DNA of 64,000 bases, from positions 62,001 through 126,000 of the forward strand of contig NZ_JAENGP010000013.1 in the NCBI RefSeq assembly GCF_016595155.1, written 5' to 3'. Of the stretch, positions 1-64,000 are shown one piece after another. A program made the position numbers and the translations under genes. The notes under the pieces were generated by a model. That model was not told the origin of the DNA, searched no databases, and saw only the letters and a list, made by a program, of their open reading frames with translations. The stretch comes from Advenella mandrilli. GTDB lineage: Bacteria > Pseudomonadota > Gammaproteobacteria > Burkholderiales > Burkholderiaceae_B. Numbering within the stretch: the first letter of the stretch is position 1; every line of letters starts with the position of its first letter.

Positions 1-131
1 ATAATTACGACATGAAACATGTTTTTTGTATGAAATCAATTAGTTGAACTTCATACAGGATAAACAATATTTATTACATTAACAATAAGGATTGAAAAAT
101 GTATGAATTGTTAACATTTGCCGGTGTTTTG
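1..131. other. AT-rich gene-free left edge
   Basis: I see no gene here. The stretch lies immediately downstream of hprK on the minus strand, where rapZ usually follows in related betaproteobacteria. No start of a RapZ-like frame is visible on either strand, and no convincing terminator hairpin either. A gene could begin further left, outside the window. Confidence 0.5.
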
Positions 132-1067
132 TTACTCTAGATTGCTGTTTGCCATAATGGCTTGTGCCTGCCTTTCCATGAACTCACCCAGGGTATCTAT
201 GCCCCTTAGCTTGAGAATGGTATTGCGGGCAGCTGCCTCGACCAGGACTGCCAGGTTTCGGCCTGCGGCCACTTGCAGCATGACCCGGCGAATGGGCAGG
301 CCCAGTAGTTCCTGGGTTTGGTCCTGGATGGGCAGGCGTTCAAATTTTTCACTGTTGGCACGCACCAGGTGCACGATCAGTTTGAGCCGCATTTTACGCC
401 GTACCGCTGTTTCACCAAAAATGGTACGGATATCCAGCAGACCCAGCCCCCTGACTTCAAGCAAGTTGCGTAGCAGATCGGGGCATTGCCCTTCTATCAT
501 GGTTGGATTGGTGCGAGAGAACTCGACCGCATCATCTGCGACCAGGCCATGACCACGGGAAATGAGTTCAAGGGCCAGTTCGCTTTTGCCCAGGCCGGAT
601 TCTCCGGTAATCAGGACGCCCATTCCCAGGACATCCATGAAAACCCCGTGAATGGTGGTGGTAGGCGCAAAGCGCTTGCCAAGATAAATGCGCAGGACAT
701 CGATAAGATGGGCGGCATCATGCTGGCTGGACAGTAAGGGGATCTGATTGCGCGAACAAAAGGAAGTCAGCTCAATGGGCGTGTCAAGACCCTCGGCAAT
801 AATGACAGCGGGAACGCCGCCTTCGGCCAGTTCAATCAGGACTTTTTCCCGAGCGGTATCTTTGAGTTTTTTATAGAAAACTAGTTCTTCCTTGCCAAAA
901 ACCTGTATTCGAGAAGGATGGACAACATTAAGGTGACCAAGCAGATCGGCGGCGGCGGTGTTGGACTCGGGTAATTGCCGGTTACCGGCATCCATGCCCG
1001 CAATCCAGGTCAGGCCCAGTGCTTCAATGTTCTCATCGACAAGTTCTTGGATACTTAACATGGCCAT
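132..1067 (-). CDS. hprK: HPr kinase/phosphorylase
   Basis: HPr kinase/phosphorylase (311 aa) phosphorylates and dephosphorylates the regulatory serine of HPr in the cytoplasm; in proteobacteria it belongs to the regulatory PTS-Ntr set. The P-loop GESGLGKS is at about residues 155-162, followed by the family segment RGHGLVADDAVE near 171-182 and the C-terminal HprK signature region (LQVAAGRNLAVLVE). Length is normal for the family. It starts 2 bases after the ptsN stop, so the two are co-transcribed and probably translationally coupled. In most betaproteobacteria rapZ follows, but not here. Identification is secure. No HPr or enzyme I gene is in the window, so its partner must lie elsewhere. 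Confidence 0.95.
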   Translation of the reverse strand: MAMLSIQELVDENIEALGLTWIAGMDAGNRQLPESNTAAADLLGHLNVVHPSRIQVFGKEELVFYKKLKDTAREKVLIELAEGGVPAVIIAEGLDTPIELTSFCSRNQIPLLSSQHDAAHLIDVLRIYLGKRFAPTTTIHGVFMDVLGMGVLITGESGLGKSELALELISRGHGLVADDAVEFSRTNPTMIEGQCPDLLRNLLEVRGLGLLDIRTIFGETAVRRKMRLKLIVHLVRANSEKFERLPIQDQTQELLGLPIRRVMLQVAAGRNLAVLVEAAARNTILKLRGIDTLGEFMERQAQAIMANSNLE

Positions 1068-1069
1068 AT

Positions 1070-1522
1070 TCAGGTGGATTGAGTGAGAAGGTCGTAAATT
1101 TTGGCAGGATCATTCTCGGAGAGCAGCTGATGGCGAATGCTATCGTTGGACAGGACACGGGCGACTTCCGCCAGAATTTCCAGGTGTTGCTGGGTGGCGC
1201 TTTCAGGCACCAGCAGAATAATCAGCAATTGTACATTCTGCCCGTCGGGGGAATCGAAAGGAATGGGGTTTGCCAGGCGCATGAATGCAGCAGTTGCCTG
1301 CTTCAGTTTTGAAATGCGTCCGTGCGGGACGGCAACACCGTGCCCAAGTGCGGTAGACCCCAATCTTTCTCTTGAAAACAGGCTGTCGAAGACAACCGAG
1401 CGTGCAATACCCTGATTGTTTTCAAACAACAGGGCGGCTTGTTCAAATGCCCGCTTTTTACTGGTTGCGCTTACATCAAGAAGCGTGTTTTCGGGAGTTA
1501 AAATTTGCGTTAATTGATTCAT
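1070..1522 (-). CDS. ptsN: PTS-Ntr EIIA protein PtsN
   Basis: EIIA-Ntr-type phosphocarrier (150 aa) of the nitrogen-related phosphotransferase system. Its phosphorylation state regulates processes such as potassium transport and stress responses; it does not move sugar. The phospho-accepting histidine is in GHGVAVPHGRI, about residue 67, and the whole sequence fits a single PTS EIIA type-2 domain. It lies between hpf and hprK in the usual order. A hairpin terminator separates it from hpf upstream, so ptsN-hprK probably has its own promoter in 1523-1583. Confidence 0.93.
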   Translation of the reverse strand: MNQLTQILTPENTLLDVSATSKKRAFEQAALLFENNQGIARSVVFDSLFSRERLGSTALGHGVAVPHGRISKLKQATAAFMRLANPIPFDSPDGQNVQLLIILLVPESATQQHLEILAEVARVLSNDSIRHQLLSENDPAKIYDLLTQST

Positions 1523-1583
1523 ACATCGGATTATATGATTTTCTTGCAGAAAGTAGCAATTTCTTTAATATGTTTTGTGCACT

Positions 1584-1606
1584 AAAAACCCAGCCTGGTG
1601 GCTGGG
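1584..1606 (-). terminator. Rho-independent terminator after hpf
   Basis: Perfect 7-bp stem CCCAGCC/GGCTGGG with a TGGT loop at 1589-1606. Read on the minus strand it is followed by TTTTT (complement of 1584-1588). It sits between the hpf stop and the ptsN start, so it should end hpf transcription. Confidence 0.8.
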
Positions 1607-1636
1607 TGGCTGCAAGATATTGATATTGCATTGAAT

Positions 1637-1957
1637 TTATGCGATAGTCATGCGTTTTGTTGAGTCATTCGAATGATCTTGCAGTTTGGATTTGTGCTTG
1701 ATGACAAGCCTGTCCGCTTTATCGCTCAGAAGATCAATGGCTGCATAAAGGTTTTCTTCTTCGGCTGAGCAATGAATATCTTTGCCAGGAACACGCATGG
1801 TAATTTCAGCGATATGTTTAAGAGGCTCAAGAGACAAGATTACCTGGGCATCAATAACTTGGTCAAAATGCTTGAGGACACGCCCAATTTTACTTTCGAC
1901 ATATTCCTTGATGGCAGGGGTAATTTCTAAATGACGGCCGCTGATACTTATATTCAT
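1637..1957 (-). CDS. hpf: Ribosome hibernation promoting factor (short HPF)
   Basis: Short-type HPF/YfiA family protein (106 aa) that binds the 30S decoding region and inactivates ribosomes in stationary phase. The start MNISISGRHLEITPAIKEYV is typical, and there is no C-terminal dimerisation domain as found in long HPF. In related genomes it is co-located with rpoN and the PTS-Ntr genes. Here rpoN is not upstream: the 160 bases to lptB hold no gene. The start is supported by its position at the conserved N-terminus. Confidence 0.94.
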   Translation of the reverse strand: MNISISGRHLEITPAIKEYVESKIGRVLKHFDQVIDAQVILSLEPLKHIAEITMRVPGKDIHCSAEEENLYAAIDLLSDKADRLVIKHKSKLQDHSNDSTKRMTIA

Positions 1958-2117
1958 ATAATTGCTCCATTGAGTAATTTAAACCGCATTGTGCATGCGC
2001 AGAAAAACTTAAGGTGTTTGAATTTTTAGAAGACTCATCTCGCTTTTAAGTTAGTCATAACTCTAGTTTATAGATTATTTTTTTTAAAGCAAGTGCCTTA
2101 AATCAAACATTTCCCAT

Positions 2118-2909
2118 TTACATTTTGAAGTGCTCGCCCAGATAAACCTTGCGGACTTCCGGATCTTGGATAATGGTTGCGGGAGCGCCATCGGTAAGTA
2201 CCTTGCCTTCGCTGATAATATAGGCACGATCACAGATGCCCAGCGTTTCACGTACGTTGTGATCGGTAATCAGGACGCCGATATTGCGGTTTTTCAGAAA
2301 GCGGATGATGCGCTGGATTTCAATGACCGCGATGGGATCCACACCGGCAAAAGGCTCATCAAGCAAAATAAAGCGCGGATGGGTGGCCAGGGCCCGGGCA
2401 ATTTCCACCCGACGGCGCTCACCTCCCGAGAGGGAAAGGGCGGCATTATCACGGATATGGGTAATTTGCAATTCAAGCAGCAGGTTTTCCAGCTGTTCTT
2501 TAACCTGTGTCCGGTTTAGTGGTTTACCGGTTTTCTGGTCATATTGCAACTCAAGTACGGCCTTGATGTTTTCCTCTACCGTAAGCCGACGGAAAACCGA
2601 CGCATCCTGGGGTAAATAAGACAGCCCGATCCTGGCCCGTTGATGGATAGGCAGGCCGGTAATGTTTTTTCCGTCAATTTCGATACGTCCGAAGTCGGCG
2701 GGTACCAGGCCGACAATCATGTAGAAACTGGTGGTTTTGCCTGCGCCGTTTGGACCCAGTAAACCCACCACCTCTCCACTTGATACCGACAGGGAAACAT
2801 CGTGGACGACGGTTCTGCCATTGTAGGTTTTACGCAGGCCAGTTGCCTGGAGCAGGCCTTTGGAGCCGGGAGAAAGGGTATTCAGACTGGAGCTGGCGGA
2901 CGTGTTCAT
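2118..2909 (-). CDS. lptB: LPS export ABC ATPase LptB
   Basis: Cytoplasmic ATPase (263 aa) of the LptB2FGC complex that extracts lipopolysaccharide from the inner membrane. Walker [10 protein letters not shown] is at about 52-60, the signature [15 protein letters not shown] begins at about 160, and Walker [13 protein letters not shown] is at about 181-192. A roughly 20-residue N-terminal extension precedes the ABC domain. It follows lptA by 14 bases in the kdsD-kdsC-lptC-lptA-lptB operon. Downstream, the usual rpoN is missing. Confidence 0.96.
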
Positions 2910-2923
2910 GCAGAAAAAATAAT

Positions 2924-3529
2924 TTAGTTAAGTGTGCTGGGCATGGGTTTGTTATTGTATTGCTTTCGGCAGGCCTCGGTTGCCTCATCGGCGGCCGATT
3001 GAGGCTTCACAACAGAACGAACCCTGCCGGGCTCGGTGGCTTGCGGGCCACCCTGTGCGGCATAGGTGTTGTTCTTATTGTTATAAATAACCACCTCACC
3101 CCTGACCGTGTCAAGTAATTTGCCGCATATGTAACGGTTGACAATGGCATGACCGATCATTTTGACCGTGTCATCCTTGCCGTTATATTCGGCACGGTCA
3201 CCTTCCGAGCGGATGGTTTCATAGGTTTCCGGACGCTCTTCGAAGATACGTACTTTGCCACTGTTGACGGTGGCCGTACCATGCTGAAAGCCCTGGGCAT
3301 CCTCCTGGATTTTCAGGGTATCTGAAGTCAGCCTCATTTGGCCTCTGGTAAGAATGACATTGCCATTGAAAATGCTGGTTTTGGTTTTGTCATCGTAACT
3401 CAGGGTGTCGGACAGGACCAGGGTTTCCGGTTCGGCTTGTGCGTTGGCGGCAGGCGTGGTGGTTTGTGCCAGTACTGGCGCATTTAAAATCAGCAAGGGG
3501 AAGATCAGTTTTATCAATGACGCTTTCAT
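2924..3529 (-). CDS. lptA: Periplasmic LPS transport protein LptA
   Basis: OstA/LptA-fold protein (201 aa) forming the periplasmic bridge between LptC in the inner membrane and LptD in the outer membrane. A signal peptide ([21 protein letters not shown]) is followed by the beta-jellyroll repeats ([20 protein letters not shown] and similar). Its start overlaps the end of lptC by 4 bases, implying translational coupling. The C-terminus (YNNKPMPS) is family-typical in betaproteobacteria. Confidence 0.93.
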
Positions 3530-4155
3530 GGCCGGGTATTCTCTTCAGGGGCTTGGTCGGTATTTGACGATTCGGAAGGCAAGTCTTTATTCGAGATAGT
3601 AACATCTGTATTGGCATAAACCTTCAGTTCGCGGGTTTGGTTATTGTAGGTCATTCCCTTGCCGTTCATGCGGGAATTTCCCTGTATGACGGTCGCAGGC
3701 TTGTCGGTCTCAATAATATCTTTCTCGGGGTAGATAATCAGCTCACTGCTGGTGATGTCCAGCGCTGACGTATCTTCAGAGGGAAAACGGTGCAAATGGG
3801 CATTGCCCCGCATCAGGATGGTTTTATCGTTATTGAACATGGTGGCCAGGTCTGCCCGCCCGGTTGTAATGGCGGAACCCGGGCGCTGTCCGGTGGAAAT
3901 GGCGTTGACAATTTCATACGAGTCATTATGGGGGAAATGTTGCATGGAGTCCCCTTCGAGACGGTTTTTGGGAACACCATCTGGGTCTGAGCTGAGCATG
4001 ATGAAATGGTCTGACCAGGCATCGGGTTCATGCGAGATGCGGGCAGGCTGATCCAGTGGGATGGATCGCTGTGCATAATCGGCCGCCCACCAGGTCATCA
4101 TTACCAGGCAGAGCAGCATGAACAGGGCAATAAAGGCTGGCAGGCGTTCTTTCAT
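3526..4155 (-). CDS. lptC: LPS export protein LptC
   Basis: Bitopic inner-membrane protein (209 aa) that passes LPS from LptB2FG to LptA. It has one N-terminal membrane segment (LPAFIALFMLLCLVMMTWWA) and then a periplasmic LptC/OstA-like domain. The open frame extends upstream into kdsC, but the ATG at 4155, directly before the membrane segment and 2 bases after the kdsC stop, is the likely start. It overlaps lptA by 4 bases. Confidence 0.9.
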   Translation of the reverse strand: MKERLPAFIALFMLLCLVMMTWWAADYAQRSIPLDQPARISHEPDAWSDHFIMLSSDPDGVPKNRLEGDSMQHFPHNDSYEIVNAISTGQRPGSAITTGRADLATMFNNDKTILMRGNAHLHRFPSEDTSALDITSSELIIYPEKDIIETDKPATVIQGNSRMNGKGMTYNNQTRELKVYANTDVTISNKDLPSESSNTDQAPEENTRP

Positions 4156-4157
4156 GT

Positions 4158-4757
4158 TTATTGAATAACGGGTCCGGTCAGGCGGGTTGAGTGGAAATAC
4201 TGGCTTAACGCACCCTGTGAGGCCAGGATCATATCGCAGCACTCTCGGACGGCGCCGGATCCTCCAGGTAATGAAGTGACCCACTGGGCTGCCTGGGTAA
4301 TATACGAGGGGGCGTTGGGGACACTGATGGACAAGCCGGATTTATGCATGGCCGGCAAATCTATAATGTCATCCCCCATAAAGGCCATTTGCTCCAGTCC
4401 AATGCCATGACGGTCGGCCAGTTCATCTAACATCTGGCTTTTGTCCCGGATATTCTGGTACAGCTCACCAATACCCAGTTCTGCCGCGCGACGGGGTACA
4501 ACCGGGCCTTCGCGGCCGGTAACCAGGGCAACAATCACCCCGCTTTGTTGCAGCATTTTCAGGCCATGGCCATCAAGAGCATGAAAGCGTTTGAATACTT
4601 CGCCGCTTTCTCCGTACCACAGGCTGCCATCGGTCAGCACGCCGTCAACATCGAAGGCGACCAGTTTGATGGTGGCCGCAATGTCCCGAATATGGGCGGG
4701 CACTTTGGAAAGCACCAGGGATTCGGCAGGATGGGGAATAGATAAAGTGGATTTCAT
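4158..4757 (-). CDS. kdsC: Kdo-8-phosphate phosphatase
   Basis: HAD-superfamily phosphatase (199 aa) converting 3-deoxy-D-manno-octulosonate 8-phosphate to Kdo for LPS inner core. The catalytic aspartates are in FDVDGVLTDG (about D36 and D38). The conserved GREGPVVPRRAAELG and FMGDDIIDLPAM segments follow, and there is no cap domain, as expected for the tetrameric KdsC type. It lies 6 bases after kdsD and 2 bases before lptC. Confidence 0.95.
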   Translation of the reverse strand: MKSTLSIPHPAESLVLSKVPAHIRDIAATIKLVAFDVDGVLTDGSLWYGESGEVFKRFHALDGHGLKMLQQSGVIVALVTGREGPVVPRRAAELGIGELYQNIRDKSQMLDELADRHGIGLEQMAFMGDDIIDLPAMHKSGLSISVPNAPSYITQAAQWVTSLPGGSGAVRECCDMILASQGALSQYFHSTRLTGPVIQ

Positions 4758-4763
4758 AAGTCT

Positions 4764-5753
4764 TCAGATAACCTTTGCAACCATCAGGTCGTGCATGTGC
4801 ATGGCACCCACCAGGGTACCTTGTTTGTTAACAACCAGCATATGGCTGAGTTTGTTTTTTTCCATCAATGATGCCGCATCAACGGCAAGTTCATCGGGCG
4901 TAATGCATTTTGGATGGGAGGACATGACCTCATGCATGGTGAAATGGCGGATATCGCCATGGCGGACAATGAGACGACGCAGGTCGCCATCGGTGAATAT
5001 GCCGACGGGCTCATGTTTGTCATTGATGACCGCAGTCATGCCCATGCGTTTGAGTGACATTTCTTTCAGGGCCTGGGGCAAGGGGATGTCTGGGTGAACC
5101 AGAGGCAGATCATCCCCCTGGCGCATGACATCCCTGACATAGGTAAGCAAGCGGCGTCCCAGGGCACCCCCCGGGTGGGAGCGGGCAAAATCGGATTCGC
5201 CAAAATCGCGGACCTCCAGGCAGGTAACTGCCAGGGCGTCTCCCAGGGCCAGTGCAACCGTCGTGCTGGTGGTGGGGGCGAGATTCAGGGGGCAAGCCTC
5301 TTTTTTGATGCTGGCATCCAGAAACACATCACATAGTTTGGCCAGGTCAGAATGAGGATGGCCACAAATGGCGATCACCTTGGTGCCTAACCTGCGTATG
5401 ACAGGCAGGACGGTTGACAATTCGTTGGAGTTGCCGGAATAGGAAATGGCAATCACAATATCCTTGCCAGTGACCATGCCCAGGTCGCCATGGACGGCTT
5501 CTCCGGAGTGAACAAAAAAACTGGGTGACCCGGTAGAGGCCAGCGTGGCAGAAATCTTGCGACCAATGTGCCCGGATTTACCCAACCCCATCACAACCAC
5601 CCGCCCCTGGCAATCAAGGAGCAGGGCAATCGCTTTGCTGAAGTTCTCGTCAAGACGATCGTGCAGATCCATGAGGGCCTGTGCTTCGGCCTGAATGGTC
5701 CGGCGTCCTGAATGTAGGGCCTTTTCGGAAGAGTATTCAATTTTCTGTATCAT
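4764..5753 (-). CDS. kdsD: D-arabinose 5-phosphate isomerase
   Basis: Arabinose-5-phosphate isomerase (329 aa) making the sugar precursor of Kdo from ribulose 5-phosphate. An N-terminal SIS domain (VVVMGLGKSGHIGRKISATL, and SYSGNSNEL) is followed by two CBS domains from about residue 210 to the end. It is the first gene of the Kdo/LPS export operon and is divergent from purT. The sequence and length match the KdsD/KpsF family. Confidence 0.95.
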   Translation of the reverse strand: MIQKIEYSSEKALHSGRRTIQAEAQALMDLHDRLDENFSKAIALLLDCQGRVVVMGLGKSGHIGRKISATLASTGSPSFFVHSGEAVHGDLGMVTGKDIVIAISYSGNSNELSTVLPVIRRLGTKVIAICGHPHSDLAKLCDVFLDASIKKEACPLNLAPTTSTTVALALGDALAVTCLEVRDFGESDFARSHPGGALGRRLLTYVRDVMRQGDDLPLVHPDIPLPQALKEMSLKRMGMTAVINDKHEPVGIFTDGDLRRLIVRHGDIRHFTMHEVMSSHPKCITPDELAVDAASLMEKNKLSHMLVVNKQGTLVGAMHMHDLMVAKVI

Positions 5754-5897
5754 CTCGTGATTTTAATCATATCGGGAATACTAAAACATGGATTTGCCAA
5801 TTTCACTGAAAAAACCGTATTCCATGCGGGCATGGCCCTATAATGTGGTGAAAATCAGCGACTTATATATCAATTTTTTGGAAAAGTGTAGTAGATT

Positions 5898-7121
5898 ATG
5901 GAAGACTCGTCAGGTCCCCTGTTGGGGACACCCTTGTCAGGCGCTGCCCCCAAGGTCATGTTATTGGGTTCCGGAGAACTGGGCAAGGAAGTGACCATTG
6001 CCTTGCAACGGTTTGGTGTGGAAGTGATCGCGGTTGACCGCTATGAAAACGCGCCGGCGCAACAGGTAGCCCATCGCTCGCATGTGGTGTCCATGACTGA
6101 CAAAGAAGCGTTAAGGCGTATTACCCTGGCAGAAAAGCCAGATGTGATTGTTCCCGAAATTGAGGCGATTGCCACCGATCTGCTGGTTGAACTGGAAGAT
6201 GCCGGTGTGGCAAGGGTGATACCCACCGCGCGGGCAGCCCAGCTGACCATGAACCGTGAAGGTATCCGCAGGCTGGCCGCTGAAACCCTTGGACTGCCCG
6301 TATCTCCCTATCAGTTTGTCGACTCCCTTGAAGCACTTGGGCAAGCCATCAATAATGGCATTGCCTACCCCTGTGTGATCAAGCCAGTCATGTCTTCGTC
6401 CGGCAAGGGGCAGTCAGTCCTGAAATCTGCCGATGATCTGGAAAAAGCCTGGCTGTATGCCCAGGAAGGAGGTCGCACGGGCAAGGGTAGGGTAATTGTT
6501 GAAGGGTTCATTAATTTTGATTATGAGATAACCCTGTTAACGGTTCGTTACCGTGATCCCCACAGCGGCCAAATCCAGACCGCTTTTTGTGAGCCGATTG
6601 GCCATCATCAGCTTGATGGTGATTATATTGAAAGCTGGCAGCCACACCCCATGAATCCGCTGGCCCTGGAAAAAGCCCGGGAAATTGCCAAAACCGTGAC
6701 TGATAGCCTGGGTGGTTTGGGCGTGTTTGGCGTGGAACTGTTTGTGGCCGGTGATCAGGTCTGGTTTTCTGAAGTCAGTCCGCGGCCTCATGATACCGGC
6801 ATGGTGACCATGATCAGCCAGGAACAAAGCGAGTTTGAATTGCATGCCCGTGCCTTGCTGGGCTTGCCCGTTAATACGCGCTTGCGTCAACCGGGGGCGA
6901 GTAGTGTGATTTACGGTGGCGTTCAGGCCAAGGCCGTAAAAATTGCCAATGTGGCGCAGGCACTGGCCGAAGAAGGAACCGATATCCGCTTGTTTGGCAA
7001 ACCCGAGTCCTTTGTGAAACGACGCATGGGCGTGGCCCTGGCATCGGGGCAAGACGTTCAACAGGCACTGGAAAAAGCCAAACGTGTTTCCTCGACAGTG
7101 ACGATTTCAGCGGCAAGCTAA
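5898..7121 (+). CDS. purT: Formate-dependent GAR transformylase PurT
   Basis: ATP-grasp enzyme (407 aa) that formylates glycinamide ribonucleotide using formate and ATP in purine synthesis, an alternative to folate-dependent PurN. The N-terminal fold starts at [13 protein letters not shown] (about residues 19-31). The central ATP-grasp lobes ([16 protein letters not shown]) and metal-binding region ([17 protein letters not shown]) are intact. It is divergent from kdsD and upstream of apt, forming a small purine group. The ATG at 5898 gives a normal family N-terminus; a TATAAT at 5839-5844 is a possible -10 box. Confidence 0.94.
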
Positions 7122-7188
7122 GGTCTGGCGCAATAGCTGTGTTTGCTCTTTTTTCGTTATTTTCATCCATTTACCTTAAGAGGCCATG

Positions 7189-7722
7189 ATGACCGATCCC
7201 CATGAACTTGTTCGTAATGCGATACGAAGTGTGCCTGACTGGCCCAAGGAAGGCGTTACATTTCGGGATATTACGCCCGTGCTTCAGGATCCGCGAAGCT
7301 TTCGTGCCTTGATTGATATTTTTGTTTACCGTTACATGCGCCAACGCATGGATCTGGTGGCCGGGGTGGATGCCCGTGGATTCATTATTGGTAGCGTGCT
7401 GGCTTACGAACTGAACCTGGGCTTTGTACCCGTGCGTAAAAGTGGCAAATTACCCTTTAATACCGTTGCCGAAGAATACAAGCTGGAATATGGCAATGCC
7501 AGTGTCGAGATGCACACTGATGCCGTATTGCCTGGCCAGCGGGTATTGCTGGTGGATGACCTGATTGCCACCGGTGGTACCATGGTGGCGGCCAGTCGTT
7601 TGTTGCAGCGTCTGGGGGCTAACGTGGTCGAGGCCGCTGCCATTATCGATTTGCCTGATTTGGGCGGCTCCCGGCAGATACGGGAAAGTGGTCTGTCGGT
7701 TTTTACGGTTTGTAAATTCTGA
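7189..7722 (+). CDS. apt: Adenine phosphoribosyltransferase
   Basis: Salvage enzyme (177 aa) joining adenine and PRPP to give AMP. The PRPP-binding motif [14 protein letters not shown] is at about residues 119-132, and the N-terminus [15 protein letters not shown] is diagnostic for Apt. Two adjacent ATG codons exist (7186 and 7189). The AAGAGG ribosome site at 7178-7183 is better spaced from 7189, which I choose. A bidirectional terminator follows, shared with convergent ilvA. Confidence 0.95.
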
Positions 7723-7736
7723 AAAAAGAACAAAAA

Positions 7737-7767
7737 ACGGAGCAACTTCAAGTGCTCCGTTTTTTTG
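7737..7767. terminator. Bidirectional terminator between apt and ilvA
   Basis: 8-bp perfect stem ACGGAGCA/TGCTCCGT around an 8-base loop, followed by a T-run on the plus strand and preceded by an A-run (AAAAAA), so it can act for both convergent genes. Confidence 0.9.
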
Positions 7768-7781
7768 CTTGCCGACACTGC

Positions 7782-9290
7782 TTATAAAAACAGTTTGTAG
7801 GCAGGGTTGTCGGTTTCCTTGATGAATGGGTAACCAATGGTAGAGAGGAATTCCCGGAAGGCTTTTTTGTCTGCCGGTGGCACCTGGATACCGACCAGTA
7901 CACGGCCATAATCGGCCCCTAGATTACGGTAATGGAACAGGCTGATATTCCATTCCGGACTCATGGTGTTAAGAAATGTCATTAAGGCACCCGGGCGCTC
8001 GGGGAACTCAAAGCGGTATAGCACTTCATTTTCCGCCAGGGACGAATGTCCGCCCACCATGTAGCGCAGGTGTGACTTGGCCAGATCATCAGCGGTCAGG
8101 TCCAGGACATCAAATTTTTTGCGGCGTAGGCGGTCAGCCACTTTTTCAGCTTCTTCCAGCGAATTGATCTGAATGCCAACAAATACGTGGGCCTTCTTGG
8201 AGTCTGAGATCCGGTAATTGAATTCGGTCACGTTGCGAGCGCCCAGCGCGGTGCATAATTGCTTGAAACTGCCCTTGGCCTCGGGCATGGTGACGGCAAA
8301 AATGGCTTCTTTGGCTTCACCAACATCGGCACGATCAGCGACGAAACGCAGGCGGTCGAAGTTCATGTTGGCACCGGAGGTAATAACGGCAACGGTTTTG
8401 TTTTTCCATTTGTTTTCGGCAATATAACGTTTGGCGCCAGCCAGGGCCAGTGCGCCAGCCGGTTCAAGTACGCTGCGGGTGTCCTGGAAAACATCTTTAA
8501 GGGCGGCGCAAATGGCATCGGTATCAACGGTGATGAAATCATCAACATATTCCTTGACCAGCCGGAATGTTTCGATACCAACCTGTTTAACCGCTGTACC
8601 ATCGGAAAATAGCCCAACATCGGCCAGGGAAACGCGTCGGCCGGCCCGGACGCTACGAATCATGGCGTCGGAATCTTCGGTTTGGACACCGATAATTTTT
8701 ATTTCGGGGCGTAACTGCTTGATATAGGCGGCAATACCGGCAATCAGGCCGCCACCGCCAATGCCCACAAAGATGGCATCCAGTGAGTTGGGTTGCTGGT
8801 GCAGGATTTCCATGGCAATGGTGCCTTGGCCTGCAATCACAAACGGGTCATCAAATGGATGAACGAAAGTGAGATTTTGTTCTTTTTGAAGGATGAGTGC
8901 GTGTTCATACGCATCCGAAAAGCTGTCACCGTGTAACACGACTTCTCCACCTAAGCGCTTAACCGCTTCAATCTTGACTTTAGGGGTAGAGGTGGGCATG
9001 GCAATGACCGCGCGACAACCCAGTTTTTTGGCAGAAAGAGCAACGCCTTGGGCGTGGTTGCCGGCCGATGCACAAATCACGCCATGAGCGCGCGCATCGG
9101 CAGACAAATTGGCCATTTTGTTGTAGGCTCCCCGGATCTTGAAGCTGAAAACGGATTGAGTATCCTCACGTTTAAGCAAAATTGTATTCTGGATACGGGC
9201 AGAAAGCAGTTTTGCAGGTTCCAGTGGGGTCTCGGTGGCGACATCATACACTTTTGATGTCAAAATTCGTTTTAAATAATCTGTGGACAT
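7782..9290 (-). CDS. ilvA: Threonine dehydratase, biosynthetic
   Basis: PLP-dependent threonine deaminase (502 aa) making 2-oxobutanoate, the first step of isoleucine synthesis. The PLP lysine is in SFKIRGAYNKM (about K51). A glycine loop (VGIGGGGLIAGIAAYIK) and two C-terminal ACT-like regulatory domains (about residues 330-502) indicate the long, isoleucine-inhibited form rather than the catabolic TdcB. I chose the ATG at 9290 (MSTDYLKRIL) because the upstream alternative is a TTG with unrelated residues. It is divergent from the YqaA-like gene. Confidence 0.94.
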   Translation of the reverse strand: MSTDYLKRILTSKVYDVATETPLEPAKLLSARIQNTILLKREDTQSVFSFKIRGAYNKMANLSADARAHGVICASAGNHAQGVALSAKKLGCRAVIAMPTSTPKVKIEAVKRLGGEVVLHGDSFSDAYEHALILQKEQNLTFVHPFDDPFVIAGQGTIAMEILHQQPNSLDAIFVGIGGGGLIAGIAAYIKQLRPEIKIIGVQTEDSDAMIRSVRAGRRVSLADVGLFSDGTAVKQVGIETFRLVKEYVDDFITVDTDAICAALKDVFQDTRSVLEPAGALALAGAKRYIAENKWKNKTVAVITSGANMNFDRLRFVADRADVGEAKEAIFAVTMPEAKGSFKQLCTALGARNVTEFNYRISDSKKAHVFVGIQINSLEEAEKVADRLRRKKFDVLDLTADDLAKSHLRYMVGGHSSLAENEVLYRFEFPERPGALMTFLNTMSPEWNISLFHYRNLGADYGRVLVGIQVPPADKKAFREFLSTIGYPFIKETDNPAYKLFL

Positions 9291-9403
9291 GTTGGGGGAG
9301 ATAAGAATCAAACAATATCTTACAGATTAACATAGCACCTTCAGGTTTGCCCAGACTTGTTTTGAGACAGGTTCCTAAAATTTTTACACAGGTAACAGGT
9401 AGT

Positions 9404-9955
9404 ATGGAAAATGAAATGATGGGAGCCGTGCAATGGCTGCTGCTTACATTGGCTTTGCCTGCAGTGGGATTGCCGGCTATTTTTATTATTGCCCTGGTGT
9501 CGGCCACCTTGTTGCCCCTGGGCTCTGAACCCGCGGTATTCGCTTATCTCAAGTTGTCGCCCGATATGTTCTGGGCTGCTATCCTGGTTGCAACGGTTGG
9601 TAATACGATTGGTGGTGTGGTGTCCTACTATATGGGGTATTGGGCCAAAAAAGGGGTGGATCACTGGAAAAAAACTCACCAGCATGCCGATGGACAGAAT
9701 GCGGCAGCCAGAGCTCAGCAAAGGCGTCGCAAGCAACAGAAACTGGGTGGCACCCATTTCAGGAAACTGGCGGTGTATGTAAGAAAAATGGGTCCCTGGG
9801 CCTTGTTGTTTTCCTGGTTGCCCATTGTGGGTGACCCGTTATGCAGTGTGGCGGGCTGGATGAAACTGCGCCTGTTGCCCTGTATTTTTTATATGGCCAT
9901 TGGCAAATTTGCCCGATATCTCATCATGACGGCAGTTTTATTACGTCTGTTTTAG
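9404..9955 (+). CDS. YqaA-family inner-membrane protein (DedA/SNARE-associated superfamily)
   Basis: Small polytopic membrane protein (183 aa) of the YqaA/DedA-like group, whose better-known relatives handle phospholipid scrambling or flux. Visible are hydrophobic segments (LPAVGLPAIFIIALVSATLL and others), the family segment GNTIGGVVSYYMGYWAKKG and the re-entrant-type motif SWLPIVGDPLCSVAGWMK. A basic, Gln-rich linker (about 110-125) sits in the middle. The open frame continues upstream, but the ATG at 9404 (MENEMMGAVQ) is the natural start. Precise function is unknown. Confidence 0.8.
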   Translation: MENEMMGAVQWLLLTLALPAVGLPAIFIIALVSATLLPLGSEPAVFAYLKLSPDMFWAAILVATVGNTIGGVVSYYMGYWAKKGVDHWKKTHQHADGQNAAARAQQRRRKQQKLGGTHFRKLAVYVRKMGPWALLFSWLPIVGDPLCSVAGWMKLRLLPCIFYMAIGKFARYLIMTAVLLRLF

Positions 9956-10050
9956 GATAAAGCCGGATTACGGTCATCAATGACGGGTTCTCCGCGTAAA
10001 ATAGGCGTTATCCTCAGATAAATTTCAAATTCATCCAGCCATTTATTAGT

Positions 10051-13000
10051 ATGAACGCACCTATTAATACCCAAATTTTGTCAGAAGCAGAGCAAACCGG
10101 CCCTGTCCGGCGTTTGCGTGAGATTCCTTATAATTACACCTCCTTTTCAGACAAGGAAGTGGTTGCCCGTTTGTTGGGCGGTGATGCCTGGGACCTGTTG
10201 TCCGATCTCAGGGGCGTTCGTAAAACGGGTCGCTCTGCCCGCATGCTGTACGAAGTCTTGGGTGATGTCTGGGTCGTTAGACGCAACCCTTACCTCCAGG
10301 ATGACCTGTTATCCAATCCCAAACGGCGTGGCCTGCTGATAGAAGCGCTTAACCACCGCCTGAACGAAATAAACCGTCGCCGGGAACCTTTAAACAAAGA
10401 AAGTGATAGCAAGGTACAGGAGCTTCTCAGACGTGCCCACAAGGCGGTCATCGAATTTGAAGCCGAGTTTGAGTATACCGAAACCCTGCGTGCCGAAGTG
10501 ATGCAGGAAATGGGGCGTATCACCCACAAGGACAATATCAAGTTTGACGGTTTGTCACGGGTTTCCCATGTTACCGATGCCACCGACTGGCGCGTAGAAT
10601 ATCCCTTTGTTGTCCTGACCCCCGATTCCGAACTGGAAATGGCCGCCCTGGTGCGTGCCTGTTTCGAACTGAAACTAACCATCATCCCACGAGGGGGTGG
10701 TACGGGTTATACCGGTGGTGCTATTCCCCTGTCATGGCGGTCGGCTGTCATCAACACCGAAAAACTCGACGCCCTGTCGGCCGTAGAATCCACGGTCTTG
10801 CCCGGGTTGCAAGAACCTGTCGCCACGATTCTGTCGGGTGCCGGTGTGGTTACCAAACGGGTGGCCGAGGCGGCGGAAGCGGCCGGCTTTGTATTTGCGG
10901 TAGATCCAACCTCTGCCGAGGCCTCCTGTATTGGCGGCAACGTGGCCGTGAATGCCGGTGGCAAAAAAGCGGTATTGTGGGGAACCGCCCTGGACAACCT
11001 GGCCTGGTGGCGCATGGTTGACCCTGATGGCCATTGGCTTGAAGTGACCCGTCTTGAACACAATATGGGCAAAATCCATGATGCCGCGCAAGTCCGTTTT
11101 GAAGTGAAATGGTTTGATGGCCGTTATGCACCGGGTAAAAAAGAACTGCGGACAAAAATTATCGATATCGAAGGCAGTGCTTTCCGTAAGGTGGGTCTGG
11201 GTAAAGACGTTACCGACAAATTTCTGGCCGGTTTGCCTGGTGTCCAGAAAGAGGGCTGTGATGGCCTGATCACCTCGGCACGCTGGGTGTTGCATCGCAT
11301 GCCCAAGCATACCCGCACGGTCTGTCTTGAGTTTTTCGGGCAGGCCCGCGAGGCGGTGCCCTCAATTGTTGAAATCAAGGACTACCTGGATACCGAAGGC
11401 CGTCAAACCGGCGCCATTCTTGCGGGCCTTGAACACCTGGACGAGCGTTATTTGCGGGCCGTGGGTTATGCCACCAAAAGCAAGCGTGATGCCTTTCCCA
11501 AGATGGTCCTGATTGGCGACATTGTGGGTGATGACGAAAATGCGGTTGCCGCAGCCACCAGCCAGGTGGTGCGCCTGGCCAATGGCCGCAGCGGAGAGGG
11601 TTTCGTGGCCGTCAGTGCCGAAGCACGCAAGAAATTCTGGGCTGACCGTTCCCGCACAGCCGCGATCGCACGTCATACCAATGCGTTTAAAATTAACGAA
11701 GACGTTGTGATTCCCCTTGATCGCATGGGTGAATACACCGAAAAAATTGAACGCATCAATATAGAATTATCCACCCGCAACAAACTCAAGCTGGTTGAAG
11801 CGCTTGAGGCTTTTCTTGAAACAGAATTGCCGGTGTACAAGCCGGAGGATTTTCTTGATGAGGAATTGACCCGTGCAGAAGTGATTGGCAGCCGCATTGA
11901 AGAGGCCCGTGATGTGCTGGGCTTGACGGCTTCCCGTTGGTCCTGGTTGCTGAACAATATGAATGACTCCCTGGCGGGCAGCCTTGATAAACTGTCCCTG
12001 CTGGGCATGGATGAGTTGATGGGAGTCCTGAAGCAGCGTTTGCAGGATCAGCCTGACTGCCGGATTTTTGATGTATTGCAAGACCGCACGATCCGCATTT
12101 CCTGGAAAAAAGAAATCCTGGCCAAAATGGAAGTGATTTTCTCAGGTGCCGACAGGGCTGCGGTCCTTACCGAGATGCAGGCGATTCATGATCGCGTCCT
12201 GAAAGGCCGGGTGTTTGTTGCGCTACATATGCATGCCGGTGACGGTAATGTGCATACCAATATTCCGGTTAACTCGGACAACTATGAAATGCTGCAGGAA
12301 GCCAATGAAACCGTTGCGCGTATTATGCAAATTGCCCGCGACCTGAATGGTGTGATTTCCGGTGAGCATGGCATTGGCCTGACCAAGCTGGAATTCCTGA
12401 CTGAAGCCGAACTGGCCCCGTTTCGCCAATACAAGCAGGAAATTGACCCTGAAGGGCGTTTCAATGCGGGTAAGCTGTTTGCGGGCGCTGACCTGCGCAA
12501 TGCCTGGACGCCCAGTTTCAATCTGTTGGGTCATGAATCCCTTATCATGAAGCAAAGTGATATTGGCGCTATTTCAAGCTCTATTAAAGATTGCCTGCGT
12601 TGTGGCAAATGCAAGCCGGTCTGTGCCACGCATGTGCCAAGGGCCAATTTGCTGTACTCGCCCCGCAACAAGATTCTGGCCACTTCCCTGCTGGTCGAGG
12701 CCTTCCTGTACGAAGAACAGACCCGTCGCGGTATTAGCTTAAAGCATTGGTCTGAGTTTGAAGACGTAGCTGAACACTGTACTTTATGCCACAAGTGTTA
12801 TAACCCCTGTCCGGTGGATATTGATTTTGGTGATGTCAGCATGAACATGCGGGCTGTCCTTAATCGCATGGGCAAGCAATCGGTGCGTCCTGGCAAAACA
12901 GCCGCGATGTTTTTTCTGAATGCCACAGACCCGACCACCATTAATGTGACCCGCAAGGTCATGGATATTGGTTACAAAGCACAGCGTTTGGGTAATGAAG

Positions 13001-13989
13001 TCCTGAATTCGGTCGCCAAAAAGCAAACCGCCCATCCACCTGCCACGGTTGGACGAGCCTCTTTGCGCGAAGAGATCATTCATTTCGTGAACAAGAAAAT
13101 GCCAGGTGGCTTGCCCAAGCAAAGTGCTCGTAAACTGCTGGATATCGAAGACAAGAATTTTGTGCCGATTATTCGTGATCCGCATAAAACCAGTGCCGAT
13201 ACCGAAGCAGTATTTTATTTCCCCGGCTGTGGTTCCGAGCGCCTGTTTTCGCAGGTGGGGCTGGCAACCCAGGCCATGCTGTGGCATGCCGGGGTACAAA
13301 CCGTACTGCCACCCGGCTATTTGTGCTGTGGCTATCCGCAACGCGGTAATGGCCAACTGGACAAGGCCGAACAAATCATTACCGATAACCGGGTTCTGTT
13401 CCACCGGATGGCCACCACTCTGAACTATCTGGATATCAAAACCGTTGTTGTTAGCTGTGGTACTTGTTATGACCAGCTTGAAGGCTACGAATTTGAAAAG
13501 ATATTCCCGGGGTGCCGCCTGATTGATATCCATGAGTATCTGCTTGAAAAAGGCCTGAAACTGGATGGGGCCACTGGCAAACGGTATATGTATCATGATC
13601 CTTGCCATACCCCCTTAAAGCTGCAGGACCCGATGAAAACGGTGAAGTCCTTGGTGGGCGACACCACCATCAAGGCCGATCGCTGTTGCGGAGAGTCTGG
13701 CACACTGGCGGTCAGCCGCCCCGATATTTCCACCCAGATCCGTTATCGCAAAGAAGAAGAGTTGCGCAAGAACTCGGCCGCCATGCGGGCCGATGGCTTT
13801 GCCGGAGAGGTCAAGCTGTTAACGTCCTGCCCCTCCTGCTTGCAGGGGCTGGCACGCTATCAGGGCGATATCGCCATTGATGCCGATTACATCGTGGTGG
13901 AAATGGCTCGTCACATGCTGGGTGAAAACTGGATGGCCGATTATGTCAACAACGCCAACACAGGTGGCATTGAGCGTGTTCTGGTGTAG
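10051..13989 (+). CDS. Giant FAD-linked dehydrogenase with Fe-S and CCG domains (DUF3683 type)
   Basis: Protein of 1312 aa combining several redox modules: a DUF3683 N-terminus (about 1-170), a GlcD-like FAD-binding domain (about 180-400, including [20 protein letters not shown]), the FAD-oxidase C domain (to about 820, with [12 protein letters not shown]), two 4Fe-4S motifs ([11 protein letters not shown] near 848 and [11 protein letters not shown] near 910), and a GlpC/HdrD-like tail with two CCG motifs (CCGYP near 1092, CCGESG near 1212). This architecture suggests oxidation of a 2-hydroxy acid such as lactate, glycolate or 2-hydroxyglutarate with electrons passed to quinone. The substrate cannot be read from sequence. 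It stands alone with its own terminator. The type is common in betaproteobacteria. Confidence 0.85.
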
Positions 13990-14020
13990 GGGCTTCTAAA
14001 GCTTCTGGCTTGATCACAGG

Positions 14021-14048
14021 CAAGGGTTATAACAACCCTTGCCTTTTT
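14021..14048 (+). terminator. Terminator after the DUF3683 dehydrogenase
   Basis: Stem CAAGGGTT/AACCCTTG with a 5-base loop followed by CCTTTTT. The hairpin overlaps the last codons of convergent pxpA. Confidence 0.8.
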
Positions 14049-14770
14049 AATGCCTGGTGAATGTGTTGGGCAAAAGTGGCGGCACTGGGCTGGTCCCCGT
14101 GAATGCATAGGGTATCTGCGCGTATGGGTACTGGTTTGCCGGAAAGCGCAATAACATGGCCTTTTTCCAGCATGGTAATTAACTGCTGTATGGCTTGCCG
14201 GGGGTCGGTAATAATGGCGCCGGGCGTGCCACGGGGGGTAAGCGTGCCATCATCCTGGTAGCTGCGATCGGCAAATACCTCGTGGGCAACCTGCAGGCCC
14301 ATTTCCTGTGCAATGAATGCTTGCCGGCTGTTGGCCAGGGCATATAAAACCAGGGTGTCATCAACATCCAGCACGGCTTGTACAATCGCTTGTGAAAGGG
14401 CGTCGTTATTGGCGGCCATGTTGTAAAGGGCACCATGGGTCTTGACGTGATGCAGGCGGGTGCCCTGGGTTTTGGCTACCGCCGCCAGTGCACCAATTTG
14501 TACCACCACCAGGTCATAGGCCTGGTCGGGAGAAACGGGAAAAGCCCGGCGTCCAAAGCCGGGCAGGTCGTTCAGGCCTGGGTGTGCGCCAATATGTACA
14601 TGATGCTTAAGGGCGCTGGCTACCGTCTTGCGCATGATGTGGGCATCGCCACCATGAAACCCACAGGCAATATTGACTGAAGTGACGTGGGGCATAACCG
14701 CTTCATCGTTGCCCATGGTCCAGCCGCCATAACTTTCACCCATATCGCAATTGAAATCCAGTTTTTTCAC
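14027..14770 (-). CDS. pxpA: 5-oxoprolinase subunit A
   Basis: LamB/YcsF-family subunit (247 aa) of the PxpABC ATP-dependent 5-oxoprolinase, which opens pyroglutamate to glutamate. The N-terminal signature LDFNCDMGESYG, the ACGFHGGD segment and the HVKTHGALYN motif are present. I chose the GTG at 14770 because it has a good ribosome site (AAAGGAG, 9 bases upstream) and gives the usual short N-terminus; the ATG frames further upstream add unrelated residues. It is last in the pxpB-pxpC-pxpA order. Confidence 0.9.
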   Translation of the reverse strand: MKKLDFNCDMGESYGGWTMGNDEAVMPHVTSVNIACGFHGGDAHIMRKTVASALKHHVHIGAHPGLNDLPGFGRRAFPVSPDQAYDLVVVQIGALAAVAKTQGTRLHHVKTHGALYNMAANNDALSQAIVQAVLDVDDTLVLYALANSRQAFIAQEMGLQVAHEVFADRSYQDDGTLTPRGTPGAIITDPRQAIQQLITMLEKGHVIALSGKPVPIRADTLCIHGDQPSAATFAQHIHQALKRQGLL

Positions 14771-14851
14771 TGTGATGGCTCCTTTCTTTGGCAATTTGAC
14801 TAATTGTGTGAAGTTCTCCATCATAAACTTGCTTCAGGCGCAGATGGATGG

Positions 14852-15856
14852 TTAAAGGTAACATTGTGACAATCGCTGTGCAATGATTGCCAGCTGATTT
14901 TGCAAAGTCATGAATTTTTCTTCCCGATCAAGCATTAATGCCTGGGCTGACTCCAGTTCCACCAGGGAAAATGAGAGGTGCTCGCCGGGCAGCAATTGTG
15001 CCAGTACCGGCAGGTCGGCTGAAATAACATTGGCCATTTTGGGATAACCCCCTGTGGTTTGCCGGTCAGCCATCAGGATAATGGGGTTGCCATCTGGGGG
15101 GACCTGAATAGAACCGAATACCGTGGGTTCAGATAAAATTTGCAAGGGCGTGCATAAGGCCAGTGCGGCCCCTTGCAAACGATATCCCATGCGTTCGGAT
15201 TGAGGGGTGATCCTGAAGGGTGTATCAAGAAACCGTTCATGGGCTTGCCGGGTGAAATGATCCCAGTGATAGCCCTTGATGACCCTGATACCGATTTTTT
15301 TCTGCAAACCCAAATTGGCAGGAAGATAAATTTCAAGCTGCTTGAAAAAATCCTGTAGGGTTTGCCGGTGTTGGGGGGCCAGTGGTTTGTTGATTTGAAT
15401 GCAGTCCTGCTTTTGCAGTGCCCGCCCCAGATAGCCACCCAGCCGGTTTTTAAGGTCGGTGCTGCAACTGCCCATTCGTTCTGATAGCTTAAATCCGCCA
15501 TGGACGGCCAGGCAGGCACGAGCCATGGGTGGAAACTGGCCCTGCCTGAAATGCAGGGTTTGGCCGGCATGTAGCAGAAAAGGGCGGTTTAGCGGTATGG
15601 GTGTGTTGTTGGCAAAGGCGTGTACGGGCGCGCCGCTTAAAGCGATGCAGGCATCTTCTTCAAATAATAAGCTGGGACCGGTCAGGGTGATTTCCAGAAC
15701 CGCCTCTGAAGGCGAGTTGCCCACCAGTAAATTGGCCAGTCGCAGGCTGCTTGGGTTCATGGCACCGCCAACGGGTACGCCAATTGATTGAAACCGTTGC
15801 CTGCCTTCATCCTGAAAAGTGGACAGCAGGCCCGGGTTAATAACCTGGATGCTCAT
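14852..15856 (-). CDS. pxpC: 5-oxoprolinase subunit C
   Basis: Biotin-dependent carboxylase-like (KipA/PxpC) subunit, 334 aa. The N-terminus IQVINPGLLSTFQDEGRQRF and the GVPVGGAMNP segment are diagnostic, as is the later region IILMADRQTTGGYPKMANV. It forms a complex with PxpB and works with PxpA in cytoplasmic 5-oxoproline hydrolysis. Its start overlaps pxpB by 20 bases, indicating coupling. Confidence 0.92.
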   Translation of the reverse strand: MSIQVINPGLLSTFQDEGRQRFQSIGVPVGGAMNPSSLRLANLLVGNSPSEAVLEITLTGPSLLFEEDACIALSGAPVHAFANNTPIPLNRPFLLHAGQTLHFRQGQFPPMARACLAVHGGFKLSERMGSCSTDLKNRLGGYLGRALQKQDCIQINKPLAPQHRQTLQDFFKQLEIYLPANLGLQKKIGIRVIKGYHWDHFTRQAHERFLDTPFRITPQSERMGYRLQGAALALCTPLQILSEPTVFGSIQVPPDGNPIILMADRQTTGGYPKMANVISADLPVLAQLLPGEHLSFSLVELESAQALMLDREEKFMTLQNQLAIIAQRLSQCYL

Positions 15857-16577
15857 GGCGATTGTTCTTTAAATAAGTAAATGTTTCCTTGCTGATGGAC
15901 TTGAAACGAACCGTGTCGCCGGGGGTCAGTAATGAGTGGGGTGGGCGATCCGGATTGAACAGTGTAATGGGTGTTTTGCCAATAATGTGCCAGCCGCCCG
16001 GAGACGCCTGGGGATAAATGACCGTTTGCCGGTTGGCGATGGCTACTGAACCGGCTGCGATGGCCAGGCGTGGGGTGGCCAGGCGGGGCACATCCAGCTT
16101 TTGATCCAACAAGCCCATATAGGGCATACCAGGGGCAAAACCCAGCATGAAAACCCGCATGGCCCGGGAGGTATGCATGGTAATCAGCTGTTCAATAGTG
16201 CACTGGAGTTTTTTGGCTAGTAAATCAAGATCAATACCATATTCAGGGTCATAACAAACCGGGATTTCAACCGCCTGTTCCGGTCCCGACGTAGATGGGG
16301 TGGCTGGCTGGAGCAGCAATGAATCCAGGGCCTGGCAAAGTTTGTAAAAAGGCGCCTTGCCCCAGCAGGAAGGCTGGTAATGAATGCCCACGCAGTTGAA
16401 GGCGGGAACAATGTCGTTAATCCCGGGTAACCGGGCATTGGCAATGTTTTGGGCAGCCTGCAGGCAAAGTTGACTTACCTGGGTGCTAATGCCTTCATGC
16501 CTGAAGCGAATGATGATGCAGGTATCGCCTTCAGGCGTGAATTGCCAGTTTTTTTGATGAACGGGTGTCGGACTCAT
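15837..16577 (-). CDS. pxpB: 5-oxoprolinase subunit B
   Basis: KipI/PxpB-family protein (246 aa). The core has the family features FMLGFAPGMPYMGLLD, ATPRLAIAAGSVAIANRQT and the SPGGWHIIGKTP segment. The 5' end overlaps the end of phoR by 47 bases, which is long. The alternative is a non-ATG start further in, but the ATG at 16577 keeps the conserved FTPEGDTCIIIRF strand intact. The overlap suggests pxpBCA is read together with phoBR or from a promoter inside phoR. Confidence 0.9.
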   Translation of the reverse strand: MSPTPVHQKNWQFTPEGDTCIIIRFRHEGISTQVSQLCLQAAQNIANARLPGINDIVPAFNCVGIHYQPSCWGKAPFYKLCQALDSLLLQPATPSTSGPEQAVEIPVCYDPEYGIDLDLLAKKLQCTIEQLITMHTSRAMRVFMLGFAPGMPYMGLLDQKLDVPRLATPRLAIAAGSVAIANRQTVIYPQASPGGWHIIGKTPITLFNPDRPPHSLLTPGDTVRFKSISKETFTYLKNNRHEHPGY

Positions 16578-17868
16578 TAATAATGCTATCGGGGGGGAAG
16601 ATGATGCTGAAGGTGCTTCCCTGGTTGATTTCGCTGTCTATGACCAGTTTAGCATTATGCCGTATTACGATGTGTTTGGTAATGGCAAGGCCTAGCCCGG
16701 TACCGCCCGAAGCCCGTGAACGGCTTTTGTCAACCCGGTAGAAACGTTCGGTGAGGCGGGGAATATCCTGTTTGGCAATGCCCAGTCCGGTATCTTTGAC
16801 ACTGAAAACGGCATGGCCCTTGTCATCTTTGCGCCAGCTTACCGTAATGGTGCCGTCAGCGGGCGTATAACGGATGGCATTGGTCATCAGGTTGCTGATG
16901 GCCGAGGATATTTCAGTTTGCTGGGCATGAATGGCCAGCTCTTCGTCAATATCAAAAATGAATTTGTGTTTGCCTTTGGACAATGAATGGGCTTGTTGAC
17001 CGGCAGATTCAATTAACTGGGCAAGCACCAGCTTTTGCCCGCCGCTTGCCTGGGTGGATTCCAGGGTGGACAGGGTAAGCAAGTCGGCAACAATGGCCAG
17101 CATGCGCTGGGCCTGCTCATGCATGAGCGTTTCATATTGTTTGCGCTGCTCAGGAGAAACCGCTTCAGGGGGCAAGTCTTGCAGTGTTTCCAGAAAGCCG
17201 ATCAGTACGGTAAGCGGCGTGCGGATTTCATGTGAAACATTGGCCACAAAATCCTGTTGTGTGGTGCGTAGCTTTTCCAGCTGCGTGATATCCTGGCACA
17301 GCATCAGGATACCTTCCTCTGAATACTGGTTCAGGTCAAATTTAAGGCAACGGAACTGGCCGTCAGATTCCATGTGGGTGACAAACGATTGGCTCCAGTC
17401 GCGGTTTTGCGCATAGTCAAAAAACTCCGGTAAGCGGAGCAGGTTGAAAATATTATAGCCCTTGTCCTGCTCATAGCTCAGGCCCAGCATTTTTTCCGCC
17501 AGGCCGTTACACCATTCGATATGGAAATCGCGGTCAAGTGTGATAGCGGCGGCTGGCAAGGCCTGGGCGGCGGATAAAACGCTGTGGGACAGGTGTCTGA
17601 GTGCTTTTAGCTCATTGCCACGAAAACGCAGTAACTTGTAAAGTGGGGTGACAATATCGTCATATTTCCCAAGATCGGGAGAGGGCGGATTTTCGGCGTC
17701 TTTAGCCCATTTGACGGTAAGTCGAAAGTGCTTGTCTTCAAGGTAATAGTAAGCGGCAAAAATAAGCCCAAGAGAAATGATTCCCCAATAACCCTGTGCC
17801 AGGTATTGAATGCCAATGCAGAACAATATTGCGAAACAAAGCCATAGCAAAGGTTTTATCCATCTCAT
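16531..17868 (-). CDS. phoR: Phosphate-sensing histidine kinase PhoR
   Basis: Inner-membrane sensor kinase (445 aa) that controls PhoB in response to phosphate through the Pst/PhoU system. Order: two N-terminal membrane segments, a PAS-type domain (about 100-190), HisKA with the phospho-accepting histidine in ANVSHEIRTPLTVLIGFLET (about H213), then the ATPase with NAIRYTPADG, DTGLGIAKQD and GGTGLGLAI. I chose the ATG at 17868 (MRWIKPLLW) just before the first membrane segment. It lies downstream of phoB and overlaps pxpB at its 3' end. Confidence 0.92.
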   Translation of the reverse strand: MRWIKPLLWLCFAILFCIGIQYLAQGYWGIISLGLIFAAYYYLEDKHFRLTVKWAKDAENPPSPDLGKYDDIVTPLYKLLRFRGNELKALRHLSHSVLSAAQALPAAAITLDRDFHIEWCNGLAEKMLGLSYEQDKGYNIFNLLRLPEFFDYAQNRDWSQSFVTHMESDGQFRCLKFDLNQYSEEGILMLCQDITQLEKLRTTQQDFVANVSHEIRTPLTVLIGFLETLQDLPPEAVSPEQRKQYETLMHEQAQRMLAIVADLLTLSTLESTQASGGQKLVLAQLIESAGQQAHSLSKGKHKFIFDIDEELAIHAQQTEISSAISNLMTNAIRYTPADGTITVSWRKDDKGHAVFSVKDTGLGIAKQDIPRLTERFYRVDKSRSRASGGTGLGLAITKHIVIRHNAKLVIDSEINQGSTFSIIFPPDSIINESDTRSSKKLAIHA

Positions 17869-17972
17869 GATAATCAACCATCGGGCCTGACTGCCCAAAA
17901 TAACGTAAATGAAGGGTAAAGAACAGGCCGCCTTGTGGTCTGCCAAAAGGATTTTATCGCATTCTGCGGTAT

Positions 17973-18668
17973 TTATTGCGGGAGACGGGTGGTAAACCGA
18001 TAGCCGCTGCCACGTACGGTCTCAATCAGGCCATGATGTCCGGAAGGCTCAAGGGCCTTGCGCAAACGGCGAATATGGACATCAACGGTTCTTTCTTCAA
18101 GAAAAACGTGATCGCCCCACACCTGGTCAAGCAATTGACTACGGGTAAAGACGCGTTCCGGGTGCGTCATGAAAAAATGCAACAGGCGGAATTCGGTGGG
18201 GCCCAGGGGCAAGTTGTTGCCATTGCCGGTAATACGGTGAGAAACCGGATCCAGCTTCAGGCCGGCAATTTCAATTTCATCATCGGTTAATTGTGGTGCC
18301 CGGCGACGTAAAACCGCCTTGATGCGTGCCATGAGCTCTTTTGGTGAGAAGGGTTTGGTAATATAGTCATCGGCACCGCTTTCAAGACCTTCAACTTTAT
18401 CTTCCTCGGCACTTTTGGCCGTGAGCATAATGATGGGAATGTCTTTGGTTCGATCATCGGCTCGCAGGCTTCGGGCCATACTTAAACCCGACGCGCCAGG
18501 AAGCATCCAGTCCAGCAGGATCAGGTCCGGGAGCTCGGCATTAATCAGGATTTTTGCCTGTTCAGCGTCAAGGGCGCGTAAAACTTTATGCCCCGCAAAG
18601 GATAAATTGACGGAAATGAGTTCCTGAATTGCGGGTTCATCTTCTACTACTAGGATCGTGCTTGCCAT
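17973..18668 (-). CDS. phoB: Phosphate regulon response regulator PhoB
   Basis: OmpR-type response regulator (231 aa). The receiver domain has the phosphorylatable aspartate in LILLDWMLPG (about D53) and lysine in MLTAKSAEED. The winged-helix DNA-binding domain (LGPTEFRLLHFFMTHPERVF, VDVHIRRLRKALEP) follows. PhoB activates genes with Pho boxes under phosphate limitation. A Pho-box-like element lies about 75 bases upstream of its start, consistent with autoregulation. The Pho-dependent phn operon is about 10 kb away. Confidence 0.95.
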   Translation of the reverse strand: MASTILVVEDEPAIQELISVNLSFAGHKVLRALDAEQAKILINAELPDLILLDWMLPGASGLSMARSLRADDRTKDIPIIMLTAKSAEEDKVEGLESGADDYITKPFSPKELMARIKAVLRRRAPQLTDDEIEIAGLKLDPVSHRITGNGNNLPLGPTEFRLLHFFMTHPERVFTRSQLLDQVWGDHVFLEERTVDVHIRRLRKALEPSGHHGLIETVRGSGYRFTTRLPQ

Positions 18669-18743
18669 AATGAAGTAAAATTTAAAATGGTACCAATGTT
18701 AAAATGCAGTATTTATGTATAGCACCTATGGTATTGCTTAATT

Positions 18744-18761
18744 ATGTCATGTTTGTGACAA
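18744..18761 (-). promoter_or_regulatory. Putative Pho box upstream of phoB
   Basis: On the minus strand the site reads TTGTCACAAACATGACAT, matching 13 of 18 positions of the enterobacterial consensus CTGTCATAAATCTGTCAT with the correct 11-base repeat spacing. It is in the phoB-ubiE divergent region. Assignment is by sequence pattern only. Confidence 0.5.
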
Positions 18762-18786
18762 CTCTCCGTTTAAATAAGATTATTGT

Positions 18787-19554
18787 ATGAAACCTGATAC
18801 GAACCAAGAAAGCAGCGAAAACTCTACCACTCATTTCGGCTTTAAAACCGTTAGTGAATCTGAAAAGGCCGGCAAGGTGGCGGAAGTCTTTCATTCTGTG
18901 GCTGCCCGTTACGATGTCATGAATGATTTTATGTCGGCGGGGTTGCACCGGGTCTGGAAAGTATTCACCATTGGCCGTGCCAATGTTCGCCCTGGCATGA
19001 AGGTGCTGGATATCGCAGGTGGCACCGGAGACCTTGCCCTGGCATTTGGTAAAAAAGTGGGCGATACCGGAGAAGTCTGGCATACCGATATCAACAGCTC
19101 CATGTTAAGTGTGGGCCGGGACCGCCTTATCGACAAAGGCGTGGTTTTGCCGACCGCAGTTTGTGATGCCGAATACTTACCGTTTCCCGATAATTATTTT
19201 GATTGCGTTACCGTGGCCTTTGGTTTGCGCAATATGACCCACAAAGATCTGGCGTTGGCCGAAATGTTCAGGGTGCTCAAGCCGGGCGGAAAACTGCTGG
19301 TTCTTGAGTTTTCCAGGGTTTACAAACCACTGGAGCCTGCTTATGATTGGTACTCATTTAATATATTGCCCTGGCTGGGTAAAAAAATTGCCAGCGATGA
19401 AGATAGTTATCGTTATCTGGCCGAATCCATTCGCATGCATCCCGACCAGGAAACATTGGCTGACATAATGCGTGAAGTTGGCTTTGAGCGGGTGCAGTAT
19501 TTCAACCTGACTGCAGGCATTGCCGCTGTGCACGAGGGGATCAAACTGGGTTGA
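18787..19554 (+). CDS. ubiE: Ubiquinone/menaquinone C-methyltransferase UbiE
   Basis: SAM-dependent methyltransferase (255 aa) adding the C-2 methyl group in ubiquinone synthesis. The SAM motif is [16 protein letters not shown], and the UbiE signatures [20 protein letters not shown] and [16 protein letters not shown] are present. The C-terminus [13 protein letters not shown] is typical. It is followed by a Tim44-like gene and then ubiJ-ubiB, the usual betaproteobacterial neighbourhood. Confidence 0.96.
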
Positions 19555-19725
19555 AACCAGCCGTGTCTGGGTCAACAATAAGGCAAAGCATGTTTGGTCG
19601 TAGTATTTTGAAACAACAGCCTTGACTTTTTAGCGGTTTTTACTTGTTAAAACGTTCAGCTTTTTGTAAGATTAGTCCATTCGCTTGCGAAAGCAGGCTT
19701 GGTTATATACAAGGAGCTGGTTTTA

Positions 19726-20730
19726 ATGACTAAGAAATGGTCTAAATTTTTAGCCGCGGCATTGGTGGTGGTATCAACCTCTACCATGCTCACGGTTTCT
19801 TTTGATGCCGAAGCGCGTCGTATGGGTGGCGGTAGCAGCTTTGGCCGCCAGTCCAGTAATGTTACCCAAAAACGTGCGGTAACGCCACCCCCAGCAGCAG
19901 CCAATACGACACAACGCTCTGCAGCGGCTGGCAGTTCAGCGGCAGCAACGGGTGCAGCGGCGCAAAAAAGCGGTTTTTCCCGTTTCCTGGGTCCGATTGC
20001 GGGCATAGCCGCTGGTTTGGGTATTGCCGCCTTGTTATCCAGCATGGGGTTGGGGGGCGCATTTCTTGAGTTCCTGTCCAGCGCAGTCCTGATTGGTATT
20101 GTTATTTTTGCCATCATGTTTATTGTCCGCCGTTTGCGTGGCGGCGCTGCAAAGCCAGCCATGCAAGGTGTTGGTGGCAATAATACGTATCGCCAAAACC
20201 AGCAGCAACCCATGTTCGGCCAAAAACCGGCCATGCCTGCTGCTGACCCGGCTCCGGCTTCAGCGCAAGCCTTTACACCGGCGTCAGTTTCAACGGCCGC
20301 CCCTGAAGTGGTGGCTGCCGAAAACCCCAATGTTGATAAAACCTGGTTTGTACCGGCCGATTTTGACACCCCTGCTTTCTTGCAGAGTGCCAAGCAACAA
20401 TTCAAGGCTATCCAGGGTATTTGGGATAAAGGCGATATTCCTGCGCTTAAACAATACCTGACTGATGACCTGATTGCCGAGCTGACGCCTCAAATTACGG
20501 CTCGTGCCGGTCAAAGTGAGACTGAAGTGGTGTTGCTTAATGCAGAAATGCTGGGTATTGAACAGGTGAATGATGGTCATCTGGCCAGTGTGCGTTTCTC
20601 TGGCATGTTGCGTGAAGAGGCCAACACAGCCGCATTCCGTTTCGAAGAAGTATGGAACCTGTACAAACCCGAACAGGGTGGTTGGCTGTTGGCGGGTATT
20701 CAGCAAATCCCAGTTGAAAATGCTTCTTGA
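19726..20730 (+). CDS. Tim44-like domain membrane protein
   Basis: Protein of 334 aa with a signal/anchor (KFLAAALVVVSTSTMLTVSF), a Gly/Ala/Gln-rich region, two central hydrophobic segments (IAGIAAGLGIAALLSSMGLG and FLSSAVLIGIVIFAIMFIV), and a C-terminal Tim44-like domain (about 215-330, ending GGWLLAGIQQIPVENAS). In betaproteobacteria this family lies between ubiE and ubiJ/ubiB. Its role is not established; the mitochondrial homologue tethers import motors to membranes. The start at 19726 has AAGGAG upstream. A very strong terminator follows. Confidence 0.82.
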   Translation: MTKKWSKFLAAALVVVSTSTMLTVSFDAEARRMGGGSSFGRQSSNVTQKRAVTPPPAAANTTQRSAAAGSSAAATGAAAQKSGFSRFLGPIAGIAAGLGIAALLSSMGLGGAFLEFLSSAVLIGIVIFAIMFIVRRLRGGAAKPAMQGVGGNNTYRQNQQQPMFGQKPAMPAADPAPASAQAFTPASVSTAAPEVVAAENPNVDKTWFVPADFDTPAFLQSAKQQFKAIQGIWDKGDIPALKQYLTDDLIAELTPQITARAGQSETEVVLLNAEMLGIEQVNDGHLASVRFSGMLREEANTAAFRFEEVWNLYKPEQGGWLLAGIQQIPVENAS

Positions 20731-20775
20731 TATCTGATTACCATGCCTGCTTTTAATTAATCAGCAGGTATCCCA

Positions 20776-20817
20776 AAACAATAACGGCGCCTTTTTATCC
20801 AGGCGCCGTTATTGTTT
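20776..20817. terminator. Strong bidirectional terminator hairpin
   Basis: 16-bp perfect stem (20776-20791 with 20802-20817, core AACGGCGCC/GGCGCCGTT) and 10-base loop, flanked by A-run and T-run. It separates the ubiE/Tim44-like pair from ubiJ-ubiB. Confidence 0.88.
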
Positions 20818-20947
20818 CTGCCTAGGCCTGTTGCTGACTTGCCTGCCTGTATTGCCGGTTCGGGCCAGGTTTATGGCAAGACCATGACAAAAAAAAGGTA
20901 AACTTGAAGTTTGTTTGCCAAACTGTTTTTTCTGCCGGACACACCAC

Positions 20948-21577
20948 ATGTTCCCCTCTTTTCTTCATCCTAATCAGGTTTCCGTAAATCTGCTTAATGC
21001 TTTACTTAACCGAGAGCCGTGGGCCAAGGATAAGGTTGCCGCTCATGCGGGTAAAACCGTACGGATTAATATCGCCCGTTTTTCATTTTTGTATACCCTG
21101 CACTATGATGGCTCATTAAGTGTGGCTGATGCCGCAATTGTTCCCAACGTCAGTCTTTCTTTGCCTGAAGATAAATTCAGTGAATTGCCAGACGCCATCC
21201 GTAATCGTGATAATCCGCAGCTTTTGTCTTCCTTGCTACACCTTGAAGGTGATGCCGGCCTGGCACAACTGGTGTCTGACCTGGCCCGTGATTTGCGTTG
21301 GGATATTGAACATGACCTGACGCGCATGGTGGGTCCCATTCTGGCAAAACGGCTGATGCAAGGTTTTGGCTTTGTCCGGGAAAGCGGTCAGGAGCTGGTT
21401 CGTCGGGGAACCGAAAATGTAAGTGAATATCTTTCCCAGGAAGCACATGTGGTACTGTCACGTCCCGCTTTTGAACGTTTTCAGGTACAGGTGAAGCAAA
21501 AAAACAAACAGTTGGATGAGCTACAAAACAGACTCCGGGCACTGCAAAGCAAACGAAGTGACCGGGGTATGTCATGA
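20948..21577 (+). CDS. ubiJ: Ubiquinone biosynthesis accessory factor UbiJ
   Basis: SCP2-domain protein (209 aa) that helps hold hydrophobic ubiquinone intermediates in the soluble Ubi complex. The SCP2 sterol-carrier-like domain covers about residues 10-110 ([20 protein letters not shown]), followed by a helical C-terminus with a Lys/Gln-rich coiled coil. Its stop overlaps the start of ubiB (ATGA). I chose the ATG at 20948 (MFPSFLHP) rather than the upstream one because it abuts the SCP2 domain. Confidence 0.85.
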
Positions 21578-23148
21578 TTGTGACTTTTTTTCGTTTAATC
21601 AGGATTATTTTAATTTCAATCCGGTATGGCCTGGATGAGCTGGTGTTAAGCGGTATCAAACACCCGATTGCGACCAATTTGCTTAAAGTTGTGCGTCTTG
21701 GGCGCAAGTATAAAAAACCGCGTGGCGAGCGTTTGCGCCTGGCGCTAGAGTCATTGGGCCCGATATTCGTTAAATTCGGGCAAGTCCTGTCTACCCGGCG
21801 CGACTTGGTTCCCCACGATATTGCCGATGAGTTGTCTGCCCTGCAAGACAGGGTGCCACCTTTCCCATCGGAACTGGCCATCGCAAGTATTACCAAGGCG
21901 TTTGGAAAATCTCCCGATCAACTGTTTGCCCAATTTAATCCAGTGCCGGTGGCATCGGCTTCGGTTGCCCAGGTTCACCGGGCCGTCTTGCATGATGGGC
22001 GGCAGGTGGCAGTCAAGGTGCTGCGGCCGGGCATGCTCGATGTCATTGAAAAAGACCTGGCTATCATGCGGGTTTTTGCTGGCCTCATACAAAAGCTGCT
22101 GGCAGACGGGCGTCGCATGAAACCCAAGGAAGTAGTGGCGGAATTTGACAAATATCTGCATGATGAACTGGACTTGCAGGTTGAAGCGGCTAATTGCAGC
22201 CAGTTAAGACGTAATTTCTCTGTCGATCCCGAGCGTAGCCAGCTTATTATGGTGCCCGAGGTCATCTGGGAGCTAACGTCCAAAACGGTTTTTACCATGG
22301 AGTGGATGGATGGCATTCCAGTTAGTCAGGTTGAGCGCTTGCGAAAGGTGGGGGTGGATATTAAAAAACTGGCTCGCATGGGGGTGGAAATTTTCTTCAC
22401 CCAGGTGTTTGAGGACGGTTTTTTCCATGCCGACATGCATCCTGGCAATATCATGGTGTCTGATCAGTCCGAGACCCTGGGTAAATACATTGCCCTGGAC
22501 TTCGGGATTGTGGGTTCCCTGTCAGAATTTGACAAGAATTATCTGGCACAAAATTTCCTGGCTTTTTTCCAGCGGGATTATCGCCGGGTGGCACAGCTTC
22601 ATATTGAATCGGGCTGGGTGCCGTCAACCACACGCGAGGAAGAGCTTGAGGCAGCGGTCCGGGCGGTATGTGAACCGTATTTTGATCGTCCCCTTGCGGA
22701 AATTTCATTGGGGCAGGTGCTAATGAGACTGTTCCAGACCTCGCGTCGCTTTAATGTCGAAATTCAGCCACAGCTTGTCCTGCTGCAAAAAACCCTGCTT
22801 AATGTCGAGGGAATGGGTCGTGAACTGGATCCCGAACTGGATTTATGGAAAACTGCCAAGCCTTTCCTTGAAAAATGGATGTGGAACCGTATTGGACCCA
22901 AAGGGCTCATTGAGCGTATCAAGCATGAAGCTCCCCAATGGTCGCATATTATTCCCGAATTGCCCCGTCTGGTGCATGCCAGCCTGGCCCGGGACCATAG
23001 CCATCCGAAGATCAGGAAAGAGCTGGAAAAACTTAACCAGACGCAGGCAAAAACCAAGCGGGTATTAACGGTTGTGGGTATTGTGCTGGCCCTGAATGCG
23101 TTTCTTTTCTTGTGGCTGGCGGTCAATGCGGGCCTGTTCAATCAATAA
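21574..23148 (+). CDS. ubiB: UbiB atypical kinase/ATPase
   Basis: ADCK/UbiB-family protein (524 aa), a membrane-associated ATPase needed for coenzyme Q synthesis. The KxGQ motif ([14 protein letters not shown]), AVKVLRP lysine, catalytic HADMHPGN and metal-binding LDFGIVG are all visible. A C-terminal membrane segment ([20 protein letters not shown]) anchors it. The start overlaps ubiJ. Confidence 0.96.
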
Positions 23149-23163
23149 TGAAATGAGGCAGTA

Positions 23164-23661
23164 ATGGTGATTCGTTTTGAAAAAAAAATCCTCAGCCGTG
23201 AGCAGTGTCTGCTGGCGCTGGAAAAGGGAGAGTTCAAGCGCCCCCTGGTGTTTACCAATGGGGTCTTTGATATTTTGCATCGTGGGCATGTCAGTTACCT
23301 TGATCAGGCTGCACAATTAGGTGCCACACTGATTGTGGCTGTCAATACCGATGAATCGGTGCGTCGCCTGGGCAAGGCACCCGACCGTCCCCTGAACAGG
23401 CAAGAGGACCGTGCGGCTTTGCTGGCGGCATTGGGCTGCGTAACGGCCGTTACCTGTTTTTCTGAAGACACCCCGTTAGCACTGATAGAACAGCTTAAAC
23501 CCGACATTATTGTCAAGGGGGGCGATTATGAAATGGAAAAACTGCCAGAAACGGCAAGGGTAAAAAGCTGGGGTGGCAAGGCAATTGCCATTCCCTTCGA
23601 GTTTGAGCGTTCCACCACTTCCCTGGTTAAAAAAATCAGGGAAGCAGGGGCAGGTGCCTGA
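23164..23661 (+). CDS. rfaE2: Heptose 1-phosphate adenylyltransferase (stand-alone HldE C-domain)
   Basis: Nucleotidyltransferase (165 aa) forming ADP-heptose for LPS core. The motif FTNGVFDILHRGHVSYLDQA contains the HxGH catalytic residues, and GGDYEMEKLPE and ERSTTSLVKKI are conserved further on. It lacks the kinase domain of the fused E. coli HldE; the stand-alone form (RfaE2/HldC) is usual in this lineage. It starts 15 bases after ubiB and converges on the methyltransferase gene with only 9 bases between stops. Confidence 0.92.
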   Translation: MVIRFEKKILSREQCLLALEKGEFKRPLVFTNGVFDILHRGHVSYLDQAAQLGATLIVAVNTDESVRRLGKAPDRPLNRQEDRAALLAALGCVTAVTCFSEDTPLALIEQLKPDIIVKGGDYEMEKLPETARVKSWGGKAIAIPFEFERSTTSLVKKIREAGAGA

Positions 23662-23670
23662 AGCGGATAA

Positions 23671-24348
23671 CTAGAATTTGAAGTGTGAAACCGTCGTGCC
23701 ACTAAGTGGTTTGATCCAGGTTTCAAACAGGGATTCGGTTTCGAAGGATGCGGCCGTGGTACGGGTAATACGTACTGCGGTCATGACAGGTGCCTGACCA
23801 ACTACGGCAATCAGACGGCCGCCGATGGCAAGCTGGTATTTTAAAGAATCGGGGATATTAGGCAAGGAGCCGGTAACCAGAATCGCATTGAACTCGGCAG
23901 AGCCCCAACCAGTGCGCCCATCGCCTATTTCAACCGTGACATTGCCGATTTTTTCACGCTGCAGGTTTTCTTTGGCGAAGGCGGCAATATGCGTGTCGAT
24001 TTCGATACTGAGAACCTGGGAGCACAAGCGGCTGAGCAGGGCAGCCTGAAAACCTGAGCCCGTGCCGATTTCCAGTGTTGCATCAGTGGGCTTTAATTGA
24101 AGCTCTTGTGCCAGGCGGGCTTCCAGTTTGGGTGACAGCATGGTTTCGTGGGTATCAATTCCATTGACTTCCAAAGGAATTTCAATGTCGGAAAAGGCCA
24201 GACTCTTGTAGCGCTCGGGAACGAAATTCTCGCGTGGCAATGAAAGCATGGTTTCAAGCACCGCGCTGTCAAAAACATTGGCCGGGCGGATTTGCTGTTC
24301 CACCATGTTAAAGCGGCTTTGTTCAATTAAAGATGTTGGGGCATTCAT
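23671..24348 (-). CDS. Protein-L-isoaspartate O-methyltransferase family protein
   Basis: PIMT-family methyltransferase (225 aa). The SAM-binding motif ATLEIGTGSGFQAALLSRL and the PIMT-like N-terminus (MVEQQIRPANVFDSAVL) are clear. True Pcm repairs isoaspartyl residues. This subgroup in betaproteobacteria often sits beside TolC or ubiquinone genes and its target is less certain, so I leave out a symbol. Confidence 0.85.
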   Translation of the reverse strand: MNAPTSLIEQSRFNMVEQQIRPANVFDSAVLETMLSLPRENFVPERYKSLAFSDIEIPLEVNGIDTHETMLSPKLEARLAQELQLKPTDATLEIGTGSGFQAALLSRLCSQVLSIEIDTHIAAFAKENLQREKIGNVTVEIGDGRTGWGSAEFNAILVTGSLPNIPDSLKYQLAIGGRLIAVVGQAPVMTAVRITRTTAASFETESLFETWIKPLSGTTVSHFKF

Positions 24349-24421
24349 ATTGGCTACTTGTAATCATTCAAATGAAATTTAAACCTATTGTACTAAGATC
24401 ATTAGGGTTTTGTCGTAATCC

Positions 24422-25231
24422 TTACCACCATGCATGAAAATGTTGCACGGGGCCATGGCCGCTGCCAACTGTCAGGAGGTCTGCCTTGGCAATGGCGGCA
24501 AGCAGGTATTTTTTAGCCTGTTTTGTGGCTTCGGGGATGTTTTTATGTTGAGGCAACAGAGCGCAAATGGCCGCTGACAGGGTACAGCCGGTACCATGTG
24601 TGTTTTTGGTGGCAATGCGCTGTCCGGGCAGCTCTATCATTTTGTCACCGTTATACAGCAAGTCGATCGTGTCGTTGCCAGGAAGGTGTCCACCTTTGAG
24701 CAGGACCCATTTGTTGTCGCGGTCAGACATCAGTTTGCGCAGTTTTTCGGCGATGAGGTACATTTCCTTCAGCGTCTCGGCCGGGCGGGCATCAAGCAGG
24801 ACACCCGCTTCGGGCAGATTGGGGGTAATCATGGTGGAAAGCGGGATAAGTGCCTCTTTTAAGGCATGAATGGCATTTTTTTCCAGCAGTACATCTCCGC
24901 TTTTGGCGACCATGACAGGGTCTAGCACAATGTACTCAGGCTTGAATTGGGCCAGTTTTTCGGCCACCGCCAGGGTGACTTTCTCATGGCCCAGCATGCC
25001 TATCTTGACGGCGTCAATGCGTACATCCTGAAAAAGGGTGTCCAGTTGCAGGGCGACAAATTCGGGGGTGATGGCCTGTACACCGGTAACGCCCTGCGTG
25101 TTTTGTGCGGTAAGGGCAGCCACAACCGCACAGGCATAGGTGCCCAGTGCACTCATGGCTTTGACATCGGCAAGTATGCCCGCGCCGCCGGAAGGGTCCA
25201 TCCCGGCAATGGTCAGTGTATTGTTAATCAA
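24422..25231 (-). CDS. thiD: Hydroxymethylpyrimidine (phosphate) kinase
   Basis: ThiD (269 aa) phosphorylates HMP and HMP-P for thiamine synthesis. The family motifs AGMDPSGGAGILADVKAMSA near the N-terminus, DPVMVAKSGD in the middle and KNTHGTGCTLSAAICALL near the C-terminus are intact. The upstream gap is only 76 bases to the MarR stop, and I see no TPP riboswitch. It lies apart from other thiamine genes. Confidence 0.95.
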   Translation of the reverse strand: MINNTLTIAGMDPSGGAGILADVKAMSALGTYACAVVAALTAQNTQGVTGVQAITPEFVALQLDTLFQDVRIDAVKIGMLGHEKVTLAVAEKLAQFKPEYIVLDPVMVAKSGDVLLEKNAIHALKEALIPLSTMITPNLPEAGVLLDARPAETLKEMYLIAEKLRKLMSDRDNKWVLLKGGHLPGNDTIDLLYNGDKMIELPGQRIATKNTHGTGCTLSAAICALLPQHKNIPEATKQAKKYLLAAIAKADLLTVGSGHGPVQHFHAWW

Positions 25232-25307
25232 GTTCAGTCCGTCCAGTTAATTCATGTTATTCGTCAGGCCAGTAATGATAACTTAAAATCCGGAATAGTT
25301 TGTGTGG

Positions 25308-25754
25308 CTAGCCTTGCCGGATCAGCTGTTTGGCCCGTTGTTGAATGGATTGCAGGATGTTTTTCAGCTGTTCCTGTTCGTCCTGTTGCAAGCCGTCTAG
25401 CAGGAATTGGTTGCGGGCCTCCATGCCGGGTGCAATTTCCTGATAGACCGCACGTCCTTTTGGGGTGACTGAAATGATCAGGTTGCGCTTGTCGTGTTCA
25501 TCGACGGTTCTGGCCACCAGGTTTTTTTCTTCTAACCGTGCAATGGCGCGGCTAACCTGCATTTTATCAAGGCTGGCATGAAGGGCGATATCGGTGGCCC
25601 GCATGTGTTTGCCCTGGTTGAGGGCAAACAGTACACGCCAGTCATCCCGCATTAAACGATGGCGCGCCTGATAAACAGGGGCAATGCCCTGGCTGACTAG
25701 TTCGGCCAAGGCACTGATTTGGTAGGGAAGGAAGTCGTCCAGATTCAGGTTCAT
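25308..25754 (-). CDS. MarR-family transcriptional regulator
   Basis: Winged-helix regulator (148 aa). The MarR fold runs MRDDWRVLFALNQGKHMRAT, then the recognition region DKMQVSRAIARLEEKNLV and wing DEHDKRNLIISVTPKG. The open frame extends 37 codons upstream through AT-rich sequence, but the ATG at 25754 (MNLNLDDFLPYQ) gives a normal MarR N-terminus. It is divergent from the VOC gene, and a palindrome in the shared promoter is its likely operator. Confidence 0.88.
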   Translation of the reverse strand: MNLNLDDFLPYQISALAELVSQGIAPVYQARHRLMRDDWRVLFALNQGKHMRATDIALHASLDKMQVSRAIARLEEKNLVARTVDEHDKRNLIISVTPKGRAVYQEIAPGMEARNQFLLDGLQQDEQEQLKNILQSIQQRAKQLIRQG

Positions 25755-25886
25755 GTTGGGAAATTGAGTTAATAAATAATAGTAACAAAGATGATGAATT
25801 GAATGATACTCAAAAAATAAAAAATTTTTAATAAATGATTGATTTTTATTAATTATTGTTGACATTAAAAAAGAATAATAGTTTAA

Positions 25887-25904
25887 TAGTAACTGTGGTT
25901 ACTA
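25887..25904. promoter_or_regulatory. Putative MarR operator TAGTAAC-N4-GTTACTA
   Basis: Perfect 7-bp inverted repeat with a 4-base spacer in the MarR/VOC divergent region. A second TAGTAAC half-site is at 25780-25786, near the MarR start. The dimer-sized palindrome and location suggest a MarR binding site; no experimental basis. Confidence 0.45.
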
Positions 25905-25953
25905 ATTAAACCGACTTTTAAATACACGTAAAAAATTTACAGAGGCAAATATC

Positions 25954-26490
25954 ATGGCTATTCAAAAAATTCATCACGTTGCTTATCGTTGCAAAGATGC
26001 AAAAGAAACCGTACTTTGGTACAAGGAAAACCTGGGTATGGATTTTGTATTGGCGATTGCAGAAGACAAGGTCCCTTCAACCAAGGCTCCCGATCCTTAT
26101 ATGCATATTTTTATGGATGCCGGTAACGGAAATGTCCTGGCCTTTTTTGAGGTGCCTAATTCTCCGCCAATGGGTCGTGATACCAATACCCCTGATTGGG
26201 TTCAGCATATTGCTTTCCAGGTTGGCAGCGTACAAGAGCTGGAAGAAACCAAGGAAAGATTGCAAGCCAATGGCATCGAGGTGCTGGGCGTTACCGATCA
26301 CGTGATTTTTAAATCCATTTATTTCCGTGATCCTAACGGCCATCGTTTAGAGCTGGCTGCCAAAACGTCCACGCCGGAAATGGACCGTAAACTGGATGAA
26401 GTGAAATGGGAAATGCTGGAAGAATGGGCCCAAACCAAAAAAGCGCCCAAGCATGCCGCCTGGTTGCACGAGCCTGAATTCAAACAGTAA
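25954..26490 (+). CDS. VOC-superfamily (glyoxalase/extradiol dioxygenase-like) protein
   Basis: Vicinal-oxygen-chelate protein (178 aa). It begins with the typical IHHVAYRCKDAKETVLWYKENLG strand-helix, with candidate metal ligands His (HHVAYR), His (WVQHIAFQV) and Glu (HRLELAAK). It could be a small dioxygenase, lyase or glyoxalase-like enzyme; the substrate is not recognisable. The divergent MarR gene suggests induction by an aromatic or electrophilic compound. A bidirectional terminator follows. Confidence 0.8.
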   Translation: MAIQKIHHVAYRCKDAKETVLWYKENLGMDFVLAIAEDKVPSTKAPDPYMHIFMDAGNGNVLAFFEVPNSPPMGRDTNTPDWVQHIAFQVGSVQELEETKERLQANGIEVLGVTDHVIFKSIYFRDPNGHRLELAAKTSTPEMDRKLDEVKWEMLEEWAQTKKAPKHAAWLHEPEFKQ

Positions 26491-26504
26491 TATCTGCTTT
26501 CATG

Positions 26505-26534
26505 GAAAAAGCCCGCTGCAAGGTGGGCTTTTTC
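26505..26534. terminator. Bidirectional terminator between VOC gene and NlpC/P60 gene
   Basis: Perfect 10-bp stem GAAAAAGCCC/GGGCTTTTTC with a 10-base loop; the A-run and T-run form the base of the stem. It touches the stop of the convergent NlpC/P60 gene. Confidence 0.85.
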
Positions 26535-27025
26535 TATTGGACAAACAGTGAGCGGGCATCGGTAAAACGTTGGGCAAAGTAGCGATTACTTAAAGAATCA
26601 ACCCTGACCTTGCCATTATTTCGGCTTGATGGAGCGTGTACGAATTGGTTATTGCCAATATAAATGCCCATATGGGTATAGGGACCCGAGGTATTGAAGA
26701 AAACCAGATCGCCTTTTTTTAGGGACGATTTGGAGATCGACCTTGAAACGCCGGCAATGCTTGAAGTTGTACGGGGCAGTTTGACATGGGTGGTTTTATT
26801 GAACACATAGTTGACAAAACCGCTGCAATCAAAACCTTCTTCGGGGTGGTTGCCTCCATAACGATAGGGGGTACCAAGATAAGACAGGGCGTTGTTCAGC
26901 ACGGGTTGCCGCTTGGCGGGATCAACACGGGCGTATTTGGATGAGCCTGCAAGTTTTGGACTGCTGGAACAACCGGCCAGCAACAGGGCACAAATAAGCG
27001 CGGAAAGAAAAAAACGGATAGACAT
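26534..27025 (-). CDS. NlpC/P60 family lipoprotein (putative murein endopeptidase)
   Basis: Lipoprotein (163 aa) with signal peptide and lipobox LLLAGCSSS, then an NlpC/P60 domain. The catalytic cysteine is in GFDCSGFVNYVF and the histidine in THMGIYIGNNQFVHA, so it is probably an active cell-wall D,L-endopeptidase of the MepS/NlpC type, lipid-anchored in the periplasm. I chose the ATG at 27025 (MSIRFFLSAL), which begins a standard signal peptide. Confidence 0.9.
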   Translation of the reverse strand: MSIRFFLSALICALLLAGCSSSPKLAGSSKYARVDPAKRQPVLNNALSYLGTPYRYGGNHPEEGFDCSGFVNYVFNKTTHVKLPRTTSSIAGVSRSISKSSLKKGDLVFFNTSGPYTHMGIYIGNNQFVHAPSSRNNGKVRVDSLSNRYFAQRFTDARSLFVQ

Positions 27026-27300
27026 GACGGCACCTTTGGCAAGAAAGTGTGCTAACAGTATCGCAGGCAATAGGGGGTTTTTAAAGGTTTGGGCTTGTTA
27101 ATTAAGCATTTAATTTAAAATATATTGTTTTAAAACAACTAATTAGTGCATTATTTTAATGTAATAAATCAATTTTTCAATCAATGAAAGCATGCAGCCT
27201 GTTGGTTTTGCCGGGCGAGCAGAGCGGGTATTTTCCTTTAATCATGAAATCATGGCAAAGCACGTATAATGAACCGGATGATTAACGTGGGAAACAAATA

Positions 27301-28656
27301 ATGAGTGAACAGAATAAATTTGATTTTGATTTGTTTGTAATTGGTGCCGGCAGTGGTGGCGTCCGGGCTGCGCGTATGGCGGCTCAAACAGGTGCACGGG
27401 TTGCCGCTGCCGAAGGGGCTCCTTTGGGGGGCACCTGCGTGAACCTGGGATGCATTCCCAAAAAACTGTACAGCTATGCCGCCCATTATGCGGAAGCCTT
27501 TGAAGAGTCCCACGGGTATGGTTGGGAAGGTGAAAAACCGGTACTTAACTGGGAAACCCTGAAACGGCAAAGGGCAACAGAAATCAGCCGTCTTAACGGC
27601 GTTTATGAAAACCTGTTCAAGGGTGCCGGTGTGGAGCTTATCCGTGGCTGGGCAACCCTGCAAGCCCCGCACACTGTCAAGCTGGATAATGGCCAGACTT
27701 ATACCGCCAGGCATATCCTGATCGCGACCGGTGGCAAGCCAACCGTTCCCGATGTGCCGGGTAAAGAATATGTCATCACGTCTAACGACATCTTTGATCT
27801 GCCCGAATTTCCACAACGTTTGCTGGTGGTGGGTGGGGGCTATATTGCCTGCGAATTTGCCTCTATTTTCAATGGGCTGGGTGCGCGCGTGATTCAGCTT
27901 TATCGCTCCGAACAAATCTTGCGTGGCTTTGACCGTGAAGTCCGTGACTTTGTGGCCGATGAAATGCGCAAGTCCGGTGTTGATGTAAGGGTCAATGCCA
28001 ATATTGCTTCAATTGAAAAAACCGCCGAAGGCCTGAAAGCAACCCTGGAGGATGGCTCAGTATTGGTGGCAGACCAGATTTTATATGCAACGGGCCGTGT
28101 ACCCAATATTAATGGGTTGGGTTTTGAAGCGCTAAGCGGCGAAACCGGTAAAAAAGGCGCGATCAAGGTTAATGCGCGTTATCAAACTTCAATTCCATCC
28201 ATTTATGCGCTGGGTGACGTCACCGACCGTATCCAGCTGACACCGGTGGCCCTGGGTGAGGCCATGGTGCTGGTTGATGATTTGTTTGGTGATGCACAAA
28301 AGAAAATGAGCTATGAATATATACCCACCGCCGTGTTTACCCATCCCAATATCGGGACGGTGGGTTATTCAGAAGAAGATGCCAAAGAAAAATTTGGTGA
28401 TATCCGGGTGTTCCGTTCTGAATTCCGCCCACTCAAACACACATTAAGTGGCAGCACTGCCCGTGTATTCATGAAATTGATTGTGGAAGTGGCGACCGAC
28501 AAGGTGGTTGGCATGCATATGGTGGGTGATGATGCCGGTGAAATCATTCAGGGCTTTGCCGTGGCTGTTAAAGCCGGGGTGACCAAGGCCGGGTTTGACA
28601 GCACGATTGGCATTCACCCTACTGCTGCTGAAGAGTTCGTGACTATGCGAGGCTAG
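27301..28656 (+). CDS. gor: Glutathione-disulfide reductase
   Basis: FAD/NADPH disulfide oxidoreductase (451 aa). The redox pair is in GGTCVNLGCIPKK (about C46 and C51), FAD and NAD(P) dinucleotide folds follow (VIGAGSGG; VVGGGYIACEFASIF), and the catalytic His-Glu is in GIHPTAAEEFVTM (about H439, E444). The arginine-containing segment after the second fold (YRSEQILRGFD) fits NADPH preference. It keeps cytoplasmic glutathione reduced. A TATAAT at 27265-27270 is a candidate -10 box. Confidence 0.94.
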   Translation: MSEQNKFDFDLFVIGAGSGGVRAARMAAQTGARVAAAEGAPLGGTCVNLGCIPKKLYSYAAHYAEAFEESHGYGWEGEKPVLNWETLKRQRATEISRLNGVYENLFKGAGVELIRGWATLQAPHTVKLDNGQTYTARHILIATGGKPTVPDVPGKEYVITSNDIFDLPEFPQRLLVVGGGYIACEFASIFNGLGARVIQLYRSEQILRGFDREVRDFVADEMRKSGVDVRVNANIASIEKTAEGLKATLEDGSVLVADQILYATGRVPNINGLGFEALSGETGKKGAIKVNARYQTSIPSIYALGDVTDRIQLTPVALGEAMVLVDDLFGDAQKKMSYEYIPTAVFTHPNIGTVGYSEEDAKEKFGDIRVFRSEFRPLKHTLSGSTARVFMKLIVEVATDKVVGMHMVGDDAGEIIQGFAVAVKAGVTKAGFDSTIGIHPTAAEEFVTMRG

Positions 28657-28753
28657 CCTGGCTTCAATCACCAGGGTATAAAAGTTGCAAAAATTACGTA
28701 TACCTGCTTTTTGGTTAATTAATTTTTTAGCAACTTGTCTAGTTAAATTGTTC

Positions 28754-28789
28754 AAGGGAATTGCTGCGAGAGCAGTAATTCCCTTTTTT
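28754..28789 (+). terminator. Terminator after gor
   Basis: Stem AAGGGAATT plus CTGC paired with GCAG plus AATTCCCTT, 4-base loop, then a TTTTTT run. It isolates gor from the phn operon promoter region. Confidence 0.85.
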
Positions 28790-28868
28790 AATAAATAGAT
28801 AGATAGGGATATTTTCAGTTTTAACTTGTCTATTTTTTGGCGATAAAAAAGCCGGCAATATTGCAGAA

Positions 28869-28897
28869 TTGTCATAATTTATTAACCGTCCTGTCAC
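28869..28897 (+). promoter_or_regulatory. Pho-box-like repeats upstream of phnC
   Basis: TTGTCAT at 28869-28875 and CTGTCAC at 28891-28897 are exactly 22 bases apart start to start, i.e. two 11-base Pho-box periods; the middle unit is degenerate. The site ends 58 bases before the phnC ATG, a suitable place for PhoB activation. Confidence 0.45.
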
Positions 28898-28955
28898 ATC
28901 CAGTCTTTAAGATGCAGCCATCTCATAAAAATTCCTTTGTTAAAAAGGCAGCAAA

Positions 28956-29804
28956 ATGGCTACATCAATTCAAGTACAGAATCTGAATAAAACCTTTGGT
29001 TCAAAACAGGTTTTATTCAATATGGAACTGGATGTCCCCAAAGGGGCCATGGTGGCACTGATTGGTGCTTCCGGTTCCGGGAAATCAACCTTATTACGTC
29101 ATCTGGCCGGTCTTGTCAGTGCCGATCGTCAAAGTGGCAGCACCATTCACGCACTTGGCAAGACCGTGCAGGCCAATGGCCACCTGAGCCGTGACGTGCG
29201 TCGTGTCCGCTCCGAGATTGGCTATATTTTCCAGTAGTTCAATCTGGTGGGGCGCTTAAGCGTTTTACAGAACGTATTGCTGGGCTGTCTGGGTCGCATG
29301 TCCCGTTTGCGTGGCACATTGGGCCTGTTCAATCATGAAGAAAAAGAACGCGCTTTACAGGCACTTGAGCGGGTAGGCCTGCTAGAGCATGCTTATCGAC
29401 GCGCCTCAACCCTTTCAGGCGGGCAGCAGCAGCGTGTGGCGATTGCCCGTACGCTGTGCCAGCAGGCTGAAATTATTCTGGCCGATGAACCTATTGCATC
29501 ACTGGATCCGGAGTCTGCCCGTAACGTGATGGATGCCCTGGCCGATATCAATCAAAAAGACGGCAAAACCGTCATTGTCACGCTGCATCAGGTGGATTAT
29601 GCGGTGAAGTATTGCAAGCATGCGGTTGCCCTGAAAGAAGGCAAGAAATATTTTGATGGCCCTATTAACGGCCTGACCAATAGCTTCCTGAATGATTTAT
29701 ACGGTGCCGAGCTGGGTACCAACCTATTGTTCTCCGATCATCAGGAAAACCGGGAAAAACAGCCCGAGGCTTCCATCAAGGAAGTGCAACGCAAAGTTGC
29801 ATAA
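28956..29804 (+). pseudogene. phnC: Phosphonate ABC ATPase PhnC, interrupted by an in-frame amber codon
   Basis: One continuous frame of 282 positions encodes a full PhnC except for TAG at 29235-29237 (position 94). Walker A GASGSGKST is at about 37-45. The first part ends ...EIGYIFQ, the stop follows, then [14 protein letters not shown] continues in the same frame; PhnC proteins have a second Gln here in the Q-loop (IFQQFNLV), so CAG became TAG. The signature [13 protein letters not shown] (about 153) and Walker B ILADEP (about 174) are in the downstream half. Without readthrough neither fragment can be an ATPase. Everything else looks intact, so the change is recent, a sequencing error, or suppressed. 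An internal GTG at 29247 is unlikely to make a useful protein. It is first in the phn operon. Confidence 0.9.
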
Positions 29805-29824
29805 TTTAAATTCAAACTAAATAA

Positions 29825-30823
29825 ATGTTAATGAAAAATCTCTATAAAACCTTAAAAACCCTGCCTGTAGTTGCCTGTCTGGTGGCGGGTGCCGCCCATG
29901 CACAAGATGTTAAAGAACTGAATTTCGGCATTATTTCAACCGAGTCTTCCCAAAACCTGAAAAGCAAATGGGAACCTTTGCTGGAAGATATGTCACGTAA
30001 AACCGGCTATCAGGTAAAAAGCTTCTTTGCCCCCGACTATGCCGGCATTATCCAGGGCATGCGCTTCAATAAAGTTGACCTGGCCCTGTTTGGCAATAAC
30101 TCGGCCATGGAAGCCGTGGACCGTGCCAAGGCTGAGGTGATCTACCAGCTGGTTAGTAAAGATGGCCAGCCCGGGTACTGGAGTTTGCTGGTTGCCCATA
30201 AAGACAGCCCTGTTAACAGCGTTGAAGACATGCTGGCACAGGCGGCGAACCTGAACTTCGGGAACGGTGACCCGAACTCTACGTCGGGTTATCTGGTACC
30301 GGGTTATTACGTGTTTGGCAAGAACAATGTTGAACCCAACAAGATTTTCAAGCGTTCAATGAATGGCAATCACGAAGTCAATGCCCTGTCTGTGGCCAAT
30401 AAGCAGCTTGATGTTGCCACCTTTAATACCTCTGGTCTGGAGCGCCTGAAAAACAGCCATCCCGATAAGGCGGAAAAGCTGAAAGTGATCTGGCAATCCC
30501 CCCTGATTCCCGACAATCCGATTGTATGGCGCACAGATATCTCCGATGAAACCAAAACCGCCATTAAGGCCTTCTTTGATGCCTATGGTGATGAGGCGGC
30601 CGAATTGGAGGTATTACATGGCATGGACCTGTCCAAATTCAAACCTTCCAACAATGACCAGTTATTGCCCATCCGTCAATTGGACCTGTTCAAGCAGCGT
30701 ACGGCGATCATGGGTAATGAAAAGTTAAGTTCCGGGCAGAAAGAAGAGCAAGTCGCTCCTTTGGATGCCGAGCTGGAAAAAATCTCATTGCGTATGAAAA
30801 CGCTTGAGAGCAGCCAGTCCTGA
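29825..30823 (+). CDS. phnD: Phosphonate-binding periplasmic protein, copy 1
   Basis: Periplasmic substrate-binding protein (332 aa) for phosphonate import, with signal peptide ending AGAAHAQ. The phosphonate-binding loop GDPNSTSGYLVPGYYV is present, as are APDYAGIIQGM and NHEVNALSVANKQ. Compared with copy 2 and E. coli PhnD, two pocket positions differ: ALFGNNSAMEAV replaces AWYGN, and VATFNTSG replaces VATNNT. This suggests altered ligand range. A second ATG at 29831 is an alternative start. It follows interrupted phnC by 20 bases. Confidence 0.9.
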   Translation: MLMKNLYKTLKTLPVVACLVAGAAHAQDVKELNFGIISTESSQNLKSKWEPLLEDMSRKTGYQVKSFFAPDYAGIIQGMRFNKVDLALFGNNSAMEAVDRAKAEVIYQLVSKDGQPGYWSLLVAHKDSPVNSVEDMLAQAANLNFGNGDPNSTSGYLVPGYYVFGKNNVEPNKIFKRSMNGNHEVNALSVANKQLDVATFNTSGLERLKNSHPDKAEKLKVIWQSPLIPDNPIVWRTDISDETKTAIKAFFDAYGDEAAELEVLHGMDLSKFKPSNNDQLLPIRQLDLFKQRTAIMGNEKLSSGQKEEQVAPLDAELEKISLRMKTLESSQS

Positions 30824-30882
30824 AATAGTTGTATTGCACTATTCATTCATTTGTATTTATAACCTGAGACCAGAGATAAACG

Positions 30883-31878
30883 ATGATTAAATCTATTTCC
30901 CAGCGTGTAGGAATTTCCCTTTTGGCGGCAGCCCTGACAGCCGGTGCGGCCTATGCCCAAGATAAAAAGGAAATCAATTTTGGTATTATTTCCACCGAGT
31001 CTTCACAAAACTTAAGGCAGTTGTGGGATCCGTTCCTGGCTGATATGTCCAAAAAAACCGGTTATGAAATCAAGGCTTTCTTTGCGCCTGATTATGCCGG
31101 CATTATCCAGGGCATGCGTTTCGATAAAGTTGATATTGCATGGTATGGCAATAAATCGGCCATGGAAGCGGTTGACCGCGCCAATGGCGAGGTGATTTAC
31201 CAAACCGTTGATAAAGATGGCAAGCCCGGTTACTGGAGCCTGCTGATCGCGCATAAAGACAGCCCGATCAATAATGTGGAAGACATGCTCAAGAATGCCA
31301 AAAGCCTGAATTTTGGTAATGGTGACCCTAACTCTACCTCCGGTTTTCTGGTACCCAGCTATTACGTTTTTGCCCAGAACAACGTTGACCCCAGCAAGAT
31401 TTTCAAGCGCACCGTGAATGCCAACCACGAGGTCAATGCCCTGTCAGTGGCCAATAAACAGGTTGATGTGGCTACCAACAATACCGAAAGCCTGGATCGC
31501 CTGCACGCATCAAACCCTGAAAAAGCGGCACAAATCAAGGAAATCTGGCGCTCTCCATTAATCGCTTCCGATCCGATCGTATGGCGTAAAAACCTGCCTG
31601 AAGAGGTCAAGACAAAATTTACCGAGTTCTTTGACACCTATGGTGACAAACCCGAAGAGCTGGCTGTCTTGCATGCCTTGAGCTGGGCCAAGTTCAAACC
31701 TTCCAGCAATGACCAGTTGCTGCCTATCCGTCAGCTGGAACTGTTCAAACAGCGTAACCAGGTGGCTGCTGACGAGAAACTGTCAGACGCGGACAAACAG
31801 ACCCAGTTGAAAAAACTGGACGAAGACCTGGAAAAACTGGCTGCCAGCCTGAAAGCAATGGATGCGAAACAGTCCTGA
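30883..31878 (+). CDS. phnD: Phosphonate-binding periplasmic protein, copy 2
   Basis: Second PhnD (331 aa), signal peptide ending TAGAAYAQ. This copy keeps the canonical pocket: APDYAGIIQGM, IAWYGNKSAMEAVDR, GDPNSTSGFLVPSYYV, HEVNALSVAN and VATNNTES. Residues equivalent to the Tyr, Ser-Thr-Ser, Glu and Asp ligands known for E. coli PhnD are present. The two copies are strongly similar along their length, so they arose by tandem duplication. Together with phnE and phnC it forms the ABC importer. Confidence 0.93.
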   Translation: MIKSISQRVGISLLAAALTAGAAYAQDKKEINFGIISTESSQNLRQLWDPFLADMSKKTGYEIKAFFAPDYAGIIQGMRFDKVDIAWYGNKSAMEAVDRANGEVIYQTVDKDGKPGYWSLLIAHKDSPINNVEDMLKNAKSLNFGNGDPNSTSGFLVPSYYVFAQNNVDPSKIFKRTVNANHEVNALSVANKQVDVATNNTESLDRLHASNPEKAAQIKEIWRSPLIASDPIVWRKNLPEEVKTKFTEFFDTYGDKPEELAVLHALSWAKFKPSSNDQLLPIRQLELFKQRNQVAADEKLSDADKQTQLKKLDEDLEKLAASLKAMDAKQS

Positions 31879-31942
31879 TTGCCGTAGCAGGATTTGAAAA
31901 GGTGCGTGGCCTGGTGCCATGCACCATAAATACAGAAAAGAT

Positions 31943-32737
31943 ATGACAACACTTACTTCACAAGTAAATTTACAAAAGCCGCAGCGTAATTCCCTGCTTA
32001 GCCTGTTGGGATGGGGCCTGGTATTGGCGATTCTGGCCTGGTCCTGGAAAGGGGCGGAAATGAATCCGGTCCAGCTGTGGAAAGACGCCGGAAACATGAT
32101 GGAGTTTGCGGCCGATTTTTTTCCGCCAGACTTTGCCGACTGGCGCTTATATTTGCATGAAATGATCATCACGATCCAGATTGCCGTATGGGGTACGGTG
32201 CTGGCGGTGATTGCCGGTATTCCGCTGGGTATTCTTTCATCGGCCAATATCGTGCCGTGGTGGATTAATCAGCCGGTACGCCGCCTGATGGATGCCTTGC
32301 GCTCTATTAATGAAATGGTTTTTGCCATGCTGTTTGTGGTGGCGGTTGGTCTGGGGCCTTTTGCCGGAACCCTGGCGCTGTTTTTGGGCACCACCGGAGT
32401 GCTGGCCAAGCTGTTTGCCGAAGCGGTTGAATCGATTGATCCCGGTCCTGTTGAAGGCGTGCGGGCCACCGGTGCCAGTGCCTTGCAAGAAGTGATCTTT
32501 GGTGTGATTCCGCAGGTTATGCCCTTATGGATTTCCTATGTGCTGTACCGCTTTGAGTCAAACGTACGTTCGGCCACGGTGGTCGGGATGGTGGGTGCCG
32601 GTGGTATCGGGGTCTTGCTGTGGGAGGCAATTCGTGGTTTTCAGTTTGGCCAAAGTGCAGCCATCCTGCTGATCATTATTGTCGCGGTTAGCGTGATCGA
32701 CATGATTTCCCAGCGATTACGCCGTTTCTTTATTTAA
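31943..32737 (+). CDS. phnE: Phosphonate ABC permease PhnE
   Basis: Inner-membrane permease (264 aa) with about six membrane segments and the ABC-coupling loop ([40 protein letters not shown]). The segment [20 protein letters not shown] is typical for PhnE. The frame is open from 31919, but the ATG at 31943 preceded by an AGAAAAG purine run is a reasonable start. It needs PhnC for energy, and the phnC gene here is interrupted. Confidence 0.92.
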
Positions 32738-32781
32738 GCTTTAAGGGATAAGGGGCAGGTAGAAACTGCCCGTTTTCAAAC

Positions 32782-33519
32782 ATGAACTTGTATAGACAGG
32801 AAGGTCCGGTTTATTTGACATTGGCAGCCACGCTCAGGGCGGAGCTGTCCATTTATCAGGCAGGTGATTTCCTGCCCGGTGAACTGCCTTTGGCCAGACG
32901 TTTTGCCGTGAATCGGCATACGGTACGCCGGGCGCTGGATGTGCTGGTGCAGGAAGGCTGTGTTTTACGTATCAAGGGAAAGGGAACCCAAGTGCTGAAC
33001 CGTCCCATCCCTTATCCGGTCCAGGCCAACAGTGCGCATAGCGATGCGCTCAGTGCCATGGGTTATAGCGCTAAAGCCCGTTTGCTTAAGGTTTACCAGC
33101 GCAGCCCCAGCGCGGATGAAATCAAACATCTTGAGCTGCGCGAGGGTGAAGATGTGCTTGAGTACAAAACCCTCCGGTTTATCGAAGAACAGCCGGTCAG
33201 CCTGATCAGCCATCACTTTTCAACACGCTATGATTTTTTATTAAAGGATTATGCCAAGGGCTCCATGCGGTCTTATCTGAAAGAGCGGGGGTGTGAACTC
33301 TCCCGTAAATTCAGCCTGATCGGTGCCCGCATGCCCACGGTAGATGAAGCCAGCCGCTTGCTGATGTCCCAGCAGCAACCGGTATTGACCATTCAGACCT
33401 TATCCCAGGATCAACATGACAGGCCAATGGAATTGTCCTTCAGCGTCAGTCGTGCCGATCATTTTCAATATCAGGTTTTTATTAATGGAGTCAACGAGCA
33501 TGACAGCTCAAGCAAATAA
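32782..33519 (+). CDS. phnF: GntR-family regulator PhnF
   Basis: Transcriptional regulator (245 aa) with an N-terminal GntR winged helix (LPLARRFAVNRHTVRRALDV) and C-terminal UTRA ligand domain. PhnF proteins repress phosphonate genes. Here it lies mid-operon, between transport genes and phnG, as in E. coli. Its end overlaps the start of phnG by 20 bases. Confidence 0.92.
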   Translation: MNLYRQEGPVYLTLAATLRAELSIYQAGDFLPGELPLARRFAVNRHTVRRALDVLVQEGCVLRIKGKGTQVLNRPIPYPVQANSAHSDALSAMGYSAKARLLKVYQRSPSADEIKHLELREGEDVLEYKTLRFIEEQPVSLISHHFSTRYDFLLKDYAKGSMRSYLKERGCELSRKFSLIGARMPTVDEASRLLMSQQQPVLTIQTLSQDQHDRPMELSFSVSRADHFQYQVFINGVNEHDSSSK

Positions 33520-33943
33520 AACGTTGCGCCAGCAATGGATGCAAGTACTGGCAAAGGCCGGTGATGCATTAATGTCTTTTGAAACAGCATTGACCCGTAG
33601 CGCCTACCGCAAAATCCGTGCCCCCGAAACCGGCATGGTCATGGTAAGGGGGCGCAGCGGTGGCACCGGACAGGCTTTCAATGTCGGTGAAATGACCGTT
33701 ACCCGTTGTGTGGTTCGTTTGGATGATGGCAGTACCGGGTACAGCTACATTGCCGGGCGCAATAAACAGCATGCCGAGCTGGCTGCCCTGGCCGATGCCC
33801 ATTTGCAGGGCAATGAGCAGGCGCACTGGATGGCAACCTTAATCCAGCCGCTACAACAACAGCAGCAACAGCAACGTTTGCAAAGAGAAGCAGATGTAGC
33901 CGCTTCTAAAGTCAGTTTCTTTACGATGGTTCGCGGAGATTAA
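33500..33943 (+). CDS. phnG: C-P lyase core subunit PhnG
   Basis: Subunit (147 aa) of the PhnGHIJ carbon-phosphorus lyase core complex. Family motifs include RAPETGMVMVRGRSGGTG, FNVGEMTVTRC and GYSYIAGRNKQHAELAALAD. I chose the ATG at 33500 (MTAQANKTLRQQW), 9 bases after GGAG. It begins within the end of phnF and is followed by phnH after 4 bases. Confidence 0.94.
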   Translation: MTAQANKTLRQQWMQVLAKAGDALMSFETALTRSAYRKIRAPETGMVMVRGRSGGTGQAFNVGEMTVTRCVVRLDDGSTGYSYIAGRNKQHAELAALADAHLQGNEQAHWMATLIQPLQQQQQQQRLQREADVAASKVSFFTMVRGD

Positions 33944-33947
33944 AACA

Positions 33948-34541
33948 ATGAACTCACACTATTTGAAACCGGCTTTTGACAATCCGGTTAGCGGTTCCCA
34001 GCAAAGTTTCCGGCTGGCCCTGAAGGCCATGGCCGAACCCGGCCTGCCTTATGAACTCCGTCTGGTTGAAACGCTGGATACGCTGGCACCGGCCAGTTAT
34101 GCCCTAGCCTTGACCCTGCTTGATAGCGATACGGCGGTATGGCTGAGCCCGGCACTGGATACACCTGCCATCAGGGCCAACCTGGCTTTTCATTGTGCCT
34201 GCCCGGTGGTAGAACAGCCCCAGGATGCCGACTTTGCCCTGATGCTGGCCGCTGAAACGGGGGTTATTGCGAGCCTTAATGCGGGAACCGACCGCGACCC
34301 CGAACTGTCCTGCACGGCCCTTATTCAACTGGATTCTTTTGAGGGTGGCTTGCCAACCCTCTGGCAGGGGCCTGGTATTGAAACGCAAAGACAGCTTTGT
34401 TTGCCGGTGGATAAGGCTTTCTGGCAAATCCGTCAGGCAGTGACTGCATTTCCTTGCGGTATTGATATGTTTTTTATTGCCGGTGAGCAGATCATGGCCT
34501 TGTCACGCAGTACGCAAGTCAACTTTCAGGTGGAGAATTAA
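33948..34541 (+). CDS. phnH: C-P lyase core subunit PhnH
   Basis: PLP-transferase-fold subunit (197 aa) of the C-P lyase core, needed for coupling phosphonate to ATP with PhnG, PhnI and PhnL. The N-terminus AFDNPVSGSQQSFRLALKAM and the C-terminal FPCGIDMFFIAGEQIMALSR are family hallmarks. It is 4 bases from phnG and 2 from phnI. Confidence 0.94.
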   Translation: MNSHYLKPAFDNPVSGSQQSFRLALKAMAEPGLPYELRLVETLDTLAPASYALALTLLDSDTAVWLSPALDTPAIRANLAFHCACPVVEQPQDADFALMLAAETGVIASLNAGTDRDPELSCTALIQLDSFEGGLPTLWQGPGIETQRQLCLPVDKAFWQIRQAVTAFPCGIDMFFIAGEQIMALSRSTQVNFQVEN

Positions 34542-34543
34542 CC

Positions 34544-35644
34544 ATGTATGTTGCTGTAAAAGGTGGCGAAAAAGCCATTGATCACGCCCATTACCTGCTG
34601 GCAAAAAAACGTCGTGGTTCTACCGACATTCCCGAGCTTGAAGTGGCGCAGATTCGTGAACAAATGAGTCTGGCGGTGGCGCGGGTCATGACCGAGGGCT
34701 CTTTGTATGATGAAGAGCTGGCGGCACTGGCCATTAAACAATCGGCGGGTGACTTGCTGGAAGCGATTTTCCTGCTGCGTGCCTATCGTACGACCTTGCC
34801 CCGCTTTACCGAGTCAGTGCCATTGCAAACCAGTGAGATGCAAATGGAGCGCCGTATCTCTGCCACTTACAAGGACTTGCCGGGCGGACAATTGCTGGGC
34901 CCCACGTTTGACTATACCCACCGCTTGCTGGATTTCACCTTGCTGGCAGAGGGGCAGGCCTTACCCGAACCGTCACAGGAACCTTTGCAGGCCGAGCCTT
35001 GTCCCCGAGTACTTGAGCTGCTGGAAAAAGAAGGCCTGATGCGGGTTGAAAAGAACAGCCAGGCGGACGTGCCGGATATTACCCGTGAGCCGCTGGATTT
35101 TCCCACTAACCGGACGCAGCGCTTGCAGGCATTGGCCCGTGGTGATGAAGGCTTCATGATGGCACTGGCTTATTCAACCCAGCGTGGCTATGGCCGTAAC
35201 CACCCCTTTGCCGGTGAAATCCGGATTGGTTTTACCGAGGTCTGGATCGAGCCGGAAGAACTGGATTTTGCCGTGCCGCTGGGTGATATTGAAGTGACCG
35301 AGTGTGAAATGGTAACCCAGTTCATTGGCTCCAAAACCGAGCCGGCCCAGTTTACCCGTGGTTATGGGCTGGCCTTTGGGTACAACGAACGCAAGGCCAT
35401 GAGTATGGCGCTGGTGGATCGTGCCCTGTGCGCTGAGGCACTGGGCGAGGAAATTACCTCACCGGCCCAGCAGGAAGAGTTTGTATTAATGCATTGTGAC
35501 AACGTAGAGGCGGCCGGATTTGTTTCACACTTGAAGCTTCCGCACTATGTTGACTTCCAGTCAGAGCTGGAACTGATCCGCAAAATGCATGCACAAGAGC
35601 AGTCAATAAGTGAAGAATATTCTATACAGGAGAAGCAGGCATGA
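34544..35644 (+). CDS. phnI: C-P lyase core subunit PhnI
   Basis: PhnI (366 aa) is the nucleosidase-like subunit that, with PhnG, PhnH and PhnL, displaces adenine from ATP to form alkylphosphonate ribose triphosphate. The start MYVAVKGGEKAIDHAHYLLA and the long conserved core (EMQMERRISATYKDLPGGQL, FGYNERKAMSMALVDRAL) are characteristic. Its stop overlaps the phnJ start by 4 bases. Confidence 0.96.
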   Translation: MYVAVKGGEKAIDHAHYLLAKKRRGSTDIPELEVAQIREQMSLAVARVMTEGSLYDEELAALAIKQSAGDLLEAIFLLRAYRTTLPRFTESVPLQTSEMQMERRISATYKDLPGGQLLGPTFDYTHRLLDFTLLAEGQALPEPSQEPLQAEPCPRVLELLEKEGLMRVEKNSQADVPDITREPLDFPTNRTQRLQALARGDEGFMMALAYSTQRGYGRNHPFAGEIRIGFTEVWIEPEELDFAVPLGDIEVTECEMVTQFIGSKTEPAQFTRGYGLAFGYNERKAMSMALVDRALCAEALGEEITSPAQQEEFVLMHCDNVEAAGFVSHLKLPHYVDFQSELELIRKMHAQEQSISEEYSIQEKQA

Positions 35645-36519
35645 TAAGCAGCCTGGAACACCAGAACCGTCCGGCCCAGGCAGAAGGGTATAACTTTGCC
35701 TATCTTGACGAACAAACCAAACGCATGATTCGCCGTGGCCTGCTTAAGGCTGTGGCTATCCCGGGTTATCAGGTGCCTTTTGGCGGCCGTGAAATGCCTT
35801 TGCCGTATGGCTGGGGTACCGGTGGCATACAGGTAACCGCTGCCGTACTGGGTGAAGAAGATGTGCTCAAGGTCATTGACCAGGGAGCAGACGACACCAC
35901 CAACGCGGTGTCCATCCGGCGCTTTTTTTCCACCACCGCCGGAGTGCAAACAACCGAAAGAACCGGAGACGCCACGATTATCCAGACCCGTCACCGGATT
36001 CCCGAGGCCGAACTGAAAAAAGACCAGATCATGGTGTATCAGGTACCTATTCCCGAGCCCTTGCGTTTTATCGAGCCTTCGGAAACGGAAACCAAGACCA
36101 TGCATGCCCTGAATGATTACGGTGTGATGCATGTGAAATTGTATGAAGACATTGCCAAGTTCGGCCATATTGCCACGGCCTATGCCTATCCGGTGATGGT
36201 GGATGAGCGTTATGTGATGGACCCGTCACCGATTCCCAAGTTTGATAACCCCAAACTGGACATGAGTCCGGCCCTGATGCTGTTTGGTGCCGGTCGTGAA
36301 AAACGGCTGTATGCGGTACCTCCGTATACCCGGGTCAGCAGTCTTGATTTTGAAGATCACCCGTTTGAAGTGCAAAAATGGGATCAGAGTTGTGCCATAT
36401 GTGGTTGCGACCATTCTTATCTGGATGAAATCATTGTAGATGACCAGGGCACCAGAGAGTTCGTGTGTTCGGATACCGATTATTGCGGCCAGCGGGTTGC
36501 AGAGCAGGAGAAACAGTAA
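35641..36519 (+). CDS. phnJ: C-P lyase radical enzyme PhnJ
   Basis: Radical SAM enzyme (292 aa) that cleaves the carbon-phosphorus bond of 5-phosphoribosyl-1-phosphonate. The Fe-S cluster cysteines lie at about C251, C254 and C276, with the catalytic-thiyl candidate C282. The spacings 3, 22 and 6 equal those of E. coli PhnJ C241, C244, C266, C272. The core thus looks functional. The stop overlaps phnK by one base (TAATG). Confidence 0.97.
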   Translation: MISSLEHQNRPAQAEGYNFAYLDEQTKRMIRRGLLKAVAIPGYQVPFGGREMPLPYGWGTGGIQVTAAVLGEEDVLKVIDQGADDTTNAVSIRRFFSTTAGVQTTERTGDATIIQTRHRIPEAELKKDQIMVYQVPIPEPLRFIEPSETETKTMHALNDYGVMHVKLYEDIAKFGHIATAYAYPVMVDERYVMDPSPIPKFDNPKLDMSPALMLFGAGREKRLYAVPPYTRVSSLDFEDHPFEVQKWDQSCAICGCDHSYLDEIIVDDQGTREFVCSDTDYCGQRVAEQEKQ

Positions 36520-37334
36520 TGGCGGCATTACCTTCAATTATTGAAACAACACAAAGCGCAAGCAGGCAGCCTTTGCTTGAGGTAAGGGAACTGGGCAAGC
36601 TGTTTGGCCCCGATAAAGGTTGCCAGCATGTTTCCTTTGATTTGTATCCTGGCGAGGTGCTGGGCATTGTGGGTGAATCCGGTTCCGGTAAATCCACCCT
36701 GTTAAGCGTTTTGTCGGGTCGCAGCCAGCCCCAGGATGGCAATATCACCTACTGCAATAAGCAGGGTGAGCTGGTTGACCTGTACAGCAGTAGCGAAGCC
36801 GAGCGTCGCACCCTGCTGCGTACTGAGTGGGGCTTTGTTGAACAGAATCCGCGTGATGGCCTGCGTATGGGCGTGTCAGCCGGTGCCAATATTGGCGAAC
36901 GTTTAATGGCACAGGGGGTACGTAATTACAGTGCCTTAAGAGAGCAGGGGCTGAGCTGGCTGAATCAGGTGGAAATTGATGCCAACCGTATTGATGACTT
37001 GCCCCGCACCTTTTCGGGCGGGATGCAGCAACGCTTGCAAATAGCCCGTAACCTGGTTTCCAGCCCCCGTCTGATTTTCATGGATGAACCCACCGGCGGG
37101 CTGGATGTATCGGTACAGGCCCGTTTGCTGGACATGCTGCGCCGCCTGGTGCGTGAACTGGACTTGGCTGTGGTCATTGTGACCCATGACCTGGCCGTGG
37201 CCCGTTTGCTGGCCGACCGTTTAATGGTGATGCGTCGTTCACGAGTGGTGGAAAGCGGCCTGACCGACCAGATCCTGGATGACCCGCAGCATCCTTATAC
37301 CCAGTTGCTGGTTTCATCTGTTTTACAGTCTTAA
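36519..37334 (+). CDS. phnK: C-P lyase ABC protein PhnK
   Basis: ABC-type ATPase (271 aa) that docks on the PhnGHIJ core; it is not a transporter subunit. Walker A GESGSGKSTLL, signature FSGGMQQRLQIARNL and Walker B LIFMDEPTGGLD are intact. I chose the ATG at 36519 that overlaps the phnJ stop. The approximately 20-residue N-terminal stretch before the ABC fold makes it slightly longer than E. coli PhnK. Confidence 0.94.
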   Translation: MAALPSIIETTQSASRQPLLEVRELGKLFGPDKGCQHVSFDLYPGEVLGIVGESGSGKSTLLSVLSGRSQPQDGNITYCNKQGELVDLYSSSEAERRTLLRTEWGFVEQNPRDGLRMGVSAGANIGERLMAQGVRNYSALREQGLSWLNQVEIDANRIDDLPRTFSGGMQQRLQIARNLVSSPRLIFMDEPTGGLDVSVQARLLDMLRRLVRELDLAVVIVTHDLAVARLLADRLMVMRRSRVVESGLTDQILDDPQHPYTQLLVSSVLQS

Positions 37335-37344
37335 GGTGAGTGTG

Positions 37345-38049
37345 ATGCAAACAATTGTTGAAGTTGAAAATTTAAATAAAACCTTTACGCTGCACCAGCA
37401 ACAGGGCGTTGTCCTGAATGTGTTGAAAAACATCAGTTTCAGCGTACAGGCAGGGGAATGCGTTGTCTTGCACGGTCATTCGGGGGCGGGTAAATCAACC
37501 CTGATGCGTACGCTGTACGGTAACTATTTACCTGCCAGTGGCAGTATCCGTATTCTGCATCGGGGTGGCATGTTTGACATGGTGGGGGCCGAGCCGCGTG
37601 AAATTATTGCGGTACGTCGCGAAACCATGGGTTACGTGAGCCAGTTCTTGCGGGTGATTCCACGTGTAACGTGTCTGGATATCGTGATGGAACCAGCGCT
37701 GGAGCGGGGCTGGAGTACTGAAAAGGCAAGCAGCCGGGCCAAGGCCTTGCTGCAGCGTCTGAATATTCCCGAGCGTTTGTGGTCATTGGCGCCCGGCACG
37801 TTTTCCGGTGGTGAGCAGCAGCGGGTCAATATTGCCCGTGGCTTCATGGTTGACTGGCCGGTTTTACTGCTGGATGAACCCACGGCTTCGCTCGATGACG
37901 TTAATCGTCAGGTGGTGCTGGATTTGATCACAGAAGCCAAACAGGCGGGTTCGGCGCTCATTGGTATTTTCCATGACAAGGCTGCCCGTGATGTGGTGGC
38001 CGACCGTTATATCGATATGAATGCCCAGGAGTCCAGTCATGCCGCATGA
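37345..38049 (+). CDS. phnL: C-P lyase ABC protein PhnL
   Basis: ABC-type ATPase (234 aa) involved in making the ribose triphosphate-phosphonate intermediate and binding PhnK on the core. Walker A GHSGAGKSTLM, the signature FSGGEQQRVNIARGF and Walker B VLLLDEPTASLD are seen. The start at 37345 lies 10 bases after phnK with AAGGTGAG as ribosome site. Its end overlaps phnM by 11 bases. Confidence 0.94.
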   Translation: MQTIVEVENLNKTFTLHQQQGVVLNVLKNISFSVQAGECVVLHGHSGAGKSTLMRTLYGNYLPASGSIRILHRGGMFDMVGAEPREIIAVRRETMGYVSQFLRVIPRVTCLDIVMEPALERGWSTEKASSRAKALLQRLNIPERLWSLAPGTFSGGEQQRVNIARGFMVDWPVLLLDEPTASLDDVNRQVVLDLITEAKQAGSALIGIFHDKAARDVVADRYIDMNAQESSHAA

Positions 38050-39184
38050 ACAGATTTACACGAATGCAAAAATTGTCACGGCCGATGACGTCTTTACCGG
38101 TACGGTAGTGGTTCGCGATGGCCTTATTAGCGAGATCAGCGAAGGAAAGAGTCAGCTTTCGGCCGCCCAGGACTTGAACGGTGACTATTTGATGCCAGGA
38201 TTTATCGAGTTGCATACCGATAATCTGGAAAAATACATGAACCCCCGCCCGGGTGTAGACTGGCCTTCAGATTCTGCCGTACTGGCCCATGATGCGCAAA
38301 TTATCGGCTCAGGCATTACCACGGTGTTTGATGCGCTATCAATTGGAGATGTGAACCCCAAGGGCAACCGTATGATGCAATTGCCACGCATGGTAGATGC
38401 CATTGGCAAGGCTAATCAGGGCGGCCATACGCGTGCTGATCATAGACTGCATTTGCGTTGTGAGGTCAGTCATGAAAAAACCCTTGAGGTTTTTGAGAGT
38501 CTGGTTGACCATGAGCTGGTCAAACTGGTTTCTTTAATGGACCACACGCCCGGGCAGCGCCAGTTTGTCAAATACGAGAAATACCGTGAGTATTATCAGG
38601 GCAAATATCACCTGAGCGATGCCGAGATGGAAAATTTTATTGTTCGCCAGCGCATCAATGCCGAAAAATACAGTGTTGAGTATCGTCGCAAGATTGCCGG
38701 TATTTGCCAGGAAAAAAACCTTTCCATGGCCAGCCATGATGATGCCACTCATGAGCATGTGACAGAGTCGGCCGGTTTTGGCATGCAAATTGCAGAATTT
38801 CCCACCACGCATGAAGCGGCCACGCTTAGCCATCAGTTGGGCATGAAAGTACTGATGGGGGCGCCCAATATTGTACGGGGCGGTTCCCATTCCGGCAATA
38901 TTGCCGCCGCAGATCTTGCCGGCCATGGCGTACTGGATATTCTGTCCAGCGATTATTATCCGGCCAGCCTGTTGCAGGCGGTTAAAAAGCTGAGCGAATT
39001 GGAAAATGGTTACGATTTGCCCAAGGCCGTCGCCACCATTAGCCTGCTGCCGGCACGCGCCGCCAATTTGAGTGATCGCGGTGAAATCAGGCTGGGTTTG
39101 CGGGCGGATCTGGTTCATGTCGCACAGGCCGGTTCTCAGTTTGTGGTGCGTCAGGTCTGGCGCGAAGGGAACAGGGTGTTCTAA
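38039..39184 (+). CDS. phnM: Alkylphosphonate ribose triphosphate diphosphatase PhnM
   Basis: Amidohydrolase-fold hydrolase (381 aa) releasing pyrophosphate to give the PhnJ substrate. Metal-site motifs are in IELHTDNLEKYMNPRP and SHDDATHEHV, and GVLDILSSDYYPASLLQA is typical near the C-terminus. The ATG at 38039 overlaps the end of phnL. Its stop overlaps the phnN start by one base. Confidence 0.95.
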   Translation: MPHEQIYTNAKIVTADDVFTGTVVVRDGLISEISEGKSQLSAAQDLNGDYLMPGFIELHTDNLEKYMNPRPGVDWPSDSAVLAHDAQIIGSGITTVFDALSIGDVNPKGNRMMQLPRMVDAIGKANQGGHTRADHRLHLRCEVSHEKTLEVFESLVDHELVKLVSLMDHTPGQRQFVKYEKYREYYQGKYHLSDAEMENFIVRQRINAEKYSVEYRRKIAGICQEKNLSMASHDDATHEHVTESAGFGMQIAEFPTTHEAATLSHQLGMKVLMGAPNIVRGGSHSGNIAAADLAGHGVLDILSSDYYPASLLQAVKKLSELENGYDLPKAVATISLLPARAANLSDRGEIRLGLRADLVHVAQAGSQFVVRQVWREGNRVF

Positions 39185-39789
39185 TGGCGGGAAAACTGGT
39201 TTACATGGTAGGGCCTTCGGGTAGTGGCAAGGACAGCCTGTTGCAGGCTCTGGAAAACGGTTTGCCAGACGATTGCATCATCATGAAACGGGTCATTACC
39301 CGACCTGAAAACTCACCGGGTGAAGTGGCGGATTCGGTCTCGATGCAAGTATTTGAGCAGATCGAGGCCGAGGGCGGTTTTTCCATGAGCTGGCGGGCCA
39401 ACGGCCTGGCCTATGGTATTCCGAAAGACCTTGACCGTCATCTGGCGGAAGGAAAAACGGTATTGGTTAACGGTTCGCGTTCTTATTGTACTCATGTAAG
39501 CCAGTTATATCCCGATGTCATTATCGTGCTGGTTGCCGTCAAGCCCGAACTGCTCAGGCAACGTCTGGTCAACCGGGGGCGGGAATCCTTGCAGGAAATC
39601 ACCTTGCGTTTAGAACGTAACAGCTGCTTTGAGCAAGTATTGCAAAATAAGCTGTCCTTGCAGCAACTCAGTTTCTTTCTTTTGGACAATTCCGGTGATT
39701 TGAAGCAGGCGGTTGGGCAATTGCGCGATAAACTGGAAATATGGTGTAGTGCCGGGATGCAATCGGATAAAAGTCCGTTGTTATCTTAA
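39184..39789 (+). CDS. phnN: Ribose 1,5-bisphosphokinase PhnN
   Basis: Guanylate-kinase-like enzyme (201 aa) converting ribose 1,5-bisphosphate to PRPP, recycling the C-P lyase product. Walker A VGPSGSGKDSLL starts at about residue 9, and the R-x-I-T-R-P segment (KRVITRPENSPGE) follows. It is coupled to phnM by a TAATG overlap. Confidence 0.93.
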   Translation: MAGKLVYMVGPSGSGKDSLLQALENGLPDDCIIMKRVITRPENSPGEVADSVSMQVFEQIEAEGGFSMSWRANGLAYGIPKDLDRHLAEGKTVLVNGSRSYCTHVSQLYPDVIIVLVAVKPELLRQRLVNRGRESLQEITLRLERNSCFEQVLQNKLSLQQLSFFLLDNSGDLKQAVGQLRDKLEIWCSAGMQSDKSPLLS

Positions 39790-39850
39790 TAACGGCTATT
39801 AAGAAGTCCTGCCCCGGCATGCAAGTCGGGTTTTTGCTCTGGAGTATTTG

Positions 39851-40609
39851 ATGAAATTGACATTTCTGGGCACCGGCGATGCGGCCCAGGTACCTGTTTA
39901 TAACTGTCAGTGTCCGGCATGCCAGCGGGCTGGCCAGGATGAGCGGTTTGTGCGCAAGCCATGCAGCGTGCTGGTACAAAGTGGTGCAGGGCAATGGCTG
40001 GTTGACAGTGGCCATATGGATTTATGCCAGCGTTTTGCGCCAGGTACGCTAAGCGGTATTTTGCAAACGCACTATCATGCCGACCACGCACAAGGCCTGT
40101 TGCATTTGCGCTGGGGTGTGGGAATGCGTATCCCGGTTCATGGTCCGTTTGATGAAGCCGGCTTTGCCGATTTATACAAGCATCCGGGTATTCTTGATTT
40201 TTCGCAGCCTTTTGCGGCATTTGAAACCCGACAATTGGGCGCGCAACTGCAGGTAACCGCCTTGCCGTTGGTGCATTCAAAACCCTGTTTTGGTTATTTG
40301 TTTGAGGAAGGGGAAAGGCGCATTGCCTACTTGACCGATACGGTCGGATTGGGGGCGGATACGTATGCTTTTTTAAAACAGCGGCCCCTGGATTATTGCA
40401 TTGTAGACTGTTCCCATCCGCCTCGCGATACGCCTCCACGCAATCACAATGACCTGAACACGGCCCTGAAAATGGGTGAGGGCCTGGCGATTGGTACCTT
40501 GCTGCTGACTCATATAGGCCATGAAATGGATAACTGGCTCATTAACAATCCCGCCTCCCTGCCGGCTAATGTCAAGGTGGCCAGCGACGGACAAGTTCTT
40601 AAGGTTTGA
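39851..40609 (+). CDS. phnP: Phosphoribosyl cyclic phosphodiesterase PhnP
   Basis: Metallo-beta-lactamase-fold phosphodiesterase (252 aa) that opens 5-phosphoribosyl 1,2-cyclic phosphate. Metal ligands are in QTHYHADHAQGLL, and the structural zinc cysteines are visible at PVYNCQCPACQRAG. I chose the ATG at 39851 preceded by GGAG rather than the adjacent TTG. It is the last gene of the operon before a strong terminator. Confidence 0.94.
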   Translation: MKLTFLGTGDAAQVPVYNCQCPACQRAGQDERFVRKPCSVLVQSGAGQWLVDSGHMDLCQRFAPGTLSGILQTHYHADHAQGLLHLRWGVGMRIPVHGPFDEAGFADLYKHPGILDFSQPFAAFETRQLGAQLQVTALPLVHSKPCFGYLFEEGERRIAYLTDTVGLGADTYAFLKQRPLDYCIVDCSHPPRDTPPRNHNDLNTALKMGEGLAIGTLLLTHIGHEMDNWLINNPASLPANVKVASDGQVLKV

Positions 40610-40649
40610 TATTGTTTCTTATAGATGGTTTAATAATATTCAGGTTCAT

Positions 40650-40676
40650 GCCCCGTTAATCGGGGCGTTATTTTTT
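40650..40676 (+). terminator. Terminator of the phn operon
   Basis: GC-rich stem GCCCCG/CGGGGC with loop TTAAT followed by GTTATTTTTT, 40 bases after the phnP stop. Confidence 0.88.
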
Positions 40677-40707
40677 AATCTCCGAAGTAAACAAACAGGA
40701 ACAACAC

Positions 40708-41982
40708 ATGCTGGAACCCTTGTCCTATTGGCTTAAAGCCTGGGAATATGACGTGACGGAAAACGAGGCCACCTGGATTGCGCTGGGCTTGATTTTCATT
40801 ACAACCGTTATCATTCATTTCATCCTGCATTATGGGGTGGTACGATTTTTGCGGGCGCATATGCAAAAATCCCCGTATCTGTTTTTACAGCTATTAAGCC
40901 ATTCTCGTCTGCTCAGCCACGTAGTCTTTTTTATTCAGGGGATCCTGGTCGGTATACAGGCCAATTTATGGCTATTACAGGGAAGGCTTCTGAATAGCAT
41001 ATTAATTGCCGTGCAAATATGGACATATATTTATGCACTGCTCGCCTTGTTTTCAACGCTGAATATCCTGCTGGACTGGTGTTATAAAAGGCAGGTGGCC
41101 ACACAGCTTCCTTTAAACGGGATTTTCCAGACCATCAAGCTGGTCGCTTCCATTGCGGTGGGTATTTTCATTGTTTCCCTGCTTATTGGCCGTTCACCGG
41201 TTATTTTGCTTAGTGGTTTGGGTGCCATGACGGCGGTCTTGATGTTGGTATTCAAAGACCCCATTCTGGGTTTGGTGGCAGGTATACAGTTGTCGGCCAA
41301 CCATATGCTCAAGCTGGGTGACTGGCTGGAAATGCCCAAATATAATGCCGATGGCGCGGTGATTGATGTTGGCTTGACAACGGTCAAGGTCCAGAACTGG
41401 GACAACACGATCACCACGGTACCCACTTATGCGCTTATTTCAGATTCGTTCAAGAACTGGCGGGCAATGTCGGAATCGGGAGGGCGCCGTATCAAGCGTT
41501 CCGTTAATATTGATGTGACCAGCATTAATTTTATCAGTGAGACAGAAATGAAAAAGCTGGCCAGAAGCCGTTTGTTGGCCAGCTATATTCTGGATAAAAG
41601 CCGGGAGGTTGAAAAACACAACCAGGAGCATAACTGGGACTTAAGCACGGCCCTGAATGGCCGGCGGTTAACTAATATAGGTACTTTCAGGGCCTATTTG
41701 GAAACGTATTTGCGCAATCATGCCAATATCCGCAAAGACATGACCATCATGGTCCGGCAGTTGGCCCCCACTGAAGATGGTGTGCCTATTGAAATTTACT
41801 GCTTTACCAATACCGTGGCGTGGGTTGAATATGAAAGTATCCAGGCTGATATTTTTGATCATGTTTTTGCCGTGGTTCCCGAGTTTGGGCTGCGCCTGCA
41901 TCAATCGCCCACCGGGCATGACTTTGCGTCGATTGCCCGGAACTTGTCCGGTGTAGCAGAAAAGCAAAGCCAGTCGGCCTGA
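40708..41982 (+). CDS. MscS-family mechanosensitive channel (YbdG-like)
   Basis: Inner-membrane protein (424 aa) with about five hydrophobic segments and an MscS core. The pore-lining helix region [20 protein letters not shown] and the following [18 protein letters not shown] beta-domain motif are clear. The large C-terminal cytoplasmic part resembles YbdG/Ynal-type channels, which act in mild osmotic stress. It is separated from phn by a terminator, so no link to phosphonates is implied. Confidence 0.87.
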
Positions 41983-42074
41983 AAGCAGGGCCGCTGACAG
42001 TTGGGAGAATTGGGTATTTACGTATAAAAAAGCCAGGTAATGACCCGATTCAACCACGGCGCGATTGCCGCGAC

Positions 42075-42140
42075 TTGAACAGGAAAGTGCTCTGCTATAA
42101 TAGATTGATATTATTTTTACCCGAAATGGGTAAATTTTTT
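42075..42140 (+). promoter_or_regulatory. Promoter with adjacent inverted repeat before the NitT/TauT-type importer
   Basis: A perfect -10 box TATAAT is at 42096-42101 with a weak TTGAAC -35 at 42075-42080 (15-base spacer). A perfect inverted repeat TTTACCCGAAATGGGTAAA (42116-42134), followed by six T, starts about 8 bases after the expected transcription start. It may be an operator or a short attenuator. Confidence 0.45.
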
Positions 42141-42178
42141 CTATTGTTTTATAAGAAAATCCATGTAGGAGATTGAAA

Positions 42179-43204
42179 ATGGCTATTTCCCGTCGTGATC
42201 TAATGAAAGTGGCCGGTATTTCCGGTTTGGCCGCCATGGCCCCTGCTTTTGTGCGTGCCCAAGATAAAAAACTGGAAAAAACAGATGTCTCAATCGCGGT
42301 AGGTGGCCAGGCGCTGGTGTATTACCTGCCGTTATCCATTGCTGACATCAATGGCTACTTCAAGGACGAAGGCCTGAATGTGAAAATCGCCGACTTTGCC
42401 GGCGGTTCAAAAGCCTTGCAGGCCGTGGTGGGTGGCAGTGCCGATGTTTGCTCCGGTGCGTTCGAACACACCATTAACCTGCAGGCCAAGAAACAGTTTT
42501 ACCGTTCTTTTGTGCTGCAGGGGCGTGCGCCCATGATTGGCCTGGCGGTGTCCAAAATGAACATGCCCGATTACCAGTCGCCGGCAGACCTGAAAGGCAA
42601 AAAAATCGGTGTCACGGCGCCGGGTTCGTCCACCAATATGCTGGTTAGCTTTTTCCTGAAACAACATGGCTTGAAAGATTCCGATGTGTCTATTATTGGT
42701 GTCGGTGCCGGTGCTGGTGCCGTTACTGCCTTGCGTTCAGGGCAGATTGATGCCATCAGTAACGTAGACCCGGTACTAAGTATTCTTGATTTTGCGGGGG
42801 ATATCCAGATTATTGCCGATACCCGCAGCCTGCAGGTTACCGAAGATATTTTTGGCGGCCCCATGCCTTCAGGCTGCCTGTATGCGTCACAACGCTTTAT
42901 TGATGAAAATCCCAATACGACCCAGGCGTTGGCCAATGCCATTGTAAAAGCCGACAAGTGGATCCAGCAGGTGGGGGTCGATGAAGTTATGAAGGTGGTT
43001 CCCGAAAATTACCTGTTAGGTAATCCCGAGGTGTACAAGCTGGCCTTGACCAAAAGTTTCGAGGGTTTGTCACCCAATGGCCTGATGAACGAGAAAGGTC
43101 CTGAAACGGCCCTTAAAGCATTGGCCAGTTACATTAAAAACTTCAACGCTGAGGCGATAGATTTGTCCAAATGCTGGACCAACGATTTTGCTGAAAAAGC
43201 CTAA
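42179..43204 (+). CDS. NitT/TauT-family ABC substrate-binding protein
   Basis: Periplasmic binding protein (341 aa) with a twin-arginine-like signal (MAISRRDLMKVAGISGLAAM, cut near FVRAQ). The SsuA/TauA/NMT1-like fold shows in YYLPLSIADINGYFKDEGLN, LKGKKIGVTAPGSSTNMLV and ALRSGQIDAISNVDP. Relatives bind nitrate, sulfonates, taurine or pyrimidines, so the ligand is not predictable here. The ATG at 42179 follows AGGAG. ATPase and permease genes follow directly. Confidence 0.85.
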   Translation: MAISRRDLMKVAGISGLAAMAPAFVRAQDKKLEKTDVSIAVGGQALVYYLPLSIADINGYFKDEGLNVKIADFAGGSKALQAVVGGSADVCSGAFEHTINLQAKKQFYRSFVLQGRAPMIGLAVSKMNMPDYQSPADLKGKKIGVTAPGSSTNMLVSFFLKQHGLKDSDVSIIGVGAGAGAVTALRSGQIDAISNVDPVLSILDFAGDIQIIADTRSLQVTEDIFGGPMPSGCLYASQRFIDENPNTTQALANAIVKADKWIQQVGVDEVMKVVPENYLLGNPEVYKLALTKSFEGLSPNGLMNEKGPETALKALASYIKNFNAEAIDLSKCWTNDFAEKA

Positions 43205-43219
43205 AACGCTTAAATCAAT

Positions 43220-44029
43220 ATGTCAGAACCTGCATTATCAATGGATAAAATCACGTGTACCTTTGTGTCACGTGATAATAAAAACGAAAAATATACCGCG
43301 CTACGTGACGCCACCTTGCATATCGCACCGGGTGAGTTTGTCTCTGTCGTGGGCCCAACCGGTTGCGGCAAATCAACCCTGCTTAATGTAGGGGCCGGTT
43401 TGCTGGAGCCGTCTTCCGGTACGGTCAAGGTGTTTGGCCAACCCTTGCAAGGCATTAATCATCGGGCGGGGTACATGTTCCAGGGCGAGGCACTTATGCC
43501 CTGGCGCAGTGCGATTGAGAACGTGATGGCCGGGCTTGAGTTTGCCAATATTCCCAAAGAACAGGCTCGTTCCCGGGCCATGGATTGGCTGCAGCGGGTG
43601 GGTTTGTCACATGCCGTTAACAAGTACCCCCATCAAATGTCGGGGGGTATGCGCAAACGGGCCATGCTGGCGCAAACCATGATTCGTGACCCCGATATTA
43701 TCCTGATGGATGAACCGTTTTCCGCCCTGGATATCCAGACCCGCCAACTCATGGAAAACGAAGTGCTGGAAATCTGGATGAGCCAGCGCAAGGCCGTTTT
43801 GTTCATTACCCATGATCTGGATGAGGCGATAGCCATGAGTGACCGGGTGGTTATTCTTTCGGCAGGCCCGGGAACGCATATTATTGGCGAGTTCAAGATT
43901 GATTTGCCCCGGCCCCGTGATGTTGCCGAGGTTCGTTCCCATACCCGCTTTACCGAGCTGCACAAGGCAATCTGGGATGTCCTGCGCGAAGAAGTCCTGA
44001 AAGGGTATGATCAACAGAAACGGTCCTGA
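43220..44029 (+). CDS. NitT/TauT-family ABC ATPase
   Basis: ABC ATPase (269 aa) of an SsuB/TauB-like importer. Walker A VGPTGCGKSTLL, Q-loop GYMFQGEALMPWR, signature QMSGGMRKRAMLAQTM and Walker B IILMDEPFSALD are intact. It follows the binding protein by 15 bases and is followed by the permease, whose ATG is one base after its stop. Confidence 0.9.
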   Translation: MSEPALSMDKITCTFVSRDNKNEKYTALRDATLHIAPGEFVSVVGPTGCGKSTLLNVGAGLLEPSSGTVKVFGQPLQGINHRAGYMFQGEALMPWRSAIENVMAGLEFANIPKEQARSRAMDWLQRVGLSHAVNKYPHQMSGGMRKRAMLAQTMIRDPDIILMDEPFSALDIQTRQLMENEVLEIWMSQRKAVLFITHDLDEAIAMSDRVVILSAGPGTHIIGEFKIDLPRPRDVAEVRSHTRFTELHKAIWDVLREEVLKGYDQQKRS

Positions 44030-44030
44030 T

Positions 44031-44825
44031 ATGTGGAATTCAATTAAACCTAACACGCGCAACTTCCGGTTGTGGCAATTTATTATTCTGGCGTCAATAC
44101 TGGGTATTTGGTATTTCGCTTCCCTTAACGACAACGTGGCTTTCTTCTTCGGCCGGCCATTTGGGGTGGCACAAACCATCTGGGACTGGTTTATTGCCGA
44201 TGGCAATATTTACCGGCATTTGGGCGTTACCTTAAGTGAAACCCTACTGGCTTTTGTGATTGGTACGGTTTTCGGGATGCTGTTTGGCTTGTGGCTAGGC
44301 CTGTCTAAAACCGCCAGCCTGGTGCTTGATCCGTTCCTGACGGCACTCAACTCTATGCCCCGCGTTATTCTGGCGCCTATTTTTGCCATGTGGTTTGGCC
44401 TGGGAATCTGGTCAAAAGTGGCGCTGGCCGTGACACTGGTGTTTTTTATTGTGTTTTTTAACGTGTACCAGGGCATTAAAGAAGTTAGCCCTACATTGCT
44501 TGATAATGCAAAAATGCTGGGTGCCAACCGCAAGCAATTGCTGCGCCATGTTTATTTGCCTTCGGCAACCAGTTGGGTATTTTCAAGCCTGCACGCGTCG
44601 GTAGGCCTGGCCTTTGTGGGGGCTGTGGTGGGTGAGTACCTGGGTTCGGCCAGCGGGGTGGGTTACCTTATTTTGCAGGCCGAAGGCACCTTCGATATCA
44701 ATACGGTGGTGGCCGGCATTATTGTGTTAACCGTGTTTGCGCTGATCCTGGATTTAATGGTCAGCCTTACCGAGAAACATTTCCTGACCTGGAAACCCAC
44801 GTCGGGCGAAACCGAGAAGTTATAA
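44031..44825 (+). CDS. NitT/TauT-family ABC permease
   Basis: Inner-membrane permease (264 aa), SsuC/TauC-like, with about six membrane segments and the EAA loop (DNAKMLGANRKQLLRHVYLP). The ATG at 44031 comes directly after the ATPase stop; an ATG at 44007 would give an overlapping alternative start. It ends the transporter operon before a clear terminator. Confidence 0.89.
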   Translation: MWNSIKPNTRNFRLWQFIILASILGIWYFASLNDNVAFFFGRPFGVAQTIWDWFIADGNIYRHLGVTLSETLLAFVIGTVFGMLFGLWLGLSKTASLVLDPFLTALNSMPRVILAPIFAMWFGLGIWSKVALAVTLVFFIVFFNVYQGIKEVSPTLLDNAKMLGANRKQLLRHVYLPSATSWVFSSLHASVGLAFVGAVVGEYLGSASGVGYLILQAEGTFDINTVVAGIIVLTVFALILDLMVSLTEKHFLTWKPTSGETEKL

Positions 44826-44875
44826 GCGATAAACGATTAGTAATTTAAACGAGTCCGTTTTTGCAAACTCACCAG

Positions 44876-44924
44876 ATCCTCCTGTAGCCGGATGGTACAC
44901 GCCGGCAACAGGAGGATTTTTTTT
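44876..44924 (+). terminator. Terminator of the NitT/TauT-type transporter operon
   Basis: 10-bp outer stem ATCCTCCTGT/ACAGGAGGAT, inner GCCGG/CCGGC, then eight T. Confidence 0.9.
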
Positions 44925-45051
44925 GGGAGCTTTTCTCCCTGCATTTTTTTGGCTGAATGGGATTCACGGCTTGCAAGGTGGACATATCTGGTTAAGATAT
45001 TACCTTAACAAAGCATAGTTTGAGTTAATAACAATATTTATTTTTTGCTGG

Positions 45052-46137
45052 ATGAAAATGACAAAACAAATCAGAATTGCGGCCATTCCCGGAGATGGTA
45101 TTGGTAAAGAGGTCATGCCCGAGGGCTTGCGCGTATTGAAAGCGGCACAGGAAAAATTTGGGCTGGATTTGCACATAGAAGAATTTGAATGGGCCAGTTG
45201 TGATTATTACGCCCGTCACGGCAAAATGATGCCTGATGACTGGTTTGAAACCCTGCAGCAGTTTGATGCCATTTATTTTGGTGCCGTAGGTTGGCCTGAT
45301 ACCGTGCCAGACCATATTTCCCTGTGGGGGTCTTTGCTTAAGTTCCGGCGTGATTTTGACCAGTACGTTAACTTGCGTCCGGTCAAGCTGTTACCTGGCG
45401 TGCCATGCCCGCTGGCCAACCGGCAGCCCGGCGATATTGATTTCCTGGTCGTACGTGAAAACACCGAAGGCGAATATTCGTCGGTAGGCGGAAAAATGTT
45501 TGAAGGCACCGACCGTGAACTGGTATTGCAGGAATCGGTCTTTACCCGCAAGGGCGTAGACCGCATTCTGAAATATGCCTTTGAACTGGCGGCCAGGCGC
45601 GAACGTAAAAAACTCACGGCCGCCACCAAATCCAATGGCATTTCAATTAGCATGCCTTACTGGGATGAACGGGTGGCCTTAATGGCGCAAGAATACCCAC
45701 AGGTGCAATGGGATAAACAGCATATCGACATTCTTTCTGCCCGCTTTGTGCTGCAGCCCGACCGCTTTGATGTGGTGGTGGCCTCTAACCTGTTTGGCGA
45801 TATCCTGTCCGACCTGGGGCCGGCATGTACCGGTACGATTGGCCTGGCTCCTTCGGCTAACCTGAACCCAGACCGTACCTTCCCGTCCCTGTTCGAACCG
45901 GTACACGGTTCTGCCCCCGATATCTACGGGCAGAACATTGCCAACCCGATTGCCATGATCTGGTCCGGCGCCATGATGTTAGACTTTTTCAGCGAACAGA
46001 ATACCGCCTGCGCACAGGCCCATGATGCCATTATGGCTGCGATTGAAACCATTCTGGTGCAAGGGCCCAAATCCCGTGACCTGGGCGGGTCGGCCAATAC
46101 CACAGAAATTGGCAGGGCGATTGCCAGCCTTATTTAA
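45052..46137 (+). CDS. Tartrate dehydrogenase / D-malate dehydrogenase family enzyme
   Basis: NAD-dependent beta-decarboxylating dehydrogenase (361 aa) of the IMDH/TDH family. The N-terminus IAAIPGDGIGKEVMPEGLRV and VRENTEGEYSSVGGKMFEGT, with the NAD-side motif EPVHGSAPDIYGQNIANPIA, fit TtuC/DmlA-type tartrate or D-malate dehydrogenases rather than LeuB. It would oxidise a 2-hydroxy-dicarboxylate in the cytoplasm. It sits 23 bases upstream of an asparaginase gene, so the two may be co-transcribed. Confidence 0.85.
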   Translation: MKMTKQIRIAAIPGDGIGKEVMPEGLRVLKAAQEKFGLDLHIEEFEWASCDYYARHGKMMPDDWFETLQQFDAIYFGAVGWPDTVPDHISLWGSLLKFRRDFDQYVNLRPVKLLPGVPCPLANRQPGDIDFLVVRENTEGEYSSVGGKMFEGTDRELVLQESVFTRKGVDRILKYAFELAARRERKKLTAATKSNGISISMPYWDERVALMAQEYPQVQWDKQHIDILSARFVLQPDRFDVVVASNLFGDILSDLGPACTGTIGLAPSANLNPDRTFPSLFEPVHGSAPDIYGQNIANPIAMIWSGAMMLDFFSEQNTACAQAHDAIMAAIETILVQGPKSRDLGGSANTTEIGRAIASLI

Positions 46138-46160
46138 GCATTGGCCAACAAGGAAAAATA

Positions 46161-47156
46161 ATGAGCAAGAAACGGATCGCCATTGGCGCCTTGGGGGGCA
46201 CCATCAGCATGACAGCCAGCCCGTCTGGCGGGGTCACTGCCACACTGGGTGCCCGGGAGCTGGCGCAAACCGTGCCGGGTATTGCCAATATGGCAGAACT
46301 TAGCCTGCAGACCCTGGAAAAACTGCCCAGTGGTTCTATCCGTTTTGAGCATCTTTTCAATTGCCTGGCATGGGCCGAAAAAGAAGTGGAAAAGGGGGCT
46401 GCTGGTGTCATTATTACCCAGGGTACCGATACACTTGAAGAATCCGCCTTTTTTCTGGATCTTTTCTGGCGCCATACCCAGCCCTTGGTATTGATGGGAG
46501 CCATGCGCTCGCCAGAAGCGCCCGGTGCTGATGGCGCTGCCAATTTGCTGGCTTCGGTAGCGGTTGCCTGCAGCCAGGCATCCGCCAACAGGGGGGTGCT
46601 GGTTGTCATGAATGATGACATTCATGAGGCGCGGCATGTACGCAAAGTCCATTCAACCCGGGTTAACGCCTTTGAGTCACCGGTATTTGGTGTAGTGGGG
46701 GTGGTGCTTGAAAACCGGGTGCAATATTTCAGGCCAACGGTTCGCAAGCCGCAACTGCCCATTCCGGCCAGTTTCAACAAGAAAGTATTGCTCTTTGAAC
46801 ATGCGATAAGCGATGACCCTGATATTATTTTGCTGGCGCTTGAACATGCCGCATACCAAGGGGTGGTGATTGCCGGATTCGGCTCGGGCCATGTCTCTGA
46901 ACCCATGCGCAATGTGCTGGTGGCGGCTGCCGGGCGGATACCGGTGCTGGTCTGTTCCAGAACCGCTGCGGGCAGTACCACCAACGCGGTTTATGGTTAT
47001 AAAGGGGCAGAAATAGACCTGCAGCAAAACGGTGTTTTAATGGGGCAGTGGTTGTGTCCCCGCAAGGCTCGCCTGTTACTTGCTGCGGCACTTTGGAATG
47101 ACTGTAACAGGGAACAAATAAAAGAGCTGCTTGGCCAATGGGGTGCAAGCCAATGA
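46161..47156 (+). CDS. L-asparaginase family protein
   Basis: Asparaginase/glutaminase-fold amidohydrolase (331 aa). The first catalytic Thr is in ALGGTISMTAS and the second in VIITQGTDTLEESAFFLD; a substrate segment (GAMRSPEAPGADGAANLLAS) follows. No signal peptide is seen, so it is cytoplasmic and type-I-like. It would release aspartate and ammonia. Substrate breadth is uncertain. Confidence 0.88.
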   Translation: MSKKRIAIGALGGTISMTASPSGGVTATLGARELAQTVPGIANMAELSLQTLEKLPSGSIRFEHLFNCLAWAEKEVEKGAAGVIITQGTDTLEESAFFLDLFWRHTQPLVLMGAMRSPEAPGADGAANLLASVAVACSQASANRGVLVVMNDDIHEARHVRKVHSTRVNAFESPVFGVVGVVLENRVQYFRPTVRKPQLPIPASFNKKVLLFEHAISDDPDIILLALEHAAYQGVVIAGFGSGHVSEPMRNVLVAAAGRIPVLVCSRTAAGSTTNAVYGYKGAEIDLQQNGVLMGQWLCPRKARLLLAAALWNDCNREQIKELLGQWGASQ

Positions 47157-47169
47157 CATCGGGGAAAAC

Positions 47170-47304
47170 ATGAGTATTTTCAGCTATTTTTTAATTGCCA
47201 TTGTTCTGGGCATCTTGTTTTTGGGTATTGGGCTGATTGCCTGGCGGCTGATTAAGCGGGCGATAGGCATACCCAAGGAAATTGACAAAAGCGAAGTGGA
47301 TTGA
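47170..47304 (+). CDS. Small membrane protein, 44 residues
   Basis: Short frame M-S-I-F-S-Y-F then a hydrophobic stretch (LIAIVLGILFLGIGLIAW) and a basic tail RLIKRAIGIPKEIDKSEVD. The start at 47170 is 13 bases after the asparaginase stop. GGGGAAAAC upstream is a moderate ribosome site. A single-span small protein is plausible; no function recognised. Confidence 0.5.
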   Translation: MSIFSYFLIAIVLGILFLGIGLIAWRLIKRAIGIPKEIDKSEVD

Positions 47305-47310
47305 CCTTTT

Positions 47311-47339
47311 ACTTTATTGGCAGGCCTGGCCAATAAAGT
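47311..47339. repeat. Perfect inverted repeat between convergent genes
   Basis: 11-bp stem ACTTTATTGGC/GCCAATAAAGT with a 7-base loop. Neither side has a T-run, but the position between converging gene ends suggests a terminator-like function. Confidence 0.55.
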
Positions 47340-47357
47340 AAGGGCCATAAAGTATGG

Positions 47358-47579
47358 TTAATTGTTTAAAAAGGGTTCAAGCAGGGTTTGGGCCAGTTCA
47401 ACCTGGTCAGCCTGAACCATCAGGATCTGTTCATTCAGGCTTGTGGATACCGCGCCAGGATACATGGAGCTGAATCCACGCCCTGAAATAATAAAATTAA
47501 TATCATAGGCAGTCATTAATGAAGAAATGACTGCGGCCTCCGGTTCGGACTTCATTGTATAAATGGGGATCATGTCCAT
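47358..47579 (-). CDS. DUF2007-family small protein
   Basis: 73-residue protein MDMIPIYTMKSEPEAAVISS... of the DUF2007 (putative signal-transducing) group, which has a ferredoxin-like ACT-type fold. I chose the ATG at 47579 because GAGG lies 5 bases upstream; the frame is open further (47624) with unrelated residues. The partner is unknown. Confidence 0.68.
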   Translation of the reverse strand: MDMIPIYTMKSEPEAAVISSLMTAYDINFIISGRGFSSMYPGAVSTSLNEQILMVQADQVELAQTLLEPFLNN

Positions 47580-47704
47580 GGCAGCCTCATTAGTCCAGTA
47601 ACAAAAATAGAGTTTATTTTTCAATTGTTTAAGTGTATTCTATACGAAATGGCCATTGGGGTTAATAAATTGGCTTTCCTGTTTTTACCTTCCGGAGGTG
47701 CAGC

Positions 47705-48082
47705 ATGAAAAAAGCATTTATTTTTATCACCACTTTTGCTGTCATGGGAACTGGTTTTTTTTCAACACCGGTTGTCGCTGCCAATTTTGAATATTCTGCC
47801 CCCCTGGAAACAGGGTTCAAAAACACTCAAACCAATAATGGTGAGTTGAAATTCCAGAGCTTCGAAAAGGATAAGCTGGAAGACAGAACTGCCAGGATAA
47901 ATTGCGTGGGTCCTTGCGATGATCGTAATAAAACCCTGTTATTTCTCCAACATCAAACCATTACCAATCTTCCCCTAATTACCGGCACATCAGAGCTGGT
48001 CAGCTCCTCCAGTGTTAGTAACCAATCTGTTCATGTCAACCATGAAAGCACGGGTAATGAGGCGGTTGGCAATGCCCAGTGA
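47705..48082 (+). CDS. Secreted protein of unknown function
   Basis: 125-residue protein with a signal peptide (MKKAFIFITTFAVMGTGFFS, cut near VVAAN). The mature part is polar, with a CVGPC motif in the middle and a Ser/His/Asn-rich tail. GGAGG lies just upstream of the ATG, so it is probably expressed. I do not recognise a family. A terminator hairpin follows. Confidence 0.65.
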   Translation: MKKAFIFITTFAVMGTGFFSTPVVAANFEYSAPLETGFKNTQTNNGELKFQSFEKDKLEDRTARINCVGPCDDRNKTLLFLQHQTITNLPLITGTSELVSSSSVSNQSVHVNHESTGNEAVGNAQ

Positions 48083-48135
48083 TGTTTTTCGGGTGGTTAT
48101 TCTTTGATCGCCTGATGAATCTTAAAGGGAAAGCA

Positions 48136-48176
48136 TAAACCTGCTCGCCAGCTTGGCTTGAATGCAGGTTTTTTAT
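48136..48176 (+). terminator. Terminator after the secreted protein gene
   Basis: Stem AAACCTGC/GCAGGTTT with a loop that itself can pair (GCC/GGC), followed by TTTTTATTTTT. Confidence 0.75.
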
Positions 48177-48189
48177 TTTTCAGTCTTGT

Positions 48190-49437
48190 TTATTTTGGAA
48201 CAGCCCGGTCTTGCCTGAATTTAAATGCGATCAGTCCCAGAGCCAGCAGGCCCATGCTAATACAAAAGATAATAACGGCCGATAGCAGACCAAAAGCATC
48301 GGCCAATAGTCCAACCGAAACAATGGGCATAATGGTTCCCAAATAGCCAATAAATAAATAAGTGGAAAAAAGAGGACCCCGGTTTTCAGGGGTGCTGAGC
48401 TGCCCCACAATGCCAAACGTAGCCAGCAGGGTGGCACCGTGAGCCAGTCCTGCCAGGATATCCGAAACCACAAATAACAGGATGGAATGGGTACTTATAG
48501 TTAGCCCCAATGCCAGACAGGTCAGTAACAGAAACAGCATCCCCAGATATAAAGTCTGGTGCAGGGGTAGGGACCTGAGCACGAATTGGGTGCAGCCGGA
48601 AATGAACAGGACAGAAGCAATCGCTGTTCCGCTAACGGCAGGACCGCTCCAGGGAATCATTTCTTCAAGAAAAGAGGGGGCCAGTGAACCATAAAGGCTG
48701 AATATGCCAAACGCGGCAAAAGCAGTCATGGAAATAATCAGGAAGAGTGGCCTGGAGCCAGGCTCTGCCGGCATCTCAAGTTTGGGCAGGAAAGAAGGGC
48801 GGCCCGGTTTGCTTTGTATTTCTTGCCTGACAGATCGTAAACCATAAAGAATAACAATGCTGGGCACCAGGACGGTTAGGTAGGGGGTGACCAGCGGATA
48901 GGGTAAAAACTGGGCAATCCAGCCACTGATGAACGGCCCCAAGCCAAACCCAGCCACACTAACCATAGAGGCAATTTGCCCTGCCCTGGATTTGTGGCTG
49001 GTCGGCAGAACCTGGCTCATGCCAAGTATGGCTGACGTGCTAATCATGCCCGAGGCAATGCCTATGGTTACCCGCCCCAGGCCAAGCAGGAAGGGGGAAA
49101 TGGCCAGGGCGGAAATACCCAGGCCAATAATGGAAAAAACCATCCCCCCTTTTAGAACGGGTAAAAAGCCGTAGTGGGCGGTTACCTTGCCCAGAAACAA
49201 AAGGGTAACCAGGACACCCATCATATAGGCGATGAAAATATAGGTGATTTCGCTGGGCTGCAGATCCCACAGGGCTTGATAAAACGGATAGAGTGGGCTT
49301 GCCAGGGCAGTACCCATGGTACCGGCACAAAGCGCGGCACCGACCCAGGCAAAGGGTCTCCAGGTGGTTGGCATGGTCATTAAGGAGAGAAGAAAGAAGG
49401 AACCAAAGTGTACCTTAAGTTTTTGCCAGACTACCAT
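48190..49437 (-). CDS. MFS transporter
   Basis: Polytopic membrane protein (up to 415 aa) with about 12 hydrophobic segments. The MFS A-loop is in the segment VTLLFLGKVTAHYGFLPVLKG. Whether it exports drugs or takes up a metabolite cannot be told. Start is unsure: ATGs at 49437 and 49380 (MTMPTTWRPFAWVG) are both possible and neither has a strong ribosome site; the second begins just before the first membrane segment. Confidence 0.82.
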   Translation of the reverse strand: MVVWQKLKVHFGSFFLLSLMTMPTTWRPFAWVGAALCAGTMGTALASPLYPFYQALWDLQPSEITYIFIAYMMGVLVTLLFLGKVTAHYGFLPVLKGGMVFSIIGLGISALAISPFLLGLGRVTIGIASGMISTSAILGMSQVLPTSHKSRAGQIASMVSVAGFGLGPFISGWIAQFLPYPLVTPYLTVLVPSIVILYGLRSVRQEIQSKPGRPSFLPKLEMPAEPGSRPLFLIISMTAFAAFGIFSLYGSLAPSFLEEMIPWSGPAVSGTAIASVLFISGCTQFVLRSLPLHQTLYLGMLFLLLTCLALGLTISTHSILLFVVSDILAGLAHGATLLATFGIVGQLSTPENRGPLFSTYLFIGYLGTIMPIVSVGLLADAFGLLSAVIIFCISMGLLALGLIAFKFRQDRAVPK

Positions 49438-49484
49438 GATCAGGCCAGGGGGATCTTGAACCTTTATGTTTTCCTGCCTGGAAA

Positions 49485-50177
49485 CTACTCGTGAAAAGTC
49501 ACGAATTCTTCCAGTGGCACCCGGGTGGTCACCAGGTTATTGGCCGGGTTGGACGTATCTTCATAGCCAAGGGAAATGCCACAGACCAGGGTTTGTTCAG
49601 CCGAAATAGCCAGATGCTGTTTGACAATGGCCGGGTAATTGACCAGGGCGACTTGCGGGCAAGTGTGCAGGCCCAGGGCGCGAGCGGCAATCATGATGTT
49701 TTGTATGAACATGCCGGTATCCAGCCAGCTGCCTTGTTCCATGTCACTGTCAAGCGTAACAAATAAGACAACGGGCGCATCAAAAAACTCAAAGTTGCGG
49801 GCATGCTGGCGTTGCATGGCAGCTTTATCGCCTTTCTGGATACCCAGAATATTGTATAGTGACCAGCCGTTTTCGCGACGCCGGGCTAGGTAGGGTTCAC
49901 GCCATTCTTTGGGGTAATACTGGTATTCGCATTGGTTGGGCGTGCTGGCATGGAAAGCATCAAGCAGGGCTGCTGACAATGCATCGCGGGCCTGGCCCGA
50001 AACGACATGTACTTTCCAGGGCTGGATATTGCTGCCACTGGGCGCACGTGAGGCGGTTTGTAGCAGGGTGTGTAATAGTTGGGCCGGAATGGTATCTGGC
50101 AAAAAGCCTCGGATACTTTTACGGCTGGTAATGGCCGCTAAAGCCGTGTTTTGGGGTAATTGCTCAATCGTGTCCAT
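49485..50177 (-). CDS. Nitroreductase family protein
   Basis: FMN-dependent nitroreductase-fold protein (230 aa). The N-terminal SRKSIRGFLPDTIP and the FMN loop SRAPSGSNIQPWKVHV are characteristic, with GLHTCPQVALVNYP later. It could reduce nitro groups, quinones or enones; the physiological substrate is unknown. It is next to the remnant hydratase and the cyclohexanecarboxylate cluster, but function in that pathway is not indicated. Confidence 0.86.
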   Translation of the reverse strand: MDTIEQLPQNTALAAITSRKSIRGFLPDTIPAQLLHTLLQTASRAPSGSNIQPWKVHVVSGQARDALSAALLDAFHASTPNQCEYQYYPKEWREPYLARRRENGWSLYNILGIQKGDKAAMQRQHARNFEFFDAPVVLFVTLDSDMEQGSWLDTGMFIQNIMIAARALGLHTCPQVALVNYPAIVKQHLAISAEQTLVCGISLGYEDTSNPANNLVTTRVPLEEFVTFHE

Positions 50178-50225
50178 GTATATAAAATGCCTGATTGGTA
50201 AAAAACGGACATAGTCCGTTTTTTA

Positions 50226-50420
50226 TTAACGATTATTGAAATTGGCCGGTCGTTTTTCAATAAAGGCATTCATGCTTTCCTTGCGACCTTCCAGTGCAAA
50301 ACTAGCATAAAGCATTTTTCGCCTAAAGGCGAGCCCTTCATTTAAAGACCGGTTCAGGGCTGCTTTCATATCAATCAGTCCATAGTTGTCGCTTTGCCCA
50401 TGACCGGGGTGTCCCAGCAT
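50226..50420 (-). pseudogene. C-terminal remnant of an enoyl-CoA hydratase (badK-like)
   Basis: A frame of 64 codons whose last ~45 residues (KAALNRSLNEGLAF, then FALEGRKESMNAFIEKRPAN) match the extreme C-terminus of crotonase-family hydratases; the preceding ~18 residues are unlike the family. All of the active-site part (about 210 residues) is missing. It begins 6 bases after the aliA stop, exactly where a hydratase gene would be expected. By context it is probably what is left of the cyclohex-1-enecarboxyl-CoA hydratase gene, lost by internal deletion. Confidence 0.75.
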
Positions 50421-50426
50421 GAAAGA

Positions 50427-52061
50427 TCAGTCGAGTTGGAAGGATTTGGCTTCCTCACGAAGCATGAATTTTTGCAGTTTGCCACTGGGGGTGCGGGGTA
50501 AATCGCTTCTTATCTCCAGTTTCTCGGGGAAATACTGTTTAGCCACTTTTTTCTCAGTCAGGTATTGAATCATTTCTTCAAAAGAGAAGCGGGCACCTTC
50601 TTTCAGGGTTACAAAGGCACATGCCCTTTCGCCCAGGCGCTCATCGGGGAAGCCTACAATGGCAACCGAGGCGATGGCAGGGTGCTGGTAAAGCAGGTTT
50701 TCAATTTCAACAACAGGAATGTTTTCGGCACCGCGAATAACAATGTCCTTGCTGCGGCCATTAATGCGGATATAGCCATCCTGGTCCATGAAGGCAAGAT
50801 CGCCAGAGTCAAACCAGTCATCGTCGGTTAGTGCGTTAAGTTCGGGTTTTTTGTAATAACCCACACACTGGGAAGCACCCCGTACCAGCAGGCGTCCGGT
50901 TTCACCTTGCGGCAATTCATTATCGTTGCCATCCACAATTTTCAGTTCAATGCCGGGTATGGCCTTGCCGTCACTAATACTGGATTTTTCCAGTGCCATG
51001 GTGGGTTCCGTAATCGTGATCGCACCGTTTTCGGTCATGCCCCAGGCCGAGCATACCGTGAGGTTCATGATTTTGTGGGCACGCTCTATCACAATGGGAG
51101 GAATGGGCGCGCCTGCGCAGCAGAATTTGGTAAATTGCGGGGAACGGGGCGCTCCCTTTTCAGTGGCATTGCACATGTCTTGCACAAAGGGGCTGGAGGC
51201 CATGCTGAACGTAACCGCTTCGTCTTTAATGATTTGCAGGGCGATATTGGGGGCCCAGCTGTCCATGACAACCGTGGTTGAGTTCAGGACGATAGGTAGC
51301 ATGGCCAGATAGCCATAACCGGTAAGGTGCGCCATTGGAGAAGCACCCAGGATAATTTCGCTGTCTTTGAGTTCAAGCGAGTCCATGAAGCCGTCAAGGG
51401 CGGCAAGCAGGGTGTTGGATGTGTGCATGACCGCTTTGGGTTCACCGGTGGTGCCCGACGTAAACAATAAGAGAAGAATGTCATTGGGTTTAACGGGGTC
51501 GGCAACCAGGGGGGCGGCGGAGGTATCGGCAAGCAGACGTTTGTCGACACTGTTTTCTCCTTCACCGCCTAGCACCACAATATGCTGCAGGGAGTCTATG
51601 GTTGGCAGCAGGCGCTCAGCCATTGCTTCGTAATTGAAGTTTTTGTAGACAGAAGGAACAATAAAAATCTTGGATTGAAGAAATTTCAGCATATAGCTTA
51701 ATTCGCGATCGCGAAAAATAGGCATCAAGGGGTTTGCCACTGCACCAATCCGGGCGCAAGCCAGAGAAATGGCAATAAACTCCCAGCTATTGGGAATCTG
51801 GAAACTGACGACATCAGAACGCTGGATTCCCAGGCGGATAAGGGATTTGGCAATGCTGTCTATGCGCTCATTTAACTGGCGATAGGAAAGCCGTACGGGC
51901 TCATGCTTGCTGCCATCTACTGTATAGGCAACAATGGCGGTTTTATCGGGCTGTGTTTCCAGTGCCTGTTTGAAGAAGTGTTCGATAGTCCTGTTTTTCC
52001 AGAAGCCGTTTTTTATCATTGTTTCTTTGCGTGCATCAATCAGGGATGTGTCAAATTTCAT
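50427..52061 (-). CDS. aliA: Cyclohexanecarboxylate-CoA ligase-like acyl-CoA synthetase
   Basis: Class I adenylate-forming ligase (544 aa). The P-loop LLFTSGTTGEPKAVMHT, the A5-like GMTENGAI motif, and the C-terminal GRSKDIVIRGAENI and catalytic-lysine region PRTPSGKLQKFMLRE are intact. By neighbours (aliB, badH, badI) it activates cyclohexanecarboxylate. I chose the ATG at 52061 (MKFDTSLID) instead of the long AT-rich upstream extension. It is divergent from aliB with palindromic sites between. Confidence 0.82.
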   Translation of the reverse strand: MKFDTSLIDARKETMIKNGFWKNRTIEHFFKQALETQPDKTAIVAYTVDGSKHEPVRLSYRQLNERIDSIAKSLIRLGIQRSDVVSFQIPNSWEFIAISLACARIGAVANPLMPIFRDRELSYMLKFLQSKIFIVPSVYKNFNYEAMAERLLPTIDSLQHIVVLGGEGENSVDKRLLADTSAAPLVADPVKPNDILLLLFTSGTTGEPKAVMHTSNTLLAALDGFMDSLELKDSEIILGASPMAHLTGYGYLAMLPIVLNSTTVVMDSWAPNIALQIIKDEAVTFSMASSPFVQDMCNATEKGAPRSPQFTKFCCAGAPIPPIVIERAHKIMNLTVCSAWGMTENGAITITEPTMALEKSSISDGKAIPGIELKIVDGNDNELPQGETGRLLVRGASQCVGYYKKPELNALTDDDWFDSGDLAFMDQDGYIRINGRSKDIVIRGAENIPVVEIENLLYQHPAIASVAIVGFPDERLGERACAFVTLKEGARFSFEEMIQYLTEKKVAKQYFPEKLEIRSDLPRTPSGKLQKFMLREEAKSFQLD

Positions 52062-52137
52062 GATCTGTCTCGAGGGTAATAGTCGTGGATGAAAGAACCT
52101 AATGCTGGATAGATATATGTTTATTATTTGAACATAA

Positions 52138-52151
52138 GTAAACATATTTGC
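52138..52151. promoter_or_regulatory. Operator-like palindrome copy 1 (aliA side)
   Basis: GTAAACATATTTGC, 12 of 14 positions identical to copy 2. It lies 77 bases upstream of the aliA start in the divergent promoter region. A larger inverted repeat ATATGTTTA...TAAACATAT (52115-52147) overlaps it. Confidence 0.45.
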
Positions 52152-52286
52152 ATAATTCTTTTTATTATTCTTCCCTATTGGCGACAATTAAAATACTGGT
52201 GTTTTCCCTTTGTTTTGAGTTTTTTATCTATTAGCAGGCCAATTTTGTTGATCTTGGGTAAAGATTGTGTAATTATAGTTATTAGG

Positions 52287-52300
52287 TAAATATATTTACA
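52287..52300. promoter_or_regulatory. Operator-like palindrome copy 2 (aliB side)
   Basis: Perfect 14-bp palindrome GTAAATATATTTAC, 28 bases upstream of the aliB ATG. With copy 1 it is likely the binding site of a regulator of the cluster, plausibly the MarR-family protein at 53481-53984. Confidence 0.5.
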
Positions 52301-52328
52301 TATATTCTATAAAGGTTGAAGAGGCAAT

Positions 52329-53477
52329 ATGGAATTTTCAATAACAGAAGATCAGCGCGTGTTGGTGGAAAGTGCTGGCAAGTTTGCCCGTGAGGTACTG
52401 GCCCCGGGCTATCAATCACGCGATAAAACCGGACGCCTGGAGCGGGATATTGTGCGCCAGATGGGTGATTTGGGTTTGCTGGGCGTGGAAATGCCCGAGG
52501 CTTATGGTGGCCTGGACATGGATTGTGTGACCAGTGGCCTGCTGCTTGAGCAGCTTTCCGCCTCGGATTTCAATATGGCTTATGTCAGCTTGCTGGTGTC
52601 TTTATGTGGCCAGATCGTTAACCGTTTTGCCAGTGAATCACTTAAGCAGGAATGGTTGCCCAAAATCATTACCGGAGAAAAATTGATTGCGATTGCCCTG
52701 ACCGAACCCTCGGCTGGTTCGGATGCCGCAGCGTTGCAATTGAAAGCGGTCAAAGAGGGCGATCATTTTGTCTTGACGGGTGAAAAAACGTCCATTTCCA
52801 TGGCCGACCAGGCCGATGTGGCCGTGGTGTTTGCCCGTACCAACAGCGATATCAAAGGGGCCAAAGGTATTAGCGCTTTCCTGGTGCCCATGGATCTGCC
52901 CGGTATTACCAGCACCGCTTTTGATGACTTGGGTACGCGTTGCGTGGGCCGGGGTTCAATGTTTTTTGATGGGGTCAAAGTGCCGGCCAGCCATATGCTG
53001 GGCGAAGAGGGTAAAGGCTTTACCCAGGTCATGCAGGGTTTTGACTATAGCCGGGCGTTAATCGGGCTGCAGTGCCTGGCGGTGGCGCGTGCCTCTTTGG
53101 ATGAAACCTGGGAATATGCCAAAGAGCGTGAAACTTTTGGCAAGCCTATTATTGAAAACCAGGGGGTCAGTTTTCCGCTGGCCGAATATGAAACCTATTA
53201 TCAGGCGGCCCGTCTGGTTTGCCTGGAAACGCTTTGGCTTAAAGACAATGATTTGCCCCACACCGCACAGGCAGCCATGTGCAAATGGTGGGGGCCCAAG
53301 CTGTCTTACGACATTATTAACCAGTGCCTGCTGTTTCACGGTCATGGCGGTTATGCCAAAGACTTCCCTTATGAACAGCGTTTAAGGGATGTGCTTGGCC
53401 TGCAAATTGGCGATGGTACGGCGCAAATCATGAAAATGATTATCGCCCGTTCAAAAACAGGCCTTAAATTAAGTTAA
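52329..53477 (+). CDS. aliB: Cyclohexanecarboxyl-CoA dehydrogenase-like acyl-CoA dehydrogenase
   Basis: FAD-dependent acyl-CoA dehydrogenase (382 aa). It has the family motifs IALTEPSAGSDAAALQLKAV, the flavin region KTSISMADQADVAVVFARTN, and QLQ-like HGHGGYAKDFPYEQRLRDV near the C-terminus. It would make cyclohex-1-enecarboxyl-CoA from cyclohexanecarboxyl-CoA; the assignment rests on family plus context with badH and badI. GAGG precedes the ATG. Confidence 0.82.
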   Translation: MEFSITEDQRVLVESAGKFAREVLAPGYQSRDKTGRLERDIVRQMGDLGLLGVEMPEAYGGLDMDCVTSGLLLEQLSASDFNMAYVSLLVSLCGQIVNRFASESLKQEWLPKIITGEKLIAIALTEPSAGSDAAALQLKAVKEGDHFVLTGEKTSISMADQADVAVVFARTNSDIKGAKGISAFLVPMDLPGITSTAFDDLGTRCVGRGSMFFDGVKVPASHMLGEEGKGFTQVMQGFDYSRALIGLQCLAVARASLDETWEYAKERETFGKPIIENQGVSFPLAEYETYYQAARLVCLETLWLKDNDLPHTAQAAMCKWWGPKLSYDIINQCLLFHGHGGYAKDFPYEQRLRDVLGLQIGDGTAQIMKMIIARSKTGLKLS

Positions 53478-53480
53478 AGC

Positions 53481-53984
53481 CTAAAGTTTAGACATATTGT
53501 ATTGCAAGGTATTGATGTAATGGATCATGGCCAGGCGATCATCAAAGGAAATGTTTTTCAGGGCCAGGTCATAAAACTGATGAATGGGTTCGGCCAGGTT
53601 TTTCCAAAGCTCTTTTCCTTTGGGGCTTAAGGAAACTTTAATAGAGCGGCGGTCTTCGGTGCTGGGCGTGCGGGTGATATAGCCATCACGTTCAAGACGG
53701 CCAAGCAGGCCGGTCAGGTTCTGGCGGGTAATCAGCAGGTAGCGGGACAGTTCATTCACGCTCATGCCATTTTCTGCCTTGGGCCGTGACAGGGCACCCA
53801 GCACCGACCATTGCTGGGTGGTTACACCAAATTCCTCCAGCGCCTGTGTGCCTTTGGTATGCAGGGTATTGGCAGCCTGGAAAAACCGGAAAAAAAGCCG
53901 ATTGTTGATTTCATAAATAGCTGCTTCTTTGTCTTGATCGGAAGTGGTCATGGTTGTTTGGTAAGAAATTGGTTCATTAAGCAT
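53481..53984 (-). CDS. MarR-family regulator (BadR-like)
   Basis: MarR-type repressor (167 aa). The winged helix includes MSVNELSRYLLITRQNLTGL and the wing DGYITRTPSTEDRRSIKVSL. It ends 4 bases from aliB on the opposite strand and is divergent from badH. In Rhodopseudomonas palustris BadR represses this pathway and responds to a CoA-thioester intermediate, so a similar role is inferred. An internal ATG at 53951 is an alternative start. Confidence 0.82.
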   Translation of the reverse strand: MLNEPISYQTTMTTSDQDKEAAIYEINNRLFFRFFQAANTLHTKGTQALEEFGVTTQQWSVLGALSRPKAENGMSVNELSRYLLITRQNLTGLLGRLERDGYITRTPSTEDRRSIKVSLSPKGKELWKNLAEPIHQFYDLALKNISFDDRLAMIHYINTLQYNMSKL

Positions 53985-54011
53985 ATAGACTTATTTTAGT
54001 GGAGAAACACG

Positions 54012-54779
54012 ATGTTTGGATTAAAAGATAAAGTTGTATTGGTGACAGGTGGCGGTGGTGGTATTGGCAGTGCCATTTGCAAGCGTTTTGGCCAGGCCGG
54101 TGCCAAGGTTGCCGTGGTGGATATCAACCAGGAAGCGGGTGATAAAACCGTGGCGCAAATTACGCAAGCTGGTGGTTTTGCGCAAACCTTCCTGGTTGAT
54201 TTAACCAGTCAGGCATCGGTTATTGAATGTGTGAATAATATTGAAAGCATGCTGGGGCCAATTGATGTCCTGGTCAACAATGCGGGCTGGGATCGTGCCG
54301 GTAATTTCCTGGATACCAATAAAGAACTGTGGGAAAAAATCGTGGATATCAACTTTTACGGTGTGCTGTATATGCATCATGCCGTATTAAAAGGCATGTC
54401 TGAACGGGGTAAGGGCCGTGTGGTTAATATTGCTTCGGATGCGGCTCGTGTCGGTTCCAGTGGCGAGTCTGTTTACGCCATGTGCAAAGGTGGCCTGATC
54501 GCCTTTTCCAAAACCATTGCCCGTGAACTTGCCAGAAAACAGATCAACGTTAACGTGGTGTGCCCGGGCCCGACCGATACCCCCTTGTTCCGTGATTTTT
54601 GTGGTGAGGGTGAGTATGGTGAAAAGCTGCGTAATGGCCTGACCCGCGCCATTCCTTTTGGCCGCCTTGGCCAGCCCGAAGACCTGGCCGGTGCGGTGGC
54701 CTTCCTGGCCAGTGACGAGGCCTCCTTTATTACCGGGCAGGTTATCAGTGTTTCAGGTGGCCTGACCATGGTCGGCTAA
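54012..54779 (+). CDS. badH: 2-hydroxycyclohexanecarboxyl-CoA dehydrogenase-like SDR
   Basis: Short-chain dehydrogenase (255 aa). The NAD motif VTGGGGGIGSAICKRFG, the NNAG motif and the catalytic S-Y-K set (SGESVYAMCKGGL) are present. It should oxidise 2-hydroxycyclohexanecarboxyl-CoA to the 2-keto form. The fit to BadH is by similarity of the whole protein and by the next gene, badI. GTGGAGAAACACG precedes the ATG. Confidence 0.84.
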   Translation: MFGLKDKVVLVTGGGGGIGSAICKRFGQAGAKVAVVDINQEAGDKTVAQITQAGGFAQTFLVDLTSQASVIECVNNIESMLGPIDVLVNNAGWDRAGNFLDTNKELWEKIVDINFYGVLYMHHAVLKGMSERGKGRVVNIASDAARVGSSGESVYAMCKGGLIAFSKTIARELARKQINVNVVCPGPTDTPLFRDFCGEGEYGEKLRNGLTRAIPFGRLGQPEDLAGAVAFLASDEASFITGQVISVSGGLTMVG

Positions 54780-54832
54780 CCGATTATTAAATTTAAAATT
54801 TAAAACAATTTTCCAGTAAAGAGAGACTCATC

Positions 54833-55615
54833 ATGTCATACGAAAAAATTCTGTACGAAGTCAATAACGGCACGGCCCGTATTACCATTAACCGCCCCGA
54901 GGTGTATAACGCTTTCGATGCACAAACCTGCGAAGAATTGATTGATGCATTCAAGCGTGCCGATGTAGATCGCAGTGTTGGCGTAGTGGTATTGACCGGA
55001 GCCGGCGATAAGGCATTTTGTACTGGCGGTGACCAGTCAGGCAAAGATGGCGATTACGGTGGCCGTGGCGTGATTGGCTTGCCGGTAGAAGAATTGCAAA
55101 GTGTGATTCGCGATATTAACAAGCCGGTGATTGCCCGTGTGAACGGCTTTGCCATAGGTGGCGGGAATGTGCTGGTGACGGTATGTGATTTGGCCATCGC
55201 ATCAGATAAAGCGCAAATGGGGCAGGTTGGCCCCAAGGTGGGTTCGGTTGATCCGGGGTTTGGCACGGCTTACCTGGCACGTGTGGTGGGTGAGAAAAAG
55301 GCCCGTGAAATCTGGTATTTGTGCCGTCGTTATACAGCCCAGGAAGCCTTGCAGATGGGGTTGGTAAATGCAGTGGTGCCGCACGATCAGCTGGACGAAG
55401 AGGTACAGAAGTGGTGCGATGAAATCAATGAGAAAAGCCCGACTGCCATTGCGTTGGCAAAACGCTCATTCAATGTGGACAGCGAAATGATTCGTGGCAT
55501 GTCTTCACTGTCCATGCATGCCCTGAAACTGTATTACGATACCGATGAATCCAAGGAAGGGGGCAATGCATTCCGAGAGAAACGCAAACCCGAGTTCCGT
55601 AAATATGTGAAGTAA
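54833..55615 (+). CDS. badI: 2-ketocyclohexanecarboxyl-CoA hydrolase
   Basis: Crotonase-superfamily ring-opening hydrolase (260 aa) forming pimeloyl-CoA. The segments AFCTGGDQSGKDGDYGGRG, GFAIGGGNVLVTVCDLAIAS, GQVGPKVGSVDPGFGTAYLA and the C-terminal KLYYDTDESKEGGNAFREKR are those of BadI and the related DHNA synthase MenB, whereas ordinary enoyl-CoA hydratases lack the GSVDPGFG segment. It is the most specific marker in this cluster. It follows badH by 53 bases. Confidence 0.9.
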   Translation: MSYEKILYEVNNGTARITINRPEVYNAFDAQTCEELIDAFKRADVDRSVGVVVLTGAGDKAFCTGGDQSGKDGDYGGRGVIGLPVEELQSVIRDINKPVIARVNGFAIGGGNVLVTVCDLAIASDKAQMGQVGPKVGSVDPGFGTAYLARVVGEKKAREIWYLCRRYTAQEALQMGLVNAVVPHDQLDEEVQKWCDEINEKSPTAIALAKRSFNVDSEMIRGMSSLSMHALKLYYDTDESKEGGNAFREKRKPEFRKYVK

Positions 55616-55624
55616 ATATCGCCA

Positions 55625-55654
55625 ATTCTGCCAGCGTAAGGGTGCTGGCAGAAT
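55625..55654. terminator. Hairpin between badI and the DUF2149 gene
   Basis: 11-bp perfect stem ATTCTGCCAGC/GCTGGCAGAAT with an 8-base loop between the convergent genes. T-runs on either side are poor, so termination is likely but not certain. Confidence 0.6.
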
Positions 55655-55729
55655 ATATTGAGTTGGCAGCAACCGCAGACAATCAATCAGGCTACCTTAG
55701 GCGCTTCAAATTGCTTGCCTGCGGTTTTA

Positions 55730-56038
55730 TTACTCCGCTTCGGGTATGTAAATCATGCGACCGTCATTCAGCCGGTAAGTGACACCGGCCCGGGCGCCTT
55801 CACCCTCGCCAATTTCATTGCTGGACTCATAGCGGGTCATTTCCTTGCCTTGCTTGATGGTCATTTTCATTTGATCGGTGCCGGGTGATTCGATCACAAT
55901 CACATCTTCTTTGGCATACGGGTTAAGCGGGTTCTGCACAATCACAATCATCAACACCCCAATAACAACCAGGAATACGTCAATCAGGTTAACAACCGAC
56001 AGCAGCGGATCATCATCTTCTTCGTTTAAAAACCTCAT
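55730..56038 (-). CDS. DUF2149-family membrane protein
   Basis: Small protein (102 aa) with one N-terminal membrane span (VVNLIDVFLVVIGVLMIVIV) and an ExbD-like periplasmic tail. The N-terminus DDDPLLSVVNLIDVFLV is family-typical. It overlaps the TolQ/ExbB-like gene by 4 bases, so the two form an ExbB/ExbD-like energising pair. It is the last gene of the TonB receptor/CobN-like operon. Function unknown beyond this context. Confidence 0.8.
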   Translation of the reverse strand: MRFLNEEDDDPLLSVVNLIDVFLVVIGVLMIVIVQNPLNPYAKEDVIVIESPGTDQMKMTIKQGKEMTRYESSNEIGEGEGARAGVTYRLNDGRMIYIPEAE

Positions 56039-56514
56039 ACCTGTGCCTCTTGTGCCTGTTCTACCTGACGCAGTTCCTCAAGCAGCCAGCGCCGCCGGAT
56101 GGTTAGCACCAGATAGCTCAGGCTGGAACCGATCAGGGCAATAATAACCGCAGAAAAGGCAACCACCATGTTTTCACCTACACCTTGCGTGTCCTGGCGG
56201 GTCAGGGCCAGCAGGGCCGGTCCCATGGGAATCATGGTGGCAATCAGCCCCAGCATGGGCGTATTGCGTGAGGTAATCCGCAGCCATTCCAGCCGCCGCA
56301 TAATCCATAATTCAAGATCATCGGGCTTGCCACCGTTTTTTTTGTAATGAGCCAGCAGAACGGATTGATACTTATTGCGTTTTTTTTGCCATGCTTCGGC
56401 AAGTAAGGCGCCCAACGCCATGAAAGAATAAACCAGTGCCAGCAGGATCAGGAACATGACCGGGATAAAGAATAAATGGGAAAGCTGATAGAGCCAGTGT
56501 TCAAAAGATGTCAT
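56035..56514 (-). CDS. MotA/TolQ/ExbB-family proton-channel-like protein
   Basis: Inner-membrane protein (159 aa) with three membrane segments: VMFLILLALVYSFMALGALL, RNTPMLGLIATMIPMGPALL (the TolQ-type second span) and GENMVVAFSAVIIALIGSSL. It is overlapped by the DUF2149 gene and follows the CobN-like gene after 65 bases. Such pairs use proton-motive force to drive a periplasmic or outer-membrane partner; here presumably the CobN-like protein or receptor of the same operon. Confidence 0.82.
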   Translation of the reverse strand: MTSFEHWLYQLSHLFFIPVMFLILLALVYSFMALGALLAEAWQKKRNKYQSVLLAHYKKNGGKPDDLELWIMRRLEWLRITSRNTPMLGLIATMIPMGPALLALTRQDTQGVGENMVVAFSAVIIALIGSSLSYLVLTIRRRWLLEELRQVEQAQEAQV

Positions 56515-56579
56515 TTCGGATAGTGATTAAAAAAGGTAATGCGGTTGGTAAATTGGTTTATATATAAAATAAATGGCCA

Positions 56580-59500
56580 TTAATCAGGTTGACGGTTAAT
56601 GGCAGCCGTTTTCTGGTTGCGCCGGTGTTGCAGTAACGCTCCTGCGAACAGGCAGGCAAAAATGAATGAAAGACCAATGGCAAAAATCATATCTTGCTCA
56701 TCGGGCGGGCTTTGCTCAATTTTCTTCATGACTTTGCCGCTAATGGTCTGGCTGCTGTTTGCGCTGTTTTCATTCAGTTCAATGTCAGGCTTGTTTTGCG
56801 CAGCCGGCTCTTGGGCAGCGGGTGTTGCGCCGGCTTGCGCTGCCAGTCCATAACCGCCCAGCTGGCTGTTGATGAATTCAGCTGTGATGGGGTTTTGGCT
56901 TAGCTCATATGTTTCATGCAATTGCTGCCAGCGCTGTTTCAGGGATTGTTGGGTTGTCGCATCGGCTTGCCAGTAATCTTTGCGAATGGCTTCGGCCATG
57001 CGCTCAATCAGCTGGGCCTGGGCATTGGGGTTGTGCTGTTCAAACCATTGGTTCATATTCATGTCCAGGCTGTCCTGTACATAAACATCGTGCATATGCT
57101 GCCATTGGTCATCACGGATACTTTGCGGGTCCATCACCTGCCAGCCCCACATATTATTGATGGTTTGTTCAATTTCAAGTGTGCCAGCATAGTTTTCCTG
57201 CTGCATATGGTTAATCCAGTGCCGGTTGGTATAACGGCTGCGTATTTCCTCGGCAATGAAAGAGGCGCTGCTTTGGGCACTGGCGGTTTTACCACGCTGG
57301 TCACTGACCAGCAGGGTAGGGCTTTGCCCGTTAAGGCTGCGAATGGCAACAGACAGGCCGCCCAGAAATTCAAAGGGGTGGTCGGTTGAAAGCATGCCGT
57401 GCAGATTGGATGAGCGGGAAAAGGCGGCAGCCTGGGTGTTTTCCAGCTGCAGGCTGAATACAGGCTGTTGACTGTTGGCTTTTTGCCCCCACAGGCGGTG
57501 ACTGAATATATAGCCCTGGGTATTCAGAAACTGTTCGGCCAGTTCTGTTTCATGTTCCCAGCTGCTGTTTTGCAAAACGCGATGCGTCAGGCCAGTGCCA
57601 TATTGCCCGGGCTCATTGCCAAAAACACGGCTGCTGGCATAGATCATGGCCTCTTCCTGGTTTATGCCCTGTTGCAGCAATTTCTGGTAAATGCTTTGGG
57701 TATTGTGGTAAATGGGGTTGTCGGGTTCGTCCAGTTGCGCCAGTTTTTCAATGGCTTCAGACAGTTTGCGGATGAAGCTGTCAAACTGGTCACGATAGGT
57801 ACCGGTTACCTGAATGACGGCATCAATGCGGGGACGTTTCAATTGCGCGGCCGGAATAATGTCAAAATGGCTGAGGGAGCCGTTGGTCAGCCATACCGGT
57901 TGCAGACCCAGTGCATGTACTACTTGGGCCTCCATGCCGCCCAAGGTGCGGATGGCATCGGAAGACCACAGGCTGAAGGCCATTTTGGTGGGCAAATCGC
58001 CGTTGTTTTGCTGGCGGTATAAGGCCAGCAACTTATCCAGTGCCGCTTCGGCGGCTTCCCATGCCGATTTTGACGGGATTTTGGAGGCATCAAAGGCGTA
58101 CATGTTTTTGCCGCTGGTGATTTCTGGGTCGCGTATGGAGTCACCACCGGTACCCGGGCTGGTAAAGCGCCCGTTTATGGCTTTAATCAAGGCGGCGGTT
58201 TCATTGCTTGCCTGCAAATTGGCGGCATAGCGTGTGGCCTGCGCCAGGATGGGGAGATATTGTTCCTGTTCTGCCTGTGACAGGGCCTGCCAGTGAGGTT
58301 GTTCTGTTTCAGGCTTAAACAAATGTTCGTGCAGTAATTGATAGGCGGGTGATTGCCTGATTTTTTCGTTATCCCGGGCCATGGTTTCGGCATGGTCAAG
58401 CTTGAGGCTGTCAAACCAGGGTTTGCCCAATTGCTGCAGGACGGTCAGGGTAAGGGTGTCCGCTTCCGGGTTCAGGCCAAAGGCATGCAGGCCCAGGGGA
58501 ACCGAGCGTGCCGCCAGCTGGTGCAGATGATGGTGCAGCACACTGAAAAATGCCGTGAAATCTTCACGGATGGCGGCTTCAGTCAGGTTAAGATCTTTGT
58601 TCAGATGCTGCTGAATGACGGCCGCCGTGATGGCTTGCATGGTTTTATCACGGATAGGGCCGTCTTCCAGCTGTTCATATTCGTGCATTAAATCATGCAG
58701 CTCTTTCAGTTCATCATGCAGGCCGGAAGGAGAAAATGCGGGGGTATGATGGCTGATAACCGTGGCCCGGCCCCGCCGTTTGGCCTGGATCGCTTCACCA
58801 ATATTATCCTGGATATACGGATAGAATACGGGCAGGTCATTCAGCACCAAGTGCGGGAAATCAAAGGCGGATAAACCGCGATCCTTGCCCGGCAGCCATT
58901 CCTGTGAACCATGTGTGCCAAAATGGATAAGCGCATCAGCCTGGTATTCATGCGATAAATACAGGTAAGTGGCCAGATACTGATGGGAGGGCACCAGATG
59001 CTTGTCGTGATAATCGTGGGCCGAGCCGCTGCCACGGCGGGGTTGCGGCAAAATAGCCAGATTACCGGTAAGCAGGCGTGGAATAATGAATACGGGTTCG
59101 CCATTTACCTGGTAAATATCGCTGGAGTCATAGGGGCTGCCAGTCTCCGCCCGTATTTTGTCTGCCGTGGCTTTGGGCTGGCTGTTCAGCCAATGATAGT
59201 ACAGGCCAACCGACAGGGTGTCGGCCATGCCCGCTTTCAGCAATTCAGGCCGCAAGGCAGGCTGGTGCTGTGCTTTGAGTAAACGCTGTAACTGTTCTAT
59301 CAGGGTTTGCTCATCTTCTATCGTCTCAAAGCGGTAGCCTGCCTGTTGCATGGCAGGAATCAGCGAGATCAGGCTTTTCGGGATATTCATGCCGGTCGCC
59401 GCAATGCTTTTGTCATTATCGGGATGGTTCCACACCATCAGGGCCACTTTTTTATCTTGATTGGGCAGGTGTTGCAGGGCAGCCAGTTTGCGCAGGCGCA

Positions 59501-60539
59501 TCAGCAACTGGTCTATCTGATCGTTCAGCGGCACAATGGTGTCGCTGCGTTTTTCACTGATGACAGTGGGTTCAATCAGACCCCAGGTTTCCGGCAGGGC
59601 AAGAAATACGGCGACCTGATTCAGGTTAATGCCGGAGGCTGCCTGCTCCCAGCCTTTGCCGGGTTCGTTTACACGATAGCTGAAGCTCTGGATAACGGGG
59701 ATGTTTAGACTTTCAAAAAGACGGGTATTGTCGGCTCCCTGTATATGGGTCATGTTTACCAGGGCGTGGATGGGCAGGCTTTTCAGAAACGCTTCTTTTT
59801 CTTCGCCGGACAGGTTTTCCATCCAGAAAACCAGAGGGCGGATTCCCATGCGTTCTGCCGACTGCACCATGTAATCAATCACTTCGGTTTGCTGGGCGCT
59901 GAACGTACCTTTGCTTGCCATGAAACCAATGCTGGTATTGCTGAAATGCGATTGCCTGTTTTCATGTTGTTCATAGTCTTGCAATGAGTTGGACAGGCGG
60001 GCATCTTGCGCATGATAAAAACCGGTTTTGCCGAAGATAACGGGGGCCGGTATGTGTGCGGTGGCTTCCTGGTGCAGGAAGGCATGCAGGTATCTGAACA
60101 TGGCAGACCAGTTTTGCGCCGTGCCATTATCATAATATTGCCGGATCGTATCCACTGTTTTGCCGGGTATGCCTGCATGAGTGCGGGCCGGGCCGCTGGC
60201 TTGCAGCCAGGGGGTTATGCCGGCTTCAAGATAGGGCAGTGCTTTCTTCTGGATGATTTGCCAGTCTGGCTGGCGGGGGCTGTCAATCAGAACCAGACTG
60301 GCCTGGCCGATGGCCTGCTCCAGTTGAGGGGCAGGAGTGGTATCTGCATAAATGTATGACAGTTCGAGTTTGGCCTGACGGGCAAATTCATTCATTCTGG
60401 TGTATTGGGAAGCATGATTGAATTGCGTTGTTAATATCAGGATCTGGCTGTTTTGCTGTGCGTTTGCCAGCGTGGCAAAAAACAGGAAGATACCTGCCCA
60501 GGCGGACAGGAGCAGGTGTTTCAGTGCTGTTGTTTTCAT
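56580..60539 (-). CDS. Membrane-anchored periplasmic CobN/HmuS-like chelatase homologue
   Basis: Protein of 1319 aa with the CobN/Mg-chelatase large-subunit domain along most of its length (segments such as ALIHFGTHGSQEWLPGKDRG, MAFSLWSSDAIRTLGGMEAQ and FEFLGGLSVAIRSLNG). Unlike cytoplasmic CobN it starts with a signal peptide (LLLSAWAGIFLFFATLANAQ) and ends with one membrane span (about 1284-1303) and a basic tail, so the catalytic part should be in the periplasm. No CobS/CobT ATPase is present. It overlaps the TonB receptor by one base (TGATG). The arrangement resembles CobN-like HmuS of Bacteroidota heme-uptake loci, so it may remove metal from a tetrapyrrole. Direction and substrate are inference. 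Confidence 0.8.
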   Translation of the reverse strand: MKTTALKHLLLSAWAGIFLFFATLANAQQNSQILILTTQFNHASQYTRMNEFARQAKLELSYIYADTTPAPQLEQAIGQASLVLIDSPRQPDWQIIQKKALPYLEAGITPWLQASGPARTHAGIPGKTVDTIRQYYDNGTAQNWSAMFRYLHAFLHQEATAHIPAPVIFGKTGFYHAQDARLSNSLQDYEQHENRQSHFSNTSIGFMASKGTFSAQQTEVIDYMVQSAERMGIRPLVFWMENLSGEEKEAFLKSLPIHALVNMTHIQGADNTRLFESLNIPVIQSFSYRVNEPGKGWEQAASGINLNQVAVFLALPETWGLIEPTVISEKRSDTIVPLNDQIDQLLMRLRKLAALQHLPNQDKKVALMVWNHPDNDKSIAATGMNIPKSLISLIPAMQQAGYRFETIEDEQTLIEQLQRLLKAQHQPALRPELLKAGMADTLSVGLYYHWLNSQPKATADKIRAETGSPYDSSDIYQVNGEPVFIIPRLLTGNLAILPQPRRGSGSAHDYHDKHLVPSHQYLATYLYLSHEYQADALIHFGTHGSQEWLPGKDRGLSAFDFPHLVLNDLPVFYPYIQDNIGEAIQAKRRGRATVISHHTPAFSPSGLHDELKELHDLMHEYEQLEDGPIRDKTMQAITAAVIQQHLNKDLNLTEAAIREDFTAFFSVLHHHLHQLAARSVPLGLHAFGLNPEADTLTLTVLQQLGKPWFDSLKLDHAETMARDNEKIRQSPAYQLLHEHLFKPETEQPHWQALSQAEQEQYLPILAQATRYAANLQASNETAALIKAINGRFTSPGTGGDSIRDPEITSGKNMYAFDASKIPSKSAWEAAEAALDKLLALYRQQNNGDLPTKMAFSLWSSDAIRTLGGMEAQVVHALGLQPVWLTNGSLSHFDIIPAAQLKRPRIDAVIQVTGTYRDQFDSFIRKLSEAIEKLAQLDEPDNPIYHNTQSIYQKLLQQGINQEEAMIYASSRVFGNEPGQYGTGLTHRVLQNSSWEHETELAEQFLNTQGYIFSHRLWGQKANSQQPVFSLQLENTQAAAFSRSSNLHGMLSTDHPFEFLGGLSVAIRSLNGQSPTLLVSDQRGKTASAQSSASFIAEEIRSRYTNRHWINHMQQENYAGTLEIEQTINNMWGWQVMDPQSIRDDQWQHMHDVYVQDSLDMNMNQWFEQHNPNAQAQLIERMAEAIRKDYWQADATTQQSLKQRWQQLHETYELSQNPITAEFINSQLGGYGLAAQAGATPAAQEPAAQNKPDIELNENSANSSQTISGKVMKKIEQSPPDEQDMIFAIGLSFIFACLFAGALLQHRRNQKTAAINRQPD

Positions 60540-62530
60540 CAGAATGACAGTGTTAAACCAAGGTTAAGGCGACGGCCAGGTTCGGCATAGGTATTGACGG
60601 TATCTTCATCAATGAATTTTTCATTGCTCAGGTTTTCAATACCTGCGGAAACCCGCAAGTGTTTATTAAGCTGATAGCCTGCCTGCAGGGAATAAACCCG
60701 GGATGCTTTCTGTTTGTTGGTGTTGTTGCCGGCATCCATGTATTGGGTACCGATGTATTGCATATGGGCGCCTAGTGTAAGCTGCTCTGTAGGGGTCCAG
60801 CTCAGGCCTGCCGAGCCAGAGTGACGGGGAGTCAGGGTCAGGTGCCTGTCTTCATGATCACGGGCATTCAGGTAGTTGTAGCTTATTTTTAATTTTAAAC
60901 GGTCTGTTAATGCATAGCTGGCACCCAGTTCGGTCCCATTGTAGCGGGCACGTTCAATATTATGGTAGGTGCCCAGCTCCAGGCCGCGCTGGCCGCAATA
61001 GTTGGTGCAGGTATAGGCAATCTTGTTTTTGACTTTATTACGGTAGATGGTGCCTTCAAGGAAAAGGCGGTCGGTTTCGTAAATGGCTGAAAACTCTATA
61101 TTGGTGCTGGTTTCCGGGGCCAGGTCAGGGTTGCCGTGTACGGTAAAAAAACCGCCCCTGCCGCTACCGGTATAATCGGACGACAGCTGTTTCAGGGTAG
61201 GTGCCTTGAAGCCCCTGCCAATACCGCCTTTAAGGGTAAATTGCTCACTCAGGTCGTATACCGTGTACAAACGCGGACTATGATGGGAACCAAATTTTTC
61301 ATGGCGATCAAGACGGTCGCCAATAATGACAGACCAGTCGGGTGTAATGGCGATTTCATCCTGAAGAAACAGGGCGGTGTGGATTAACGATGTTTTGCCT
61401 GAACCGGTGAAACCGTCATCTTCAAGTTTTTCTTTGCGCCATTCTGTACCCGCAGTCAGCAGGTGACGTTGTGCCAGCGGAATGTTAACCCGTAAATCGG
61501 CAATGGTTTCCGTCAGTTTCTGGATGTCTTCATTATTTGTGTCATTGCGGGTGTTGGTACGCTCAAGATCGGAGTTATAAAGATTGGCCTGCATTTTTCC
61601 CCACGACCCTTCGCCCTGATAGCCAAGGGAGGTTTGCCTGCGCCGGATATCGTCGTAGCTTGCGTATTCGTGTTGTGAGCTTACCGGGGGCTTGCCGGGT
61701 TGGCGAATGGTTTTGGTTGCAATAGCGTGACGTATATTGTCTTCATGTCCGTCTAAATGGTCAAACGTAAGTTCATGGCCAGGCGTGATGACCCATCTTA
61801 AGCCAAGACCGGCCTGATGCGAGCGCAGGCCTTCAAGGTATGAGGGGAACAAGCCATTGGCTGTAGAGGGCATGAGTACTTCACCCTGGTATTTTTTCTC
61901 ACCGTACATATTAAGGAACAGTTTGTCCTGAATAAGTGCGCCACCGGTAGACGCGCTGAATATATAACTGTTACCGGACGGATCACTGATGCCGTTGCTG
62001 AAATAAGAGGAGATTTCACCGCTCCAGGCGTTTTCAGGTTTTTGGGTAATGATGTTAATGGTACCGCCCAGGGCTTCTGAACCATACAGGGAAGACATGG
62101 GGCCACGAATGACTTCGATGCGTTCGACCTGGCTGGCGGGAATCCAGTTCAGGTCCAGGTTGGAGTGGGCAATCGCATTAATGGAAGGGGTGATACGGCG
62201 GCCATTGACCAGTACGAGAGAGTATTTGCTGTCCATCCCCCTGAAACTGACACCTTTACGGTTCATGCCAATGCCGGTAATGGTAACGCCAGGAACGTCA
62301 CGCATGGCATCGGCAAGATTGCTGACCGGGCGGTCTTTTAAATCATCTGCCGTAATAACGGAAATGGAAGCAGGAGCATGACGCAGGCTGTGTTCGGTAC
62401 TGCTGGCGCTGATAACAATCGTATCAAGCGTGACAGTTTGCGTGTTGGTGGAAGTGGCGGTTTGTGCCAGTGCGGTTTGTTGGAACAGGACAAGGGCGCA
62501 CAGGGGTGCGAATGGTCGGATGGGAAACAT
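60539..62530 (-). CDS. TonB-dependent outer-membrane receptor
   Basis: Outer-membrane receptor (663 aa): signal peptide (ending FQQTALAQ), a TonB-box-like TLDTIVISAS segment, plug domain (SVITADDLKDRPVSNLADAM...), and a 22-strand beta-barrel ending in LNLGLTLSF with the terminal Phe. It has GFKAP (about 440) and GNPDLAPETS with a histidine just before it (about H465), an arrangement similar to the FRAP/NPNL region of heme receptors, though CirA/FepA-like siderophore receptors share the outline. It is the first gene of the operon with the CobN-like protein. Confidence 0.85.
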   Translation of the reverse strand: MFPIRPFAPLCALVLFQQTALAQTATSTNTQTVTLDTIVISASSTEHSLRHAPASISVITADDLKDRPVSNLADAMRDVPGVTITGIGMNRKGVSFRGMDSKYSLVLVNGRRITPSINAIAHSNLDLNWIPASQVERIEVIRGPMSSLYGSEALGGTINIITQKPENAWSGEISSYFSNGISDPSGNSYIFSASTGGALIQDKLFLNMYGEKKYQGEVLMPSTANGLFPSYLEGLRSHQAGLGLRWVITPGHELTFDHLDGHEDNIRHAIATKTIRQPGKPPVSSQHEYASYDDIRRRQTSLGYQGEGSWGKMQANLYNSDLERTNTRNDTNNEDIQKLTETIADLRVNIPLAQRHLLTAGTEWRKEKLEDDGFTGSGKTSLIHTALFLQDEIAITPDWSVIIGDRLDRHEKFGSHHSPRLYTVYDLSEQFTLKGGIGRGFKAPTLKQLSSDYTGSGRGGFFTVHGNPDLAPETSTNIEFSAIYETDRLFLEGTIYRNKVKNKIAYTCTNYCGQRGLELGTYHNIERARYNGTELGASYALTDRLKLKISYNYLNARDHEDRHLTLTPRHSGSAGLSWTPTEQLTLGAHMQYIGTQYMDAGNNTNKQKASRVYSLQAGYQLNKHLRVSAGIENLSNEKFIDEDTVNTYAEPGRRLNLGLTLSF

Positions 62531-62784
62531 GATAAGGAACGAGAATGACTGCTATTTCTGAAAAGTTATTGAAATGTTATAACGTATCATTATTTGTTGC
62601 AACTTTTTATTTTATGAATCAAAAAATGAATGGTTTTTTCTTTTGCCCCCAAAAACCCGATCAGGAAACAAAAAGTAATCTGTTCGTTTGAAATATCTCT
62701 TTGTTTTCATATGTTTAGGAGTATTCTGTAATTGCTGGTCGGTAGCAATGCAGATCAGGGTTTATTTTTTCAGGGAGGTGCAAA
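62531..62784. promoter_or_regulatory. Divergent promoter region with a weak Fur-box-like element
   Basis: 254 AT-rich bases with no gene. On the minus strand 62577-62595 reads AAATAATGATACGTTATAA, containing ATAATGATA, which is a good half of the Fur consensus; the other half is degenerate. It lies about 50 bases upstream of the receptor start. Low confidence. Confidence 0.3.
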
Positions 62785-63168
62785 ATGAGGAAAACATTAC
62801 TTATTCTGGCTTTCGCCAGTCTGGGGTGTGGCTTCATGAGTGATAGTGCCCGTGCAGCCGGTCCACCGGTAAAAGCAATGAATGAGGTATTGGTTAATGT
62901 GGATGGCATGACTTTATATACTTACGATAAAGACAGGGGCATGGACGGTAAAAGCGTATGTAATGACCGCTGTGCCGAGAATTGGCCACCGCTTTTGGCT
63001 GCCCCCGATAGCAATGCGGAAGGAGATTACAGCATAATCATGCGCGATGATGCAAGCAGCCAATGGGCTTACAAGGGACAGCCATTGTATCTGTATAAAA
63101 GAGACATGAAACAGGGGGACATGGCAGGAGATGATGTCCAGAATGTTTGGCATGTGATTAAACAGTAG
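62785..63168 (+). CDS. Secreted COG4315-type protein
   Basis: 127-residue protein with signal peptide (ending DSARAAG). It has the COG4315 secreted-repeat pattern: TLYTYDKDRGMDGKSVCNDR then CAENWPPLL, and later YKGQPLYLYKRDM. These small proteins have no established role. GGGAGG precedes the ATG. It is divergent from the TonB receptor, so may or may not share its regulation. Confidence 0.8.
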   Translation: MRKTLLILAFASLGCGFMSDSARAAGPPVKAMNEVLVNVDGMTLYTYDKDRGMDGKSVCNDRCAENWPPLLAAPDSNAEGDYSIIMRDDASSQWAYKGQPLYLYKRDMKQGDMAGDDVQNVWHVIKQ

Positions 63169-63289
63169 TGTTATTTTGGCAGGGCTCTTGAGGCAGTCAT
63201 GTCAGTTAAGACCCCATAACGGCTTAACGGACGGATTTGGTTTTTTGTTTCAGTAGCCTTGCTATTTTTTTGCAAAAAGGAGCAGGATG

Positions 63290-64000
63290 ATGAGTGCTGC
63301 AAATGCAAACACGGCAGGAAAGGCAGAGGTCAAACAGGCTATACAGCGCTGGCAGGATGCAATACAAACAAGGGATGTTGAGCAAATCATGGCAAACTAT
63401 ACGCCTGATGTCGTTGCTTATGATGCGGTCCTGCAGTTGCGTTTCAATGGAAAAGAGGCTTATGGCAAGCATTGGCAATTATGCCTTGAAATGTGCACCA
63501 ATGACATGGTATTTGAGCCTGCCGAGGCGCATATTTCCGTGAGCGGAGAGCTGGCGCTGATGTATTGTTTGATTCGTTGCGGTGAAAAGGATGAAAGCGG
63601 CCAGCAGAATGTCGCCTGGATGAGAATGACAACCGGCTATAAGAAAGTGGGTGGACAATGGTTAATTGAACATGAGCACTTTTCTGCACCGTTCGATATG
63701 ATGTCTATGAAGGCTTTGTTTGATCTGGATCCCGATAACGAACATAAAGTCAGGTCAGTGCCTTCGGGCATGAACACGGTAACACCCCATTTGGTGTGTG
63801 CCGGTGCTGGCAAGGCCATCGAATTTTATACAAAAGCCTTTAATGCAAAAGAAATATCCCGCCTGGCCGGACCGGACGGTAAGTTGATGCATGCCGAGAT
63901 CCGTATTGGTGATTCGGTCGTCATGCTCATGGACGAGAACAAACAATGGGGGGCACTGGGCCCGGTTGCATTGGGCGGCTCACCGATGACGGTACATTTA
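63290..64000 (+). CDS. SnoaL-like/VOC fusion protein, cut by the window end
   Basis: Open frame of 237 codons with no stop before the window end. Residues about 8-130 form a SnoaL/DUF4440-like NTF2 domain (AIQRWQDAIQTRDVEQIMAN, VGGQWLIEHEHFSAPFDM), and from about 160 a PhnB-type VOC domain begins (TVTPHLVCAGAGKAIEFYTK). I chose the second of two adjacent ATGs (63287, 63290) because AGGAG at 63278-63282 is better spaced. No enzymatic function can be named. Its 3' end lies outside the window. Confidence 0.72.
   Translation, partial: MSAANANTAGKAEVKQAIQRWQDAIQTRDVEQIMANYTPDVVAYDAVLQLRFNGKEAYGKHWQLCLEMCTNDMVFEPAEAHISVSGELALMYCLIRCGEKDESGQQNVAWMRMTTGYKKVGGQWLIEHEHFSAPFDMMSMKALFDLDPDNEHKVRSVPSGMNTVTPHLVCAGAGKAIEFYTKAFNAKEISRLAGPDGKLMHAEIRIGDSVVMLMDENKQWGALGPVALGGSPMTVHL

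What the first reader, a model, noticed from the sequence alone, without database searches (positions are those of the whole stretch)
55730..62530. TonB receptor + periplasmic CobN-like chelatase + ExbB/DUF2149 pair: a possible metal-tetrapyrrole de-metallation system in a betaproteobacterium
The four genes are tightly overlapped on one strand. The CobN homologue has a signal peptide and a C-terminal anchor, so its catalytic domain should be periplasmic. No CobS/CobT or cobalamin synthesis gene is near. From established knowledge, CobN is normally cytoplasmic and needs CobS/CobT. Bacteroidota heme loci (hmu type) carry a CobN-like HmuS next to a TonB receptor and small membrane proteins and are linked to iron extraction from heme. 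Inference: the ExbB-like/DUF2149 pair may energise the chelatase in place of an AAA ATPase.
Basis: partly seen in the sequence, partly recalled or inferred. Interest (0 to 1): 0.82.

Follow-up and report, generated by a model that had tools for sequence, protein, structure and literature searches.

The report
Zinc-controlled porphyrin metal-stripping operon
Four adjacent genes in an Advenella-like bacterium have the genome's second-best match to its own zinc-repressor (zur-znu) binding site in front of them and encode a relative of the heme-iron-stripping enzyme HmuS, which is predicted to work in the periplasm and would likely pull zinc, rather than iron, out of ring-shaped metal carriers when zinc runs short.

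Summary
In detail: TonB receptor, CobN-like protein, ExbB-like protein and DUF2149 protein lie on one strand. The CobN-like protein is not a vitamin B12 cobaltochelatase. The genome lacks CobS, CobT and CbiC/CobH, the protein has a predicted signal peptide and C-terminal anchor, and it falls outside the CobN/ChlH branch. Its best solved sequence relative is HmuS, the heme dechelatase of Bacteroidota, but it is outside that clade too and lacks HmuS's methionine-rich insertion, Met79, HmuY and HmuT. Zur-type boxes recur in front of related operons (7 of 13 of this active-site class, 0 of 23 others). A sister class tends to have Fur-like boxes and a third has cobalamin riboswitches. The published P. 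aeruginosa PA1922-PA1925 operon, Zur-bound and zinc-starvation-induced, has a matching layout and no settled function. Best reading: a proton-motive-force-coupled HmuS-type dechelatase module, here likely used to take zinc from a Zn-tetrapyrrole. Promoter site and family are shown by sequence; Zur binding, metal, substrate and motor coupling are inferred. A second copy in the same genome has no Zur box.

The parts
62574..62590 (.). Zur-type box ATGTTATAACGTATCAT, 43 bp from the receptor's start codon; also fits the published P. aeruginosa Zur consensus GWWAYWNNNTWHCR
   Evidence: 2 mismatches to the zur-znuCBA box of the same genome; only site other than that box with 2 or fewer mismatches in 3.28 Mb; PWM trained on boxes at zur loci alone scores 19.0, 0 of 400 dinucleotide shuffles reach it; consensus hit
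62589..62618 (-). sigma-70-like -35 (TTCATA) and -10 (AATAAT); the box touches the -10
   Evidence: weak: 2 promoter-like sites found in the stretch, 1.3 expected in shuffles
60539..62530 (-). TonB-dependent outer-membrane receptor, 663 aa, Cir-like
   Evidence: PF00593 and PF07715; best solved relative colicin I receptor Cir, 1.4e-95, heme receptor PhuR 2.7e-26; of the 25 NCBIfam models shown none reaches its cut-off
56580..60539 (-). HmuS/CobN-like chelatase, 1319 aa, predicted membrane-anchored and periplasmic
   Evidence: PF02514; best PDB sequence match HmuS 9d26, 4e-128; tree; model pLDDT 87.4
60459..60539 (-). predicted N-terminal signal peptide of the CobN-like protein (residues 1-27)
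   Evidence: 17-mer hydropathy 2.14; cleavage place judged by eye, no predictor run
56631..56690 (-). predicted C-terminal transmembrane anchor of the CobN-like protein (residues 1284-1303), followed by HRRNQK
   Evidence: 17-mer hydropathy 2.39; C-end test passed by 69 of 75 module-side and 0 of 17 CobN/ChlH-side proteins
58911..58913 (-). His543, counterpart of HmuS catalytic His538 (HFGTHG motif)
   Evidence: H538A inactivates HmuS (PMC12583661, section read)
57378..57380 (-). His1054, counterpart of HmuS His1209, in LSTDHPFEFLGG (Glu1057 = Glu1212)
57399..57401 (-). His1047, at the place of HmuS cleft residue Trp1202; also His in several true CobN rows
   Evidence: within the DHxxE proteins Asn, Gln, Tyr and others occur too
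59745..59747 (-). His265, counterpart of HmuS neck heme ligand His254; the partner Met79 has no Met counterpart
56035..56514 (-). ExbB/TolQ-like inner-membrane protein, 159 aa (HmuU-like)
   Evidence: PF01618; weak profile match to own ExbB/TolQ over 76 columns
55730..56038 (-). DUF2149 protein, 102 aa (HmuV-like): one TM helix with Asp20, then a small predicted beta domain
   Evidence: PF09919; Asp20 invariant in 17 of 17; aligns on the Asp of own ExbD; low-confidence model

Best explanation
This is a four-gene cluster with a Zur-type (zinc-repressor) box in its promoter that encodes a relative of the heme dechelatase HmuS, which is predicted to be periplasmic and membrane-anchored and would likely free zinc from a Zn-tetrapyrrole. 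Proposed steps: (1) zinc shortage lifts Zur repression (box shown, binding inferred). (2) The Cir-like TonB receptor imports a zinc chelate, most likely a Zn-porphyrin such as Zn-coproporphyrin (inferred). (3) The CobN-like protein binds it. The neck His265 is kept and Met79 is not, which would suit a five-coordinate Zn-porphyrin (inferred). (4) In the cleft, His543 and His1054/Glu1057, the counterparts of the HmuS catalytic pair, would protonate the ring and release Zn(II); no reduction step would be needed, unlike heme iron (inferred). (5) The ExbB-like/DUF2149 pair, an ExbB-ExbD-like stator with the transmembrane Asp, would use the proton-motive force to open or reset the chelatase in place of the ATP-driven partners of CobN and ChlH (inferred). 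(6) ZnuABC, encoded beside zur in the same genome, would import the freed zinc (inferred).
For: Zur-type box: second-best match in the genome to the zur-znu box. PWM trained only on boxes at zur loci: window 19.0, Alcanivorax and Alloalcanivorax 20.2 (three loci), Oligella 18.0, Pelistega 21.5, G267 14.9, G515 14.8. Score of 13 or more with shuffle p <= 0.02: 7 of 13 operons of the DHxxE class, 0 of 23 others, Fisher p = 2e-4; one per lineage 6 of 9 against 0 of 22. P. aeruginosa PA1922-PA1925 is Zur-bound in vitro and up 45-147-fold in a znuA mutant, role unsettled (passages). Not B12 synthesis: no CobT, CobS_N, CbiC/CobH. HmuS-like sequence, fold and catalytic residues. Anchors: both ends hydrophobic in 62 of 75 module-side, 0 of 17 CobN/ChlH-side proteins. 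Pair with chelatase: 34 of 34 entered loci on the chelatase strand, 29 within 200 bp, against 2 of 34 with a same-strand receptor within 200 bp of the pair; 8 of 34 have no same-strand receptor within 1 kb. 19 of 19 DUF2149 hits near a CobN-like gene. Own tonB-exbBD and tolQR exist elsewhere. DUF2149 also occurs in Methanosarcina acetivorans and in methanogens linked to TolQ (PMC9425974 passage), which have no outer membrane (recalled). Bacterial Zn-coproporphyrin is on record (PMC6104308, search listing).
Against: No experiment fixes metal or substrate; Zur control, itself predicted here, would show only that the operon serves zinc starvation. The second copy in the same genome and its two Advenella orthologs share the DHxxE signature but have no Zur box, nor do G107 and Azospirillum. 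G492 (L147) has a strong Zur box but has lost the catalytic His motif, so in at least one Zur-boxed relative this chemistry is unlikely. The active-site classes are not clean clades: P0135 with DDxxQ sits among the DHxxE rows. His1047 is not strictly conserved. The receptor resembles Cir, not a porphyrin receptor. By structural Z the model is closest to M. tuberculosis CobN (51.6 against 41.0 for HmuS), and the CobN model NF004644 is passed above its cut-off. The published view has the HmuU/HmuV pair energising the receptor (PMC10100974). PA1923 itself was not seen.
Confidence: 0.5

Rival explanations
1. The CobN-like protein handles a zinc chelate that is not a tetrapyrrole (a metallophore taken up by the Cir-like receptor), as a binding or release station rather than a dechelatase of rings.
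For: Cir-like receptor. G492 (L147) keeps the Zur box and all four genes but has lost the catalytic His motif. Published authors assign PA1922-25 to import of free zinc.
Against: The solved relatives are named for tetrapyrrole substrates, and the catalytic His/His/Glu set is kept here.
Confidence: 0.22
2. It is a betaproteobacterial HmuS: an iron-from-heme dechelatase that merely happens to carry a Zur box.
For: HmuS is the best PDB sequence hit; catalytic residues and neck His are shared; same order of receptor, chelatase, ExbB-like and DUF2149 as in hmu operons, which add HmuY and HmuT.
Against: Zur-type and no Fur-type site: Fur 12 of 19 matches, shuffle p 0.37; Fur-like boxes lie with the sister DDxxQ class (8 of 16). 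No insertion, Met79, HmuY or HmuT; separate clade.
Confidence: 0.14
3. It serves cobalt or cobalamin: salvage or remodelling of corrinoids, or cobalt supply as a zinc substitute.
For: Related modules carry cobalamin riboswitches. Co rises in the P. aeruginosa znuA mutant (PMC4542158 passage) and cobalt eases zinc starvation (PMC13083405 title and passage).
Against: No riboswitch in the window; riboswitch-linked members have another active-site signature; no corrin synthesis genes found.
Confidence: 0.08
4. The ExbB/DUF2149 pair only powers the TonB receptor, and the chelatase works unaided.
For: This is the published view for HmuU/HmuV (PMC10100974); purified HmuS turned heme over (PMC12583661, section read).
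Against: The pair lies within 200 bp of the chelatase gene in 29 of 34 loci and of a same-strand receptor in 2 of 34; a TonB-ExbB-ExbD set is present elsewhere; the pair occurs in methanogens.
Confidence: 0.35

Closest known systems
P. aeruginosa PA1922-PA1925 (Zur-regulated operon of unsettled function)
   Same: Published as TonB receptor, CobN-like, ExbD-like, hypothetical, with a Zur site upstream; zinc starvation response (passages)
   Different: PA1923 sequence not available here; the window protein sits on a long separate branch and its genome has a second copy without a Zur box. The published work calls it cobaltochelatase or free-zinc import; none of the passages read ties it to HmuS.
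HmuS / hmuYRSTUV heme system of Bacteroidota (PDB 9d26, 9p4s)
   Same: Receptor, large predicted periplasmic CobN-like chelatase, ExbB-like and DUF2149 in the same order; catalytic His538/His1209/Glu1212 counterparts; neck His254
   Different: No HmuY, HmuT, methionine-rich insertion or Met79; Trp1202 is His; separate clade; Zur-type instead of iron-linked control
CobN cobaltochelatase / ChlH magnesium chelatase
   Different: No C-terminal hydrophobic stretch in 17 of 17 compared, though three of them pass the N-end threshold; need CobS/CobT or ChlI/ChlD (recalled); other tree branch; Sinorhizobium CobN has DDxxQ instead of DHxxE
Hmu-like or BtuS-type modules under a cobalamin riboswitch
   Same: Same chelatase plus ExbB/DUF2149 module; B. 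fragilis case published (PMC10100974, section read)
   Different: DDxxQ or NDxxD active site; riboswitch control

Membership tests
HmuS heme dechelatase | Class I chelatase fold with signal/TM ends | tested here: met
   model pLDDT 87.4, Foldseek 9d26 2.9e-71; ends hydrophobic (prediction)
HmuS heme dechelatase | Catalytic His538 in HFG(T/A)HG and His1209/Glu1212 in LSLDHxxEFMGG | tested here: met
   HFGTHG and LSTDHPFEFLGG; the residues are kept, the second motif differs at two places
HmuS heme dechelatase | Site-1 heme ligands Met79 and His254 | tested here: not met
   His265 kept; no Met in the aligned head stretch, an alignment part with gaps; Aureibacter HmuS also lacks this Met
HmuS heme dechelatase | Methionine-rich insertion in domain IV | tested here: not met
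   about 50 residues between the two aligned parts against about 209 in 9d26; stretch of 90 against 146-335 in four HmuS rows, but some CobN rows reach 150, so length alone is not specific
HmuS heme dechelatase | Placed in the HmuS clade | tested here: not met
   HmuS clade of 4 rows, support 100, without the window
HmuS heme dechelatase | Six-gene operon with HmuY and HmuT | tested here: not met
   no further gene between the four, and the flanking ORFs read as other functions (by eye; no HmuY/HmuT profile was run)
HmuS heme dechelatase | NADH-dependent iron release from heme | not testable with these tools
   bench assay needed
PA1922-PA1925 type operon | Receptor, CobN-like, ExbB/D-like gene order | tested here: met
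   against the published description
PA1922-PA1925 type operon | Zur site in the promoter | tested here: met
   (sequence only)
PA1922-PA1925 type operon | Orthology with PA1923 | not tested
   no fetched protein is named P. aeruginosa; Pseudomonas sp. P0068 and Stutzerimonas P0164 are DHxxE members
PA1922-PA1925 type operon | Induced by zinc starvation | not testable with these tools
   expression data needed
CobN cobaltochelatase | CobS and CobT partners | tested here: not met
CobN cobaltochelatase | Corrin synthesis pathway | tested here: not met
   no CbiC/CobH
CobN cobaltochelatase | Cytoplasmic, no anchors | tested here: not met
   (prediction)
CobN cobaltochelatase | Curated CobN model above cut-off | tested here: met
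   NF004644 1370 bits against 1248; the five other CobN models listed are far below theirs
ExbD/TolR | Pfam ExbD match and TM Asp | tested here: inconclusive
   no PF02472 listed; Asp aligned but hhalign probability 37.6

The most novel reading that the evidence does not exclude
A family of chelatase-plus-proton-motor modules strips different metals from tetrapyrroles in the periplasm. Regulator and active-site code change together: Zur with DHxxE for zinc, Fur with Y/DDxxQ for iron, the cobalamin riboswitch for B12. The window is a member of the zinc branch, which would be an enzyme that mines zinc from Zn-porphyrins.
Probability: 0.38. Interest if true: 0.85.

Novelty: new variant of a known kind. 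Interest (0 to 1): 0.62.

Why it matters
Two literatures have not met in the papers seen. One describes a Zur-controlled CobN-like operon of unsettled role in P. aeruginosa zinc starvation; the other a CobN-like heme dechelatase in gut Bacteroidota. The link gives the first operon a testable chemistry, zinc release from a metallo-ring. It also questions the published view that HmuV (DUF2149) is diagnostic of heme transport (PMC10100974), since DUF2149 occurs here behind Zur-type boxes and cobalamin riboswitches. If the pair drives the chelatase, it would be a further use of ExbB/ExbD-like stators.

Tried and rejected
B12 cobaltochelatase: rejected. Riboswitch in the window: none. Fur box in the window promoter: none better than shuffles. 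One fixed zinc residue code: His1047 varies (Asn, Gln, Tyr, Arg, Trp among DHxxE proteins), so only DHxxE is used. DUF2149 structure: model too weak (pLDDT 69, pTM 0.37), no fold search run on it. ExbB Glu of the proton path: not conserved in the ExbB-like set. The cytochrome b search was uninformative. Zur-like hits of 13 or more elsewhere in fetched loci, not counted as module promoters: L133, L143, L145 (two), L149 (two), L153.

Limits of the regulator test: cut-offs (Zur 13, Fur 13 of 19) were chosen after seeing the first lists, and the Fur consensus is recalled. The third class was grouped by best similarity to L078's protein, which had been picked because it has a riboswitch (without it 5 of 6). 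Left out of the 36: L019 (partial gene, Zur 21.5), L147 (degenerate, Zur 19.0), L065 (same genome as L018), truncated L044, L068 and L074, L138, the three CobN loci without the pair, and the Bacteroidota loci. Loci are related, so p-values are rough. L149 scored 13.0 as printed and was not counted.

Placement count: my first table wrongly left out receptors in L077, L132, L133 and L151; one search is the recount used here. [quoted passage not shown] The hydropathy count leaves out four partial or odd rows.
Full report
What is there. Junctions are a 1-nt overlap, a 65-nt gap and a 4-nt overlap. The genome (3.28 Mb, 38 contigs, window = C3:62001-126000) holds a second complete copy of the same four genes on contig C6, whose chelatase is 41% identical. 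Its Zur protein is 95-96% identical to those in the genomes of the Advenella alkanexedens and A. faeciporci loci, so I call it Advenella-like; that is an inference.

Relation to HmuS. The best solved sequence match is HmuS, 4e-128. HmuS papers (PMC12583661, sections read, the Discussion in its first part; PMC13227078, abstract, two sections, passages) give the tests. Kept: His538 (His543 here), His1209 and Glu1212 (His1054, Glu1057), neck His254 (His265). Not kept: Met79, Trp1202 (His1047), Gln1198 (Ser1043), the methionine-rich insertion, HmuY, HmuT. It works like an HmuS-type module but is not filed as HmuS.

The zinc link. The same contig carries zur, a COG0523 GTPase gene and, divergently, znuC-znuB-znuA (names by my reading of the translations). 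Their shared promoter holds ATGTTATATCATATCAT. Searching the genome with that 17-mer at up to 3 mismatches gave 7 sites: itself, the window promoter with 2 mismatches, and five with 3; the backwards control gave 1. Of 12 zur loci scanned, own included, 9 carry a similar box (two of them are one genome under two handles; in three the box lies about 1.3 kb from zur and the gene behind it was not checked), one has only a poor match and two have none. A matrix trained on four of these boxes, not on any module promoter, scores the window promoter 19.0. P. aeruginosa PA1922-PA1925, described as receptor, CobN-like, ExbD-like and hypothetical, is Zur-bound and zinc-starvation-induced with no settled role (passages only). 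One review says Zur control of PA1922 seems unique to P. aeruginosa among Pseudomonas; the boxes in Alcanivorax, Oligella, Pelistega and this genome suggest that such control reaches beyond that genus.

Three wirings of one module. In 300 genomes of the order, own included, 62 had a relative at E <= 1e-50. Of the 13 other genomes whose best hit had 590 bits or more, 12 show ExbB and DUF2149 near the chelatase; the 13th runs off its contig. The three low-scoring loci examined by placement alone (L076, L079, L080) lack the pair; two further low-scoring ones (L077, L078) have it. In a 398-genome phylum sample 17 genomes have DUF2149, 19 hits, all with a CobN-like gene near. Sorted by active site, 36 operons gave: Zur 7 of 13 DHxxE, 0 of 16 DDxxQ-type, 0 of 7 cobalamin-type; Fur-like 0 of 13, 8 of 16, 0 of 7. 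Cobalamin riboswitches upstream on the same strand: 0 of 12 scanned DHxxE (L149 was not scanned), 1 of 16, 6 of 7. These lie directly before a receptor gene (L078, L140, L151, L152, and L150 at the called start of the receptor), just before the chelatase gene (L154, 33.5 bits, barely over the cut-off) or 2.8 kb ahead of it (L146). Fisher p 2e-4, 4e-4 and 2e-5 (the last computed with 0 of 13), with relatedness and after-the-fact cut-offs as caveats. Azospirillum (L132) has a riboswitch downstream of its module, before an ABC transporter. L147 breaks the pattern: Zur 19.0 but no catalytic His motif. P0135, with DDxxQ, sits among DHxxE rows in the tree.

The motor pair. DUF2149 has an invariant Asp in its TM helix (17 of 17), and the profile comparison aligns VNLIDVFLV with ExbD's VPLIDVMLV (probability only 37.6). 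The ExbB-like protein aligns weakly with ExbB/TolQ, and the ExbB Glu is not kept. Own tonB-exbB-exbD and tolQ-tolR-tolA exist (names by my reading). The pair is on the chelatase strand in 34 of 34 entered loci and within 200 bp of it in 29, but within 200 bp of a same-strand receptor in 2; four loci have no same-strand receptor in the fetched stretch and eight none within 1 kb. DUF2149 is found in Methanosarcina acetivorans, as is PF02514 (whether side by side was not seen), and a survey links methanogen DUF2149 to TolQ (passage). I therefore favour coupling to the chelatase; the published model for HmuU/HmuV is coupling to the receptor.

Substrate. Zn-tetrapyrroles are the simplest reading because the solved relatives are named for tetrapyrrole substrates. 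Zn-coproporphyrin III made by a cheese-rind bacterium is on record (title and abstract start only; a second paper's passage calls coproporphyrin III a possible zincophore or chalkophore). Five-coordination of Zn-porphyrins is recalled chemistry. Nothing here excludes another zinc chelate.

Print status. Among the rows listed by the searches (several lists were cut) no title, abstract start or passage read joins Zur or PA1923 to HmuS or to zinc dechelation; the library lacks most subscription journals. An NCBI name already calls an Azospirillum member 'CobN-like chelatase BtuS for metalloporphyrine salvage'.

Noticed in passing
L003:4327-11006 (G000 contig C6): Second complete receptor/CobN-like/ExbB/DUF2149 copy in the same genome, without a Zur box and with Met instead of the neck His; orthologs in Advenella alkanexedens and A. 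faeciporci also lack the box. What controls it is unknown.
   Followed up: partly
L147:7774-14869 (G492): Same module with a strong Zur box but a CobN-like protein that has lost the HFGTHG and DHxxE motifs: a possible non-catalytic zinc variant.
   Followed up: partly
L066, L067, L069, L071, L141, L142, L143, L145: Modules with Y/DDxx(Q/E) active site and Fur-like promoter boxes: possible heme-iron dechelatases of Pseudomonadota with an Asp where HmuS has His1209.
   Followed up: partly
L132:10765-10982 (Azospirillum brasilense plasmid): Cobalamin riboswitch directly downstream of a DHxxE module, ahead of an ABC transporter.
   Followed up: no
CobN-like C-termini: A short stretch like VxGQxM/L lies just before the C-terminal anchor in many members (seen by eye); possibly a docking site for the motor pair.
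   Followed up: no
window 62785-63168: Divergent gene for a small secreted protein, starting about 195 bp beyond the Zur box; it shares the intergenic stretch but is not clearly part of the operon.
   Followed up: no
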